Positions 1-55,162 of a DNA stretch of 55,162 nt are shown in pieces. Origin of the DNA: an uncultured Sutterella sp. (GTDB lineage Bacteria > Pseudomonadota > Gammaproteobacteria > Burkholderiales > Burkholderiaceae_F); assembly GCA_949282745.1 (NCBI GenBank), contig CASDQM010000030.1, forward strand, positions 1 to 55,162, written 5' to 3'. A program made the translations under genes and the position numbers. The notes under the pieces are model-generated. The model searched no databases, was not told where the DNA came from, and saw only the letters and a program-made list of their open reading frames with translations. Each line of letters begins with the position of its first letter. Position 1 is the stretch's first letter.

Positions 1-1005
1 CAAGTCGAAGCGGTCGCCCTTCGTGAGCTTTTCCGCGAACTTCTGCGCCTGGGCCGTGTCGATCGAGCGCTGCACGTCCTTGACGAGGCCGACGATGTCG
101 CCCATGCCGAGGATGCGCGAAGCCATGGCTTCGGGGTCGAAGGCGTCAAAGCCCGTGAGCTTTTCGCCGCTCCCGACGAACTTGATGGGCTTGCCGGTGA
201 CGTGGCGCACCGAGAGCGCCGCACCGCCGCGGCTGTCGCCGTCGATCTTCGTGAGGATGATGCCCGTGAGCGGGAGGCGTTCGTTGAAGGCCTTGGCCGT
301 GTTGACGGCGTCCTGACCGAGCATCGCGTCGACGACGAAGAGCGTTTCGGCGGGCTTCAGGAAGTCGTTGAGTTCGGCCACTTCCTGCATCATCGCTTCG
401 TCCACGGCGAGTCGGCCAGCCGTGTCGACGATGAGGACGTCGAAGAAGTGACGCTTGGCGTAGTCGACGGCGCGCTCGGCGATGGCGAGGGGCTTGTCGC
501 TCACTTCGCTCGGGAACCATTCGGCCCCGGCCTGCGCCGTGACGCTCTTCAACTGATCGATGGCGGCCGGACGGTAGACGTCGGCGCTCACCGTGAGGAC
601 CTTCTTTTTCTTTTCTTCGATGAGGTACTTGGCGAGCTTCCCGGCGCTCGTCGTCTTACCCGCGCCCTGCAGACCCGCGAGAAGAATCACGGCGGGCGGC
701 TGCACGTTGAAGCGAAGACCGCGTTCCTCGGGCGTGAGGTCGCCCCCGATGACGGCGGTGAGTTCGCGCTGCACGACGCCCACGAGCGCCTGGCCCGGAT
801 TGAGGTTTCCGACGACCTCTTCGCCCATGGCCTTCTCTTTGATGCGGGCGAGAATTTCCCGCACGACGGGCAGCGCGACGTCGGCTTCAAGGAGCGCAAG
901 GCGGACCTCGCGCAGCATTTCTTTGGTGTTCGCCTCCGTCAGACGCGCTTGACCGCGCATGGTTTTGACGACTTTGGAGAGACGCTGGGTCAGTGAATCG
1001 AGCAT
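1..1005 (-). CDS. ffh: Signal recognition particle protein Ffh, C-terminal part cut off by the window edge
   Basis: GTPase subunit of the signal recognition particle. With 4.5S RNA it binds signal sequences emerging from the ribosome and docks with FtsY. 335 residues are present, out of about 450 in the family. The helical N domain starts MLDSLTQRLSKV. The G domain has the P-loop GLQGAGKTT near residue 110, DTAGR near 193 and TKIDGD near 250. The window ends at KLTKGDRFDL, the linker before the methionine-rich M domain, so the RNA- and signal-binding part lies outside. The ATG at 1005 gives the expected family N-terminus. It is divergent from ypjD, a common arrangement. Its RNA partner, ffs, lies at 52463-52558 in this window. 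Confidence 0.97.
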   Translation of the reverse strand, partial: MLDSLTQRLSKVVKTMRGQARLTEANTKEMLREVRLALLEADVALPVVREILARIKEKAMGEEVVGNLNPGQALVGVVQRELTAVIGGDLTPEERGLRFNVQPPAVILLAGLQGAGKTTSAGKLAKYLIEEKKKKVLTVSADVYRPAAIDQLKSVTAQAGAEWFPSEVSDKPLAIAERAVDYAKRHFFDVLIVDTAGRLAVDEAMMQEVAELNDFLKPAETLFVVDAMLGQDAVNTAKAFNERLPLTGIILTKIDGDSRGGAALSVRHVTGKPIKFVGSGEKLTGFDAFDPEAMASRILGMGDIVGLVKDVQRSIDTAQAQKFAEKLTKGDRFDL

Positions 1006-1226
1006 TCTTTGGAATTCCTCGGCGACAAAGGCGCCGGCGTAAGGCCGTCGGAGAGAGAACGGCCGAGTTCAGCATTTGATAAGTCGGGAGAGAATAGAAT
1101 AAACAGTGACGTACGGTGTCTCCCGAGGCGCTCCGTACGGAGGGAGCGCACGAACCCGTTATTTTAAGGGGTTGCGCGCCGCTTTTGCGTATTCCGTTCG
1201 CGTACATAAAAACAAACGTAAAACCC

Positions 1227-2036
1227 ATGACCACGCTTTCTTTGTGCACCATCCTTGCCGCGCTGTTGTATCTCCTCTCCGGCATCGCCGTCGTCTCGTA
1301 CATGAAGGGACGCGACGGCAAGGCGCCCTCGTGGCTGCGCTGGCCGATCGTCGCCGCGCTGGTCCTGCACGGCGTTGCGATCGAGGCCGAAGTCTTCCAG
1401 GGGGACATCATTCATTTCGGCTTCGGCTTCGCCGTCTCCGCCATGTTTTTCTTCGCCGCGCTGATCCTCTTTGTGGAGTCGATCATCCACCGCCTGCACG
1501 GTCAGCTCGGGATCATCCTGATCGCCGCGGCGATCGGCGCGGTCTTCCCGCTCGCCTTCCCGGGGCGCCCCGTCGCCGGGGACGAGTGGTCCTTCATGTT
1601 CCGCGTGCACATTCTTCTTGCGCTCGCCGCCTATTCGCTCATGACGATCGCCACGGTTCACGCCGTGCTGATGACTCTGCAGAACCGCGAATTGAAGCGC
1701 CCGCAGGGTAGGGAAAGCGCCTTCCTCGCCTCGATGCCCGGCCTCGTCGTGATGGAGCGCATCTTCTTTCGCATCGTCGCCTGCGGCTTCGTCTGCCTCA
1801 CGCTCGTCCTCGTGACGGGAAGCTTCGCGACGAACGAAGTGTTCGGCGTCTTCGTGAATCTCGACCACAAGTTCCTGCTCACGCTCGTCGCCTGGGTGCT
1901 CTTCGGCATTCTGCTCGCGGGCCGCGCCTTCCGCGGCTGGCGCGCCAAGACGGCGCTCAACTGGTTCTGGGTGGGCTTCGCCGCGCTCGTCATCGCCTAT
2001 CTCGCCTACAGCTTCGTGCTCGAACTTCTCGCCTGA
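1227..2036 (+). CDS. ypjD: Inner-membrane cytochrome c assembly-like protein, YpjD/CcsA family
   Basis: Integral membrane protein of 269 residues with about eight hydrophobic segments, in the CcsA/CcmC-related YpjD family usually found beside ffh. Family members resemble haem-handling cytochrome c assembly proteins, but the role of YpjD itself is poorly defined. Histidines stand in or next to membrane segments (LHGVAIEAEVF, FRVHILLALAAY, LDHKFLLTLVAW), as expected for possible haem ligands. The frame is open upstream to 1116, but the ATG at 1227 gives the typical N-terminus (MTTLSLCTILAALLYLLSG) directly entering the first membrane helix. The ribosome-binding site is weak. It starts a tight plus-strand group with the PP0621-type protein and ampD. 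Confidence 0.85.
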   Translation: MTTLSLCTILAALLYLLSGIAVVSYMKGRDGKAPSWLRWPIVAALVLHGVAIEAEVFQGDIIHFGFGFAVSAMFFFAALILFVESIIHRLHGQLGIILIAAAIGAVFPLAFPGRPVAGDEWSFMFRVHILLALAAYSLMTIATVHAVLMTLQNRELKRPQGRESAFLASMPGLVVMERIFFRIVACGFVCLTLVLVTGSFATNEVFGVFVNLDHKFLLTLVAWVLFGILLAGRAFRGWRAKTALNWFWVGFAALVIAYLAYSFVLELLA

Positions 2037-2045
2037 CACATCATC

Positions 2046-2318
2046 ATGGGACGCGTACTCTTTTGGGTGATTCTGATTGCGGCCATCGCGATCGCCTGGG
2101 CGGTCTCGCGCCGGCGCAATTCGCTCTCCAACAAGGAGCGTGAGGAACTCGCGCGCCTGCGCGGTGAACTGCGCGGACGCAAGGAGGACCGCCGCTCGGG
2201 CGAGGCCATGCGGCGCTGTCCCGTCTGCGGGACGTACTTCCCGGAAAAGACGGGCGTCTGGCGCAAGGACGTCTGCTACTGCAGCGAAGAGTGCCGGCGC
2301 CGCGGAGAGCGTTCGTGA
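2046..2318 (+). CDS. Small PP0621-family membrane protein with a four-cysteine zinc motif
   Basis: 90 residues. One N-terminal membrane helix (VLFWVILIAAIAIAWAV) is followed by a charged, probably coiled stretch rich in Arg and Glu. A C-terminal CPVCGTYFPEKTG...CYCSEEC module follows, with cysteine spacing typical of a small treble-clef zinc finger. This layout is conserved in betaproteobacteria between ypjD and ampD, where the protein has no proven function. The gene begins 9 bases after ypjD, and its stop overlaps the GTG start of ampD, so the three genes are probably co-transcribed. I assign no reaction. Confidence 0.8.
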   Translation: MGRVLFWVILIAAIAIAWAVSRRRNSLSNKEREELARLRGELRGRKEDRRSGEAMRRCPVCGTYFPEKTGVWRKDVCYCSEECRRRGERS

Positions 2319-2860
2319 GAGTCACCGAGCGCTTCTCGCCCCACAGCAACGAAAGATCCGAAGGCACGACGATCGACCTCGTCGTGCTTCATTTCATTTC
2401 GCTTCCGGCGGGCGTCTTTTCGGGCGACGCCGTGGAGCGTCTCTTCGAAGGGACGCTCGATACGGAAAGCCCGGTCTTTGCGGACCTCAAGGGTCTGCGC
2501 GTCTCCTCGCACTATTTCATCCGCCGCACGGGCGAAATCCTCTCCTTCGTGCCCGTGGAGCGCCGGGCCTGGCACGCGGGCGTCTCGGTCTTTCACGGCC
2601 GCCCGAACTGCAACGACCGCTCCGTCGGCATCGAGATCGAAGGAACGGGGGAGGTTCCCTTTGAAGACGCGCAGTACGAGGCGCTCGCGGCCCTGCTTGC
2701 GGACCTCTCGGCGCGCCTGCCGATCCGTTGGGTGACGGGTCACGAACACGTGGCGCCGGGACGAAAGAGCGATCCCGGTCCCTTCTTTGACTGGCGGCGC
2801 CTTGCGCGGGCGCTCCCCCGACTTCGCTTCGACCTTCGCCCCCAGACGGGCGCGAAATGA
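2315..2860 (+). CDS. ampD: 1,6-anhydro-N-acetylmuramyl-L-alanine amidase AmpD
   Basis: Cytoplasmic zinc amidase that removes the peptide from anhydro-muropeptides during cell-wall recycling. In bacteria with inducible AmpC this also controls beta-lactamase expression. 181 residues, matching the family length of about 180-190. Zinc ligands can be placed at His26 (VVLHFISL), His143 (VTGHEHVAPG) and Asp153 (KSDPGPFFDW), the same His-10-Asp spacing as known AmpD proteins. The GTG at 2315 is chosen because it overlaps the previous stop (GTGA) and has GGAGAG just upstream. With mpl at 9.2 kb, the window encodes two steps of the same muropeptide recycling route. Confidence 0.93.
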   Translation: MRVTERFSPHSNERSEGTTIDLVVLHFISLPAGVFSGDAVERLFEGTLDTESPVFADLKGLRVSSHYFIRRTGEILSFVPVERRAWHAGVSVFHGRPNCNDRSVGIEIEGTGEVPFEDAQYEALAALLADLSARLPIRWVTGHEHVAPGRKSDPGPFFDWRRLARALPRLRFDLRPQTGAK

Positions 2861-2945
2861 GGTTTTGCACCCCGCACAAAGGGGATGAGCCTTGATATAT
2901 TGAGGGAATTGTTTTTCTCAACGGGAGTCTTCTGCCCGAAAACCG

Positions 2946-3497
2946 ATGTTCGCCTCTTTGCTGCAGTTTCTCTTTCTTACCGCCACTTCCATTCTCGGGT
3001 GTCTCCTCGTCCTTCGGGCGTGGACCTACGCCTGCGCCATGACGTTTCACGATCCGATCGTCTATCCGATCCGGCGCCTGACGAACTGGCTCGTGGATCC
3101 CTTGAGCAAGATGGTGGCGCCCAAGGGGGCGTGGGACTGGCCGAGTCTCGTCGGCGCCCTCCTCGCGGGGCTTCTGAGCGTCGTCGTGCGCACGGCCTTT
3201 CATCCGGCGGGCTTTGCGATGGTAAGCACCTGGATCGCTCCCTTCGCGATGGTGCTCCGCTGGGGCCTCGAGATGCTCACCTGGGGCATTTTCGGCTGGG
3301 TGATCCTCTCCTGGGTCGCCGCGCGCCATCCCTTCAACTATTCCCTGTCGATTCTGCTCGAGCCCTTCATGCGGCCGGTGCGGCGCGTTCTTCCGACCTT
3401 CCGCGGCATGGACTTTTCGCCGCTCGTGGTGCTTCTCGCCGCCAACGCCGTGCTGCTCTTTATCCTGCCGCTCTCCGACGGTCGGATCCTCTTCTGA
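2946..3497 (+). CDS. YggT family membrane protein
   Basis: 183-residue membrane protein with two YggT repeats. Each has a pair of hydrophobic helices flanking a loop with the family signature (here YPIRRLTNWLVDPL near residues 39-52 and LEPFMRPVRRVLP near 138-150). YggT proteins are linked to osmotic shock or cell-division phenotypes in other bacteria, but no biochemical activity is established. The start ATG directly precedes a hydrophobic segment. The gene is 85 bases after ampD and may be read from its own promoter. It ends just before a strong bidirectional terminator. Confidence 0.88.
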   Translation: MFASLLQFLFLTATSILGCLLVLRAWTYACAMTFHDPIVYPIRRLTNWLVDPLSKMVAPKGAWDWPSLVGALLAGLLSVVVRTAFHPAGFAMVSTWIAPFAMVLRWGLEMLTWGIFGWVILSWVAARHPFNYSLSILLEPFMRPVRRVLPTFRGMDFSPLVVLLAANAVLLFILPLSDGRILF

Positions 3498-3518
3498 TCG
3501 CGCCGACCGCACCGACAC

Positions 3519-3546
3519 GAAAAAGCCGCCCGCAAGGGCGGCTTTT
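3519..3546. terminator. Bidirectional terminator between yggT and the PfkB kinase gene
   Basis: Perfect stem AGCCGCCC/GGGCGGCT (3524-3531 with 3536-3543) closed by a GCAA loop, with an A-run on the left and a T-run on the right. It can end the plus-strand yggT transcript and the minus-strand kinase operon. Confidence 0.9.
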
Positions 3547-3569
3547 GTTTTGCGGCGGAAGGGAGTCGC

Positions 3570-4505
3570 TCAGAAGGGCGCTTCTCCCCAGTGCGATGCG
3601 TAGACGCCGCGGACTTCGTCCAAGGTCGTGCGCCAGTTCTGCGCACCGCGCACCGCCACCTTGAGGCTTCCGAGAACGGTGCCGATGCGGGCCCCGACGA
3701 CCGGAGAAAGACCCCGTTCGCGCGCGAAGAGAAGGCCGCCCCGATAGGCGTCGCCTGCTCCCACGGGGTCGACGGCCTTCGCGGGGATAGCCTCGACTTC
3801 GACCCTTTCTCCGCCCGCGAGCCATACGGTCGAGCCCTTTTCACCGTGGGTGTGGTATACGGTCTTGCCCGCCTGCGAGAGTCCTTCGGGCGTGAGGCCC
3901 GCGACCTTCTCGAGGTATTCGGCTTCAAAGTCCGAAAAGGCGCAGGCGTCGGCACCGTCGGCGAAGTTCCGGAGCTCTTCGGGCGTAAAGAGCGGCCCCG
4001 CTTGGCCCGGGTCGAAGAGATAGGGAACGCCCCGCTCTTGGAAGAGCTTGGCATGAAGCTTCATGGGACGAACGCCTCCGGGACCGAGAAGCGCATAGTC
4101 GATCGAACGGTCTTCGGGCCAGGAGAGGCGGTCGGACGCGTCCATGGCGCCCGGATGAAAACTTGCGAGCTGACAGCCGCCGACGTCGGTCACGATGAAG
4201 GCCTGCGACGTGAAGCAGTCCGCAAGGCAGGGCATGCCGTCCGTGGGGATGCCGAGCGCGCGGAAGTGCTCGAGATAGTCGCCTCCGTCGCGCCCGAGGG
4301 CGCTCCAGACGAAGGGATCGCCCCCGAGCTGATGGAGGGCGTAGGCGATGTTGGCGGCGCAGCCTCCGAAGTCCCGATGCATTTCCGGGGCGAGGAAGGT
4401 GAGGTTCACGTGCCGCAGATCGCCCTTTTCGAGTTTGTCGGCGAAGCGTCCGTTGTGCGTGAGGATCGTGTCGTAGGCGACCGATCCGGTGATCATCGTG
4501 CTCAC
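3570..4505 (-). CDS. PfkB-family carbohydrate/nucleoside kinase
   Basis: 311-residue ribokinase-like kinase. Near the N-terminus it has the substrate-side glycine motif FGGCAANIAYALHQLGG. Near residues 245-256 it has the PfkB signature DPVGAGDAYRGG, which carries the catalytic Asp and the anion hole. These mark an ATP-dependent kinase of a sugar or nucleoside, but the substrate cannot be read from sequence. Resemblance to adenosine-kinase-type members is only an impression. The GTG at 4505 is preferred over the in-frame ATG at 4496 because GAGGAG lies 5 bases upstream of it. The gene starts 9 bases after the stop of the zinc-ribbon protein, so the two are co-transcribed, a pairing common in Burkholderiales. 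Confidence 0.85.
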   Translation of the reverse strand: MSTMITGSVAYDTILTHNGRFADKLEKGDLRHVNLTFLAPEMHRDFGGCAANIAYALHQLGGDPFVWSALGRDGGDYLEHFRALGIPTDGMPCLADCFTSQAFIVTDVGGCQLASFHPGAMDASDRLSWPEDRSIDYALLGPGGVRPMKLHAKLFQERGVPYLFDPGQAGPLFTPEELRNFADGADACAFSDFEAEYLEKVAGLTPEGLSQAGKTVYHTHGEKGSTVWLAGGERVEVEAIPAKAVDPVGAGDAYRGGLLFARERGLSPVVGARIGTVLGSLKVAVRGAQNWRTTLDEVRGVYASHWGEAPF

Positions 4506-4514
4506 GGTGGCTCC

Positions 4515-5270
4515 TCAGATGGGGGTCACCGCCGTGACGCGGACGCCCCGGACGGGGAGTTCGGCGTCGACCTCGAGTTCGGCTTCGACGCGCACGGTCT
4601 CGCCCGCGCGAAGGACGTTGGCTTCGGCAAAGCCGTAGTCCGCGGGTTCGAAGAGCCGCTGCGCGAGCGTTTCGTCGGCGCTGTTGAGAAGACGCACTTC
4701 AAGGAGCGGCAGGATCTGCGGACGGTCGGACGCGTTCGTGATTTCGATGCGCACGCGCCGGGGCGACTCGGCTTCGGCGAGTTCCCCGCGGATTTCAAAG
4801 GCCCTCACGTCGCTCCAGGCAAAGCCCGGGCAGGGAAGCGTGCGGCAGACGTTTTCGTAGACGCCGCGAAGCGGCGGAAACTGCCGAAGAATCGGATCGT
4901 GGAAGTAGAGAACGCCCGCCGTAAGCGCCCCCGCAAGGCCGACGAGGCCGAGAAGCGCATAGAGGGCGCCGCCCTTGCGGGGCTTTTCCGCCGGAGCGGC
5001 CGCGCGCGCGGGGGCCGCGGGTTCGGGTGTTTCGCGGGCGTGAAAGTCGGAGAGATCCTCGGCGATCTTCGCCATCTGCGCCTCTTTCTTTTCTTCGGGC
5101 GCGCGGCGCGCCGCCACGACGCGGGCGAGCGCTTCGTCGTTGACCTCCACGGTTTCCGCCTTCGCGAGGACGAAGGTATGGCGGCACTCGCCGCAGCGAA
5201 GCGTTTCGGAGGCTTCTTCGGGACACTTCCAGAGGGCCCCGCAGGCGGGGCAGCGAACGATTCGGGTCAT
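4515..5270 (-). CDS. Zinc-ribbon and DUF3426 membrane protein
   Basis: 251 residues. The N-terminal MJ0042-type zinc ribbon (CPACGALWKCP...LRCGECRHTF, residues 7-33) is followed by a charged Ala/Pro/Glu-rich linker and a single membrane helix near residues 98-118 (LYALLGLVGLAGALTAGVLYF). A DUF3426 domain at the C-terminus is probably periplasmic and has a beta-rich, FxxA-like fold. Proteins of this design lie next to prmA in betaproteobacteria and have no known biochemical role. The start is set at the ATG giving MTRIVRCPAC. The upstream in-frame codons overlap the terminator and are unlikely to be translated. Confidence 0.82.
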   Translation of the reverse strand: MTRIVRCPACGALWKCPEEASETLRCGECRHTFVLAKAETVEVNDEALARVVAARRAPEEKKEAQMAKIAEDLSDFHARETPEPAAPARAAAPAEKPRKGGALYALLGLVGLAGALTAGVLYFHDPILRQFPPLRGVYENVCRTLPCPGFAWSDVRAFEIRGELAEAESPRRVRIEITNASDRPQILPLLEVRLLNSADETLAQRLFEPADYGFAEANVLRAGETVRVEAELEVDAELPVRGVRVTAVTPI

Positions 5271-5285
5271 AGCTCTTCCAAACAG

Positions 5286-5324
5286 AAAAAGCGCCCCGTC
5301 CACCGTTGGAGGGGGCGGGACGCT
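5286..5324 (-). terminator. Terminator between prmA and the zinc-ribbon gene
   Basis: Nine-pair stem AGCGTCCCG/CGGGGCGCT (minus strand; one G-T pair) followed on the minus strand by TTTTT. It lies downstream of prmA and upstream of the DUF3426 gene, so it separates two minus-strand transcription units or allows partial read-through. Confidence 0.75.
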
Positions 5325-5346
5325 TTTCGTATTGTAGGCGATCGGG

Positions 5347-6243
5347 TTATTCGCGGCGGCCGGCGATGCAGACCCAACCGTCCTCTTCCTTCCAGACGGA
5401 GAGCTTCACGGCAGGATCGGTCTGGCGGTAGACCTCGATCACTTCCTCGGCCTGTCGCGCGAGGACGCCCGAGAGAACGAGGGCGCCGCCCTTCTTGACG
5501 CGGCCGAGAAGGGCCGGGGCCAGGAGCTTCAGGGGGTTCGAGAGAATGTTGGCGACGACGACGTCGTACTGGCCTTCGGACATGTCGGCGGGCAGACGGA
5601 AGTCGGCTTCGGCTTCGTTGTGGATCGCGTTTTCACGCGCGGCTTCCACGGCCTGCGGATCGATGTCGGTCCCCGTCACGGACTTCGCGCCGAGGCGCTT
5701 GGCGGCGATGGCGAGAATGCCCGTGCCGCAGCCGTAGTCGAGAAGTTCGTCGGTCGGACGGATGTTTTCGTCGATCCAGCCAAGGCACAGGTGCGTGGTC
5801 GGGTGCGAGCCCGTCCCGAAGGCGACGCCCGGGTCGAGGCGGATGTTCACCGCGTTTTCATTGGGGAGTTCGTGCCAGGTCGGAACGATCCAGAGGCGGT
5901 CCGAAACGCGCACGGGCTGGAACTGCGCCTGCGTGATGCGGACCCAGTCGGCGTTTTCCACTTCGTTCGCGCCGAGCACTTCGGGAGGATTGCAGCCGAG
6001 CGCCTTCACGGCGAGGGCGAGCGACGTGTCGAGGTCGAAGGTTTCATCAACGAGGAGCGACACGACCGAGCGCGGCCAGGCGCAGGTTTCGGGTTCGAGT
6101 CCGGGTTCGCCGTAGAGGGGCTGTTCGTCGGGGCGGTCGGCGTCGGCGTCTTCGATCGTGGCCGAAAGGGCGCCCGCGTCCATCAGAAGGTCGGAGAGCG
6201 CTTCCGCACAGCGTTCGTCGGCAAGGAGTTTGATTTCACGCAT
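5347..6243 (-). CDS. prmA: Ribosomal protein L11 methyltransferase
   Basis: SAM-dependent enzyme that trimethylates several lysine or N-terminal positions of ribosomal protein L11. 298 residues, family length about 295. The class I methyltransferase core shows motif I LDYGCGTGILAIAAKRLGA near residues 167-185 and the acidic SAM-ribose strand VTGTDIDPQAVEAA. VVANILSNPL matches the catalytic-region N-P motif typical of PrmA. The N-terminal substrate-recognition domain is present. It lies 48 bases downstream of accC, with a terminator-like hairpin between them, in the conserved accB-accC-prmA order. Confidence 0.95.
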   Translation of the reverse strand: MREIKLLADERCAEALSDLLMDAGALSATIEDADADRPDEQPLYGEPGLEPETCAWPRSVVSLLVDETFDLDTSLALAVKALGCNPPEVLGANEVENADWVRITQAQFQPVRVSDRLWIVPTWHELPNENAVNIRLDPGVAFGTGSHPTTHLCLGWIDENIRPTDELLDYGCGTGILAIAAKRLGAKSVTGTDIDPQAVEAARENAIHNEAEADFRLPADMSEGQYDVVVANILSNPLKLLAPALLGRVKKGGALVLSGVLARQAEEVIEVYRQTDPAVKLSVWKEEDGWVCIAGRRE

Positions 6244-6249
6244 GGTTCA

Positions 6250-6277
6250 AAAAATCGAAAAGGGGCCCGCAGGCCCC
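6250..6277 (-). terminator. Terminator downstream of accC
   Basis: Minus strand: GGGGCC, loop TGCG, GGCCCC (6262-6277), followed by TTTTCGATTTTTT. It is a compact intrinsic terminator directly after accC, so prmA probably depends on read-through or its own start site. Confidence 0.8.
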
Positions 6278-6291
6278 GAAATGAATGGAGG

Positions 6292-7650
<1,359 letters not shown>

Positions 7651-7657
7651 GGTGCGA

Positions 7658-8122
7658 TCAGCCGATGATGAGGAGGTTCTGGCCGTATTCGACGGGCTGA
7701 CCGTTTTCGACGCAGATTTCCTTGACGACGCCGTCGGTTTCGGCTTCGACTTCGTTCAAAAGCTTCATGGCTTCGATGATGCAGACGGTCTGACCCTTCT
7801 TGACGGTGTCGCCCACTTCAACGAAGGGCTTGGCGCCCGGAGACGGAGCGCGGTAGAAGGTGCCGACCATCGGGCTCGTAAGGGGCGTGCCTTCGACCTT
7901 GGGTTCGGCGGGTTCGGCTGCGGCGGGCTGGGCGGCCGGAGCGGGAGCCGCGGCAGCCGCCGCAACGGCGACGGGCGCGGGAGCGGTCGTCTGCACGACC
8001 TGAACGGGCGTCTGCGGATGATTGATCACGCGAATGCGGTCCGGGCCTTCGCAAATTTCAAATTCGGCAACGCCGCTTTCGGCCACGAGGTCCAACAGGG
8101 ACTTAATTTTGCGCAGATCCAT
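7658..8122 (-). CDS. accB: Acetyl-CoA carboxylase, biotin carboxyl carrier protein
   Basis: Carries biotin between AccC and the carboxyltransferase. 154 residues. It has a short N-terminal dimerisation part ([20 protein letters not shown]), an Ala/Pro-rich mobile linker (about residues 50-75) and a C-terminal biotinyl domain with [12 protein letters not shown], biotin attached at Lys120. The ATG at 8122 starts the canonical N-terminus. The in-frame extension to 8269 runs through the promoter/terminator region and is rejected. The aroQ gene that often precedes accB in Proteobacteria is absent here. Confidence 0.97.
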
Positions 8123-8280
8123 CTCTACTAACCTTATCTGTGATTCTGAAGTGCGCTCGGGGCGAACCCCGTTGCGCACGATGTGACTAATGCGTGTCGG
8201 TTCCGAAGGGTCCCGAGGGAGGACGGCTTCGGAGAACTCGTATTTCCGCCAATTTTCGTGATTTTTCATCCAAAAGTAAA

Positions 8281-8310
8281 TGAAAAAGCACGAAAAGCCC
8301 CGAACGGGGC
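8281..8310 (-). terminator. Terminator of the 8375-8971 gene
   Basis: Minus-strand hairpin GCCCC-GTTC-GGGGC (8297-8310) followed by TTTTCGTGCTTTTT. It lies between the upstream minus-strand gene and accB, and isolates the accBC transcript. Confidence 0.8.
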
Positions 8311-8374
8311 GATCCGGAAAGGAGGTGACAATATCTTACCTTCGCCCCGAAGCGCAAGGTATGCCCTAATCAGG

Positions 8375-8971
8375 CTAATCCAATCGCTCGGAATCGGCCC
8401 CTCGGACGAGGAGAACGGAAAGGAGGGCCGACGAGATCTCCCCCATGGATTCAAGCGGGTGCTGCCAGGGATCGGGGCGCGTGCGGTGCGCCTTGAGGCG
8501 CGGCCGCGTCCATACGGCGACGAGCACGGGCTCGTCCGAAAGATACACGGCGAAACGGGCGTTTTCACCCGCCTGCGGGTCGAGTTCCTCGAAGCGGACG
8601 TCGGCGTTGAGCATGGCGATGAGGGGCGCCTTTTCGTCGTCCGTGTCGAGGACGACCTCGGCGACGGCGTCGCGCGAGGCCGCGCCGTCGAGCACCCGTC
8701 CGACGAGTTTGGGCTCGACGTTGCCGAGCGACTCTTCAAAGAAGGTCATGACAGCGAGCGCCGCGTTTCTCTTTCGCCGCAGGGAGCGGCGGTGTTGATC
8801 GGGATCGAACGTCGAGTACCAGCGCCGCAGTTCCGTGGCGACCCGGTCGTCGGAAGGGCGTTCGCCGCATTCGAGCGTGACGCTCTCAAGGGCGTCGCGC
8901 CAACGGACGCCGTCGCGGGCGATGAGGCGGGCGGCAAGGACCGCAGCGCGGTCGGAGGGGCCGTAGGACAT
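8375..8971 (-). CDS. Unrecognised conserved-looking protein, possibly a degenerate nucleotidyltransferase relative
   Basis: 198 residues, soluble, with no signal peptide or membrane segment. It starts MSYGPSDRAAVLAARLIARDG. A mid-protein stretch, VGRVLDGAASRDAVAEVVLDTDDEK, has the spacing of a strand-turn region seen in Pol-beta-type nucleotidyltransferase folds. The usual Gly-Ser and paired Asp signature is not intact, so activity is doubtful. I recall similar proteins next to mpl in Burkholderiales, but that is memory, not a search. Codon use agrees with the neighbours. It is divergent from mpl, with about 200 bases between them. No function is assigned. Confidence 0.7.
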   Translation of the reverse strand: MSYGPSDRAAVLAARLIARDGVRWRDALESVTLECGERPSDDRVATELRRWYSTFDPDQHRRSLRRKRNAALAVMTFFEESLGNVEPKLVGRVLDGAASRDAVAEVVLDTDDEKAPLIAMLNADVRFEELDPQAGENARFAVYLSDEPVLVAVWTRPRLKAHRTRPDPWQHPLESMGEISSALLSVLLVRGADSERLD

Positions 8972-9172
8972 GCGTTTCTAAAGAAAATGAAAAACGTCCT
9001 CATTCTACAGAGGTGCGGGGGAAAAGGGGTGTCCCGCGCCCCTCGGAAAACGGATGAGGTCAAAAGAGGGGCGGGCGGCAACAGAAAGTTTCGATCCGCG
9101 GGGCATCTTTGCCGCAGAGCGTCCGGCGGTTCGATATGATTCGATGTATTTTTCGACACTTCGGGGCGAAGC

Positions 9173-10513
9173 ATGCACATTCACATTCTCGGCATCTGCG
9201 GCACCTTCATGGGCGGCGTCGCGCAGCTTGCGGCGCAGGCCGGACACACCGTGACGGGATGCGACCGCGGGGTTTATCCGCCGATGAGCGACGCACTGCG
9301 CGCGGCGGGGATCGAACTCACCGAAGGGTACGGCGCCGAGCAGCTCTCGGTCGAACCGGACCTCTGGGTGGTGGGAAACGCCGTTTCGCGCGGCAATCCC
9401 CTCCTTGAGGCCATTCTCAACCGCGGCCTTCCCTACACCTCGGGGCCGCAGTGGATGTGCGACCACATTCTCGCCGGACGTCACGTGCTCGCCGTGGCGG
9501 GCACGCACGGCAAAACGACGACCACGTCGCTTCTCACCTGGATTCTTCGAGGCGCAGGGATCGACGCGGGCTACCTCATCGGCGGCGTTCCCGCCTGGGG
9601 TGAGGGAAGCGCCCTTCTGGGCGACCCGAAGGCCCCCTTCGTGATCGAGGCCGACGAGTACGACACGTGCTTTTTCGACAAGCGAAGCAAGTTCGTGCAC
9701 TACCGTCCCCGCACGGCGATTCTCAACAACCTCGAATACGACCACGCGGACATCTTCGAAAACCTCGCCGCGATCGAAAAGCAGTTTCATCATCTCGTGC
9801 GCACGATGCCGAGCGAAGGCACGGTCGTGACGCACGCGGGTTCCGATGCGCTCGAGCGCGTCCTCGCCATGGGCGTGTGGTCGAAGGTCGAACGCTTTGA
9901 CGACGAGGCGGGCTGGAGCGTGACCGACGACGGCGTCGTTCGGCTCGCGGGCGAAGTTCTCGGGGAACTGCGCCTTCCCATGTCGGGGCGCTACAACCGC
10001 CTTAATGCGCTCGCCGCCGTCGCGGCCGCGCGGACGGTCGGCGTGGATCCCGAAACGTCGCTGCGGCTTCTCGCCGACTTCCCCGGCGTCAAGCGCCGTC
10101 AGGAAGTGCGCGGCGTCGTGCGGGGCGTGACGGTGATCGACGACTTTGCGCACCATCCGACCGCGATAGAGGAGACGATCCGCGCCGTTCGCGAAAAGGC
10201 GCCGGGACGCATCCTCGCGGTTCTCGAGCCGCGCAGCAACACGATGAAGCTCGGCACGATGAAGGACCGTCTCGCCGAGAGCCTCCGGGACGCCGACAAG
10301 GTCTTTTGCTATCGGGGCCCGGGCGTCTCGTGGAATCCCGCCGAAGCGCTCGTGCCTCTGGGAGAAAAGGCGATGGCGACCGACGACTTCGAGGCGCTCG
10401 TCTCGGCCGTTCTCGCCGAAGCGCGTTCGGGCGACACGATCCTCTGCATGAGCAACGGCGCCTTCGGAGGCATTCACAAGCGACTCCTCGAGGGGCTCGG
10501 AGAAGCATCGTGA
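9173..10513 (+). CDS. mpl: UDP-N-acetylmuramate:L-alanyl-gamma-D-glutamyl-meso-diaminopimelate ligase
   Basis: Recycling ligase that joins the tripeptide L-Ala-gamma-D-Glu-mDAP, recovered from old peptidoglycan, directly to UDP-MurNAc. 446 residues, family length about 450. Mur ligase architecture: an N-terminal Rossmann domain (MHIHILGICGTFMGGVAQLAA), the ATP-binding loop AGTHGKTTTTSLL near residues 108-120, the metal/substrate region EADEYDTCFFDKRSKF and the C-terminal motif DDFAHHPTAIEETI. The start ATG directly yields the family N-terminus. The stop overlaps the GTG start of yqiA. Functionally it pairs with AmpD at 2.3 kb. Confidence 0.97.
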   Translation: MHIHILGICGTFMGGVAQLAAQAGHTVTGCDRGVYPPMSDALRAAGIELTEGYGAEQLSVEPDLWVVGNAVSRGNPLLEAILNRGLPYTSGPQWMCDHILAGRHVLAVAGTHGKTTTTSLLTWILRGAGIDAGYLIGGVPAWGEGSALLGDPKAPFVIEADEYDTCFFDKRSKFVHYRPRTAILNNLEYDHADIFENLAAIEKQFHHLVRTMPSEGTVVTHAGSDALERVLAMGVWSKVERFDDEAGWSVTDDGVVRLAGEVLGELRLPMSGRYNRLNALAAVAAARTVGVDPETSLRLLADFPGVKRRQEVRGVVRGVTVIDDFAHHPTAIEETIRAVREKAPGRILAVLEPRSNTMKLGTMKDRLAESLRDADKVFCYRGPGVSWNPAEALVPLGEKAMATDDFEALVSAVLAEARSGDTILCMSNGAFGGIHKRLLEGLGEAS

Positions 10514-11103
10514 AGCGGACGATTCTCTTTTTGCACGGCTTTTGCTCCTCGCCCCTTTCGGGAAAGGCCGTCGCGACGAAGCGCCACTTCGGGCGGCTCG
10601 GCTGGCGTGTCTACGCGCCCGACCTGACGTGGGCGCCCAAGACGGCGGACCGTCTTCTTGAAGACTTCGTCTCGCGCATCCGGGGCGACTGGGCCGTCTT
10701 CGGCTCGAGCCTCGGGGGCTTTTACGCGGCGCGCCTCGCGCACCGGCACGGGGTTCCAGCCGTGCTTCTCAACCCCTGCACGAACCCCTGGGCGACGGTG
10801 CCGTCGCTCGTGGGCGAGCATGAAATCTACGGTTGGCCCGGACGGCGCATCGTCGTCACGGAGCGCTTCGCCGAGGATTTCCGCGAACTCGCCCGCGAGA
10901 CGCCCCTGACGCTTCCGGCATCAAGGCGTCTGCTCGTTCTCTCGGACCGGGACGAAGTGCTCGACCGAAACGATGCGCTCCGGCTCTACGGCGAGGAAAA
11001 CCTCGTGACGAGCGAAGACGACTGGCATCAGCTCCATCACTACGAACAACATTTGCCCGCGATCGAGCGGTTTTTGGAAGAGGCCTTCGGCGCCGCGCGG
11101 TAA
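10510..11103 (+). CDS. yqiA: YqiA/YcfP-family alpha/beta-hydrolase esterase
   Basis: 197-residue single-domain alpha/beta hydrolase. The oxyanion region is LFLHGFCSSP at the N-terminus. The nucleophile elbow is FGSSLGG with Ser67, the acid lies in VLSDRDEVLD, and the histidine is in the HQLHHYEQHL segment. E. coli YqiA hydrolyses short acyl esters in vitro, but its physiological substrate is unknown. The GTG at 10510 overlaps the mpl stop (GTGA) and follows GGAGAA, supporting translational coupling. The mpl-yqiA-rnb order is usual in Burkholderiales. Confidence 0.88.
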   Translation: MKRTILFLHGFCSSPLSGKAVATKRHFGRLGWRVYAPDLTWAPKTADRLLEDFVSRIRGDWAVFGSSLGGFYAARLAHRHGVPAVLLNPCTNPWATVPSLVGEHEIYGWPGRRIVVTERFAEDFRELARETPLTLPASRRLLVLSDRDEVLDRNDALRLYGEENLVTSEDDWHQLHHYEQHLPAIERFLEEAFGAAR

Positions 11104-11124
11104 TCATCACGACGTAACGACATC

Positions 11125-13099
11125 ATGTATCTGTATTTTGAAGAGGACGGCGCCTTCAAGGCGGGCACCGTCGTAAGCGAAACGGGCAACGCCTACCAGG
11201 TGACCGTGACGACGGGCCGACGCACGAAGATCAAGGCGGCGAAGGTATTCTTCACGTTTGAATCTCCGGCGCCCGCGGAACTCCTGGAAGCGGCCGAGAC
11301 GACGTCGGCCGAGCTCGATCCGGGCTTTCTCTGGGAAGTGGCGCCCGAAGGCGACTTTTCCTTTGAAGACATCGCCAAGGAATACTGGGGCGCCGCGCCC
11401 ACGCCCGTGGAGCGCGCCGCGGTGCTGCTCGCTCTGCACGGCAATCCCGTCTACTTTCACCGCAAGGGCCGCGGCATGTACCGCCGCGCTCCCGAAGAGA
11501 TCCTTCGACAGGCGCTCGAAGCGCTCGAGCGCAAGAAGCGCCGTGAGGAACAGCGCCGCGCCTGGGTGGCCGAGATGGACGAAGGTCACCTTCCCGAGGC
11601 GCTCGCCCGGGACGTCATGGGTCTTCTGATGTCGCCCGACAAAAACGGGATCGAATGGAAGGCCCTCTCCGACGCGGCCGCCAACGCGAGAATGTCGCCG
11701 CTTCGCCTCATGCTCAAGCTCGGCGGCGTCAAGAGCCCCTGGACGTGGCACGTCGAAAGCTTCTACCGCGAGAATTTCCCGCGCGGCCGCGGGTTCCCCG
11801 CGGATCTGCCGTTGCCCGCCCCGCTCAACCTCGAGGATCTGCCCGAGGCCAAGGTGCGCGCCTTTTCGATTGACGACTCGAGCACGACGGAAATCGACGA
11901 CGCGCTCTCGGTCACGCACGGCGAAAACGGCAAGACCGTCGTCGGCGTGCACATCGCCGTGCCCGCCAGGGATCGTGCGCGACGATGCGCTCGACAAGGT
12001 GGCCCGCGCCCGCATGAGCACGGTGTATGCCCCGGGCCTCAAGACGACGATGCTCCCCGAACCCTGGATCGAAGGCTATTCGCTCGACGAAGGCCGAAGC
12101 GTTCCGTGTCTGTCGCTCTACATCACGGTGCACGACGACACCTACGGCGTCGAGAAGACCGAAACGCGCCTCGAGCGCATCACGGTCGAGCGCAATGTCC
12201 GGCACGACCGGATCGACGAGCTCGTCACCGAAGAGGCGATTGAAAACCGTACGCTCGACATCGAATACGCCGAGGAGATTTCCTGGCTCTGGCACTTCGC
12301 CCGCCGCCTCCTTCGCGAGCGCGAAGAGGTGCGCGGACGCCCCGAACTCACCAACCGCGTCGACTGGTTCTTCGTCCTCGAGGGTGAGGGCGAGGACGCT
12401 TCGATTCACGTGCGCGGCCGTCGCCGCGGGGCGCCTCTGGACCTCCTCGTCGCGGAACTGATGATTTACGCGAACCAGACCTGGGGGCTTTGGCTCGAAG
12501 AGCACGCCGCCGCGGGGATCTACCGTTCGCAGCGCATGGGGCGCGTGCGCATGAGCACGACCCCGGGGCCGCACGACGGACTCGGCGTGGTGCGCTACGC
12601 CTGGTGCACGTCGCCGCTTCGCCGCTACGTGGACCTCGTCAACCAGCGTCAGATTCTTCAGGTGCTGCGCGGCGAATCTCCGGCCTACGCCTCGAACGAC
12701 GCGGATCTCTTCACGATCGTTTCGCAGTTCGAAACGATCTACGGCACCTACGCCGACTTTCAGACGAAGATGGAGCGCTACTGGTCGCTTCGCTGGATCC
12801 TGCAGGAGGGACTGCGTGAAATCGAGGCGATCGTCGTCAAGGGCGACCTCGTGCGCATCGACCGGCTTCCCTTCATGCAGCGCGTTCCGGGCCTTCCCGA
12901 AGATCTTCCCAAGGGCCGCAAGGTGCTCCTGCAGATCCTCGGGTGCGACCTCGTGGACCTCGTGATGGATTCGAAGCTTCTTCGCATTCTCGACGAAGAG
13001 GACGAGGCGGCCGTTGAGGATGACGAGGAAGAGGAAGCGTTGCCCGACGAGAACGCTCCCTCTGAAGCGGAAGCTTCCGAAGCGTCTGACAACGCCTGA
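11125..13099 (+). pseudogene. RNase II/RNB-family exoribonuclease gene interrupted by a one-base frameshift
   Basis: 3'-5' exoribonuclease of the RNB family, about 657 residues if the frame is restored. The first part (11125 to about 11967) holds the N-terminal domains and the catalytic-site start SIDDSSTTEIDDALSVT, ending at VGVHIAVPA. The second part, one frame over, resumes at 11969 with GIVRDDALDKVARARMSTVY, exactly where the RNB domain should continue. It runs to a stop at 13097-13099 and ends in an acidic tail. The A at 11968 behaves as one extra base. Read as given, the protein ends at 12243 after a nonsense Arg-rich tail of about 90 residues. Sequencing error, a genuine mutation, or rarely a programmed +1 shift could explain it. 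Codon use downstream is still that of a functional gene. Confidence 0.88.
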
Positions 13100-13106
13100 T
13101 TCCGAT

Positions 13107-13151
13107 AAAAAAATGAGGCGCGGCGAAAAAATCGTCGTGCCTCATTTTTTT
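13107..13151. terminator. Bidirectional terminator after the RNase gene
   Basis: Long stem AAAAAAATGAGGC/GCCTCATTTTTTT (13107-13119 with 13139-13151). Symmetrical A and T runs allow use on both strands, between the convergent RNase and EamA transporter genes. Confidence 0.9.
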
Positions 13152-13182
13152 CGATCCGGTCTCGAAAGGTGTGTCGCGTCCT

Positions 13183-13223
13183 TACGAATAAACTGTCACG
13201 CCCGTACGAATAAGCTGTCACGC
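13183..13223. repeat. Two tandem 19-bp near-identical repeats, 22-bp period
   Basis: TACGAATAAACTGTCACGC (13183-13201) and TACGAATAAGCTGTCACGC (13205-13223) differ at one base. The 22-bp period is about two helical turns. They lie between a terminator and the 3' end of the minus-strand transporter gene. I do not recognise the motif. Confidence 0.85.
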
Positions 13224-13272
13224 GGAAGGCGTCTTCCCGAGAAATTTCGAGTTTCCGGCTCGGAAGCGGAGA

Positions 13273-14163
13273 TCAGGCTTCCGGGCGCTTCTTCGGAGCG
13301 GGCAACTGCGCGAGCACGATGGCCACCGCCATCAGGGCGCAGCCGAAGAGTTCGCGCGTCGAGAGGACTTCGTTGAGGAGAACCCAGCCCGCGAGGACCG
13401 ACACCACGCTCTCGAGACTCATGATGAGACTCGCCACGGTCGGATTCATGCCGCGCTGTCCCACCACCTGCAGGGTGTAGGCGATGCCGTTGCTCATGAT
13501 CCCCGCCCAGAGGATCGGCAGGAGCGCGCCGTGGATGCCTTCCCAAGTGGGCGTTTCAAAGATGAGCGCCATGACGAGTGCGATGAGACCGCCGCACCAG
13601 AACTGTCCCCAGGCGAGCGTCACGCCGTCCACCTTCGTGACGAAGTGGGCGATGACGAGAATGTGGATGGAAAAGGCGAGGGCGCAGGTGAGGACGTAGA
13701 GGTCGCCGAGCTCGATGGAAAGCGAACTCGTCATGCAGAGTTCCCACAGCCCCGCGACCGCGAAGAGAACGCCCAGGACGATGTAGCGGTGCACGCGGTG
13801 TCCGACGAAAAGCCCGAGAAGCGGCACGATGACGATGTAGAGCGACGTGATGAAGCCCGCCTTGCCGACTTCGGTGTCGTGCACGAGCCCGAACTGCTGA
13901 AAGCTTTCCCCGGCGAAAAGACAGAGGCCGCAGAGAAGAGCGCCCAAGACGAAGGTTTTGTTCAGGGGAACGGGGGCGGATTCGCGTTTGCGGCGATAGA
14001 GCACGAAGGGCGTCAGAAAGAGGGCGCCCAGAAGCGTGCGGCAGGCCGTGAAGGTGAAGGGGCCGACATGGTCCATCCCCACGGCCTGGGCGACGAAGGA
14101 ACAGCCCCAGATGGTGGCGGTGAGGAGAAGGAGAAGGGACTGCCGGAGCGTAAACGCGTTCAT
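13273..14163 (-). CDS. EamA-type drug/metabolite transporter (DMT superfamily)
   Basis: 296-residue inner-membrane protein with ten predicted helices arranged as two EamA repeats of five. The first begins after MNAFTLRQSLLLLLTATIWGCSFVAQAVG. The second contains the WGQFWCGGLIALVMALIF and LGAVLMNE-like end (VLLNEVLSTRELFGCALMAVAIVLAQL). Members export amino acids, metabolites or nucleotide precursors, and the substrate cannot be predicted. The start ATG gives the typical short cytoplasmic N-terminus. The gene is monocistronic, convergent with the RNase gene and divergent from mgtE. Confidence 0.88.
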   Translation of the reverse strand: MNAFTLRQSLLLLLTATIWGCSFVAQAVGMDHVGPFTFTACRTLLGALFLTPFVLYRRKRESAPVPLNKTFVLGALLCGLCLFAGESFQQFGLVHDTEVGKAGFITSLYIVIVPLLGLFVGHRVHRYIVLGVLFAVAGLWELCMTSSLSIELGDLYVLTCALAFSIHILVIAHFVTKVDGVTLAWGQFWCGGLIALVMALIFETPTWEGIHGALLPILWAGIMSNGIAYTLQVVGQRGMNPTVASLIMSLESVVSVLAGWVLLNEVLSTRELFGCALMAVAIVLAQLPAPKKRPEA

Positions 14164-14295
14164 AGAGTCGAAAAAAGAGGGTCTGGAAGAAAATTCGAAG
14201 ATTGTAGCGCAGGCGTCCCGCGCTCATTCTCGGAAAAGAAAGGCGGTTTTCCCTCTGTCCTGCGCAAAAGTCAAGCAAAGCCTCTCGTTTCCCCG

Positions 14296-14301
14296 TACAA
14301 T
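14296..14301 (+). promoter_or_regulatory. Possible -10 element upstream of mgtE
   Basis: TACAAT, 62 bases before the mgtE start. No convincing -35 box lies 16-18 bases upstream. It is listed because the same hexamer recurs before other genes here. Confidence 0.35.
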
Positions 14302-14363
14302 CCGCACGTGTTCCCGCCGCGAAACTCCTTTTCGCGGGATGTTCGGCAAAGAAGGAGGCAGAC

Positions 14364-15872
14364 GTGCAAAACCGTGAAGATCAGGAAATCCGCGAAGGAT
14401 TTCGTCCCGCGGCCGATGCGGCGCGCGACTCCGACGAAGCAAGCCGTGCGCTCGCCCGCATCCAGCAGGTGCTCGACGAGGACCGGGAACACCCGAGCGA
14501 AGGAGACGACAAGCATTCCGACTCGGACAAAGGGGGCGAATACCGCCTGAGCCTCACCGCGGCCATGGAATTGCGCCGCATTCTCGAGCCGCTCCACCCC
14601 GCCGACATCGCCTGGATCCTTGAAGCCCTTCCCGTGGACGACCGTCTCGTCGTGTGGGAACTCGTCAAGAGCGAGTCCGACGGCGACATTCTCGTCGAAG
14701 TGAACGACGGCGTTCGTGAAACGCTGATCGAGGCGATGGACCGCGACGAACTCGTCGACGCCGTAGAGACCCTCGACACCGACGAGATCGCGGACCTTGT
14801 CGACGACCTGCCGCCCGACGTGATGGCCGAGGTGCAGGAAGGCCTGAGCCACGAAGAGCGCGCCCAGCTGCGCGCGGCCATGTCCTACCCGGAAGACTCC
14901 GTGGGTTCGCGCATGGACTTCGAGCTCGTCTCCATCCGCGAAGAAGCGACGGTGGAGGTGGTGCTGCAGTATTTCCGCCGTCTCTCCGAAATTCCGGACC
15001 ATCTCGACCAGGTGTTCGTGGTCGACCGAGCCGGACACTTCAAGGGGTCGCTTTCGCTCACGCAGATTCTGACGAGCGATCCGAGCCGCCACGTCCGCGA
15101 GCTCATGCGAAAGGACATCCTCACGCTCAATCCTCTCGACGACGCGAGCGACGCGGCGCAGGCGTTCGAACGCTACGACCTCGTGAGCGCGCCCGTGGTG
15201 GACGAGGCGGGGCGCCTCGTCGGCCGTCTGACCGTCGACGAAATGGTCGACGTCATCCGTGAGGAAAGTGAAGAGGACGCCTTCGCCGCCGTGGGTCTGG
15301 ACGACGAACAGGACATTTTCGCAAGCGTCTGGGAAACGGCCAAGAGCCGCTGGGTGTGGCTCGGGATCAATCTCTGCACGGCCTTTTTCGCGTCCCGCGT
15401 CATTTCGGCCTTCGACGGCACGATCGAGCGCGTCGTGGCGCTCGCCGCCCTCATGCCGATCGTGGCGGGGATGGCCGGCAACTCGGGCAATCAGACGCTC
15501 ACGCTTCTCGTGCGCTCGCTCGCCATGGGGCAGGTGACGGACGCCAACAAGAGCGACCTTCTCAAAAAGGAAGTGGCGGTGGCCGTCATCAACGGCCTCG
15601 TCTGGGGAGTGATCGCGGCGCTGTGCGCCTGGGCCCTCTATTGGGACACGCCCGAAGGGCTGATGCTCGGCTTCGTGATGTTCCTTGCGATGCTGCTCAA
15701 CATCATCGTGGGCGCCGTCGTGGGGCTCGCCGTGCCGCTCCTTCTGCGCTATTTCGGACGCGACCCGGCCATGGGCGGGTCGGTCCTTTTGACTTTCACG
15801 ACGGACTCGGGCGGTTTCCTCATCTTCCTCGGGCTGGCTACCTTCTTCTTCCGCAACGTTCCCGCGGTCTGA
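14364..15872 (+). CDS. mgtE: Magnesium transporter MgtE
   Basis: Mg2+ channel of the inner membrane, gated by cytosolic Mg2+. 502 residues. It has an N-terminal all-helical MgtE-N domain rich in Asp and Glu (for example HPADIAWILEALPVDDR and DELVDAVETLDTDEIADLVDDLP), two CBS domains (about residues 185-305) and a plug helix. The C-terminal five-helix pore contains PIVAGMAGNSGNQT near residues 365-380 and a conserved acidic pore region. The GTG at 14364 is preceded by GAAGGAGG at good spacing. The N-terminal region upstream of the MgtE-N domain is slightly extended and charged. Confidence 0.95.
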   Translation: MQNREDQEIREGFRPAADAARDSDEASRALARIQQVLDEDREHPSEGDDKHSDSDKGGEYRLSLTAAMELRRILEPLHPADIAWILEALPVDDRLVVWELVKSESDGDILVEVNDGVRETLIEAMDRDELVDAVETLDTDEIADLVDDLPPDVMAEVQEGLSHEERAQLRAAMSYPEDSVGSRMDFELVSIREEATVEVVLQYFRRLSEIPDHLDQVFVVDRAGHFKGSLSLTQILTSDPSRHVRELMRKDILTLNPLDDASDAAQAFERYDLVSAPVVDEAGRLVGRLTVDEMVDVIREESEEDAFAAVGLDDEQDIFASVWETAKSRWVWLGINLCTAFFASRVISAFDGTIERVVALAALMPIVAGMAGNSGNQTLTLLVRSLAMGQVTDANKSDLLKKEVAVAVINGLVWGVIAALCAWALYWDTPEGLMLGFVMFLAMLLNIIVGAVVGLAVPLLLRYFGRDPAMGGSVLLTFTTDSGGFLIFLGLATFFFRNVPAV

Positions 15873-15888
15873 TGAGGCGCGGGACGCG

Positions 15889-16179
15889 TCAGAGGTCGCC
15901 GAAGAGGCGCTTGAGGCCGTCCAATCCCGCGTTTTTGTCCTTCGCGCCCGTGCGGCGGCTCTCTTCTTCCGTGATTTCGTGCGACGTGTAGTTTTCCTCG
16001 ATTTCGTCGCGCCAGAAGCTTGCCGGATGGGCGCTCGTCAGGAAGCGCTCCGCCGTTTCACGGCCCACGTTCTCGTAGCGCACGAGCCGGCGGGTGTCAA
16101 ATTCGATGTCCAACACCCGGGCGCGGGCGTCATAGCCTGCCGAACGAATGCCGCCACGGTGAATGTTTCGACGTTCCAT
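15889..16179 (-). CDS. Small KTSC-domain protein
   Basis: 96 residues. The first two-thirds match the KTSC fold: a short beta sheet from YDARARVLDIEFDTRRLVRYENVG, then a helix and the FLTSAHPASFWRDEIEENY region, where the family has its conserved Ser/Phe-type motif. KTSC domains occur alone or attached to lysyl-tRNA synthetase or phage proteins, and their role is unknown. The ATG at 16179 is chosen because AAGGAG lies seven bases upstream. The TTG directly before it is ignored. The C-terminal third (residues 70-96) is charged and specific to this protein. Confidence 0.8.
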   Translation of the reverse strand: MERRNIHRGGIRSAGYDARARVLDIEFDTRRLVRYENVGRETAERFLTSAHPASFWRDEIEENYTSHEITEEESRRTGAKDKNAGLDGLKRLFGDL

Positions 16180-16404
16180 CAAATCGCTCCTTGTCGATGC
16201 GCATACCTCTTTCCATTCTAGGCCGCCCGAGGAGCGTTGTGGCCGCGGAAATCACGTTGGAGGCGAAACTTCGCCCACAAACGCCGCATTTTTTGATACT
16301 CTCCGACTGAAGGGGCGCCGCAAAAATCCGGGCGCTCTTTTTCTTTTGTCTGTTTTGCATTGATTTTCCGCGGTTTTTGCGCGGTAGTGAGGAGGAATTC
16401 TTTC

Positions 16405-17250
16405 GTGTCGTCGGGCCGAGCGTATCAGTTGCTGATCGAATGGGCGTTGCCGCTGGCCGCGGTGGCGGCCACCATGGGCGTGCTCGCCTTCGGTGCCGAA
16501 AACGCCCGCCGCGTGCCGCCCGACGTGCTCCCTCCCGTGCCCGTGCAGACGGTGCCCTATCCCGCGGTGACGCAGGTGGAGACTGCGCCCGAGGGACCCG
16601 ACGTCGTTGCCGCGACTCACCCCGAGGCGCTGCGTCTTGACCGGGCGGAAGCGGGCGTCGCCCGCTACATCGAGCGCAGCTACCGCGTGTCTTCGGACCA
16701 CGCCAAGCTCGTTACGCAGTGGGCCGTGGAAATCGGCGAGGTCAAGGACCTCGATCCCCTTCTCATTCTGGCGGTCGTCGCCGTCGAGTCGAGCTTCAAT
16801 CCGCACGCCCGAAGCGGTGCGGGCGCAGAAGGCCTCATGCAGGTGATGACGGAGGTGCACCTCGACAAATTCCGGGCTTTCGGCGGCGCGGGCGCGGCGC
16901 TCGAAGCCTATCCGAACATGGTGGTGGGAAGCGAAATTCTGCGCGGTCTCATCGAGCGGACGGGAAGCGTCTCCAAGGCCCTCAAGTGGTATTCGGGCGC
17001 TGCCAATCATGCGAGCGACTACGGCTACGGCAAGAAGGTGCTTCTCGAGCGAAGCCGCCTCGTCGAAGCGGCGAGCGGTCATCCCGACAAGGCCGTGGCG
17101 CTTCTCAAGAGCAAGCGTCAGGGCGCGACTTACGCTTCGTCCGTGAAGGAGAGAAAGCTCTCCTACGAAGCCTGGACGAACGTTCGCGAAGGGCGCGGTC
17201 TGCGCGTCGTGACGCCCTCGGAGCGCCGCGTCGAAGAGCCCTCCGTCTGA
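16405..17250 (+). CDS. Membrane-anchored lytic transglycosylase (SLT domain)
   Basis: Peptidoglycan-cleaving enzyme that forms 1,6-anhydro-MurNAc ends. 281 residues. It has one N-terminal membrane helix (LLIEWALPLAAVAATMGVLAFG), a Pro-rich periplasmic spacer and a C-terminal SLT domain. The catalytic Glu128 lies in AVESSFNPHARSGAGAEGLMQVM, and the substrate-groove motif is KWYSGAANHASDYGYGKKVL. The GTG at 16405 is selected because AGGAGG lies nine bases upstream; the frame is open to 16360 without a better start. Its products feed the AmpD and Mpl recycling steps encoded earlier in the window. Confidence 0.88.
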   Translation: MSSGRAYQLLIEWALPLAAVAATMGVLAFGAENARRVPPDVLPPVPVQTVPYPAVTQVETAPEGPDVVAATHPEALRLDRAEAGVARYIERSYRVSSDHAKLVTQWAVEIGEVKDLDPLLILAVVAVESSFNPHARSGAGAEGLMQVMTEVHLDKFRAFGGAGAALEAYPNMVVGSEILRGLIERTGSVSKALKWYSGAANHASDYGYGKKVLLERSRLVEAASGHPDKAVALLKSKRQGATYASSVKERKLSYEAWTNVREGRGLRVVTPSERRVEEPSV

Positions 17251-17973
17251 TCAGAGGGCGAAGTCTCCGTAGAGCGTATTGATCCACGCGGCGGCGGCAA
17301 GCCCCGCGGTTTCGGTGCGCAGAACGCGCGGACCCAAAAGGGTCGGGCGCCAACCGACCTCTTGGGCCGCCTGCAATTCTTCCGGCGAAAAGCCGCCTTC
17401 GGGCCCCACGGCGAAGAGAACGCTGCGGGGCTTTTCCGTCTGCATGCCCCGTTGGGCGCCCGGCGCAAGAATGAGCTTCAGGTCCCCTTCGAGCGCGAAG
17501 GCCTCTTTGAGCGACAGGGCCGTCACTTCGGGAAGACGGTTTCGGCCGCACTGCTCGCAGGCGGCGCGCACGGTTTCGCGGCACTTTTCAAGCCGCTTTT
17601 CCAATCGATCGCCCGAGAGTTTCGTCACGCTCCGCTGCGCGGGGACGAGAACGATGCGCGCAACGCCAAGCTCGGTCGCCTTTTCGACGATCCAATCCAT
17701 TTTCTCGGGCGTCACCTGCGCCTGAACGAGCGTCATCGCCACGGGAGACTCCCGGTTATCTTGCGTTTCCTCTTCGATTGTCACGAAGGCGCGCTTTCCG
17801 TCAAAGGAGACGGGCCCCGTCCAGACGCGGTTTGAGCCGTTGAAGAGCGCCACGATTTCGCCTGCGGCGAGCCGCAGGGCGCGTCCTGCATGATGCGCCG
17901 CCTTGGGCGGAAGTTCGATCGTGCCGCAGAAGTCGGCGTCGGGGCGGTCAACGAAAAAGCGGGGGAGGGCCAT
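17251..17973 (-). CDS. rsmE: 16S rRNA (uracil-1498 N3) methyltransferase
   Basis: SPOUT-class enzyme that methylates U1498 of 16S rRNA in the 30S subunit. 240 residues, family about 243. It has an N-terminal PUA-like domain (MALPRFFVDRPDAD...HHAGRALRLAAGEIVALFNG) and a C-terminal knotted SAM-binding domain with FAVGPEGGFSPEELQAA and LLGPRVLRTETAGLAA, the two diagnostic SPOUT loops. The ATG at 17973 gives the canonical N-terminus, and longer in-frame versions are not credible. Its stop touches the convergent transglycosylase gene. Confidence 0.95.
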   Translation of the reverse strand: MALPRFFVDRPDADFCGTIELPPKAAHHAGRALRLAAGEIVALFNGSNRVWTGPVSFDGKRAFVTIEEETQDNRESPVAMTLVQAQVTPEKMDWIVEKATELGVARIVLVPAQRSVTKLSGDRLEKRLEKCRETVRAACEQCGRNRLPEVTALSLKEAFALEGDLKLILAPGAQRGMQTEKPRSVLFAVGPEGGFSPEELQAAQEVGWRPTLLGPRVLRTETAGLAAAAWINTLYGDFAL

Positions 17974-18077
17974 GACGGGAAAAAGAAAAGGGAATCGAGG
18001 CGGACAGTCTAGCAGGACGGAGTCGGGATCCGCGTCTCGGAAGGCGTCCCATCTGTAGGAAACGGAGTGGTTTCGGG

Positions 18078-18083
18078 TAAAAT
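18078..18083 (+). promoter_or_regulatory. Possible -10 element upstream of tkt
   Basis: TAAAAT in a TAAAATAAT context, 66 bases before the tkt ATG in an otherwise GC-rich leader. No clear -35 box. Confidence 0.35.
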
Positions 18084-18149
18084 AATCTTCTGTCCGGAAA
18101 CGGCGTCCGCCGTTTTCTCTTACTACCTTCCTTTTCGTATTCAAGCGAT

Positions 18150-20162
18150 ATGTCCTCTACCGTTACCCCGCAGACGATGGCCAACGCCATCCGTGCGCTT
18201 TCGATGGATGCCGTGCAGAAGGCCAAGTCCGGTCACCCCGGGATGCCCATGGGCATGGCTGACATCGCCACGGCGCTTTGGAGCCGCCATCTCCGCTACA
18301 ACCCCGTCGACCCGAAGTGGGTCGGCCGCGACCGCTTCATTCTCTCGAACGGTCACGGTTCGATGCTGCAGTACGCGCTGCTGCACCTGACGGGCTACGA
18401 CCTCACGATGGAGGATCTGAGGTCGTTCCGTCAGCTCCACAGCAAGACGCCGGGTCACCCCGAAGTGGACGTGACGCCGGGCGTGGAAACGACGACGGGC
18501 CCGCTCGGTCAGGGCATCGCCAACGGCGTCGGCATGGCGCTCGCCGAAAAGATGCTCGCCGCCGAATTCAACCGCGAGGGCTTCCCCGTCATCGACAACC
18601 GCACCTACGTCTTCCTCGGCGACGGTTGCATGATGGAGGGCATCAGCCACGAAGTCTGCTCGCTCGCGGGCGTCTGGCAGTTGAACAAGCTCATCGCGCT
18701 CTACGACGACAACGGCATCTCGATCGACGGCAACGTCAAGGGCTGGTTCGGCGACGACACGCGCGGCCGCTTTGAAGCTTACGGCTGGAACGTGATCGGT
18801 CCGGTGGACGGCCACGACATCGAAGCCGTTTCCGCCGCCATCGAAGAAGCCAAGAAGTCCGAAACGAAGCCGACCCTCATCATCTGCCGCACGACGATCG
18901 GCAAGGGTTCGCCCAACCGCGCCGGCACGGCCAAGGCCCACGGCGAAGCGCTCGGCGACGAAGAAATCGCCCTGACGCGCGAAGCGATCGGCTGGCCCTA
19001 TCCGCCCTTTGAAGTGCCCGAAGAGGTGTACGCCGCCTGGGACCACCGCGAAGAAGGGGCCCGCATCGAAGGCGAATGGAAGAAGCTCTTTGAAGGCTAC
19101 CGCGCCGCCTATCCGGAACTCGCCGCCGAACTCGAACGCCGTCTCGCGGGCGATCTGCCGGAAAACTGGAGCGACACCGTGATGGAAGCGCTCTGCGCCG
19201 CGCAGGAAGCCCAGGAAACCGTCGCCACCCGCAAGGCGAGCCAGAAGGCCCTCAACGCGCTTGCGCCGGCTCTTCCCGAACTCTTCGGCGGCTCGGCCGA
19301 CCTGACGGGCTCGAACCTCACGAACTGGAAGGGCGTCGAAACGCTCACGGCCGACCATATGACGGGCCGTCACGCGAGCTACGGCGTGCGTGAATTCGGC
19401 ATGTCCGCGATCCTCAACGGCATCGCGCTCTACGGCGGCTTCATTCCCTACGCCGCGACCTTCCTCACGTTCTCCGACTATTCGCGCAACGCCCTTCGCA
19501 TGTCCGCGCTCATGAAGCAGCGCGTCATCAACGTCTTCACGCACGACTCGATCGGTCTGGGCGAAGACGGCCCGACGCACCAGTCGATCGAACACGTTCC
19601 CTCGCTGCGCCTCATTCCGGGGATGGACGTCTGGCGTCCCTGCGACACGATCGAATCGATCGTCGCCTGGGCGAGCGCCATCGAACGCAAGGACGGTCCC
19701 TCCTCCCTCATCTTCACGCGCCAGAACGTTCCCTTCATCGACCGCGATGAAGTCGACGCCGACGCGATCGCCAAGGGCGGCTACGTCGCGCTCGAGTCGC
19801 CCGCGGGCGCCGAAGCGATCGACGTGATCCTTCTTGCGACGGGCTCCGAAGTGGGTCTCGCCGTGGAAGCCCGCAAGGCGCTCGCCGCCCTGAACATTCA
19901 GGCCCGCGTCGTGAGCATGCCCTGCACGAGCCGCTTCGACGCCTGCGACGAGGCGTACCGCAAGAGCGTTCTTCCCTCGGGCGTTCCCGTTCTCGCGATC
20001 GAAGCCGCGCGCACCGACCTCTGGTGGAAGTACGTCGGCTGCAAGGGCGACGTCCTCGGCATCGACCGCTTCGGCGAAAGCGCGCCCGCCGGCGTTCTCT
20101 GGCCCTATTTCGGTTTCACGGTCGACAATGTCGTCGCCCGCGTTGAAAAGCTCCTTCACTGA
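18150..20162 (+). CDS. tkt: Transketolase
   Basis: Thiamine-diphosphate enzyme of the non-oxidative pentose phosphate pathway, transferring two-carbon units between ketoses and aldoses. 670 residues, family about 665. The N-terminal phosphate- and ThDP-binding regions are seen as [15 protein letters not shown] near residues 23-37 and [20 protein letters not shown] near 153-172. The middle domain has [19 protein letters not shown] near 467-485, with the catalytic acid region before it. It leads a tkt-gap-pgk operon as in other betaproteobacteria. The fba and pyk genes that often follow are not present. Confidence 0.97.
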
Positions 20163-20175
20163 GATCCATTTATGC

Positions 20176-20199
20176 GCCGCGCCGGAAATCCGGCGCGGC
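20176..20199 (+). other. Perfect GC hairpin in the tkt-gap junction, no U-tract
   Basis: Ten-pair stem GCCGCGCCGG/CCGGCGCGGC with an AAAT loop, 13 bases after the tkt stop and 26 before the gap ATG. With no T-run it is unlikely to be an intrinsic terminator. An mRNA-processing or stability element is more plausible. Confidence 0.8.
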
Positions 20200-20225
20200 C
20201 TACAACCTTCAAAGGAAATCTTCCG

Positions 20226-21242
20226 ATGACCATTCGTGTTGCCATCACCGGTTTCGGCCGTATCGGCCGCAACGTTCTTCGCGCCCACTATGAAAACGGC
20301 AAGAAGCACGACATCGAAATCGTCGCCATCAACGCCACGGGCGACCTGGAAACGAACGCCCACCTCCTTCGCTATGACTCCTGCCACGGCCGCTTCAACG
20401 GCGACGTCCGCACGGAAGGCAAGGACTGGCTCATCGTCAACGGCGACCGCATCCGCGCCTTCTCGACGCGCGATCCGCGCGAACTCCCCTGGGGCGAACT
20501 CGGCATCGACGTCGTGATGGAATGCACGGGCGCCTTCAATTCGAAGGAAAAGAGCCAGGTGCATCTTGACCAGGGCGCCAAGAAGGTTCTTCTTTCGGCT
20601 CCGGGCAAGACCGCCGACGCGACGGTCGTCTACGGCGTCAACCACAACGTTCTCAAGGCCACCGACCAGGTCGTTTCGAACGCCTCCTGCACGACGAACT
20701 GCCTTGCGCCCGTCGTCAAGCCCCTGCACGAAAAGCTCGGCATCGAACGCGGTCTCATGACGACCATCCACGCCTACACGAACGACCAGGTTCTCACCGA
20801 CGTCTATCACAAGGACATGCGTCGCGCCCGTGCGGCTACGCAGTCGATGATCCCGACGAAGACGGGCGCCGCGGCCGCCGTGGGCAAGGTTCTGCCGGAA
20901 CTCAACGGTCTGCTCGACGGCTTCGCCGTTCGCGTTCCGACCATCAACGTGAGCTTCGTGGACCTCACCTTCATCCCCAAGCGTGAAACCACCGTTGAAG
21001 AAGTGAACGCCATCATGAAGGCCGCCGCCGAATCCGACGAACTCTGCGGCGTGCTCGGCTACAACGATCTTCCGCTCGTTTCGTGCGACTTCAACCACGA
21101 TCCGCACAGCTCGACCTTCGACGCCACGCTCACGAAGGTTTCGGGCGGCCGCCTCGTGAAGGTCACGGCCTGGTACGACAACGAATGGGGCTTCTCGCAG
21201 CGCATGCTCGACACGGCCTGCGCCATGATGGCCGCCAAGTAA
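20226..21242 (+). CDS. gap: Glyceraldehyde-3-phosphate dehydrogenase, type I
   Basis: Oxidises glyceraldehyde-3-phosphate to 1,3-bisphosphoglycerate with NAD(P). 338 residues. The Rossmann start [21 protein letters not shown] is canonical. The catalytic Cys155 lies in [12 protein letters not shown], the catalytic His in [11 protein letters not shown], and the C-terminal [13 protein letters not shown] binds substrate phosphate and nicotinamide. The ATG at 20226 follows AAAGGAAA. The upstream in-frame codons lie in the junction hairpin and are not used. It is flanked on both sides by perfect hairpins. Confidence 0.97.
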
Positions 21243-21267
21243 CTTTCCCTTTTCGGAAGGAAATTCC

Positions 21268-21293
21268 GGGAACCGACGCTTTCGTCGGTTCCC
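21268..21293 (+). other. Perfect hairpin in the gap-pgk junction, no U-tract
   Basis: Eleven-pair stem GGGAACCGACG/CGTCGGTTCCC with a CTTT loop, 26 bases after gap. It is followed by GTTGCC rather than a T-run, like the tkt-gap hairpin. Confidence 0.8.
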
Positions 21294-21401
21294 GTTGCCG
21301 TATTCGGAGCGCGTCTTTGCGGTTTTCGAATCCGGGGCCCGCGTAAAGGGCCGTGCCGATTGAATCGTTTCGTTTTTGATGATGTAAGGGAGAGGTTCCC
21401 G

Positions 21402-22598
21402 ATGAAAGTTAAGACTCTTGAAGCGCTGGCTAAGTCCGGCGCCCTGCGCGGCCGCCGCGTTCTGATCCGCAGCGACCTCAATGCGCCGCACGATGCGGAA
21501 GGCCGCATCACGAACGAAGCCCGTCTCGTGGCGAGCGTTCCCGCCATCCGCATGGCGCTCGACGCGGGTGCGGCCGTCATGGTGACGAGCCACCGCGGCC
21601 GTCCGACGGAAGGTCAGTTCACGCCCGAAGATTCGCTCGCCGGCATCGCCCGCCGCATGGGCGAACTCCTCGGCTGCGAAATGCCGCTCGTCGCCGACTG
21701 GGTCGACGGCGTCAAGGTCGAACCGGGCCAGGTCGTGATGCTTGAAAACTGCCGCTGCAACGTCGGCGAAAAGAAGTGCGACGAAGCGCTCTCGAAGAAG
21801 TACGCGGCGCTCTGCGACGTCTTCGTCAACGACGCCTTCGGCACGGCCCACCGCGCCCAGGCTTCGACCGTGGGCGGGGCCCGCTACGCCGAAGTGGCCT
21901 GCGCCGGCCCCCTGATGGCCGCGGAAATCGACGCGCTCACGAAGGCCGTGGAAGAAGCCGCTCATCCGCTCGTCGCGATCGTCGGCGGCTCCAAGGTTTC
22001 GACGAAGCTCACGATTCTCTCGAACCTCGCTGAAAAGGTCGAGCAGCTCATCGTGGGCGGCGGGATCCTCAACACCTTCCTCCTCGCCGCCGGCAAGCCC
22101 GTCGGCAAGTCGCTGTGCGAACCCGACCTCGTCGACGAATGCCGCCGCGTGCTCGACATTCTCGCCAAGAAGGGCGCGAGCCTGCCGATGCCCGTCGACG
22201 TGGTGGTGGCCAAGGCCTTCGCCGAAGACGCCGAACACCGCGTGGCCGACGTCGACGACGTCCGCGAAGACGAAATGATCCTCGACGTCGGTCCCAAGAC
22301 CGCGGCGATGCTGGGCGAACTGCTGCGCAACGCCGGCACGATCGTCTGGAACGGCCCGGTCGGCGTCTTTGAAATGGCGCCCTATGCTGAAGGCACGAAG
22401 GCCCTCGCCGACGCGATCGCCGAAGCGACCGAACGCGGCGCCTTCTCCATCGCCGGCGGCGGCGACACGGTCGCGGCCGTTTCGAAGTTCGGCGTGGCCG
22501 ACCGCGTGAGCTACATTTCGACGGGCGGCGGCGCCTTCCTCGAGTTCCTCGAAGGGAAGAAGCTCCCCGCCGTCGCGATTCTCGAAGAACGCGCCTGA
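21402..22598 (+). CDS. pgk: Phosphoglycerate kinase
   Basis: Transfers phosphate from 1,3-bisphosphoglycerate to ADP in glycolysis, or the reverse in gluconeogenesis. 398 residues, family about 390-400. The family signature [16 protein letters not shown] is near residues 16-31. The substrate arginine/histidine region is [14 protein letters not shown]. The nucleotide domain has [14 protein letters not shown] near 188-201 and the C-terminal [13 protein letters not shown]...[16 protein letters not shown]. The ATG at 21402 gives the family N-terminus and has AGGGAGAGG upstream. The in-frame codon at 21360 is a less likely start. Confidence 0.96.
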
Positions 22599-22617
22599 CG
22601 CGCAACGCCAGTGACAT

Positions 22618-22660
22618 GAGGTTGTCCTCTCAAGAGGGGGCAACCTCTTCTTGTTTTGAG
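22618..22660 (+). terminator. Terminator of the tkt-gap-pgk operon
   Basis: Stem GAGGTTG/CAACCTC (22618-22624 with 22641-22647), with an inner CCTC-TCAA-GAGG extension, followed by TTCTTGTTTTG. Confidence 0.85.
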
Positions 22661-22687
22661 TGACTTTCAAGAAAAGGAAAGAAAAAA

Positions 22688-23926
22688 ATGAAGGAAAAGC
22701 TTCTCGAACGCTTTTTGCGCTACGTGGCCGTGACCTCGCAAAGCAACGCCAAGGCCGGGGTCGTGCCGAGTAGCGAAGGACAGCGCCGCCTCGCCGAACT
22801 CCTTGCCGAGGAACTGCGTGAACTCGGACTCGAAAAAATCGAAATTTCCGACAAAAGCGTCCTGACGGCGCATCTCCCCTCGAACCTTCCTGAAGGCCGC
22901 AAGGCGGCCGTCGTGGGCTGGGTCGCCCACCTCGACACGGTGGACGTCGCGCTCTCGCCCGACATCCACCCGCAGGTGATCCGCAACTACCGGGGCGGCG
23001 ACATCTGCCTCAACGCGGAAAAGGACATCTGGCTTCGCACGGCGGATCATCCCGAAGTGAACGATTACATTGGCGACGACCTCGTCGTCACGGACGGCAC
23101 GAGCGTGCTCGGCGCCGACAACAAGTCGGCCATCGCCAACGTCATGACGAGCCTCGAGACGGTCATCCGCGAAAACCGTCCGCACGGCGACATCTACGTC
23201 GCGTTCGTCCCCGACGAAGAAATCGGGCTTCTCGGCGCGAAGGCCATGGACTTCACGAAGTTCCCCGTCGACTACGCCTACACGATAGACTGCTGCGCCG
23301 TGGGCGAAGTCGTCTACGAAACCTTCAACGCGGGCGGCGCCACGCTCTCGATCCGCGGCGTCACGGCGCATCCGATGAGTTCCAAGGGCGTCCTCGTCAA
23401 TCCCGCGCTCATCGCGACCGACTTCATCAACATGCTCGACCGCGGCAGCACGCCCGAGTGCACCGAAGGGACGGAAGGCTTCGTCTGGGTGAACGGCATT
23501 CAGGCGACGCCCGCCGCCGCCACCGTGTCGGTGAAGATCCGCGACCACAACAAGGCGGGCTATGAAGCCAAGAAGCGCCTGATCGCGAGCGCTGTCGAAT
23601 ACCTCAAGGTCCGTCACCCGAAGGCGAAGATCGAGCTGAAGATGTCGGACGTCTACGGCAACATCGCCGACGCGATCAGCGACGAAAACCGCGGCTGCAT
23701 CGACCTCCTCTACCGCTCGCTCGAAGAAACGGGCGTCAAGGCGAAGACCATCGCGATGCGCGGCGGCACGGACGGCTCCTTCATCTCCACCAAGGGGATC
23801 CCCACGCCCAACTACTTCACGGGCGGTCTCAACTTCCACAGCCACTGCGAATTCCTGCCGCTCGGCGCCATGGAAAAGAGCACGTTGGTGACGTTGAAGC
23901 TGATCGACCTCATCGCGGCCGCCTGA
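22688..23926 (+). CDS. pepT: Peptidase T (tripeptide aminopeptidase)
   Basis: Zinc aminopeptidase that removes the N-terminal residue of tripeptides in the cytoplasm. 412 residues, family about 408. M20 metal ligands are visible in GWVAHLDTVDVA, LGADNKSAIANVM, the catalytic pair FVPDEEIGLLG, YTIDCCAVGE and the late LNFHSHCEFLP. The residues around TDGTSVLGADNKS are PepT-specific. The start follows a clear purine-rich site (AAGAAAAGGAAAG). It precedes an amino-acid importer operon, so peptide breakdown and amino-acid uptake are adjacent, but a terminator-like hairpin follows pepT. Confidence 0.95.
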   Translation: MKEKLLERFLRYVAVTSQSNAKAGVVPSSEGQRRLAELLAEELRELGLEKIEISDKSVLTAHLPSNLPEGRKAAVVGWVAHLDTVDVALSPDIHPQVIRNYRGGDICLNAEKDIWLRTADHPEVNDYIGDDLVVTDGTSVLGADNKSAIANVMTSLETVIRENRPHGDIYVAFVPDEEIGLLGAKAMDFTKFPVDYAYTIDCCAVGEVVYETFNAGGATLSIRGVTAHPMSSKGVLVNPALIATDFINMLDRGSTPECTEGTEGFVWVNGIQATPAAATVSVKIRDHNKAGYEAKKRLIASAVEYLKVRHPKAKIELKMSDVYGNIADAISDENRGCIDLLYRSLEETGVKAKTIAMRGGTDGSFISTKGIPTPNYFTGGLNFHSHCEFLPLGAMEKSTLVTLKLIDLIAAA

Positions 23927-23935
23927 TCGACGCGG

Positions 23936-23964
23936 GGGCGGACGGAAAAAGATTTCGTCCGCCC
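23936..23964 (+). terminator. Probable terminator after pepT
   Basis: Nine-pair stem GGGCGGACG/CGTCCGCCC (23936-23944 with 23956-23964) 9 bases after the stop. The T-rich tail (GATTCTTTTC) is displaced, so efficiency is uncertain. Confidence 0.6.
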
Positions 23965-24127
23965 GCATCCGATTCTTTTCGGGTATGAGGCGGCATGCCC
24001 GAAACGCATTGGCGAAAGACGGTCTCGGTTTGGCACAATACATCCGAACCGTCTTTTGCTTTTTCATTGACCCTGACGGGACCGAATAAGAAAACCTTCA
24101 ACGGTCCCCGCGGGTCGGCTCTCATTC

Positions 24128-24796
24128 ATGTCGTCCGCTTTGATCGACCTCTTCGTCGACTCCTTCTGGCAGATTCTCCTGCCGGGGTTGACCGTCACCG
24201 TGCCGCTCACGATCCTCGCCTTTTCGGGGGCGTTGGTGATTGCGGTGATCGTGGCGCTCGTGCAGTTTGCGCGGGTGCCGGTACTGAAGGATCTCGCGCG
24301 CTTTTACATCTGGGTGACGCGCGGCACGCCTCTTCTCGTGCAGCTCTTCGTCGTCTTCTACGGGCTTCCCCACGCGGGCTTTCTGATCGATCCCTTCGTG
24401 GCCGCGGTCGTCGTCTTCGCCGTGAACGAAGGGGCCTACTGCGCCGAAACGATCCGCGCCGCGCTCGAATCCGTCCCGACGGGACAGCTCGAGGCGGGGC
24501 TCTGCTCGGGGCTCTCCTATCTGCAGGTGATGCGGCACATCGTGTTGCCGCAGGCCTTCCGCACGGCTTTCCCCACGCTCGGGAACTCCCTCATCGCCAT
24601 GGTGAAGGACACGTCGCTCGCCGCCAACATCACGGTGACGGAAATGTTCATGACGACGCAGCGCATCGTCGCTCGGACCTACGAGCCGCTCCTTCTCTAC
24701 GTCGAGGTGGGCCTCATCTATCTCCTCTTCTGCACGGTGCTCACCAAGGTGCAGAGTTACGGCGAGAAACGCCTTCGTACTTACGAAAAGCGCTGA
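24128..24796 (+). CDS. Polar amino-acid ABC transporter, permease subunit
   Basis: 222-residue HisM/GlnP-type permease. The family start is LLPGLTVTVPLTILAFSGALVI. The GTPLLVQLFVVFYGLP segment is typical of polar amino-acid permeases. The ATPase-contact EAA loop is seen in LEAGLCSGLSYLQVMRHIVLPQAFRTA near residues 120-146. The gene is followed 7 bases later by the ATPase gene and then by the lipoprotein gene, giving a complete importer. The substrate is discussed under the binding protein. Confidence 0.93.
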   Translation: MSSALIDLFVDSFWQILLPGLTVTVPLTILAFSGALVIAVIVALVQFARVPVLKDLARFYIWVTRGTPLLVQLFVVFYGLPHAGFLIDPFVAAVVVFAVNEGAYCAETIRAALESVPTGQLEAGLCSGLSYLQVMRHIVLPQAFRTAFPTLGNSLIAMVKDTSLAANITVTEMFMTTQRIVARTYEPLLLYVEVGLIYLLFCTVLTKVQSYGEKRLRTYEKR

Positions 24797-24803
24797 GGGA
24801 AAC

Positions 24804-25571
24804 ATGCTTCACTTGGAGAATCTTCACAAATCCTTCGGTTCGACCGAGGTGCTCCACGGCGTGAGTCTCGACGCCCGGAAGGGAGAGGTCGTCGCCGTCA
24901 TCGGACCGAGTGGCTCGGGAAAGACGACGCTTCTTCGCTGTCTGAACGGGCTCGAGACCTCCGACGCCGGCCGCCTCACAATCGAGGGGACGACCTACGA
25001 TCTCGCGCATCTCGCGAGGCGAGAGGGGCAGGCGCTTCGCAAGCGCACGGCCTTCGTCTTTCAGAACTTCAACCTCTTTCTCAACCATACGGTGCTCGAG
25101 AACGTGACGCTCGGTCCGGTCGTGGGGCACGGGATGAAGCCCGAGGCGGCGCGCGAGCGCGCCCGGGCGCTCTTGGCCAGAGTGGGGCTGGAGGGTCGCG
25201 ACGACGCCTATCCGAACGAACTTTCGGGCGGTCAGCAGCAGCGCGTCGCCATTGCGCGGGCGCTTGCGACCGATCCCGCGGTGATCTACTTTGACGAGCC
25301 CACGTCGGCTCTGGACGCCGAGTGGACGGACGACATGCACGAACTCCTCCGCGGCGTCGCGGCGCAGGGGACGACGATGGTGGTCGTCACGCATGCGCTC
25401 GACTTCGCCCGCAGCGTCTCGGACCGGGTGGTCTTCATGGAGGCGGGCCGCGTGGTGGAGACGGGCGAGACGGAAACTTTCTTCACTTTGCCCAAGACGG
25501 CGAGAACCCGAGCCTTTCTGGACTCGGAAAAGACGCAAAACGATTCCAATGACAAGGGAGACAAGGCATGA
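24804..25571 (+). CDS. Polar amino-acid ABC transporter, ATP-binding subunit
   Basis: 255 residues. Walker A GPSGSGKTT near residues 33-41, signature LSGGQQQRVAIARAL near 138-152, Walker B VIYFDEPTSALD near 160-171 and switch His in VVVTHALDFA. This is the GlnQ/HisP/TcyC group of ATPases, which energises import of polar amino acids. The start has GAGGGA upstream. The stop overlaps the start of the binding-protein gene (ATGA), indicating translational coupling. Confidence 0.95.
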   Translation: MLHLENLHKSFGSTEVLHGVSLDARKGEVVAVIGPSGSGKTTLLRCLNGLETSDAGRLTIEGTTYDLAHLARREGQALRKRTAFVFQNFNLFLNHTVLENVTLGPVVGHGMKPEAARERARALLARVGLEGRDDAYPNELSGGQQQRVAIARALATDPAVIYFDEPTSALDAEWTDDMHELLRGVAAQGTTMVVVTHALDFARSVSDRVVFMEAGRVVETGETETFFTLPKTARTRAFLDSEKTQNDSNDKGDKA

Positions 25572-26389
25572 AACGCAAAATCGGCATGTTGATGGCCGCA
25601 GGGCTCTGCGCCCTGACGCTCGGGGGGTGCTCCGACAATGCGGCCGACGACAAGGGTGCGGGAGCGGATCGGCTCGCCGACATCCGCGCGCGCGGCAAGA
25701 TCGTGATCGCCATGGAGGGCACCTGGGCGCCCTGGACGTATCACGATGAAAAGGGCGTTCTGACGGGCTATGACGTGGAAGTGGGCCGCAAGATCGCCGA
25801 GAAGATCGGCGTGAAGGCCGAATTTGTCGAAGGCAAGTGGGACGGGCTTTTGGCCGGTCTCGACGCCGGACGCTACGACCTCATGATCAACGGCGTCGAC
25901 GTGACGCCCGAGCGCGCCAAGGTGTACGACTTCTCCGAACCCTACGCCTACAACCGCATGGTAGTGATCGTGGACGGCAACCGCACCGACATCTCGTCCA
26001 TGGCGGATCTGAAGGGAAAGAACACGGCCAACACGATTTCGAGCACCTACGCAGAGGAAGCCGAAAAGCACGGCGCCAAGGTGACGGGGGTGGACGACCT
26101 CAATCAGACGTTTGAGCTTCTTCTGAGCGGGCGCATCGACGCGACCCTCAATTCCGAGGTGACCTTCTACGACTACATGCGCGCGCACCCCGACGCCCGC
26201 ATCAAGATCGCGGCCGTGTCGGACAACGTCACCGAAGTGGCCATTCCCATCCGCAAGGGCGAAGCCACCGCGTCGCTTCGCGCCGTCGTGAACGAGACGA
26301 TCCGGGGCATGCGCGAATCGGGCGAACTCGCTGCGCTCTCGAAGCGTTTCTTCGGAACCGACATTTCGACGCCGACCGCCAAGCCCTAA
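25568..26389 (+). CDS. Amino-acid ABC transporter substrate-binding lipoprotein
   Basis: 273 residues. Lipoprotein signal peptide with lipobox LGGC (Cys about residue 21), then a type II periplasmic-binding-protein fold beginning LADIRARGKIVIAMEGTWAP. Ligand-pocket segments WAPWTYHDEKG, GVDVTPERAKVYDFSEPY and the acidic TLNSEVTFYDYM resemble cystine-type (TcyA/FliY) binding proteins more than arginine or glutamine ones. That specificity is inference. As the last gene of the operon it is probably the most abundant product only if it has an extra promoter, and I see none. Confidence 0.9.
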   Translation: MKRKIGMLMAAGLCALTLGGCSDNAADDKGAGADRLADIRARGKIVIAMEGTWAPWTYHDEKGVLTGYDVEVGRKIAEKIGVKAEFVEGKWDGLLAGLDAGRYDLMINGVDVTPERAKVYDFSEPYAYNRMVVIVDGNRTDISSMADLKGKNTANTISSTYAEEAEKHGAKVTGVDDLNQTFELLLSGRIDATLNSEVTFYDYMRAHPDARIKIAAVSDNVTEVAIPIRKGEATASLRAVVNETIRGMRESGELAALSKRFFGTDISTPTAKP

Positions 26390-26405
26390 GGCGAAAAGAA
26401 GAGAG

Positions 26406-26445
26406 AAAAAGCAAAGAGCCGCAAGGAAAACCCTGCGGCTCTTTT
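26406..26445. terminator. Bidirectional terminator shared by the ABC operon and tmRNA
   Basis: Nine-pair stem AGAGCCGCA/TGCGGCTCT (26415-26423 with 26434-26442). TTTT follows on the plus strand, and TTGCTTTTTCTC on the minus strand just after the tmRNA 3' end. Confidence 0.9.
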
Positions 26446-26451
26446 GGTGTT

Positions 26452-26813
26452 TGGTGGAGGCGGCGGGAGTTGAACCCGCGTCCGGAAACCTTTTTCTGTT
26501 GGTTCTACATGCTTAGCCGAATGATTTGAATCTTATCCGTAACCCTGCCGATCGGCGGGCCGATTGCGGACCAGTCACCTTGATTTCGGACCCGCATCGG
26601 CGACGCCTGCGGGACCTAGACTCTGTCAGATGATGCTGCCGTCAGTTGCCTGACCCGGCCCAGAGACCAGCCGGTGCAGCACCTCGCCAATTAGGCGGCG
26701 AGGGCGAAACGCTTGTTGTTGGCGTTTATTGGTTTGCAGCGGATTTACGAGGTGACTGCACCTCGACATGCCCCATACAGCGTCCGCGTCCCCGTCGAAA
26801 CCAAGGCGCCCCC
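26452..26813 (-). ncRNA. ssrA: Transfer-messenger RNA (tmRNA)
   Basis: Rescues stalled ribosomes by acting as tRNA-Ala and then mRNA. About 362 nt. The two ends form the tRNA-like domain. The 5' GGGGGCG pairs with the 3' CGCCTCC (one G-U pair), followed by ACCA encoded in the DNA. The T-arm GCGGG-TTCAACT-CCCGC precedes the acceptor strand. TTGGTTTCGACGGGGA near the 5' end is the conserved D-like region. The tag reading frame at 26723-26691 starts at GCC and gives ANNKRFALAA, then TAA. The ending ALAA is the protease-recognised degron. CCA is encoded. The 5' leader region between 26814 and gph is short. Confidence 0.96.
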
Positions 26814-26878
26814 GTATGTGGATTTTGAAGTATAGGGAAGATGCGCACAAAAAGCAAACCGCTCCGTGCGCGCATGCA

Positions 26879-27553
26879 TCACAGAGTGGCGCCGTGAATG
26901 ATCGCCCAGGTCGAAAGATCTGCGGGGGTTTCGGCGATGAAGTTTGCCCCCCAGCTCTCGACGGCCGAGTGGATGTAGCCCCAGGCGCAGGCGGCGCAGG
27001 GAATCGAGGCGGCCTTGGCCGCTTCGACGTCGCGCGGGTCGTCGCCGGCGTAGAAGGTCCCGTGGGGGTCGGCCTCTAGGATCTCCATCGCGGTCAGAAG
27101 CATCGAGGGGGAGGGCTTCATGGCGCAGCCTTCGTGGTCGCTTCCGATCACGAGGTCGAGATACTTCATGAGGCCGAGCCGTTTGCAAAGGGGGTGCGCA
27201 AGGGGTTCCACCTTGTTCGTGACGACGCCGAGCCGCCAGCCGCCCTCCTTGAGGGTCGAGAGCATCTCTTCGATCCCCGTGTAGAGTTTCGAGCCCGTGA
27301 AGCCCGATTCGCCGTAGTGGCGAAGGAAGCGCTCCCTGCGGTCCGCGAAGGTGGGGTCGTCGCGTTCGATCCCGAAGGCCGCGCGAAGAAGTCCCGGGGC
27401 GCCCTTGCTCGCATAGATTCGGATCGCTTCGTAGGGAACGGGAGAGAGGCCTTCGTCGCGGCGCGTTTCATTGATGGCCGCCACGAGGTCGGGGGCCGAA
27501 TCCACGAGCGTGCCGTCCAGATCAAAGAGAAAGGAGGGGGCTTTGTCGGACAT
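26879..27553 (-). CDS. gph: Phosphoglycolate phosphatase, HAD superfamily
   Basis: Dephosphorylates 2-phosphoglycolate, a product of oxidative DNA-end damage. 224 residues. HAD motif I FLFDLDGTLVDSAPDL gives the nucleophile and acid/base Asp pair. Motif II is in LGVVTNKVE, motif III Lys follows in the GCAMKPSP segment, and motif IV FYAGDDPRDVEAAKAA binds Mg2+. The helical cap between motifs I and II is of the Gph type. The ATG at 27553 is preferred; an in-frame TTG at 27574 has no better ribosome-binding site. In related genomes ubiG lies between gph and ompA, but here it is missing. Confidence 0.92.
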   Translation of the reverse strand: MSDKAPSFLFDLDGTLVDSAPDLVAAINETRRDEGLSPVPYEAIRIYASKGAPGLLRAAFGIERDDPTFADRRERFLRHYGESGFTGSKLYTGIEEMLSTLKEGGWRLGVVTNKVEPLAHPLCKRLGLMKYLDLVIGSDHEGCAMKPSPSMLLTAMEILEADPHGTFYAGDDPRDVEAAKAASIPCAACAWGYIHSAVESWGANFIAETPADLSTWAIIHGATL

Positions 27554-27639
27554 GATGGAAGTGTTGTTTCGCAAACGCCGGAAGGGAACCGGCGGACGTT
27601 TCGTAGTGTAGTGGAAAACGGCGCCGGGGGAGCGGACAT

Positions 27640-27666
27640 GAAAAAGCCCCCGACGAAGCGGGGGCT
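27640..27666 (-). terminator. Terminator of the OmpA-like gene
   Basis: Stem AGCCCCCG/CGGGGGCT (27645-27652 with 27659-27666) with TTTTT on the minus strand, 25 bases after the stop. Strong intrinsic terminator. Confidence 0.92.
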
Positions 27667-27691
27667 CGAGATCAGATCTCAGTGTTCGGAA

Positions 27692-28348
27692 TTATTCCGC
27701 GGGACGGGTGCCCGAGACTTCGACCACGGCGCGGCGGTTCGGAGCCAAGCACTGGATGAGCTGACGGAAGTTCTTGATTTCACCGTTGCGGGTCGGATCC
27801 GGGCAGTTGACGACCGGGTCGGCTTCGCCGCGGCCTTCGGCCTGGATCAGGGAGGCGTCAACGCCCTTCGAAACGAGGTAGGCCTTCACGGATTCGGCAC
27901 GACGCTGCGAGAGTTCGAGGTTGAACTTGTCGGAACCGATGCGGTCGGCATAACCCGTCGTAACGATGACTTCAACGTCCACGCCGGCGATCTTCGAAAC
28001 GAGTTCGTCGAGAGCGGCTTCGCCTTCAGCCTTGAGGTCGGCCTTGTTGTAGGCAAAGAGCGTGTCGGCCGAGAGCGTCACCTTTTCCGGAGCCTTGGCG
28101 ACGACCGGAGCGGGTTCAACGCAGGCTTCGCCGAGAATGTCGGCGTCGCAGTTGCAGCCGTCACCGCTCGCCTGGGCGAGGGCGGGGGTCCAGAAACCGG
28201 TACGGTAGCAGAGACCGTAGCCGGACTTGACGATCTTGCCGTCGGAGGAGTGGACGTAGGGGCTCACCTGTTCGGCCGACATGGCGGCGCCGGAAACGGC
28301 AAGCATGAGCGCAGCAACGATGCCGCTAAGTTTGACGGAGGTCTTCAT
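27692..28348 (-). CDS. OmpA-family peptidoglycan-binding outer-membrane protein without a beta-barrel domain
   Basis: 218 residues. The signal peptide is MKTSVKLSGIVAALMLAVSGAAMSA. A short N-terminal region contains GYGLCYRTGFWTPALAQASGDGCNCD. The C-terminal OmpA domain (from about residue 90) has the peptidoglycan-contact region TTGYADRIGSDKFNLELSQRRAESVKAYL and a cysteine pair in VVNCPDPT...LIQCLAPNRR. The eight-strand barrel of E. coli OmpA is absent, as is usual for the betaproteobacterial OmpA beside gyrA. The ATG at 28348 has AAGGA nine bases upstream. An in-frame GTG at 28354 is too close to that site. Likely abundant, tethering envelope layers. Confidence 0.9.
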   Translation of the reverse strand: MKTSVKLSGIVAALMLAVSGAAMSAEQVSPYVHSSDGKIVKSGYGLCYRTGFWTPALAQASGDGCNCDADILGEACVEPAPVVAKAPEKVTLSADTLFAYNKADLKAEGEAALDELVSKIAGVDVEVIVTTGYADRIGSDKFNLELSQRRAESVKAYLVSKGVDASLIQAEGRGEADPVVNCPDPTRNGEIKNFRQLIQCLAPNRRAVVEVSGTRPAE

Positions 28349-28590
28349 AAACACACATCCTTTATTGTTAAATGCAAACGCCTTATCGATTGTGGTACGG
28401 ACTACAAATCACCGGCAGTGCTGGATACGTCGGGGGACTCCGTAAAAACTCTGGGAGATTCTCCAACGGAAAGAATGGGAATCCTTCATTGGAGAGTATA
28501 GAGGATCCGCCCGACGAAATCAGCGCGCGGCAATCGTTTGAAGGAAAGTTCTCAGGGATAATGCCGATAAAACCTTCTCCCCGCGAAGCA

Positions 28591-29916
28591 TTAAAGGCGT
28601 GAGGCCCAACGCTTTGCGGCGTCCCGCACGGCTTCCGAGAGGTCGGCGCCGTCGTAACGAATCGTTGCCTTTTTCTCGACGAGGAGTCGTCCCGCTACCC
28701 ACACGTGGGTGACGTGTTCGCGTCCCGACGCATAGAGAAGCTGCGCGGCCGGATCGAAGGTCGGCAGGCTTTCGACGCTCGAGAGGTCGACGGCGACGAG
28801 GTCGGCGGCCTTGCCCGCTTCGAGCGACCCGATTTCATGGTCGAGATGCAGGGCGCGCGCGCCGCCGAGGGTGGCCGCTTCGAGCATGTCGGCGACCGTG
28901 GCGCTCGTCGTGTCGCCCGCGACCGCCTTGGCGAGCATCCCCGCGATGCGCGTGTCGCCGAGAAGATCGAGCTTGTCGTTCGAGGCCGCGCCGTCCGTCC
29001 CGATCCCGACGTTCACGCCCGACTTGAGAAGCTTCACGACGGGGGCGAAGCCCGAGGCGAGCTTCAGGTTCGAGGCCGGGCAGTGGCACATCGAGGCGCC
29101 GCGTTCGGCAAGGAGCGCGATTTCCTCGTCGTTGAAGTGCACGCCGTGCACGGCGATGAGGCGGTCGTTGACGAGACCGAGGCGGTCAAGACGCGCGAGC
29201 GGACGCACGCCGTGGTCGCGCACGGAGTCCGACACCTCGACGGCCGTTTCGTGCACGTGCATGTGAACGGGCAGGTTGTAGCGTTCGGAGATTTCCGCGC
29301 AGCGGCGAAGAGACTCGTCCGACACCGTGTAGGGGGCGTGCGGCGCCACCGTCGCCGTGACGAGGGGATCGCCCGCGTCGCACACGGCGAGGATCGTTTC
29401 CTCCATCTTTTCGAGGTATTCGGCGTCGTTCTTGGCGTAGGCCGAGGGAAAGCCGATGATGAAGGCCGACACGGCGGCGCGCAGTCCCGCGCGGCGCAGG
29501 CCCTTCGCGGCCGAGAGCGGGAAGAAGTAGTGGTCTGACGTCGTCGTGACGCCGCCCGAGAGCATTTCGAGACCGGCGAGCCAGGAGCCTTCCTCCACGA
29601 ATTCGGGGCTCATGAGCTTGCCTTCGGCCGGCCAGATCTTGGTCGTGAGCCAGTCCATGAGCGGGAGGTCCGCGCCGAGGCCGCGCACGAGGTTCATCGC
29701 CGCGTGGCTGTGCAGATTCACGAAGCCCGGCAGAAGAATGTGCCCGGGCAGGGGAACGAAGCGGGCTTCGGGATGGCGCGCACGGGCCTCTTCCCTCGGA
29801 AGGAGGGCTTCGATGCGGTCGCCCCGCATGACGAGGCTGTAGCCCGTGTGGAGAACATTTTTCGGCACGATCGGCAAAAGCCAATCGGGTTCGAGAACGG
29901 TGTAGAGCGTGTCCAT
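28591..29916 (-). CDS. mtaD: TRZ/ATZ-family amidohydrolase, probable methylthioadenosine/S-adenosylhomocysteine deaminase
   Basis: 441 residues of the metal-dependent amidohydrolase superfamily. Metal ligands: HSH in GFVNLHSHAAMNLVRG, His in LPVHMHVHETAVEV, His in IAVHGVHFND and Asp in VGIGTDGAASND. The residues SMCHCPASNLKLASG are characteristic of the SAH/MTA deaminase group, which deaminates the adenine ring to give S-inosylhomocysteine or methylthioinosine. Guanine or chloro-s-triazine activity cannot be excluded. Homologues sit beside gyrA and gph in other betaproteobacteria. The ATG at 29916 gives the typical N-terminus. The role is salvage of the spent methyl donor. Confidence 0.82.
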   Translation of the reverse strand: MDTLYTVLEPDWLLPIVPKNVLHTGYSLVMRGDRIEALLPREEARARHPEARFVPLPGHILLPGFVNLHSHAAMNLVRGLGADLPLMDWLTTKIWPAEGKLMSPEFVEEGSWLAGLEMLSGGVTTTSDHYFFPLSAAKGLRRAGLRAAVSAFIIGFPSAYAKNDAEYLEKMEETILAVCDAGDPLVTATVAPHAPYTVSDESLRRCAEISERYNLPVHMHVHETAVEVSDSVRDHGVRPLARLDRLGLVNDRLIAVHGVHFNDEEIALLAERGASMCHCPASNLKLASGFAPVVKLLKSGVNVGIGTDGAASNDKLDLLGDTRIAGMLAKAVAGDTTSATVADMLEAATLGGARALHLDHEIGSLEAGKAADLVAVDLSSVESLPTFDPAAQLLYASGREHVTHVWVAGRLLVEKKATIRYDGADLSEAVRDAAKRWASRL

Positions 29917-29977
29917 GATGCAAAAGAGAAAGAAATCGTGGCGGGCATTCTAACAAGGCAAAGAAGCGCCATCCTGA

Positions 29978-29983
29978 TACAAT
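29978..29983 (+). promoter_or_regulatory. Possible -10 element upstream of gyrA
   Basis: TACAAT about 212 bases before the gyrA ATG, in the divergent gyrA/mtaD gap. No good -35 box. If used, gyrA has a leader of roughly 205 nt. Confidence 0.35.
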
Positions 29984-30195
29984 AGACGATCTCTCGCTTT
30001 TCGGCGCCGCGCCGTCCGATGCGCTCGGACGACGGACCGCCGCTTGGCGCCCGCTCAGGGCGCGTTTTGGACGAAGCGTCCGAAGAACAACGAACAGACC
30101 GTTTGCCGCGGAACGCCTCTTCTCTGGAGAGGGATGCGTTCCGGCCGAGAGGGCAGAAAACGGCTTTCTTCACTACATTCACTGAGGCTTTCCGA

Positions 30196-32976
30196 ATGGA
30201 TGAGATCACTGACAACGATGACGGGTTGACGCCGGAAGCGACCGAGGAGTCGCCTTCGCCCGCCAACGCCATCGCTCGGGAACTGCTCCCCGTTTCGCTC
30301 GAGACGGAGATGAAGCGCTCCTACCTCGACTACGCCATGAGCGTGATCGTGGGCCGCGCGCTGCCCGATGTCCGCGACGGTTTGAAACCCGTGCATCGCC
30401 GCGTTCTCTACGCGATGCACGAGATCAAGAATACGCACAACAATCCGCACAAGAAGGCGGCCCGCGTCGTGGGGGAAGTGCTCGGTAAGTACCATCCGCA
30501 CGGCGACTTGGCGGCCTACATGACGATCGTGCGCCTCGCGCAGAACTTCTCGATGCGCTACCCGCTCGTGGACGGTCAGGGGAACTTCGGCTCGATCGAC
30601 GGCGACAATCCCGCCGCCATGCGTTACACCGAAGTCCGCCTCGAAAAGATCGCCTCGACGACGCTCGCCGACATCAACGAGGAAACGGTCGACTTCACGC
30701 CCAACTTCGACAATTCCGAAATGGAGCCCGTGGTCCTGCCGACCCGCCTGCCGCAGCTGCTCGTGAACGGCTCCTCCGGGATTGCCGTGGGCATGGCGAC
30801 GAACATTCCGCCGCACAACGTGCTCGAGACGATCGACGCCTGCCTCTACTGCCTCGAGCACCCCGATTGCTCGGTGGACGACCTCATTCCCCTCATGCCC
30901 GCGCCCGACTTCCCGACGGGCGGGATCATCTTCGGCCTCTCCGAAGTGCATCAGGGCTACCGCACGGGCCGCGGCCGCGTCGTCATCCGCGCGCGCACGC
31001 ACCTTGAGGAATGGGGCGCCCGCAAGGACCGCACCCGCATCGTCGTCGACGAGATCCCGTACATGATCAACAAGCGTGCGCTTTACGAGCGCATGCACGA
31101 ACTCGTTCGCGAAAAGAAGCTCGAAGGCATCTCCGAGATGCGCGACGAGTCGACCGAACAGATCCGCATCTGCATCGACCTCAAGCAGGGCGCCATGCCC
31201 GAGGTGGTTCTCAACAACCTCTACAAGCTCACGGCCATGCAGTCCTCCTTCGGGATGAACATGGTGGCCCTCGTCGACGGGCAGCCGATGCTCCTCAATC
31301 TGAAGGAACTCATCGAACACTTCATCGCGCACCGCCGCGAAGTGGTGACGCGCCGCACGGTCTTCCGTCTGCGCAAGGCCCGCGACGCTGGCCACATTCT
31401 CGAAGGCCAGGCCGTGGCGCTTGCGAACCTCGACGAATTCATCCGCATCATCCGCGCGTCGAAGACGCCCGAAGAAGCGACGACGGCGCTCTATGAACGC
31501 GCCTGGCCCGCTGAATTCGCCCGCGAACTCGTCGCCCGCGCGGGGGCGCTCTCTTCGAAGCGCTATCCCGACGGCATGGAATTCGGCCGCGGTCTTCGCG
31601 AAGACGGCACCTATCTCCTCACGAAGGTGCAGATCGAAAACATCCTCGCGATGAGTCTGCGCCGCCTGACGGGACTCGAACAGGACCGCGTGCGCAACGA
31701 CTACCACGCGACGATGGACAACATCATCGACCTTCTCGACATCCTGGCCCGTCCCGAACGCGTCAACGCGATCATCGGCGACGAATTGAAGGAAATCAGC
31801 GAGGAGTACGGCGACGAACGCCGCTCGACGATCGACGTCCTCGGCGACCCGAACTTCGACGAGCGCGATCTGATTCCGAACCGCCGCATGGTCGTCACGC
31901 TCTCGCGCGACGGCTTCGTCAAGAGCCAGGAAGTGGCCGACTACAACGCGCAGCGCCGCGGCGGCAAGGGCCGCAAGGTGCAGGAAATGACGCACGACGA
32001 CGCGGTGGAGGAACTCTTCATTGCGAATTCGCACGACATCATTCTGTGCTTCACGACGGGCGCGAAGGTCTACGCACTCGACGTCTTCCGTCTGCCCGAA
32101 GGAAAGTCGAGCGCGCGCGGCCGTCCGATCGTCAATCTTCTCCCGCTCGAAGAGGGCGAGAAGATCAGCTTCATGCTCCCGATTCAGGAGTTCACCGACG
32201 ATCTGCACGTCTTCATGGCGACGAACCAGGGCACGGTCAAGAAGGTGCTCCTCTCGAACTTCCGCGGCAGCCGTCTGAAGACGGGCCTGATCGCGACGGT
32301 CCTCAACGAGGGCGAATACCTCGTGTCCGTTGCGCTCGCCAAGGAAGGGAGCACGGTCATGCTCGTCAACGACACGGGCATGTGCATCCGCTTCGCCGAC
32401 ACCGACGTCCGCGCCATGGGACGCGTCTCGCACGGCGTGGGCGGCATGCGCCTCCCCGCGGGCTCGGAAATCGTGGCGATGATCGTCTCGAACGATGAAA
32501 GCCGCAACGTGCTCATCGTGACGGAAAACGGCTACGGCAAGCGCGTTCCGATTTCGGACTTCCGTCCGCAGCGCCGCAACGGCATGGGCCTGCGCGGCAT
32601 CAAGCCCTCCGAACGTAACGGCCGCGTCGTCTCGGCCGTCGCCGTGGAGGATACCGACGACATCATGATCCTCTCGACGGTCGGCAAGGTCATCCGTACG
32701 CGCGCTTCCGAAGTGCCCGTCTACAGCCGCTTCGCCAAGGGCGTGCGTCTCCTGCGCGTGGAAGAGGGCGAAAAGCTCGTCTCGCTGCGCCGCATCGAAC
32801 GCACGGCCGACGAAGCCGACGAGGACGATTACGAACGACTTGATCTCGACGCGGCCGAACTCGAGGCCGTCCGTCACGAAGAGGCCGAGGATCCGACGGT
32901 GGACGAACCCGTCGAAGACGAGGTCCCTGCGGACGACGCCGACGAGGAAGTCGCGGAGGATTCGTCGGAAAACTGA
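30196..32976 (+). CDS. gyrA: DNA gyrase subunit A
   Basis: Breakage-reunion subunit of gyrase, which introduces negative supercoils. 926 residues. The winged-helix domain has the catalytic Tyr144 in [10 protein letters not shown] (E. coli Tyr122). The C-terminal beta-pinwheel carries the GyrA box QRRGGKG, confirming gyrase rather than topoisomerase IV. A very acidic tail of about 55 residues closes the protein. In the quinolone-resistance region, [14 protein letters not shown] has Leu105 and Met109 where E. coli has Ser83 and Asp87. The ATG at 30196 follows GAGG. The N-terminus is about 22 residues longer than in E. coli. In-frame codons upstream to 30019 lack a plausible start. Confidence 0.97.
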
Positions 32977-33002
32977 CGAACTTCTCAGCAGTCTTGGTGG
33001 AG

Positions 33003-33028
33003 ACGGACACGGACGACGTGTCCGTTTC
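33003..33028 (+). terminator. Weak terminator or attenuator between gyrA and serC
   Basis: Stem ACGGACAC/GTGTCCGT (33003-33010 with 33018-33025) followed by TTCTG. The short T-run makes partial read-through into serC likely. Confidence 0.5.
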
Positions 33029-33047
33029 TGCTGAGAGGAAGGAAGAA

Positions 33048-34112
33048 ATGCCGCAGATTTGGAATTTTTCCGCCGGTCCCGGGATGCTTCCCCACGCCGT
33101 GCTCGAAGCCGCGCAACGGGAGTTTCTCGACTACCGAGGCCTCGGCGCCTCGATCGTGGAGATGTCGCACCGCACGCACGCCGTCGAGGCGATCGTCGAA
33201 TCCCTCACCCGTGAGCTTCGCGAACTTCTCGCGATTCCCGAGACGTTTGAGATCTTCTTCACGCAGGGTGGCGGGCGCACGCAGTTTGCGATGGTGCCCG
33301 CGAACCTCCTTCGGGGCAAAACGGGCGCCTATCTCGTCACGGGACTCTGGAGCGCGGCGGCCCTGGAAGAGGCCAAGCGCATCGGACGCGCCGAAGCGGC
33401 CGCGCGCACGACGGGAGACGTTCCCGACGCCGCGGACATGACGTGGCCGGAAGATCCCGCCTACGTCTACTACTGCGACAACGAAACGGTGCACGGGGTC
33501 GAATTCCCGAAGGCGCCGGAAGTCCCCGAAGGCGTGCCGCTCGTCGCGGACATGTCGAGCAACTTTCTCACGCGCCCGATCGACTGGTCGCGCCACGGCG
33601 TCGTCTGGGCCGCGGCGCAGAAGAATTTCGCCCCCGCGGGCCTCACCGTCGTCATCGCTAGGCGCGATCTCCTGGGGCATCTTCCCGCCAACATGCCCTC
33701 GATGTTCGACTGGGCGCTCTACGCCCGCGAAAAGAGCATGCCCAATACGCCGCCCGTCTTTCAGCTCTACATCGCTGACCTCGTGGCGAAGTGGGTGCGC
33801 GCCGAGGGCGGCGTCGAAGAAATGCAGCGCCGCGCGCTCGAGCGCTCCGCGCTCCTCTACGACGCGCTTGACGAGCGGGCCGACCTCTATGAAACGACCG
33901 TGGCGAAGCGGGCCCGAAGCCGCGTGAACGTACCCTTCCGGCTGCGCAATCCCGAACGCCTCGCCGACTTCATCGCGGCGGGCGAGCGCGAGGGCTTCCG
34001 ACAGTTCGCCGGCTACGCGAGCGTGGGGGGCCTTCGCGTGTCGCTCTACAACGCCATGCCGCTCGAAGGCCCGCGGCGCTTCGCCGAATTTCTGCGCGCC
34101 TGGCGTCCGTGA
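33048..34112 (+). CDS. serC: Phosphoserine aminotransferase
   Basis: PLP enzyme converting 3-phosphohydroxypyruvate to phosphoserine. It also acts in the pyridoxine pathway. 354 residues, family about 360. The start MPQIWNFSAGPGMLPHAVLEAA is diagnostic. PLP-binding Lys lies in WAAAQKNFAPAGLTVVI near residue 195. The C-terminal GGLRVSLYNAMP region binds substrate. The ATG at 33048 follows GAGGAAGGAA. The pheA, hisC, tyrA and aroA genes that usually follow serC in betaproteobacteria are absent, and cmk comes next. Confidence 0.95.
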   Translation: MPQIWNFSAGPGMLPHAVLEAAQREFLDYRGLGASIVEMSHRTHAVEAIVESLTRELRELLAIPETFEIFFTQGGGRTQFAMVPANLLRGKTGAYLVTGLWSAAALEEAKRIGRAEAAARTTGDVPDAADMTWPEDPAYVYYCDNETVHGVEFPKAPEVPEGVPLVADMSSNFLTRPIDWSRHGVVWAAAQKNFAPAGLTVVIARRDLLGHLPANMPSMFDWALYAREKSMPNTPPVFQLYIADLVAKWVRAEGGVEEMQRRALERSALLYDALDERADLYETTVAKRARSRVNVPFRLRNPERLADFIAAGEREGFRQFAGYASVGGLRVSLYNAMPLEGPRRFAEFLRAWRP

Positions 34113-34162
34113 AGACGCCCCGTGCGGCAACAAAACGTATCTCTTCAACAAAGGAGACAAGC

Positions 34163-34825
34163 ATGGAACAATCCGTCCGCGTCATTACGATCGACGGTCC
34201 CGCCGCAAGCGGCAAGGGGACCGTGGCCGAACGCATCGCGCACGAACTCGGATTTCACTATCTCGACAGCGGGGCGCTCTATCGCCTCGCCACCTACCGC
34301 GCCCTGAAGCTCGGCACGCCGCTTGACGACGCCGAAGCGCTCGAGCGCGTGGCGGCCGACATGGCGCCCGTCTTCGAAAAGGGCCGCATCCTCCTCGACG
34401 GCGAGGACGTGACGCTTCGCATCCGCACCGAAGAGGTGAGCCGCACGACGAGCCGCGTCGCCGCGGTGCCGGGCGTGCGCAAGGCGCTTTTCGACCTGCA
34501 GCGCCGCGCCGCGAAGGCGCCGGGACTCGTTGCCGACGGACGCGACATGGGGACGGTCGTCTTCCCCGAGGCCGACCTCAAGATCTTCCTCACGGCTTCG
34601 GCCCGCGTGCGCGCCGAACGCCGCGCCCTGCAACTCGAGGCCCGCGGCGAAACCGCCGACCGCGAAGCGCTCACGCGCGACCTTGAAGAGCGCGACCGCC
34701 GCGACCGCGAACGCGCCGAAGCGCCCCTCAAGCCCGCCCCCGACGCCAAGCTTCTCGACACGTCGGAGCTCGGCATCGAGGAGGTCGTCAAAAAACTCCT
34801 CGATTGGTGGGATGAAGCACGATAA
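34163..34825 (+). CDS. cmk: Cytidylate kinase
   Basis: Phosphorylates CMP and dCMP with ATP. 220 residues, family about 225. P-loop DGPAASGKGTVAERIA near residues 11-26. CMP-site segments YLDSGALYRLATYRAL, GRDMGTVVFPEADLKIFL and the Arg-rich lid RDLEERDRRDRERAEAPL are all present. The ATG at 34163 follows AAGGAGA. It precedes rpsA as in most Proteobacteria. Confidence 0.96.
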   Translation: MEQSVRVITIDGPAASGKGTVAERIAHELGFHYLDSGALYRLATYRALKLGTPLDDAEALERVAADMAPVFEKGRILLDGEDVTLRIRTEEVSRTTSRVAAVPGVRKALFDLQRRAAKAPGLVADGRDMGTVVFPEADLKIFLTASARVRAERRALQLEARGETADREALTRDLEERDRRDRERAEAPLKPAPDAKLLDTSELGIEEVVKKLLDWWDEAR

Positions 34826-34831
34826 AGTGCA

Positions 34832-34837
34832 GTACAA
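34832..34837 (+). promoter_or_regulatory. Possible -10 element upstream of rpsA
   Basis: TACAAT in the cmk-rpsA gap. Transcription from it would start close to the base of the following hairpin. No clear -35 box. Confidence 0.35.
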
Positions 34838-34841
34838 TCAC

Positions 34842-34886
34842 AAACTTCCGTGCATCGTGAGTTTTCACGGACACGGAAGTTTTTTC
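34842..34886 (+). terminator. Terminator or leader hairpin between cmk and rpsA
   Basis: Ten-pair stem AACTTCCGTG/CACGGAAGTT (34842-34851 with 34872-34881) followed by TTTTTCTTTCTC. It probably ends the cmk transcript. If the nearby -10 is used it would form the 5' end of the rpsA mRNA. Confidence 0.8.
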
Positions 34887-34945
34887 TTTCTCTTTGTTTA
34901 ACTCCGCCTAAGGGATTGTCCCGCGGGTGTGTACTCCAACAACTC

Positions 34946-36646
34946 ATGTCCATCAACGAAACCAACAAGCCCGCCGAATCCTTCGCCGAGCTGCTCGAAG
35001 AAAGTTTTGCCCGTCACGAAATGCGTCAGGGCGAAGTCGTCACCGCCGAAGTGATCCGCGTGGATTACAACTTCGTCGTCGTCAACGCTGGCCTCAAGAG
35101 CGAAGCCTACGTGCCCATCGAAGAATTCAAGGATGACCGCGGTGAAGTGACCGTCCAGCCGGGCGACTTCGTTTCCGTCGCCATCGAATCCGTCGAAAAC
35201 GGTTACGGCGACACCATCCTCAGCCGCGACAAGGCCAAGCGCCTCGCCGCCTGGATGAACCTCGAACAGGCTCTCGAAAGCGGTGAACTCGTCACCGGTA
35301 CGGTCACGGGCAAGGTTAAGGGCGGTCTCACCGTCATGACCAACGGCATTCGTGCCTTCCTCCCGGGCTCGCTCGTCGACACGCGTCCCGTCAAGGACAC
35401 GACCCCGTACGAAGGCAAGACCTTCGAATTCAAGGTCATCAAGCTCGACCGCAAGCGCAACAACGTCGTCGTTTCGCGCCGTGCCGTCGTCGAAGCCAAC
35501 ATGGGCGAAGAACGCGCCAAGCTGCTCGAAACGCTCAAGGAAGGCGCCATCGTCAAGGGCATCGTCAAGAACATCACCGACTACGGTGCCTTCGTCGACC
35601 TCGGCGGCATCGACGGTCTTCTCCACATCACCGACCTCGCCTGGCGTCGCGTTCGTCACCCGAGCGAAGTCGTCACGGTCGGTCAGGAACTTGAAGCCAA
35701 GGTTCTCAAGTTCGACCAGGAAAAGAACCGCGTTTCGCTCGGCCTCAAGCAGCTCGGCGAAGATCCGTGGATCGGCATCTCCCGTCGCTATCCGCAGGGC
35801 ACCCGCCTCTTCGGCAAGGTCACGAACATCACCGACTACGGTGCCTTCGTGGAAATCGAAGCCGGCATCGAAGGCCTCGTGCACGTCTCCGAAATGGATT
35901 GGACGAACAAGAACGTCGATCCGCGCAAGATTGTGACGCTCGGCGAAGAAGTCGAAGTCATGGTCCTCGACATCGACGAAGAACGTCGCCGCATCTCGCT
36001 CGGCATGAAGCAGTGCAAGGCTAATCCGTGGGAAGAATTCGCCCAGACCCACAAGAAGGGCGACAAGGTCTCCGGTCTCATCAAGTCGATCACCGACTTC
36101 GGCGTGTTCATCGGCCTGCCCGGCGGCATCGACGGTCTCGTTCACCTCTCCGACCTCTCCTGGAACGAATCCGGTGAAGAAGCCGTCCGCAAGTACAAGA
36201 AGGGCGACGAACTCGAAGCCGTCGTTCTCGCCATCGACACCGACCGCGAACGCATCTCGCTCGGCATCAAGCAGATGGGCGGCGATCCGTTCAGCAACTT
36301 CACCAGCACCCACGAAAAGGGCGCTCTCGTGAAGGGCACGGTCAAGTCCGTCGAAGCCAAGGGCGCCGTGATCGACCTCGGCGATGACGTCGAAGGTTAC
36401 CTGCGTGCTTCCGAAATCGCCGCCGAACGCGTGGAAGACGCCACGACGCGTCTCTCCGTGGGCGACGAAGTCGAAGCGCTCATCACGAACATCGACCGCA
36501 AGGCCCGCAGCATCCAGCTCTCCATCAAGGCCAAGGATGCCGCCGAAGCCCGTGACGCGCTCGATCGCCTGAACGCCGACGCCGCTGCCGCCACCGGCAC
36601 GACGAACCTCGGCGCTCTCCTCAAGGCCAAGCTCGAACAGAAGTAA
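34946..36646 (+). CDS. rpsA: 30S ribosomal protein S1
   Basis: RNA-binding ribosomal protein that brings mRNA to the 30S subunit. 566 residues with six S1 OB-fold repeats. Repeat cores are easily seen as [45 protein letters not shown] and [23 protein letters not shown] (each quoted here in part). The ATG at 34946 gives the usual MSINETNK start. As in E. coli, there is no strong Shine-Dalgarno sequence before it, which fits S1 autoregulation in other bacteria. ihfB follows after 27 bases. Confidence 0.97.
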
Positions 36647-36673
36647 TTCCGTTAGCTCGGTAGGAGGCGTGCC

Positions 36674-36991
36674 ATGGCGGATACCATGACCAAGTCCGAA
36701 CTGAGCGACGAGCTTTGTGAGCGCCTGCGCTCCGAATCCGGCGAGACGAAGTACCCTCTGCGTCTTTGTCTCGCCGCCACGCGGATCATCACCGACCGAC
36801 TCGTCGAAGTCCTCGGACAAGGCAATCCGGTCGAGATCCGAGGGTTCGGGCGCTTTGCGCATCGCTACCGTCGTGCGCGTCACACGCGCAACCCGATCGT
36901 CGGAGATTTCATCGATCTCGACGAACGCGTGACGGTTTGTTTCCGACCCGGAAAGAAACTGCGCGAACGGGTGGACGACGGTAAGGAGTGA
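36674..36991 (+). CDS. ihfB: Integration host factor subunit beta
   Basis: DNA-bending HU/IHF-family protein. 105 residues. It starts MADTMTKSELSDELCERL, matching the MTKSEL start of IHF-beta with four extra residues. The DNA-binding beta-arm region contains VEIRGFGRFAHRYRRARHTRNPIVGD, with the intercalating Pro in RNP. The C-terminus FRPGKKLRERV is typical. The first helices are more divergent than usual (RSESGETKYPLRLCLAAT). Position after rpsA supports IHF-beta over HU. TAGGAGG precedes the ATG. The lapA and lapB genes usually follow, but here lapB is displaced to 40.9 kb. Confidence 0.9.
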   Translation: MADTMTKSELSDELCERLRSESGETKYPLRLCLAATRIITDRLVEVLGQGNPVEIRGFGRFAHRYRRARHTRNPIVGDFIDLDERVTVCFRPGKKLRERVDDGKE

Positions 36992-37011
36992 GGCCCGAGC
37001 TCACGAGACTC

Positions 37012-37048
37012 AGCCGCTGAATTTCTTCGGAAGTTCGGCGGCTTTTTC
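37012..37048 (+). terminator. Terminator after ihfB
   Basis: Ten-pair stem AGCCGCTGAA/TTCGGCGGCT (37012-37021 with 37034-37043; one T-G pair) followed by TTTTCTT. Confidence 0.88.
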
Positions 37049-37278
37049 TTGCCCGTCGTTTTCGTATCCGCTTCCGGCGGACGGTTTCCCGCGGGGCGGA
37101 CAGGCTCGCAGGGCCGTCCGGGGAGAAACAGAGGCTTCTCAGCGATGGGCAAAGTCTGGGGCGCCTCCCGGCGCTCGGGAGCGCTTTGCCGCTGCGTCTT
37201 GCGCGGGGAAGCGGGCGCTCCCGTTACCGGGACAAGGGGACGGCGCGGAGGTCTCGGCGCACGCGAAAACGACACGAG

Positions 37279-37313
37279 AAAAGGGGCGGCTCCCGACGGA
37301 GCCGCCCCTTTTT
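37279..37313. terminator. Bidirectional terminator downstream of the YtcJ-type amidohydrolase
   Basis: Fifteen-pair perfect stem (37279-37293 with 37298-37312), core GGGGCGGCTCC/GGAGCCGCCCC, loop CGAC, with A/T tails on both sides. It ends the minus-strand riboswitch operon. Confidence 0.93.
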
Positions 37314-37339
37314 CCCGCATGGGGATGCGCAGAGGAATA

Positions 37340-38950
37340 TCAGGCGCCTTCTCGTTCGTAGACGAAGCGGCCGCCCACCATCGTGGCGTCGACCTTCGCC
37401 GTGCGAAGCGTCACTTCCGGATTCGTGAAGATGTCTTCCGAGAGGACGACGAGGTCGGCGTAGTAGCCCGGGAAGAGGCGTCCCTTGACGTTTTCTTCAA
37501 AGCTCGCGTAGGCGCTCTCGAGCGTGTAGCAGTCGACGGCGTCGTAGATGTCGATCTTTTCGCCGGGGAGCCACCCGCCTTCGGGTTCACCGCGCAGGTT
37601 CTTGCGCGTGACGGCGCAGTAGAGGTTGTCAAGCGGCGCCATGTCTTCGATCGGAGAGTCGGTGCCGAAGCTCGTGTGGATGCCCTTCTTCACCATCGTG
37701 CCGAAGGCGTAGCTCGTCGCCGTCAGTTCGGGACCGACGCGGTCTTCGCAGATCTGCATGTCGTAGTGCAGGAAGATCGGCTGCACGAGGGCGAGGATGT
37801 CGCTGCGGCGGAAGCGTTCGATCTGTTCGGCGTCCGTGATCTGGCAGTGAACGATCCCGAGGCGAAGCGGATTCGTGCCGTCGGGGCAGTAGTTTTCATA
37901 GCAGTTGAGGACGTTCTCCACGGCGCCGTCGCCGATGGCGTGGATCGCGACGCTGCAGCCGTACTCGACGGCCGTCGACACGAAGGCCTCGATCTGTTCG
38001 GGCGTGAGGGTGGCGATCCCCTTCGTCGTCGGATCGTCCGCATAGGGACGGCGAAGCAGAGCCGTGCGCGCGCCGAGACTGCCGTCGACGAAGAGCTTGA
38101 GCGGCCCGAAGCGATGGAAGGGTGTGCCGCGGTTCGTCGTGTAGCCGCGCTCGAGGAAGGCGCGGTAGTCCTCGGGATTCGGGAAGTTCACCTGATGGTA
38201 GACGCGCACCGTCGGATTCATCTGGGTGCGGTTGTAGGCTTCAAGCACCGTTTCCCAGGTGTTGCCGCGCAGGTCGTTCGTCTGCACCGAGGTCACGCCC
38301 GTTTCGGCGGCGTGCGCCATGGCGATGCGAAGGAGCTTTTCCGTGTCATCCACGTCGTGCTTGCCGAGAATGGCGCGGACCTGGGGACGGGCGTTTTCGC
38401 GGATGATGCCGTTGGGTTCGCCGTCGGGATCGCGGTCGATGGCGCCGCCCTCGGGGGCGACCGTGTCGCGCGTGACGCCCGCAAGGCGCAGGGCCGGGGT
38501 GTTGGCCGTCAGCACGTGCCCGCAGGCGCGCTCGAAGACGAGCGGATAGTCCGTCGTGATGTCGTCGAGATCGTGGCGTGTGAGCATGCGGTGCTCGTCG
38601 GTGAAGTAGTCGTGGTTCCACCCCATGCCGTGGAGCACGGTCCCGGGCGTCGGATGATTCTTCTCGATGTACTCGAGCGTGATGCGCTTGACGTCGGCGA
38701 TGCTGCGCGCCGTATGAAGGCGTACGTCGGCAAGGGCGATCCCGGTGTTGAAGAGGTGCTGGTGCGAGTCGTTGAAGCCGGGCACCACGGTGCGGCCCCG
38801 GGCATCCCAACGTTCGGCGTCGGCGGGCGCGGCGGCCGAGACTTCCTCGAGCGTGCCGACGGCCTTGACGAGTCCGTCGTCGATCAGGATCGCTTCGGCG
38901 AAGCGGCCGCGTTCCAGGTAGATGTGCGCGTTGTAGATCAAAGTGGCCAT
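37340..38950 (-). CDS. YtcJ-type amidohydrolase (amidohydrolase family 3)
   Basis: 536 residues, cytoplasmic, no signal peptide. Metal-dependent hydrolase. The first metal motif is GFNDSHQHLFNTG near residues 58-70. Later ligands lie in VAIHAIGDGAVENVL, GIVHCQITDAEQ and HTSFGTDSPIEDMAPL. The barrel-flanking beta-sandwich comes from the first 55 and last 70 residues (YYADLVVLSEDIFTNPE). YtcJ homologues hydrolyse diverse amides, formamides or carbamates, and this substrate is unknown. It starts 13 bases after the transporter gene stop, so it is in the lysine-riboswitch operon. That makes an N-substituted lysine or lysine-containing compound a reasonable guess, no more. Confidence 0.88.
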   Translation of the reverse strand: MATLIYNAHIYLERGRFAEAILIDDGLVKAVGTLEEVSAAAPADAERWDARGRTVVPGFNDSHQHLFNTGIALADVRLHTARSIADVKRITLEYIEKNHPTPGTVLHGMGWNHDYFTDEHRMLTRHDLDDITTDYPLVFERACGHVLTANTPALRLAGVTRDTVAPEGGAIDRDPDGEPNGIIRENARPQVRAILGKHDVDDTEKLLRIAMAHAAETGVTSVQTNDLRGNTWETVLEAYNRTQMNPTVRVYHQVNFPNPEDYRAFLERGYTTNRGTPFHRFGPLKLFVDGSLGARTALLRRPYADDPTTKGIATLTPEQIEAFVSTAVEYGCSVAIHAIGDGAVENVLNCYENYCPDGTNPLRLGIVHCQITDAEQIERFRRSDILALVQPIFLHYDMQICEDRVGPELTATSYAFGTMVKKGIHTSFGTDSPIEDMAPLDNLYCAVTRKNLRGEPEGGWLPGEKIDIYDAVDCYTLESAYASFEENVKGRLFPGYYADLVVLSEDIFTNPEVTLRTAKVDATMVGGRFVYEREGA

Positions 38951-38963
38951 GACGATTCTCCGA

Positions 38964-40355
38964 TTACGATTGGTTGCTGAGGGCGTCGTGCTGCTTCTTG
39001 AAGAAGAGCTCGTAGAGGCCGAGACCGAAGAGCGGCACCAGGAGACCCAGAGCGGCGGTGACGGGGTCCTTCGTGACCGTGTTGACGATGAGGCCGATCA
39101 TGATGCAGCAGATGACGATCACGAGGAAGGGATAGAGCCACACGCGGTACGGACGTTCAAGCGTCGGATACTTGCGGCGCAGCACGATCACCGAGAAGAA
39201 GGTCATGCCGTGGAAGATCATGCCGACGACGGCGACGAGGCTCGTGAGTTCGGAGAGCGTGCGCGAGCTCACCAGGATGATGGCCATGACGGCCGAGGCG
39301 ATCTGGGCGTTGATCGGGGTCTTCGAGATCGGGTGGAGCTTGGCGAAGCTCTTGAAGAGCGCGCCGTCGCGGGCCATGGCGTAGTACATGCGCGGGAAGA
39401 CCATGATGCAGCCGTTGAGCGAATTGAAGATCGCGAGGATCATGGCGGTGCCGACGATGATCATGCCGGCCGAACCGAAGAGTTCGTTGGCGGCGTGCGT
39501 GCCGAGGTAGTAGTCCCCGCCGTTGACGAGATTGACGATCGTGTCGTAGGGCAGAACGCGGTAGACGGCGTAGTTGAAGAGGACGTAGAGGAGCGCGACG
39601 CCCGTGATCGAGCCGATCAGCGCGAGCGGGATGTTGCGCTTCGGATTCTTGATTTCTTCGGCGATGTTGTTGAGGTTCGTCCACCCTTCATAGGCCCAGA
39701 GGGTGGCGATCACCGCAAAGCCCACCATGCTGCAGAGTTCGGGAATGCTCGGCATTTCGCCCGGGAAGTACGTGAGGTCGGGCGACTCGTTCCCCATCAC
39801 GAGACCGCAGACGAGGATGAGGAGGATCGGGAGCATCTTGAGGATCATGAAGATGTTCTGCACGAGACTGCCGAAGCGGATCCCGCAGAGGTTCACGCCC
39901 GTGAGGAGCAGGATGGCCGTGATGGCGATCGCCTTCTGCGTGAGTTCGCCGAGCGGGACGAAGCTCGAAATGGCCGCGGCGAAGGCGACGGCGAGCGCCG
40001 CGATCGAGCCCGAGGAGGAAAGGCAGAAGTTCGCGAAGCCGCACATGAAGGCGACGCGTTCGCCGTAGGCTTCGCGCAGGTAGACGTAGTAGCCGCCCGC
40101 CTTCGGCATCATGGCGCCGAGTTCGGCAAAGCAGATCCCCGACATGAGGGTGACGAGGCCGCCGATGAGCCAGACGAGCAGGGCGAGGCCGAGGCTCATG
40201 CCGCTTCGCTGCAGGACGATGGCGCCGATGTAGAAGATGCCCGAGCCGATCATGATGCCGGCCAGAACGGAGATGCCGCCGAAGAGCCCGACGTCGCGTC
40301 GAAGCTCGGTCTTTTCAGACGTAAGCGCGGCAAGGTTGTTGCTGTTGGTTGTCAC
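38964..40355 (-). CDS. APC-family amino-acid transporter under a lysine riboswitch
   Basis: 463 residues, 12 membrane helices. APC fold: helix 1 has the substrate-binding unwound segment GIMIGSGIF near residues 34-42. Helix 2-3 has CFAELGAMMPKAGGYYVYLREAYG. Helix 6 contains ATLWAYEGWTNLNNIAEEIKNP. The closest impression is the LAT/SteT group of amino-acid exchangers, not LysP. Lysine riboswitch control (40421-40630) suggests the substrate is lysine, a precursor or a lysine derivative. The leader from terminator to ATG is 65 bases, with GGAGACTTTCC just before the start. Confidence 0.92.
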   Translation of the reverse strand: MTTNSNNLAALTSEKTELRRDVGLFGGISVLAGIMIGSGIFYIGAIVLQRSGMSLGLALLVWLIGGLVTLMSGICFAELGAMMPKAGGYYVYLREAYGERVAFMCGFANFCLSSSGSIAALAVAFAAAISSFVPLGELTQKAIAITAILLLTGVNLCGIRFGSLVQNIFMILKMLPILLILVCGLVMGNESPDLTYFPGEMPSIPELCSMVGFAVIATLWAYEGWTNLNNIAEEIKNPKRNIPLALIGSITGVALLYVLFNYAVYRVLPYDTIVNLVNGGDYYLGTHAANELFGSAGMIIVGTAMILAIFNSLNGCIMVFPRMYYAMARDGALFKSFAKLHPISKTPINAQIASAVMAIILVSSRTLSELTSLVAVVGMIFHGMTFFSVIVLRRKYPTLERPYRVWLYPFLVIVICCIMIGLIVNTVTKDPVTAALGLLVPLFGLGLYELFFKKQHDALSNQS

Positions 40356-40420
40356 GGAAAGTCTCCAAGGGGTTGCGCACGCCGTCTTCGGGCGTGAACG
40401 CGAGGGTTTCTAAAAGAGAC

Positions 40421-40447
40421 AAAAAAGCCGCATCTATCGACGCGGCT
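40421..40447 (-). terminator. Riboswitch-controlled terminator
   Basis: Minus-strand stem AGCCGC/GCGGCT (40426-40447) with a ten-base loop, followed by TTTTT. The loop contains CGATAG (40434-40439), complementary to the 3' strand of aptamer helix P1 (CTATCG, 40469-40474), which can form the alternative antiterminator. Confidence 0.88.
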
Positions 40448-40469
40448 CCATGACAGTGAAACAGCGGCC

Positions 40470-40630
40470 GATAGCTCCTCCGCACGGCAGTGCGTGCGGG
40501 AGTCCTGCGGATCTTCTCCGCAGAACCAGCTTCAAAGACCCGTCGGTCTTTGCGCTTCGGCGGTTTGACCTTTCACCGTCGTCGTCGGGCACCCCCTCGG
40601 ACGGCTACTCTTTCGCACCGCGCCTCTATC
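40470..40630 (-). promoter_or_regulatory. Lysine riboswitch aptamer (L box)
   Basis: Read on the minus strand, it shows the L-box signatures in order. GATAGAGGCGCG comes first, with the P1 5' strand GATAG. Then AGAGTA (loop-E/turn region), GGTGAAAGG, CCGCCGAAGC, a helix AAAGACC/GGTCTTT, then GCTGG, a helix CTGCGG/CCGCAG, GGACTCC, a helix CCGCACG/CGTGCGG, and GAGGAGCTATC, whose CTATC closes P1. The order and spacing match the B. subtilis lysC leader almost feature by feature. It is known to bind L-lysine. Here it is followed by a terminator, so lysine should switch off the APC transporter and amidohydrolase. Confidence 0.95.
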
Positions 40631-40854
40631 CGAACTTGTTTGTCGTGAGGGTACTTTCGCAAATTCCCCGCGTGCTGTCCACCCGAGAGGCCGATATTGT
40701 TCGGAGAAAACGGACTTTTTCATCGGAGTGCAAAGCGTTTGGGAGGTTTGCCTTAGGGAATCGGCAAGGGTTTCGGGGGAAATGCCCCCCATGCGGAGCG
40801 CTTCGCGCCCGATGCGAAGGGGCCTGCGCGCGGCGAAGAAGACGCCCTTTCTTG

Positions 40855-40860
40855 TAAAAT
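40855..40860 (+). promoter_or_regulatory. Possible -10 element upstream of lapB
   Basis: TAAAAT (within TTGTAAAAT) 30 bases before the lapB ATG. No convincing -35 box. Confidence 0.35.
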
Positions 40861-40890
40861 GATGCGTTTTCTCTGTTGCGGATTTTGGCC

Positions 40891-42051
40891 ATGGATCTCG
40901 AACTCTGGCATCTCATTTTGTTGCCCGTTCTTTTTGCGGCCGGCTGGATCAGCCGGGGCGTCGAAAAACGTCAGAACGAAGCGGAAGTGACGCAGACGCC
41001 GGAGGCTTATTCGCAGGGCGTGACGCTGCTTTTGGCCGGAAAGGAAGAGAAGGCGATCGACTGCTTCATCGAAGCGGTGCGCCTCGAGCCCGAACGCACG
41101 GATCTGCACTTCATTCTCGGACGTCTCTTTCGCGGCCGCGGCGAGTTCGCCCGCGCGATCCGCGTGCACGAGTCGCTCATGAACAACGCCGACCTCCCGA
41201 CGGAGGACCGGGTCGAAGCCATTCGTGCCCTGGCGGAAGACTACATGACGGCGGGGCTTTTCGATCGGGCGGAAGACGCCTACCGCATGCTCGCCGACAT
41301 TCCCGACACGCACCTCGACGCCCTTCGCGCGCTCCTTCGCATCTACATCATCGAGCACGAATGGACGGCGGCGATCGACACGGCGCGCTCCCTGGAAAAG
41401 GAAGCCGAAGAGGACCGCTCGCAGGAAATCTCCCACTACTATCTCGAACTCGCCGACACGGCCCTGCGCCAGAAGCGTCTCGACTTTGCGAACGAATGCG
41501 TCGACGAGGCCCTGCGCACCGTGGCGCATTCGCCCCGCGGCTGGGTGACGCGCGGCGTCATCGCGCTCGCGGCGGGCGACGCGGCGAAGGCCGAGGCCGC
41601 CTGGCGACGACTTCTGGAATTCGCGCCCGAATACGTGCCGCTCGTCGCGGGGAAGCTCGCCGACGCGATGGTGGCCCAGGGCAAGAAGGAGGAGGCGCTC
41701 GACTTTCTCGTTCGCTGCGGCAACGATCCGGCCGCGACCGACGCGGTCGACGAAATTCTCACCCGCATCGGCAAGCTCGCGGGCGACGACGAGGCCCGCG
41801 TCTTCGCCGAGGAGATCCTCAAGGCGCATCCGACGCTCGCCACCTACAGCGCCTACCTCAAGGGCGCCACGGGCGTCTCTCCCAACGAAGAGATGACGAA
41901 GATGCTCACGGGGATGATGCAGCGCTACGCCCGGCGCTTCTCGCGCTATCAGTGCAAGAAGTGCGGCTTTCTCGCCTCGAGCTTTGCGTGGGGATGCCTC
42001 GGCTGCGGCGCCTGGGACAGCTTCCCGCCGCGCAAGATCGACGAGGCCTGA
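40891..42051 (+). CDS. lapB: Lipopolysaccharide assembly protein B
   Basis: Membrane-anchored adaptor that controls LpxC turnover and LPS synthesis. 386 residues, E. coli protein 389. It has an N-terminal membrane helix (ELWHLILLPVLFAAGWISRG). TPR repeats occupy about residues 35-340 (for example YSQGVTLLLAGKEEKAIDCF). A C-terminal rubredoxin-like metal module has CKKCGF...CLGCGAWDSF. The ATG at 40891 gives the family start. lapA, normally directly upstream, is missing, and the lysine-riboswitch operon lies in the usual ihfB-lapAB junction. Confidence 0.95.
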   Translation: MDLELWHLILLPVLFAAGWISRGVEKRQNEAEVTQTPEAYSQGVTLLLAGKEEKAIDCFIEAVRLEPERTDLHFILGRLFRGRGEFARAIRVHESLMNNADLPTEDRVEAIRALAEDYMTAGLFDRAEDAYRMLADIPDTHLDALRALLRIYIIEHEWTAAIDTARSLEKEAEEDRSQEISHYYLELADTALRQKRLDFANECVDEALRTVAHSPRGWVTRGVIALAAGDAAKAEAAWRRLLEFAPEYVPLVAGKLADAMVAQGKKEEALDFLVRCGNDPAATDAVDEILTRIGKLAGDDEARVFAEEILKAHPTLATYSAYLKGATGVSPNEEMTKMLTGMMQRYARRFSRYQCKKCGFLASSFAWGCLGCGAWDSFPPRKIDEA

Positions 42052-42198
42052 GAATTGTTACAACTCACGAACCTTGGTTTTTCGTGAATCGCCCTCACTT
42101 CCTTAGAATGACGGAATGTCTTTTCCCGCGCCGAGCCGGCAGCGCGCGGAAAACAAGAGAACGATAGAGCCGGCCTTTTCGAATCGAACAGTACCACC

Positions 42199-43092
42199 AT
42201 GTTGAAGCGTTTCGGCTTTCTCTTTTTGGCGAACCTCGCCGTCTTTCTGATGCTCTCGATCGTGCTCACGGTCGTGCAGATGGTCTTCGGCGTCAACTTC
42301 GGCACCATGACCGGGCGGAGTCTCAACATCGGGACTCTCTTCGTCTTTTCCATGGTCGTCGGCTTCACGGGCTCGATCATTTCGCTCCTCATGAGCAAGA
42401 CCATGGCGAAGATGAGCATGGGCCTCACGATGATCGACACCAACAATCCGAATCCGGGGCTCGAAGCCTGGCTCGTCGACGTCATTCGCCGTCAGTGCGC
42501 CAAGGCGGATCTTCCGATGCCCGAAGTCGGCATCTATCAGGGCGAACCCAACGCCTTCGCGACGGGCGCCTCGCAGTCGAGCTCCCTCGTGGCGGTTTCG
42601 ACGGGCCTTCTCGAACTCATGAACCGCGAAGAGGTCGAGGCCGTCATCGCGCATGAACTCTCGCACGTCAAGAACGGCGACATGGTCACGCAGACCCTGT
42701 TGCAGGGCGTCATGAACACCTTCGTCGTCTTCGCCTCGCGCCTCATCGGCTGGGTGGTCGACCGCGTCGTGCTTCGCAACGAAGAGGACCGCGCCGGGAT
42801 CGGCTACTACGTGACGAGCATGGTGCTCGACATCGTCTTCGGCATGCTCGCCGGGATCGTGGTCGCCTACTTCTCGCGCTACCGCGAATACCACGCCGAC
42901 GCCGGCGCCGCGCGCATCATGGGGAACGAACGCCCGATGATCAGCGCTCTGCAGCGCCTCGGCGGGATCGAACCCAACGAACTGCCGGGCGCCGTCAAGG
43001 GCTTCGGCATTTCGGGCGGCATCGGTTCGCTCTTTGCGACGCACCCCTCGATTGAGGACCGCATCGCAGCGCTGGAATCGCACCGCTACTGA
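42199..43092 (+). CDS. htpX: Protease HtpX
   Basis: Zinc endopeptidase of the inner membrane that removes misfolded membrane proteins. 297 residues. Two N-terminal membrane helices (FGFLFLANLAVFLMLSIVL and FSMVVGFTGSIISLLMS) are followed by the catalytic HELSHVKNGD with His152, Glu153 and His156. The third ligand is a Glu in FSRYREYHADAGAA. Two further hydrophobic segments lie between these motifs. The gene is 147 bases after lapB. An inverted repeat TCACGAA/TTCGTGA (42065-42087) lies in that gap but has no T-run. Confidence 0.95.
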   Translation: MLKRFGFLFLANLAVFLMLSIVLTVVQMVFGVNFGTMTGRSLNIGTLFVFSMVVGFTGSIISLLMSKTMAKMSMGLTMIDTNNPNPGLEAWLVDVIRRQCAKADLPMPEVGIYQGEPNAFATGASQSSSLVAVSTGLLELMNREEVEAVIAHELSHVKNGDMVTQTLLQGVMNTFVVFASRLIGWVVDRVVLRNEEDRAGIGYYVTSMVLDIVFGMLAGIVVAYFSRYREYHADAGAARIMGNERPMISALQRLGGIEPNELPGAVKGFGISGGIGSLFATHPSIEDRIAALESHRY

Positions 43093-43112
43093 TCGGTCTG
43101 AATCCCGAGCAC

Positions 43113-43146
43113 AAGGCTCGCTTCCCGTCGGAGGCGGGCCTTTTTT
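43113..43146 (+). terminator. Terminator after htpX
   Basis: Stem AAGGCTCGC/GCGGGCCTT with an inner TTCC-CGTC-GGAG extension, followed by TTTT (43113-43146). Confidence 0.88.
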
Positions 43147-43285
43147 GCGCCCGCGAAAAAGGATCTCCTCAGGACGGCGCCCGGGAAACTCCCGCCTGTG
43201 CGGCAGAGTACGGGTTCGACGCCAATGCTTCGGGCCGCCCTCGGAGCCGTGCCGAAACGCAGACGGGGCGTTTCCGCTTCGTCGG

Positions 43286-43325
43286 CCTGCGCTCCTTTTT
43301 GCCCTGCGCTCCTTTCGCCCTGCGC
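43286..43325 (+). repeat. Short imperfect tandem repeat
   Basis: CCTGCGCTCCTTT begins at 43286 and again at 43303, and CCTGCGC a third time at 43319, with spacings of 17 and 16 bases. Non-coding. Confidence 0.7.
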
Positions 43326-43338
43326 GGAGACGGGTATG

Positions 43339-43370
43339 AAAAAGCCGGTGCGCCCTCGGAGCGCACCGGC
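43339..43370 (-). terminator. Terminator of the MATE gene
   Basis: Ten-pair stem GCCGGTGCGC/GCGCACCGGC (43344-43353 with 43361-43370) with TTTTT on the minus strand. Confidence 0.92.
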
Positions 43371-43394
43371 GAAATCTCGGATTCGATTTAGGGA

Positions 43395-44804
43395 TCAGGC
43401 GCGAGCCTCGCGGATGACGCGTTCGACCTCTTCGGGCGAGTGGTGTTCGTCGCCCGAGCGCTGGCGTCCCACCCAGAGGGCCATGGCGAGAAGCGAGAGC
43501 CCCGTAAGGATGAGACCCACGGCCGTGGCGCCCCAGAAGCCGAAGGCGCCGTACGGCCCGCCCGCCCATTCGGCGCCGAAGGCGAGCTGATAGCCGATCC
43601 CGATCCCCACGCCCCAGAGCATGATGCCGTAGATGAACATCGGGGCGCGCGTCACGCGGTAGCCGCGAAGCGCAAAGCTCGAGACGGCCTGCATGGCGTC
43701 GAAGACGTGGTAGGTGCAGCCGAAGGCGACGAGGGCCGCGGCGGTGGCGGCCACGCCCGGGTCGCTCGTGTAGAGGGCGATGATGTTCCCCTTGAAAAAG
43801 TAGAGGAGCGTCGCGAGCACCGCCGCGATGACGATGGTGATCTTGAGGGTGCGGCGCAGAATGAATTCGGCCACGGCGGGCCAGCGCGCGCCGAGCGACT
43901 GCGAGATGAGGACCGACGAGGCGATGCCGAGCGAGAGCGGCACCATGTAGAGCATCGACGTGAGGTTCGCCACGATCTGATGCGCCGAGACGATCTCTTC
44001 GCCGAGGCGCGAAATGAAGATCGCCATGAGCGTGAAGCTCGAGACTTCGAAGAAGGTGGAAAGCCCCATGGGGACGCCCACGTGCAGGTGGTTCTTCAGA
44101 AGCTCCCAGCGGGGCCCGACGAACTTCTCGACGTGCATCGGACGGTAGAACTTGTCGAACTTCCAGATCGCGAGGAAGGCAAAGAGCGAAAGCCAGGAGA
44201 GAACGAAAAAGGAAATCCCGGCGCCGCCCCCGCCCATCGCGGGAAAGCCGAGCCAGCCGTACATGAAGACGGCGTTGAGGGGCGCCTTGAGGGCGAGCAT
44301 GCCGAGCGACACCCACATCGTGATGCGGGGACGCGAAACGGCGGCGTTGAGGGCGATGAAGCAGCGCCCGAGAAGACTCGCCGGAAGCGCCAGGGCCGTC
44401 CAGTGGATGAACTCGGCCGCCATTTCGGCGACCTCGCCCTTGGCGCCGCCCAATTCGATCCAGAAGTCGGTGTTGAGAAGAAGCGGAACGCCGACGGCCA
44501 TGAGGACGAGCGAGAGCCAGAAGCTCTGGTTGAGTTCCTCCCCGATGGCGCGGAACTTGCGCGCGCCGAAGTGATGTCCCGCGATCGGGCTCAGGCCCAT
44601 GAGGACGCCCACGAGTCCCATCAGGACCGAAATCGTCGTGGCGATGCCGAGGGCGATGGCGGCGAGATGTTCTTTCCCGAGGTGCCCCGCCATGATGGTG
44701 TCGATCGTCCCGCTCCCCACGATCGCGATGTTCGCGATCCAGATGGGGCCGGCCAGTTTGGCGAGGGCTTTGAGGGAGGTGTCGGGCGGAAGAAGTTTCG
44801 TCAT
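43395..44804 (-). CDS. MATE-family multidrug/cation antiporter
   Basis: 469 residues, 12 membrane helices in two MatE halves. The NorM-type start segment is LKALAKLAGPIWIANIAIVGSGTIDTIMAGHLG. The second half has VGVPMGLSTFFEVSSFTLMAIFISRLG. Such proteins export cationic compounds in exchange for Na+ or H+, and substrates cannot be predicted. The gene is 18 bases downstream of the glycosyltransferase gene on the same strand, so the two are probably co-transcribed. Confidence 0.92.
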   Translation of the reverse strand: MTKLLPPDTSLKALAKLAGPIWIANIAIVGSGTIDTIMAGHLGKEHLAAIALGIATTISVLMGLVGVLMGLSPIAGHHFGARKFRAIGEELNQSFWLSLVLMAVGVPLLLNTDFWIELGGAKGEVAEMAAEFIHWTALALPASLLGRCFIALNAAVSRPRITMWVSLGMLALKAPLNAVFMYGWLGFPAMGGGGAGISFFVLSWLSLFAFLAIWKFDKFYRPMHVEKFVGPRWELLKNHLHVGVPMGLSTFFEVSSFTLMAIFISRLGEEIVSAHQIVANLTSMLYMVPLSLGIASSVLISQSLGARWPAVAEFILRRTLKITIVIAAVLATLLYFFKGNIIALYTSDPGVAATAAALVAFGCTYHVFDAMQAVSSFALRGYRVTRAPMFIYGIMLWGVGIGIGYQLAFGAEWAGGPYGAFGFWGATAVGLILTGLSLLAMALWVGRQRSGDEHHSPEEVERVIREARA

Positions 44805-44822
44805 AAAAGGCGGACAGAAGGA

Positions 44823-46544
44823 TTACTCGGGGCGCACGACGACGAAGTGTTCGGTCGTGTTCGCACGGGAGGCGGGTTCGCCGACGACGTCGGACGTGTC
44901 CGTCAGACGGTCGCGAAGGCGAAGCACGCGGTAGCGGCAGACCTGATCCTCACGGGCCGTGAAGGAAAGGTCCGAGCCGTAGGAGAAGATCGCGCGGATG
45001 CCGGACGGCACGCCCTCGAGCGAAACGCAGTCGTTCGGGGCGATGCCCGCCGCACGGATCGTCGCGTCGATGCTCTCGACGACGGGCAGATAGCTTCGGT
45101 TGCGGTCGATCACGTCGTGGAAGAGTCCCATCGTGATGACGAGCGACGTCGTGAGGCCGAAGGCCGCAAGCCACGGGCCGCGCCAGACGACGACCGGCCG
45201 GTGCGTGAGGCGCCAGACGACGAAGACGATCCAGAGGGTCGTCATCAGAAGGGCGAACCAGAAGCCGAAGCCGAGTTCGGGCACGGCCTCGGGGGCGAGA
45301 CGCGAAATCGAAACGGCCATCTTCGGCGCGAAGTTCGTCGTCCACGCAAGCCAATAGGCCCAGAGCGTGAGCGCCGTGAGCGTGAAGATCGAAACGGAGA
45401 ACCAGTCGAGCACGTTCGCCTTGGCGCTTCGCAGCGTAAAGAGCCCGAAGGACGCGAGCACGGCGAGCGTCGGCAAAAAGACGATGAAGACCGTGTCGGC
45501 CGTTTGCGACGAGGAAAAGAGCACGGCGAAGATCGACACCGCGATGGCGACGATCGGAATCGAGAGGTGCGTGCGCGTGAGCGCGTGGCGCCACTTCCAG
45601 AGGGCCGCAAGAACGAGCGGCCACAGGGGGCAAAGGAACCAGACGAAGTTGCGAAGGAACCAGCTGAAGGTCTCCGGCCCCGCCACGCCGAAGAGCGACG
45701 CCTGCGTGTCGGCCCAGCCCTTGAACCAGGCGGGCGCTTCGTCGGGTGCGAGGCCGTAGGCGAGCGCGGGCCAGAGCGAAACCGTGAGGACGGCCGAGCC
45801 GATCAGACTCGCGCAGCGAAGCTCGGCGTTTCCGGGAAAGTCCTTCACGACCGCGTGCACGGCGAGCGCGGCGGCAAAGAGCCAGACGCCCCCGAACAGG
45901 GTCGACGAGAGAACGGCCGCGCCCGCCGCGGCGCCCGCGATGGCGAAGCCGATCACCGGACGCTTGAGGGCCTTGGTGAGGCCGTAGAACATGACGCAGG
46001 AGAGCGCAAGGAGCACCGTCGCGGGGGTGGGCTCGTGAAAGCCGCGTACGAGACCGAAGGTCGCGATGAAGAGAAGCACCGCGCAGTCGGCCGTCACGCG
46101 GCCGTAGTCTTTGGGATTGGCTTCGTCGCCGAAGGGAAAGCGAAGGGGCTGCGCTTCGGGACGGCGCGCGATGTGCCAGGTGCCGTACCAAAGCGTCGAG
46201 AGGGCGAGCGCAAACCAAAAGAGACTCGCGCAGCGAAGCGCCGTGAGTTCACCTACGAGCGGACCGAAGACGGCGAGGAAGAAGGCCGACACCCAGGCCG
46301 TGAGCGGACCGTTGTGCCAGTCGGGCACGCCCGTGAGCGTCGGGAGCAGAAAGTCCGCGATGGTCCCGCCGCGGAGCATTTCCATCGCGACGCCGAAGTT
46401 TTCGGCGTCCCGCAGCGTCCAAAAGTCGAGCACTCCGAAGACGTTGCCGATGAAGACGGCGAGAAGCCCCAGGAGGGCGTAGCGGGGCAGGGCCCGGGCC
46501 GCTTCGCGGGACATCTTGACGGGGGTGATTTTCTCCAGATGCAA
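44823..46544 (-). CDS. ArnT/PMT-type membrane glycosyltransferase (GT39/GT83-like)
   Basis: About 573 residues with around twelve membrane helices and a C-terminal soluble part (from about residue 480). The first external loop has the family acidic motif in FWTLRDAENFGVAMEMLRGG and DWHNGPLTAWVSAFFLAVFG, equivalent to the D-E and K/N-P-P-L regions of ArnT-type enzymes using polyprenyl-phosphate sugars. The acceptor (lipid A, protein or glycan) is unknown, and no arn genes are nearby. The start is uncertain. The TTG at 46544 has AAGGAG six bases upstream, GTG at 46598 lies at the base of a terminator hairpin, and ATG at 46514 has no good site. Confidence 0.8.
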   Translation of the reverse strand: MHLEKITPVKMSREAARALPRYALLGLLAVFIGNVFGVLDFWTLRDAENFGVAMEMLRGGTIADFLLPTLTGVPDWHNGPLTAWVSAFFLAVFGPLVGELTALRCASLFWFALALSTLWYGTWHIARRPEAQPLRFPFGDEANPKDYGRVTADCAVLLFIATFGLVRGFHEPTPATVLLALSCVMFYGLTKALKRPVIGFAIAGAAAGAAVLSSTLFGGVWLFAAALAVHAVVKDFPGNAELRCASLIGSAVLTVSLWPALAYGLAPDEAPAWFKGWADTQASLFGVAGPETFSWFLRNFVWFLCPLWPLVLAALWKWRHALTRTHLSIPIVAIAVSIFAVLFSSSQTADTVFIVFLPTLAVLASFGLFTLRSAKANVLDWFSVSIFTLTALTLWAYWLAWTTNFAPKMAVSISRLAPEAVPELGFGFWFALLMTTLWIVFVVWRLTHRPVVVWRGPWLAAFGLTTSLVITMGLFHDVIDRNRSYLPVVESIDATIRAAGIAPNDCVSLEGVPSGIRAIFSYGSDLSFTAREDQVCRYRVLRLRDRLTDTSDVVGEPASRANTTEHFVVVRPE

Positions 46545-46594
46545 GAGACGCTCCTTGTCCGCGGAGGGCGGGGTGAAAAATACGGGGAACAAAG

Positions 46595-46633
46595 ACACAA
46601 AGAGGGGAGTTCTCCCGTGAGAGAAACTCCCCT
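46595..46633 (-). terminator. Terminator downstream of rpmE2
   Basis: Minus-strand stem AGGGGAGTT/AACTCCCCT (46625-46633 with 46603-46611) followed by CTTTGTGTCTTTGTT. The T-rich tail is interrupted, so termination may be partial. Confidence 0.7.
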
Positions 46634-46676
46634 GCTATTGTGTCGCAGCCGCCCTTCGAAGGGAAGGGCGCGGCAA

Positions 46677-46964
46677 TTACTTGGCGGCCTTGGCAGCCTG
46701 AGCGGCGGCGTTCATGGCCTGCTGCTTGGCGGCGAACTTGGCGCGGAACTTTTCGACGCGGCCGGCTTCAACGATGCGGGTCTGAGCGCCCGTGTAGAAC
46801 GGGTGGCTTTCCGACGACGTATCGAGCTTGAACATCGGGTAGGTCTTGCCGTCGATTTCAACCGTTTCCTTCGTCTGAACGGCGGAACGGATGATGAACG
46901 TCTTGTTGATGGAGAGGTCCACGAAGGCGACTTCGCGATATTCGGGGTGAATGTTCTGCTTCAT
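46677..46964 (-). CDS. rpmE2: 50S ribosomal protein L31, type B (zinc-free)
   Basis: 95 residues. The start MKQNIHPEYREVAFVDLSINKTF and the segment SSESHPFYTGAQT are typical of the cysteine-free type B L31. No zinc CxxC pair is present, so this copy is usable under low zinc. The C-terminal Ala/Lys/Gln-rich tail (residues 78-95) is usual for betaproteobacteria. It is divergent from hemC. Confidence 0.95.
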   Translation of the reverse strand: MKQNIHPEYREVAFVDLSINKTFIIRSAVQTKETVEIDGKTYPMFKLDTSSESHPFYTGAQTRIVEAGRVEKFRAKFAAKQQAMNAAAQAAKAAK

Positions 46965-47170
46965 TTTGATAAATACCTTGTTTTCGTTTGTCGGTCGCCC
47001 TGGTCGCCTTACGAGTCCGCCCGGATCCGCCGGGTCTTACGACAGGCATGCCTACCCACGTGCCAACTGGAAAGGCGAAATTATGGCATAAGGCGAACTT
47101 CGGTGCAAACGGATTCGCGGTTTTTCGTTTTCTTCGTCCCGGGCTTAAGAGCGGCACAAGAGTCGCCTGT

Positions 47171-47176
47171 TACAAT
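47171..47176 (+). promoter_or_regulatory. Possible -10 element upstream of hemC
   Basis: TACAAT, 41 bases before the hemC ATG. No good -35 hexamer at 16-18 bases. Confidence 0.4.
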
Positions 47177-47217
47177 CGCGCACGTTTTCTTTTTTCATCC
47201 ACTCGACAGAAATCACC

Positions 47218-48156
47218 ATGTCCAAATTCGAACGCTGCGTCATCGCCACGCGCGAAAGCCCGCTTGCCATGTGGCAGGCGCTTCACATTCAGTCGGTTTT
47301 GCGCAAGACCTATCCCGAAGCCGAAGTCGAACTCCTCGGCATGACGACGCGCGGCGACCAGATCCTCGACCGCACGCTCTCGAAGGTGGGCGGCAAGGGA
47401 CTCTTCGTGAAGGAACTCGAAGTGGCCATGCGCGAAGGCCGCGCCGACCTCGCGGTGCATTCGCTCAAGGACGTTCCGATGGAACTTCCCGACGACTTTG
47501 AACTCGTGGCCGTGACGGAACGCGAAGATCCGCGCGACGCCTTCGTTTCGCCCAAGTACGCGAGCCTCGACGAAATGCCCGCGGGCGCCGTGGTCGGCAC
47601 GGCGAGCCTGCGCCGCGAACTGATGGTGCGCATCAACTATCCCCATCTCGACGTGCGTCCGATCCGCGGGAACGTCGGCACGCGTCTTCGCAAACTCGAC
47701 GCGGGTGAATACGATGCGCTCGTCATGGCCTCGGCCGGTCTCAAGCGCCTCGAACTCTCGGAGCGCATCCGCTCGATCATTCCCGCCGAAAAGAGCCTTC
47801 CCTCTCCGGGGCAGGGCGCGCTCGGCGTCGAAATCCGCAAGGGCGACAAGGTGCTTGAAGAGGCGCTCGGCTTCCTGAACGATCCCCACACCCGCGCCTG
47901 CTGCACGGCCGAACGCGCCGTTTCGCGCGCCCTCGGCGGCTCCTGTCAGGTGCCGCTTGCGGCCTACGCCGTGGTGGAAGGGGAGGAAATGTGGCTTCGC
48001 GCCCTCGTGGGCAACCACCACACGGGCGAATGCGTGCGCGCCGAAGCCCGCGGCCCCTGGACCGACCCGCAGGCGCTCGCCGCGGCCGTCCTCGAAGACC
48101 TCCGTCGTCAGGGCGCCGAAAAGATTCTGGCAGACGTCCTCGGACGCCAGGACTAA
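47218..48156 (+). CDS. hemC: Hydroxymethylbilane synthase (porphobilinogen deaminase)
   Basis: Joins four porphobilinogens into hydroxymethylbilane in haem synthesis. 312 residues. It starts [19 protein letters not shown]. The catalytic Asp lies in [15 protein letters not shown]. Arg-rich substrate contacts lie in GTASLRRE and [14 protein letters not shown]. The dipyrromethane cofactor is attached at Cys243 in [13 protein letters not shown]. hemD follows 12 bases later, so two consecutive steps are co-expressed. Confidence 0.97.
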
Positions 48157-48168
48157 AATGAAGGGGCT

Positions 48169-48939
48169 ATGAAAAAACGTCCCGTCATCCTCATGCGGCC
48201 GGGCGAAGCGAACAATCGTCTGGCCCAGAAACTCGAACGCGAAGGCCACCTCGTCTGGCGGTGGCCGGCGTTCCGCATTGAACTCCCGGAAAACGCCGAG
48301 GTGGTCGAAGCGCAGCTCGCCGACCTCACCGGCGTCGACATGGTGATCCTGCCGAGTCCGTCGGCGGTCGCCGCGGTCGCCCATTGGGTGCGCTCCTGGC
48401 CCGAACACGTGACGCTCGCCACCGTGGGCGAGGGAACCGCCCGCGTGATCCGCGCGGCTTGGGGCGAGAACGTCAAGCTTCTCTATCCCAAGGGCGATGC
48501 GGCGCATTCCGGCAGCGAGGCGCTTTGGGCGCTCGTCGAAAAGACGGGTGCACCCGCGCGCGTTCTCTTCCTGCGCGGACAGACCGGACGCGAGTGGCTG
48601 CCCGAGCACTTCGCCTCCATGGGGAGCGACGTCATCAAGCTCTGCGCCTACGTGCGCGTTCCGATCGAACTCACGGAAGAGCAGATCAAGGACGTGACGC
48701 AGAGCATCTTCGGGCCGAGCCCGATCGTCTACATCACGAGCACCGACGCCGTCGACGCCCTGATGCGGGCGATCCGCGTGGTCCCGGGCGGACGCGACTG
48801 GCTCGTCAACGGCGTCGCCGTCACGATTCACCCGCGCGTCACGGCGCGTCTCAGGGAAGCGGGCTTCACGAAGATCGAAATCGCCGGCGTCGACGACGAA
48901 AACGTCGCGGCCGTCGTGCGCGCTCAGGAAGCTTCCTAA
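48169..48939 (+). CDS. hemD: Uroporphyrinogen-III synthase
   Basis: Cyclises hydroxymethylbilane with inversion of ring D. 256 residues. HemD is poorly conserved. Support comes from the start PVILMRPGEANNRLAQKLEREG, the central VDMVILPSPSAVAAVAHWV, LFLRGQTGREWLPEHFASMG and the late VYITSTDAVDALM, and from the position directly after hemC. GAAGG precedes the ATG. The hemX/hemY genes that often follow hemD in Proteobacteria are absent. Confidence 0.93.
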   Translation: MKKRPVILMRPGEANNRLAQKLEREGHLVWRWPAFRIELPENAEVVEAQLADLTGVDMVILPSPSAVAAVAHWVRSWPEHVTLATVGEGTARVIRAAWGENVKLLYPKGDAAHSGSEALWALVEKTGAPARVLFLRGQTGREWLPEHFASMGSDVIKLCAYVRVPIELTEEQIKDVTQSIFGPSPIVYITSTDAVDALMRAIRVVPGGRDWLVNGVAVTIHPRVTARLREAGFTKIEIAGVDDENVAAVVRAQEAS

Positions 48940-49018
48940 GGGATTTTTCAGGGTTAGCCCTCAAACAACCCGCTAGAATGAGGTCGTTTTCACGCCGCAT
49001 TCGAGCGGGTTTTTTCGT

Positions 49019-50419
49019 ATGCAGAAGATCATTTACTGTCAGACGGCGCCGCAGACGGGCGCCTTCGCCGCAAACCTTGCGCGGCTCTCGCGTCTCGCTT
49101 CGGCCTATGAGGCGAAGGACGCGGTCTTTACGGCGCCCGCGGGCGCGCTCGAAGGCGGAACGGGACACGGGGCCCTCGCCTGGGAGGACGTGAGGACGCG
49201 GCGCGACGAGGCCCTTCGCGCCTTTGCCGAAGAAACGAAGAAGGACGGGCGGCGCTGGGTGCTCCCGATCGTTCGGGACGGAGCCTTTGACCGGGTGGAA
49301 ATCTCCGGGGGTGAGGTGCGTCCCTTCACGCCTCCCGTCGATTGGCCGGCTCTGCGCACCAACACCGTTTCGCCCTGGTCGCCCGACGCCGCGCCCGCGG
49401 AAGGGACGGCGCTCGAAGGAAGCATCGCCGGCGCGGAAGACCGAATCGTCTTTGCGGGCGGCGGCCGCTTCGTGGAGAAGGGGCGCGTCCTCGCCGAACT
49501 CACGCCCTGGGAAGAAGGGGTGCTCCTGGTCGAACGTACGGACGCGGGGTGGCGCGCCACGGCGAAGCCCGTGTCGACGGCGCTTCCGCCCGTGCGGGAT
49601 CCCCGGTATCTCGCGCTCGTCACGGCCGTTCGCTCCTATGCGGAAAAGTCCCGCGCCTCGGGCGTCGTGCTCGGGCTCTCGGGCGGGGTCGACAGCGCGC
49701 TCGTTCTCTCTGTTGCCGTCGACGCGCTCGGCGCGGACCGCGTGCGCACCGTGATGCTTCCCACGGACTTCACGTCGAGCGACAGTCTCGACGACGCCCG
49801 AACGCTCGCCGACACCCTCGGCGTGCGCCACGACGTGCTTCCGATTCGTTCGCTCTTTGAAGACGTGCGCGAAGCCCTGGCTTCGGAACTCGCCGGCCGT
49901 CCCTGGGACGTGACGGAAGAGAACATTCAGGCGCGGCTTCGCGGGCTTCTTCTCATGGCCTACGCCAACAAAAACGGTTTGCTTCTTTTGTGCACGAGCA
50001 ACAAGGCCGAGGCGGCCATGGGCTACGGCACGCTCTACGGGGATCTCACGGGAGGCTTTGCGCCCCTGATCGACCTCTGGAAGCGCGAGGTCTACGAGCT
50101 CTGCCGCGCCCGAAACGCCTGGCGCCCCGACATCCCCGAGCGAATCCTCACGCGCGCGCCCTCGGCGGAACTGCGCCCGGGACAGAAGGACTCGGACTCT
50201 CTTCCCGAGTACGACCTCATCGAAAAGACGCTCACGCACTATCTCGAGAAGAAGACCCTTCACGGTCTCGAGGGCGTGGACGCCGAAACGGCCCGCGAAA
50301 TCGTCGGGCGCTTCACTTTCAACAACTTCAAGCGCGCCCAGGGGATTCCGGGTCCGATCCTCGGTCTCTCGCCCGCCCTGTCGCTTGCCGCCGATTGGGG
50401 CCTCACGCGCGGGCGCTGA
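49019..50419 (+). CDS. nadE: NAD+ synthetase with a degenerate N-terminal glutaminase domain
   Basis: 466 residues, against about 540 for a glutamine-dependent enzyme. The C-terminal synthetase domain (from about residue 205) looks intact. It has the ATP-pyrophosphatase loop SGGVDSAL at residues 221-228, LCTSNKAEAAMGYGTLYGDLTGGFAPLIDLWK, and RAPSAELRPGQKDSDSLPEYD (quoted as landmarks). The N-terminal part keeps the first strand of a nitrilase fold (KIIYCQTAPQTGAFAANLARL). It lacks the catalytic Glu (FPEL-type motif), Lys and Cys (CED-type motif). The only cysteine before residue 205 is Cys7, so ammonia is the likely nitrogen source. The ATG at 49019 has a poor ribosome-binding site. Confidence 0.9.
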   Translation: MQKIIYCQTAPQTGAFAANLARLSRLASAYEAKDAVFTAPAGALEGGTGHGALAWEDVRTRRDEALRAFAEETKKDGRRWVLPIVRDGAFDRVEISGGEVRPFTPPVDWPALRTNTVSPWSPDAAPAEGTALEGSIAGAEDRIVFAGGGRFVEKGRVLAELTPWEEGVLLVERTDAGWRATAKPVSTALPPVRDPRYLALVTAVRSYAEKSRASGVVLGLSGGVDSALVLSVAVDALGADRVRTVMLPTDFTSSDSLDDARTLADTLGVRHDVLPIRSLFEDVREALASELAGRPWDVTEENIQARLRGLLLMAYANKNGLLLLCTSNKAEAAMGYGTLYGDLTGGFAPLIDLWKREVYELCRARNAWRPDIPERILTRAPSAELRPGQKDSDSLPEYDLIEKTLTHYLEKKTLHGLEGVDAETAREIVGRFTFNNFKRAQGIPGPILGLSPALSLAADWGLTRGR

Positions 50420-50432
50420 GCCCCGAAACGAC

Positions 50433-50457
50433 GAACCCCCGCGCGGGGCGGGGGTTC
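50433..50457. other. Hairpin between convergent nadE and rho
   Basis: Stem GAACCCCC/GGGGGTTC (50433-50440 with 50450-50457) without a T-run on either strand. It may act as a weak terminator or 3'-end stabiliser. Confidence 0.6.
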
Positions 50458-50467
50458 ATACGGCGCA

Positions 50468-51724
50468 TCAGCGCTTCATGAGGTCGAAGAACTCGGCGTT
50501 GGTCTTCGTCTGCTTCATCTTGTCGAGGAGGAACTCCATCGCTTCAAGTTCGTCCATGTCGTAGAGGAACTTGCGCAGGATCCAGACCTTCTGCAGAACG
50601 TCGGGCTTGAGAAGGAGCTCTTCGCGGCGCGTGCCCGAGCGGTTGAGATTGATGGCCGGGTAGACGCGCTTTTCCGCGAGACGGCGTTCAAGGTGGATTT
50701 CGTTGTTGCCCGTACCCTTGAATTCTTCGTAGATCACGTCGTCCATGCGGGAGCCCGTGTCGACGAGGGCCGTGCCGATGATGGTGAGGGAACCGCCTTC
50801 CTCGAGCTTGCGCGCGGCGCCGAAGATGCGCTTCGGGCGCTGCAGGGCGTTGGCGTCGACGCCGCCCGTGAGGACCTTGCCGGACGAGGGAATCACCGTG
50901 TTGTAGGCGCGGGCGAGACGCGTGATCGAGTCAAGGAGAATGACGACGTCCTTCTTGGATTCGGTGAGGCGCTTGGCCTTTTCGATCACCATTTCCGCCA
51001 CCTGCACGTGACGCGCGGCGGGTTCGTCGAAGGTCGACGCGACGACTTCACCCTTGACGGAGCGCTGCATTTCCGTCACTTCTTCCGGACGTTCGTCGAT
51101 GAGAAGAACGAAGAGCGTGATGTCGGGGTGGTTGGCCGTGATGGCGTGCGCGATGTGCTGCATGAGCACGGTCTTGCCGCTCTTCGGGGGCGCCACGAGG
51201 AGCGCGCGCTGACCCTTGCCGATCGGGGCGATGATGTCGATGATGCGTCCCGTGATGTTTTCGTCCCCGCGCATGTCGCGCTCGAGCGTGAGCGGTTCGT
51301 CGGGGAAGAGCGGCGTCAGGTTTTCAAAGAGCATGCGGTGCTTCGTGCTCTCGGGCGGCAGACCGTTGACGGTGTCGACGCGCACGAGCGCGAAGTAGCG
51401 TTCGCCGTCCTTGGGCGTGCGGACTTCGCCTTCGATCGAGTCGCCCGTGTGGAGGTTGAAGCGGCGGATCTGCGAGGGCGAGATGTAGATGTCGTCCGTG
51501 CTCGCGAGGTAGGAGGTGTCGGGACTGCGCAGGAACCCGAAGCCGTCGGGCAGCACTTCGAGGGTGCCGTCGCCGAAGATCTGTTCGCCCTGACGGGCCT
51601 TCTTCTTGAGGATGGCGAACATCAACTCCTGCTTGCGCATGCGGTGGGCGTTGTCGACTTCGAGCGCGAGCGCCATGTCGAGGAGTTGCGAGACGTGCAG
51701 TTTTTTGAGGTCGGAAAGGTGCAT
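50468..51724 (-). CDS. rho: Transcription termination factor Rho
   Basis: Hexameric RNA helicase that ends untranslated transcripts. 418 residues, E. coli 419. The N-terminal RNA-binding domain starts [20 protein letters not shown]. The primary-site OB fold has GFGFLRS at residues 61-67. P-loop VAPPKSGKT, Walker [17 protein letters not shown] and the secondary-site loop follow. No glutamine-rich insertion is present. The ATG at 51724 has no recognisable Shine-Dalgarno sequence and is preceded by two hairpins in the 76-base gap after trxA. Confidence 0.97.
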
Positions 51725-51732
51725 GATGGTGC

Positions 51733-51787
51733 GGCCCGAAGAAATGGGCCATCGGAGGGAGGAAGTCGCCGCCCGGACGGGCGGCGA
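51733..51787 (-). promoter_or_regulatory. Two hairpins in the trxA-rho leader
   Basis: Stem TCGCCGCCC/GGGCGGCGA (51766-51774 with 51779-51787) and a shorter GGCCC/GGGCC stem (51733-51737 with 51746-51750), which sits about ten bases before the rho start. No T-run follows either. rho is autoregulated in other bacteria, so these are candidate leader elements. Confidence 0.5.
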
Positions 51788-51800
51788 GCGACGTCGTTTT

Positions 51801-52124
51801 TTAGAGGTTTTCTTCGATCCAGGCGTCGAGCGTGGCCTGATCGCAAAGACCGGTGCGGCGGGCCACGACTTCACCCTTCTTGAAGCAGAGGATCGTCGGG
51901 ATGCCGAGGATGTTGTGTTCGGAAGCGAGTTCGTTGGTTTCGTCCACGTTGTACTTGGCGATCACGGCGCGCCCGTCGAACTTTTCGGCGGCCGCTTCGA
52001 GACGAGGGGCGAGCATGCGGCAGGGACCGCACCAGGGGGCCCAGAAGTCGACGAAGACGGGGAGTTCGGACGCGGCGACCTGTTCGGGGAAGGTGCTGTC
52101 GGTGATGTGGATGATTTCGCTCAT
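51801..52124 (-). CDS. trxA: Thioredoxin
   Basis: Small cytoplasmic dithiol reductant. 107 residues. The active site WCGPC is at residues 31-35 within [16 protein letters not shown]. The cis-Pro region is [17 protein letters not shown]. An additional Cys in the TILCF strand is common, and another near the C-terminus ([13 protein letters not shown]) is less so. AGGACACC precedes the ATG. The trxA-rho order is standard. Confidence 0.97.
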
Positions 52125-52462
52125 GATGGTGTCCTGAGTAAAGTTCCTTCACCCCGGTCCGGGCAGAACTCGAGTTCGGGTCGTACCGAAGGATCGGAGA
52201 AAGGGAAATGTACGGGATGGTAAAGGGTGTTGTCGGGAGGAACGCCCGGACCGGCGGTGCGGTCGGGAAGTGCGCGGCGGAGTTGCGCGAGGAAGACGGA
52301 TTCGTCCTCCCGGAAGGTTCGCTAATACTAACATTCCCGCGCCGCCAATGGGGAGGAGGGGCGTTCGAAGAAGTGCAAAAAAATTTCTCCGTTCTCAGGC
52401 GGGAAAAATCTTTTTCTCCTCCTTCCCCTTTTTTCATCCCGTTCGTATAGAATTAGCGCCTT
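52125..52462. other. Gene-free stretch between trxA and ffs
   Basis: Upstream region of both the minus-strand trxA and the plus-strand ffs. No supported gene. The right part becomes AT-richer (52375-52450), consistent with the ffs promoter. Confidence 0.65.
52446..52453 (+). promoter_or_regulatory. Probable -10 element of ffs
   Basis: TATAGAAT, ending nine bases before the predicted 5' end of the SRP RNA, the right place for a -10 box. Confidence 0.6.
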
Positions 52463-52558
52463 GGCGGGTCCCCTCGCATGCCGCCTCCGGCAATCTGGTC
52501 AGGTCAGGAATGAAGCAGCCACACCGGAGTAGCGACAGTGCCGAGGAAAAGGCTCGCC
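52463..52558 (+). ncRNA. ffs: Signal recognition particle 4.5S RNA
   Basis: About 96 nt. The conserved helix-8 tip GGTCAGGTCAGGAATGAAGCAGCC (the Ffh-binding symmetric and asymmetric loops, GGAA-type tetraloop) lies at about 52497-52520. The ends GGCGGG (52463-52468) and CTCGCC (52553-52558) pair to close the rod. Flanking helices can be traced as TCTGG-side and CCGGAG-side strands. The tetraloop is GGAA (GNRA). It works with Ffh encoded at the other end of the window. Position near dnaX is common in bacteria. Confidence 0.95.
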
Positions 52559-52702
52559 ATTTTCATTTTCTGCGCTCCCTCCGTTCGGATCTCTCGGATC
52601 CGTCCCGTCTCTTGAGCACCCTCCCGCGCTCCTTCCCTTCCTTCTCTCCCATCCCTCGGATCCGTTAGACTTGAGCATTCGGACCAATCCCGACGCTCGA
52701 CC

Positions 52703-53383
52703 ATGCTCAACCTTTCTCTTTATTCCCTTTTCGTGATCACCTCCGTCATGACCGTCGCCACGCCGGGGCCGGGCGTGCTGATGACGCTCATGAAGTCGAT
52801 CGGCTACGGGTTCCGGGGAGCGATCTGGACGATCTGCGGCACGGCCACGGGTGCCATCATCATGTCGGCCATTTCGGCGACGGGCGTGGGCCTCATCCTG
52901 CGCGCTTCGCCCGACGCCTACGCGCTCCTGCGCGTAGTGGGGGCGACCTACATGATCTGGCTCGGCATCAAGAACTGGCGCGTGCGCACGATGAGTCTCG
53001 AGAGCGCCCTGCGCGGCTCGAAGCATCGGGCGATCACCAGCGGCGCGGCCGTCCAGGGCGAAATCCGGCGCTTTCCCTTCTTCATGGAGGGCATCACGCT
53101 GCAGATGACGAACCCGATGCTCATCATGTTCTTCGTGTCGCTCTTTCCGCAGTTCATCGACCCGAAGCTCTCCTACGGTGCGCAGTACGGCATTCTCGCC
53201 GCGACCTACGGGATCCTCATCCTGGCGATTCATTCGGGCTACAGCTTCGTGACGTCGCGCTTCCGGGGCTTCCTCTCGAGCGAGCGCATGTCCCGCCTCA
53301 TCTACCGCATCGGCGGGTCGATCTTCATCGCGCTCGCCCTCAAGGTGCTCTGGGACGTCTACGTCTCGCTTTCGGCCGCGTGA
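52703..53383 (+). CDS. LysE/RhtB-family exporter
   Basis: 226 residues, about six membrane helices. Family signature near the start is VATPGPGVLMTLMKSIGYGFRG. The mid-protein region GATYMIWLGIKNWR and TNPMLIMFFVSLFPQFIDP are both typical of RhtB/LysE exporters of amino acids or their homologues. Substrate unknown. It could serve as the efflux counterpart to the lysine-riboswitch importer, but nothing in the sequence links them. No riboswitch precedes it. It lies between ffs and a GNAT gene. Confidence 0.9.
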   Translation: MLNLSLYSLFVITSVMTVATPGPGVLMTLMKSIGYGFRGAIWTICGTATGAIIMSAISATGVGLILRASPDAYALLRVVGATYMIWLGIKNWRVRTMSLESALRGSKHRAITSGAAVQGEIRRFPFFMEGITLQMTNPMLIMFFVSLFPQFIDPKLSYGAQYGILAATYGILILAIHSGYSFVTSRFRGFLSSERMSRLIYRIGGSIFIALALKVLWDVYVSLSAA

Positions 53384-53467
53384 GCCTTCGGGGTTTCCGG
53401 GGCGCTTCGCGCGCAAACGCCACCCCGCCCGTGTAATATCTAACGACCGCAATGCAAGGGAAAAGTC

Positions 53468-53971
53468 ATGGCCTTTGAGATACGCAACGCCCGTCCCGAA
53501 GACTGCGAAGTCATTCGGGACATGATTTTCGAGCTCGCCCGCTACGAGCGGCTCGAGTCCGCCTGCAAGGCGAGCCGCGGGAAGATCGAACGCGAGCTTT
53601 TCGGTCCGAACCCCGTCATCCGCTGCGTGCTCGGCTGGGAAATCGACGAGACGACCGGACGGGAGGAACCCGTGGCGTTTGCGCTCTATTTCTTCAATTT
53701 CTCGACCTTCCTCACGAAGCGCGGCCTCTACCTCGAGGACCTTTTCGTGCGGCCGCAGGCCCGCCGCCGCGGCTACGGGCGCAGGATCATGCATCACCTG
53801 GCGAAGACGGCGCTCGAACTCGACTGCGGCCGCTTCGAGTGGACGGTGCTCGACTGGAATCAGCCCGCCATCGACTTTTATGAAAAACTCGGCGCCCGTC
53901 TGGAGGAAGACTGGCGCATCTGCCGACTCGAAGGCGACGCCCTTCGTGCGGCCGGACTGACAAACGCATGA
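53468..53971 (+). CDS. GNAT-family N-acetyltransferase
   Basis: 167 residues. GNAT fold with motif A LYLEDLFVRPQARRRGYGRRIMHHLAKTAL, whose RRRGYG loop binds the pyrophosphate of acetyl-CoA, and motif B WTVLDWNQPAIDFYEKLGARL with the usual N-x-x-A-x-x-F-Y. The arrangement resembles diamine (spermidine/thialysine) acetyltransferases, as in LEDLFV and VLDWNQPAIDFYEKLGA. That would fit a polyamine or lysine-analogue substrate, but this is inference. The stop overlaps the dnaX start (ATGA). Confidence 0.88.
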   Translation: MAFEIRNARPEDCEVIRDMIFELARYERLESACKASRGKIERELFGPNPVIRCVLGWEIDETTGREEPVAFALYFFNFSTFLTKRGLYLEDLFVRPQARRRGYGRRIMHHLAKTALELDCGRFEWTVLDWNQPAIDFYEKLGARLEEDWRICRLEGDALRAAGLTNA

Positions 53972-55162
53972 GTACGTATCAGGTTTTGGCGCGCAAGTGG
54001 CGCCCGCACAATTTCCAAACGATCGTCGGTCAGGATCACGTCGTGACGGCCCTGACGCGGGCGCTTGCCGAAAAACGCCTGCATCACGCCTATCTCTTCA
54101 CGGGAACGCGCGGCGTCGGCAAGACCACGATCTCGCGCATCTTCGCCAAGGCGCTCAACTGTCAGGGCGCCGACGGCAAGGGAGACGTCACGCCCGAACC
54201 CTGCGGCGTGTGTCCGGCCTGCCGCGCGATCGACGAGGGGCGCTTCAGCGACTACATCGAGATGGACGCGGCGAGCAACCGCTCGGTCGAAGACATGACG
54301 GCGCTCCTTGAGCGCGCGATGTACGCGCCGACCGAGGGCCGCTACAAGGTCTACATGATCGACGAAGTGCACATGCTCTCGACGACGGCCTTCAACGCGA
54401 TGCTCAAGACCCTCGAGGAGCCGCCCGAATACGTGAAGTTCATTCTCGCGACGACGGATCCGCAGAAGGTCCCGATCACGGTGCTCTCGCGCTGTCTGCA
54501 GTTCAATCTGCGAAACATGACGCCGAGCGGGATCGTCTCGCACATGTCGCACATACTCGACACCGAAGGCGTCGCCTACGAAACGGGCGCGCTTCGACTC
54601 CTCGCCCAGGGGGCGCGGGGCTCCATGCGCGACGGCCTCTCGCTTCTCGACCAGGCGATCGCGTATTGCGCGTCGGGCGTCACGGAGCGCGAAGTGCGCG
54701 ACATGCTCGGCATGAGCGGCACGGAACTTCTCTCGCAGCTCTTTGACCGTCTTCTTGCGGGGGACGCCCGCGGACTGATGGGCGTCGCTGACGAGATGCT
54801 CGCGCAGAGCCTGAGCTTCGCGCAGGTCCTGCGGGACCTCGCGGGCGTCGTGCACCGCGCGGCGCTTGTGCAGCGCGTACCCGAAGCCGTGAGCGAGGAC
54901 GATCCCGAGTGCGCTCTCGTGCTCCGTCTCGCCAAGGACTGTGCGCCCGAGGAAATTCAGCTTCTCTATCAGATTCTGATTCACGGACGAAACGACCTGT
55001 CGCTCGCGCCCGACGAATACGCGGGCTTCACGATGACGCTTCTTCGCATGCTCGCCTTCAAGCCCGCGGGCCTCAAGACGGCGCACGTGCCCGAAAGAAG
55101 GCCGCAGGCGGCTCAGTCCGAACCCGAGGCGCTCCGGGCGCCCGAGCCCGTCGCCGCGGCGC
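53968..55162 (+). CDS. dnaX: DNA polymerase III subunits gamma/tau, 3' part cut off by the window edge
   Basis: Clamp-loader ATPase. 398 codons are present. It starts MSTYQVLARKWRPHNFQTIVGQ. P-loop LFTGTRGVGKTTISR near residues 41-55. A zinc module has cysteines in ALNCQG and CGVCPACRAI. Walker B is YMIDEVHML, sensor-1 ILATTDPQK and the arginine finger SRC in VLSRCLQF. The RNA/tau-specific C-terminus and any slippery sequence for the gamma frameshift lie beyond the window. ATGA overlap with the GNAT gene. Confidence 0.97.
   Translation, partial: MSTYQVLARKWRPHNFQTIVGQDHVVTALTRALAEKRLHHAYLFTGTRGVGKTTISRIFAKALNCQGADGKGDVTPEPCGVCPACRAIDEGRFSDYIEMDAASNRSVEDMTALLERAMYAPTEGRYKVYMIDEVHMLSTTAFNAMLKTLEEPPEYVKFILATTDPQKVPITVLSRCLQFNLRNMTPSGIVSHMSHILDTEGVAYETGALRLLAQGARGSMRDGLSLLDQAIAYCASGVTEREVRDMLGMSGTELLSQLFDRLLAGDARGLMGVADEMLAQSLSFAQVLRDLAGVVHRAALVQRVPEAVSEDDPECALVLRLAKDCAPEEIQLLYQILIHGRNDLSLAPDEYAGFTMTLLRMLAFKPAGLKTAHVPERRPQAAQSEPEALRAPEPVAAA

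Follow-up and report, generated by a model that had tools for sequence, protein, structure and literature searches.

The riboswitch and the operon it heads

The window, by which we mean the whole stretch of 55,162 nucleotides that was analysed, carries on its minus strand a lysine riboswitch followed by two genes, one for a permease and one for an amidohydrolase. The elements of the locus are as follows.

40464..40636, minus: lysine riboswitch aptamer, RF00168, whole model (96.6 bits, E 2e-24)
40626..40630, minus: 5' strand of P1, GATAG (read from the sequence; pairs enforced and checked in folding)
40467..40474, minus: CTATCGGC, 3' strand of P1 (CTATC, 40474-40470) doubling as 5' arm of the predicted antiterminator (pairing and folding)
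40434..40441, minus: GTCGATAG, 3' arm of the predicted antiterminator, drawn from the terminator loop and adjoining stem (8 pairs with 40467-40474; conserved)
40421..40449, minus: intrinsic terminator, hairpin 40449-40424 and T run 40426-40421 (terminator scan; compensatory changes among relatives)
40363..40366, minus: GGAG, likely ribosome binding site 7 bases ahead of the GTG start (judged from the sequence)
38964..40355, minus: APC permease, LAT-like, 463 aa, GTG start (PF13520, 205.1 bits against 27; structural model matches y+LAT1 and LAT1)
37340..38950, minus: YtcJ-like metal-dependent amidohydrolase (Amidohydro_3), 536 aa (PF07969, 329 bits against 29.7; structural model matches 3igh and 3icj)

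The initial annotation had placed a lysine riboswitch on this strand and proposed a covariance search with RF00168. Run with cmscan over the whole window, that search returned a significant minus-strand match far above the gathering score of 30. The alignment spans positions 1-182 of the 182 in the model without truncation and closes P1, in which GATAG (40630-40626) pairs with CTATC (40474-40470) just as had been written. It is the Rfam score that places the aptamer beyond chance; the leader also folds better than its shuffled versions (z -4.38, with 0 of 200 shuffles as good). The span first assigned, 40421-40630, takes in the terminator and stops 6 bases short of the 5' end of the Rfam match. 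These matches suggest that the RNA binds L-lysine. A scan for sigma-70 promoters upstream of the leader detected none. The Rfam scan also located a tmRNA (26452-26813, minus) and a small bacterial SRP RNA (52463-52561, plus) elsewhere in the window.

Permease and amidohydrolase are separated by 13 bases, and their Pfam assignments agree with the earlier expectation that the controlled genes would be non-biosynthetic. Since the permease reaches 232.6 bits with the LAT subfamily model TIGR00911 (NCBIfam), below its cut-off of 701.8, we call it LAT-like only. In the amidohydrolase, His63, His65, Lys285, His337, His368 and Asp431 are invariant in 44 sequences and align with the same residues of 3icj; we take these six to be the metal ligands of the superfamily. 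Among the 50 structure matches listed for the amidohydrolase model, none was a YtcJ-like structure of known function. The neighbour on the opposite side is lapB-like (best NCBIfam score 363.8, cut-off 430) and is transcribed the other way.

Terminator and antiterminator

The terminator scan found a hairpin of 11 pairs, six of them G-C, with a loop of four and then six T, starting 20 bases past the 3' strand of P1. The expression platform is coupled to P1, since a terminator is present and the P1 3' strand pairs with it: CTATCGGC (40474-40467) and GTCGATAG (40441-40434) form 8 pairs, one of them G-U. Shuffling the terminator letters gave 8 pairs in 32 of 500 trials, so this complementarity is only mildly unlikely in a single sequence, which alone would be insufficient; the pairing carries weight because it is conserved among relatives.

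We compared 48 switches that precede the same pair of genes (cassette switches), 22 of them betaproteobacterial and 26 from elsewhere, with terminators located by an ungapped search. A terminator with its U run was recovered in 40 (14 of the 22 and all 26, respectively), and 30 of these 40 form at least 7 pairs with the P1 strand, namely 14/14 betaproteobacterial and 16/26 other switches. One of the 30 (L132) is doubtful and pairs outside CTATC. The 10 that fall below 7 pairs comprise five of the Lachnospiraceae group, three from Chloroflexota, for which the wrong hairpin may have been picked, and the loci L090 and L093. In 8 of the 22 betaproteobacterial switches, the second copy of the host among them, the ungapped search found no terminator; by eye, five of these have an imperfect hairpin before T, and three have a hairpin that lacks the T run.

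Covariation was assessed in an alignment of 20 of the 48 switches, picked for pairing of at least 7 and a related hairpin, so that the pairing percentages lean favourable. For the antiterminator, 96.3% of cells were paired and 2 pairs had changed on both sides (slid controls 14-59%); for the terminator stem, 97.2% were paired and 5 pairs had changed on both sides (slid controls 27-50%). Shuffles reached the covariation score in 1 of 500 cases for the antiterminator and in 0 of 500 for the terminator.

Folding was carried out with a program ignorant of ligand and tertiary contacts, which placed the fold with enforced P1 and terminator at -95.5 kcal/mol and that with enforced antiterminator at -95.2 kcal/mol. 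The best unconstrained fold (-100.9 kcal/mol) lies 5.7 kcal/mol below the antiterminator fold and contains the terminator without P1; consequently, the mechanism depends on folding during transcription. RNA cut before the 3' arm of the terminator folds with the antiterminator formed.

Taken as a switch, the RNA would work in two states. When lysine is lacking, the P1 3' strand would pair with the terminator loop and 5' arm, and transcription would continue; when lysine is bound, P1 would close, the terminator would form and transcription would stop. The anatomy of an OFF switch put forward in the initial annotation is thus recovered, with an intrinsic terminator, its 8 pairs with the P1 strand and conservation of this pairing in 14/14 switches, and from this anatomy the direction of control is predicted to be OFF.

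Distribution in Sutterellaceae and Burkholderiales

The closest named record to the host is an uncultured Sutterella with a permease 97% identical, in agreement with a host among the Sutterellaceae. Among the 67 genomes of the family, 28 have RF00168, and these spread over 7 of 18 genera; in the genus that includes the host, every genome has it (12/12, the host counted). It was present in 11 of 399 sampled genomes of the order, five of these being Sutterellaceae. Eleven different proteins encoded behind the other switches were scanned: four were NhaC-like, four were DapA and one was an amino acid permease of the PRK10836 model, which we take to be LysP; the remaining two were a DAHP synthase 617 bases away and a frame without a match. 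The family was first regarded as an unusual lineage for lysine riboswitches, an expectation at odds with these counts and with the accessible passages of PMC5584792, which name Betaproteobacteria for lysine riboswitches at lysW and biosynthesis genes. Since the RNA occurs in 28 of the 67 genomes and betaproteobacterial lysine riboswitches are published, the switch of the host is no isolated oddity. In a few other Burkholderiales families, lysine riboswitches lie directly ahead of dapA-type genes (L033-L036; Pfam and NCBIfam assignments for L033 and L034 only).

The amidohydrolase occurs in the family in 24 copies scoring above 500 bits, and for 21 of the 24 a switch was located on the same strand no more than 4 kb upstream. 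The three copies without one belong to genomes G013, where the permease is present, G008, which has no permease in the piece examined, and G056, where the permease is fragmented. In this last genome (L138, G056:C73:25500-31700) an intact-looking amidohydrolase stands behind a permease that matches in fragments only. The gene pair without a lysine riboswitch over the cut-off was seen at L140 (G013:C14) and at a Duodenibacillus locus (L089).

The whole unit occurs a second time in the host, at G000:C25, behind a separate switch that scores 83.4 bits. In this copy (L038, G000:C25:57000-63253; switch 3213-3416, minus) aptamer and hairpin are kept and the T run is missing, as is also the case in G060:C22 and G053:C88. 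A different arrangement is seen at L055 (G058:C1:1811100-1819000), where one lysine riboswitch precedes the amidohydrolase and another the permease; the two switches lie on one strand with about 2.1 kb between them. Aptamers ahead of LysP-like permeases of the same genus (L025, L056 and L046, from G062, G058 and G054) fall among the cassette aptamers, and the cassette switch may have been reused for a LysP-like permease gene.

Occurrence in Clostridia and other phyla

Permeases 64-70% identical to that of the window were found in Pygmaiobacter, Aristotella, Ruthenibacterium, Bittarella, Neobittarella, Anaerofilum and Lachnospiraceae, and relatives at 60% or less in further Firmicutes, four species-level records of Chloroflexota and a Synergistota. 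Among 200 genomes of the order, no full-length relative from another family exceeds 32% identity; one stretch of 165 residues reaches 41%.

We collected 80 permease loci: 51 were scanned with Rfam, 15 were betaproteobacterial loci from the genome search and 14 were Firmicutes loci outside both. A home-made aptamer pattern, which was too loose and found 34 of the 48 known switches, served for the choice of loci only; all switch calls rest on Rfam. In the first scanned set, RF00168 precedes the permease at 18/18 loci (17 Clostridia and one betaproteobacterial), the Clostridia permeases being 64-70% identical in 14 of 17 cases (the others being L086 at 60%, L114 at 54% and L132 at 70%, the last partial). 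In the second set it precedes the permease at 8 of 17 loci (five Chloroflexota and three Clostridia), one of the misses (L074) having only 140 bases upstream, and in the third set at 1 of 16. Furthermore, a stretch of 27 bases in the terminator, GTTGCATCGATGGATGCAACTTTTTTT, is identical letter for letter in two Clostridia loci (L073 and L071) and in the family genomes G002, G001, G006, G009 and G058. Permeases of 64-70% identity with the same switch in Clostridia, the identity of the 27 terminator bases and the limit of 32% elsewhere in the order together indicate that switch and genes moved together between phyla.

Misassembly is an unlikely source of the sharing, given that the unit occurs in named strains on both sides and not only in binned genomes. 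These strains include Sutterella wadsworthensis, S. massiliensis, S. seckii and Parasutterella secunda, as well as Bittarella massiliensis and Neobittarella massiliensis.

Possible function of the operon

At most of the 80 permease loci the gene pair is retained, also where the neighbours differ. Eight neighbour genes were compared with NCBIfam. Five matched (a hypothetical family, SelO, a DppA-like aminopeptidase below its cut-off, HflX and a TrpB-like enzyme) and three had no NCBIfam match; no common theme was seen among these neighbours.

We tentatively put forward, as a possibility that falls well short of an even chance, that the operon serves a previously undescribed lysine salvage. The LAT-like permease would import N-epsilon-acyl-lysine, or a lysine N-acylated in another way, and the YtcJ-like amidohydrolase would free the lysine, which would in turn shut the operon off through the operon's own riboswitch. 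Such a self-regulating unit would have crossed between Clostridia and gut Betaproteobacteria, with same-switch relatives in Chloroflexota. A serious competitor, although we would not bet on it either, is that the permease imports lysine in its free form, as do other transporters under riboswitch control, and that the amidohydrolase has a different substrate, the riboswitch mechanism remaining unchanged. Against this stand the retention of the pair among differing neighbours and the arrangement in G058, where the amidohydrolase has its own lysine switch 78 bases ahead; these separate switches make the amidohydrolase less likely to be a mere passenger. A peptidase role for the amidohydrolase, with X-Lys dipeptides as the source of the lysine, as with the L-Lys/L-Arg carboxypeptidase Cc2672, is rather improbable. 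Lysine auxotrophy was considered as a reason for an uptake operon and found unsupported: lysA (TIGR01048) gives matches in 65 of the 67 family genomes, in 62 of them over the cut-off, the host included. A lysine sensor ahead of such an amidohydrolase offers a testable guess at the substrate of that group.

Phylogenetic trees and the direction of transfer

Trees were built for the permease (65 of 85 rows, after 20 were dropped: L086 with its early stop, short rows and near duplicates), for the amidohydrolase (64 rows, near duplicates and the short L068 being dropped) and for the aptamer (69 of 74, the five dropped being two of G057, one of G409 and two switches to which no gene had been assigned); G061:C18 is absent from all of them. 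In the permease tree the 22 betaproteobacterial rows lie on one side of a branch (99). The amidohydrolase tree shows the same neighbourhood, with one Sutterella row (L125) apart from the rest. In the aptamer tree, 21 betaproteobacterial cassette aptamers, 12 Clostridia cassette aptamers and three of the betaproteobacterial lysP-type form a group (95/97) that stands away from the betaproteobacterial nhaC and dapA aptamers; other Clostridia and Chloroflexota cassette aptamers fall elsewhere, many branches being weak in this short alignment. Together, the three trees lead to the view that the riboswitch was exchanged with its genes, and it seems that the unit passed between gut Clostridia and a relative of Sutterella.

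The permease tree was rooted with two outgroups. With five Firmicutes rows (32-36% identity) and the careful method, the 12 of the 22 betaproteobacterial rows that were included form a clade (100/98) within Oscillospiraceae and Lachnospiraceae (98/97), a join that was flagged as a long-branch join. Eight remote Burkholderiales permeases, used with the quick method, place the root among the betaproteobacterial rows, the branch to this outgroup being very long (3.93). Transfer from Clostridia to Sutterellaceae is accordingly the likelier direction, one of the two rootings disagreeing. An alternative, namely vertical descent of the switch among Betaproteobacteria or its transfer out of Sutterellaceae into Clostridia, would fit the Burkholderiales root and the occurrence of NhaC- and DapA-linked lysine switches in the order. 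We regard it as unlikely, because the nearer outgroup, analysed by the more careful method, nests the betaproteobacterial clade inside Clostridia despite the long-branch flag there too, because the root that favours it hangs on so long a branch, and because the cassette aptamers join those of Clostridia and not the nhaC and dapA aptamers.

Our preferred reading, which we hold to be highly probable, is that a lysine riboswitch with predicted OFF control heads a permease-amidohydrolase operon, and that this unit, shared with gut Clostridia, most likely reached an ancestor of Sutterellaceae from them. Its four parts, the aptamer, the terminator, the permease and the amidohydrolase, would travel together. 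A decayed and functionless relic is a very improbable reading of the window's switch: cassette copies of the genus do vary, with no T run behind the hairpin in three of them, and the RF00168 matches of G057 score only 39-40 bits, but the copy in the window has kept its aptamer, P1, antiterminator and T run, neither reading frame is disrupted, and compensatory stem changes occur among relatives.

Comparison with known systems

The switch itself is standard, and it is the identity of the operon and its sharing with Clostridia that are less ordinary. Like the L box (RF00168) of the terminating OFF type, the window has a whole aptamer, a P1 strand shared with the antiterminator and an intrinsic terminator, and the difference lies in the target alone, here a LAT-like permease paired with a YtcJ-like amidohydrolase. 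In the open-licence PMC literature we found no description of a lysine riboswitch on such an operon, and no paper joining 'lysine riboswitch' with 'Sutterella' or 'riboswitch' with 'ytcJ'; the available portions of papers joining 'lysine riboswitch' and 'amidohydrolase' do not describe the permease-amidohydrolase operon.

Transporters are ordinary targets of lysine riboswitches according to the sections of PMC5584792 at hand. The permease of the window resembles the LAT-type permeases BasC, y+LAT1 and LAT1 in sequence and predicted fold, and differs from them in its TIGR00911 score. A similar arrangement is that of C. difficile, in which, by the excerpted account of PMC11477304, a lysine riboswitch stands ahead of yfcC and an M20D amidohydrolase. 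The order of riboswitch, transporter gene and amidohydrolase gene is the same, and the two units, compared by the names of their proteins, differ in family (YfcC and M20D in C. difficile). Excerpts of PMC10699109 and PMC11511702 present SmELA and SgELA as epsilon-lysine acylases of Streptomyces; they are YtcJ-like amidohydrolases (PMC10699109) and, compared by description only, would suit the link to lysine. Epsilon-lysine acylases (EC 3.5.1.17) are said in the available part of PMC11511702 to be without carboxylated lysine; in the window amidohydrolase Lys285, which may or may not correspond to that lysine, is invariant in the 44 sequences.

Horizontal movement of lysine riboswitches has been discussed before. 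A 2007 survey (PMC2258182), in the passages at hand, cited earlier work in which lysine aptamer trees gave no sign of recent horizontal transfer, and later papers, as excerpted, reported transfers together with genes, to Actinobacteria (PMC5584792) and to Thermotogales (PMC3766115). In those cases, as in ours, a riboswitch and the gene it regulates moved between phyla. Judged against those excerpts, the case of Sutterellaceae and Clostridia involves other genes and lineages and shares, in addition, 27 bases of terminator letter for letter; it is a clear example of phyla exchanging a riboswitch along with its terminator and a pair of genes.
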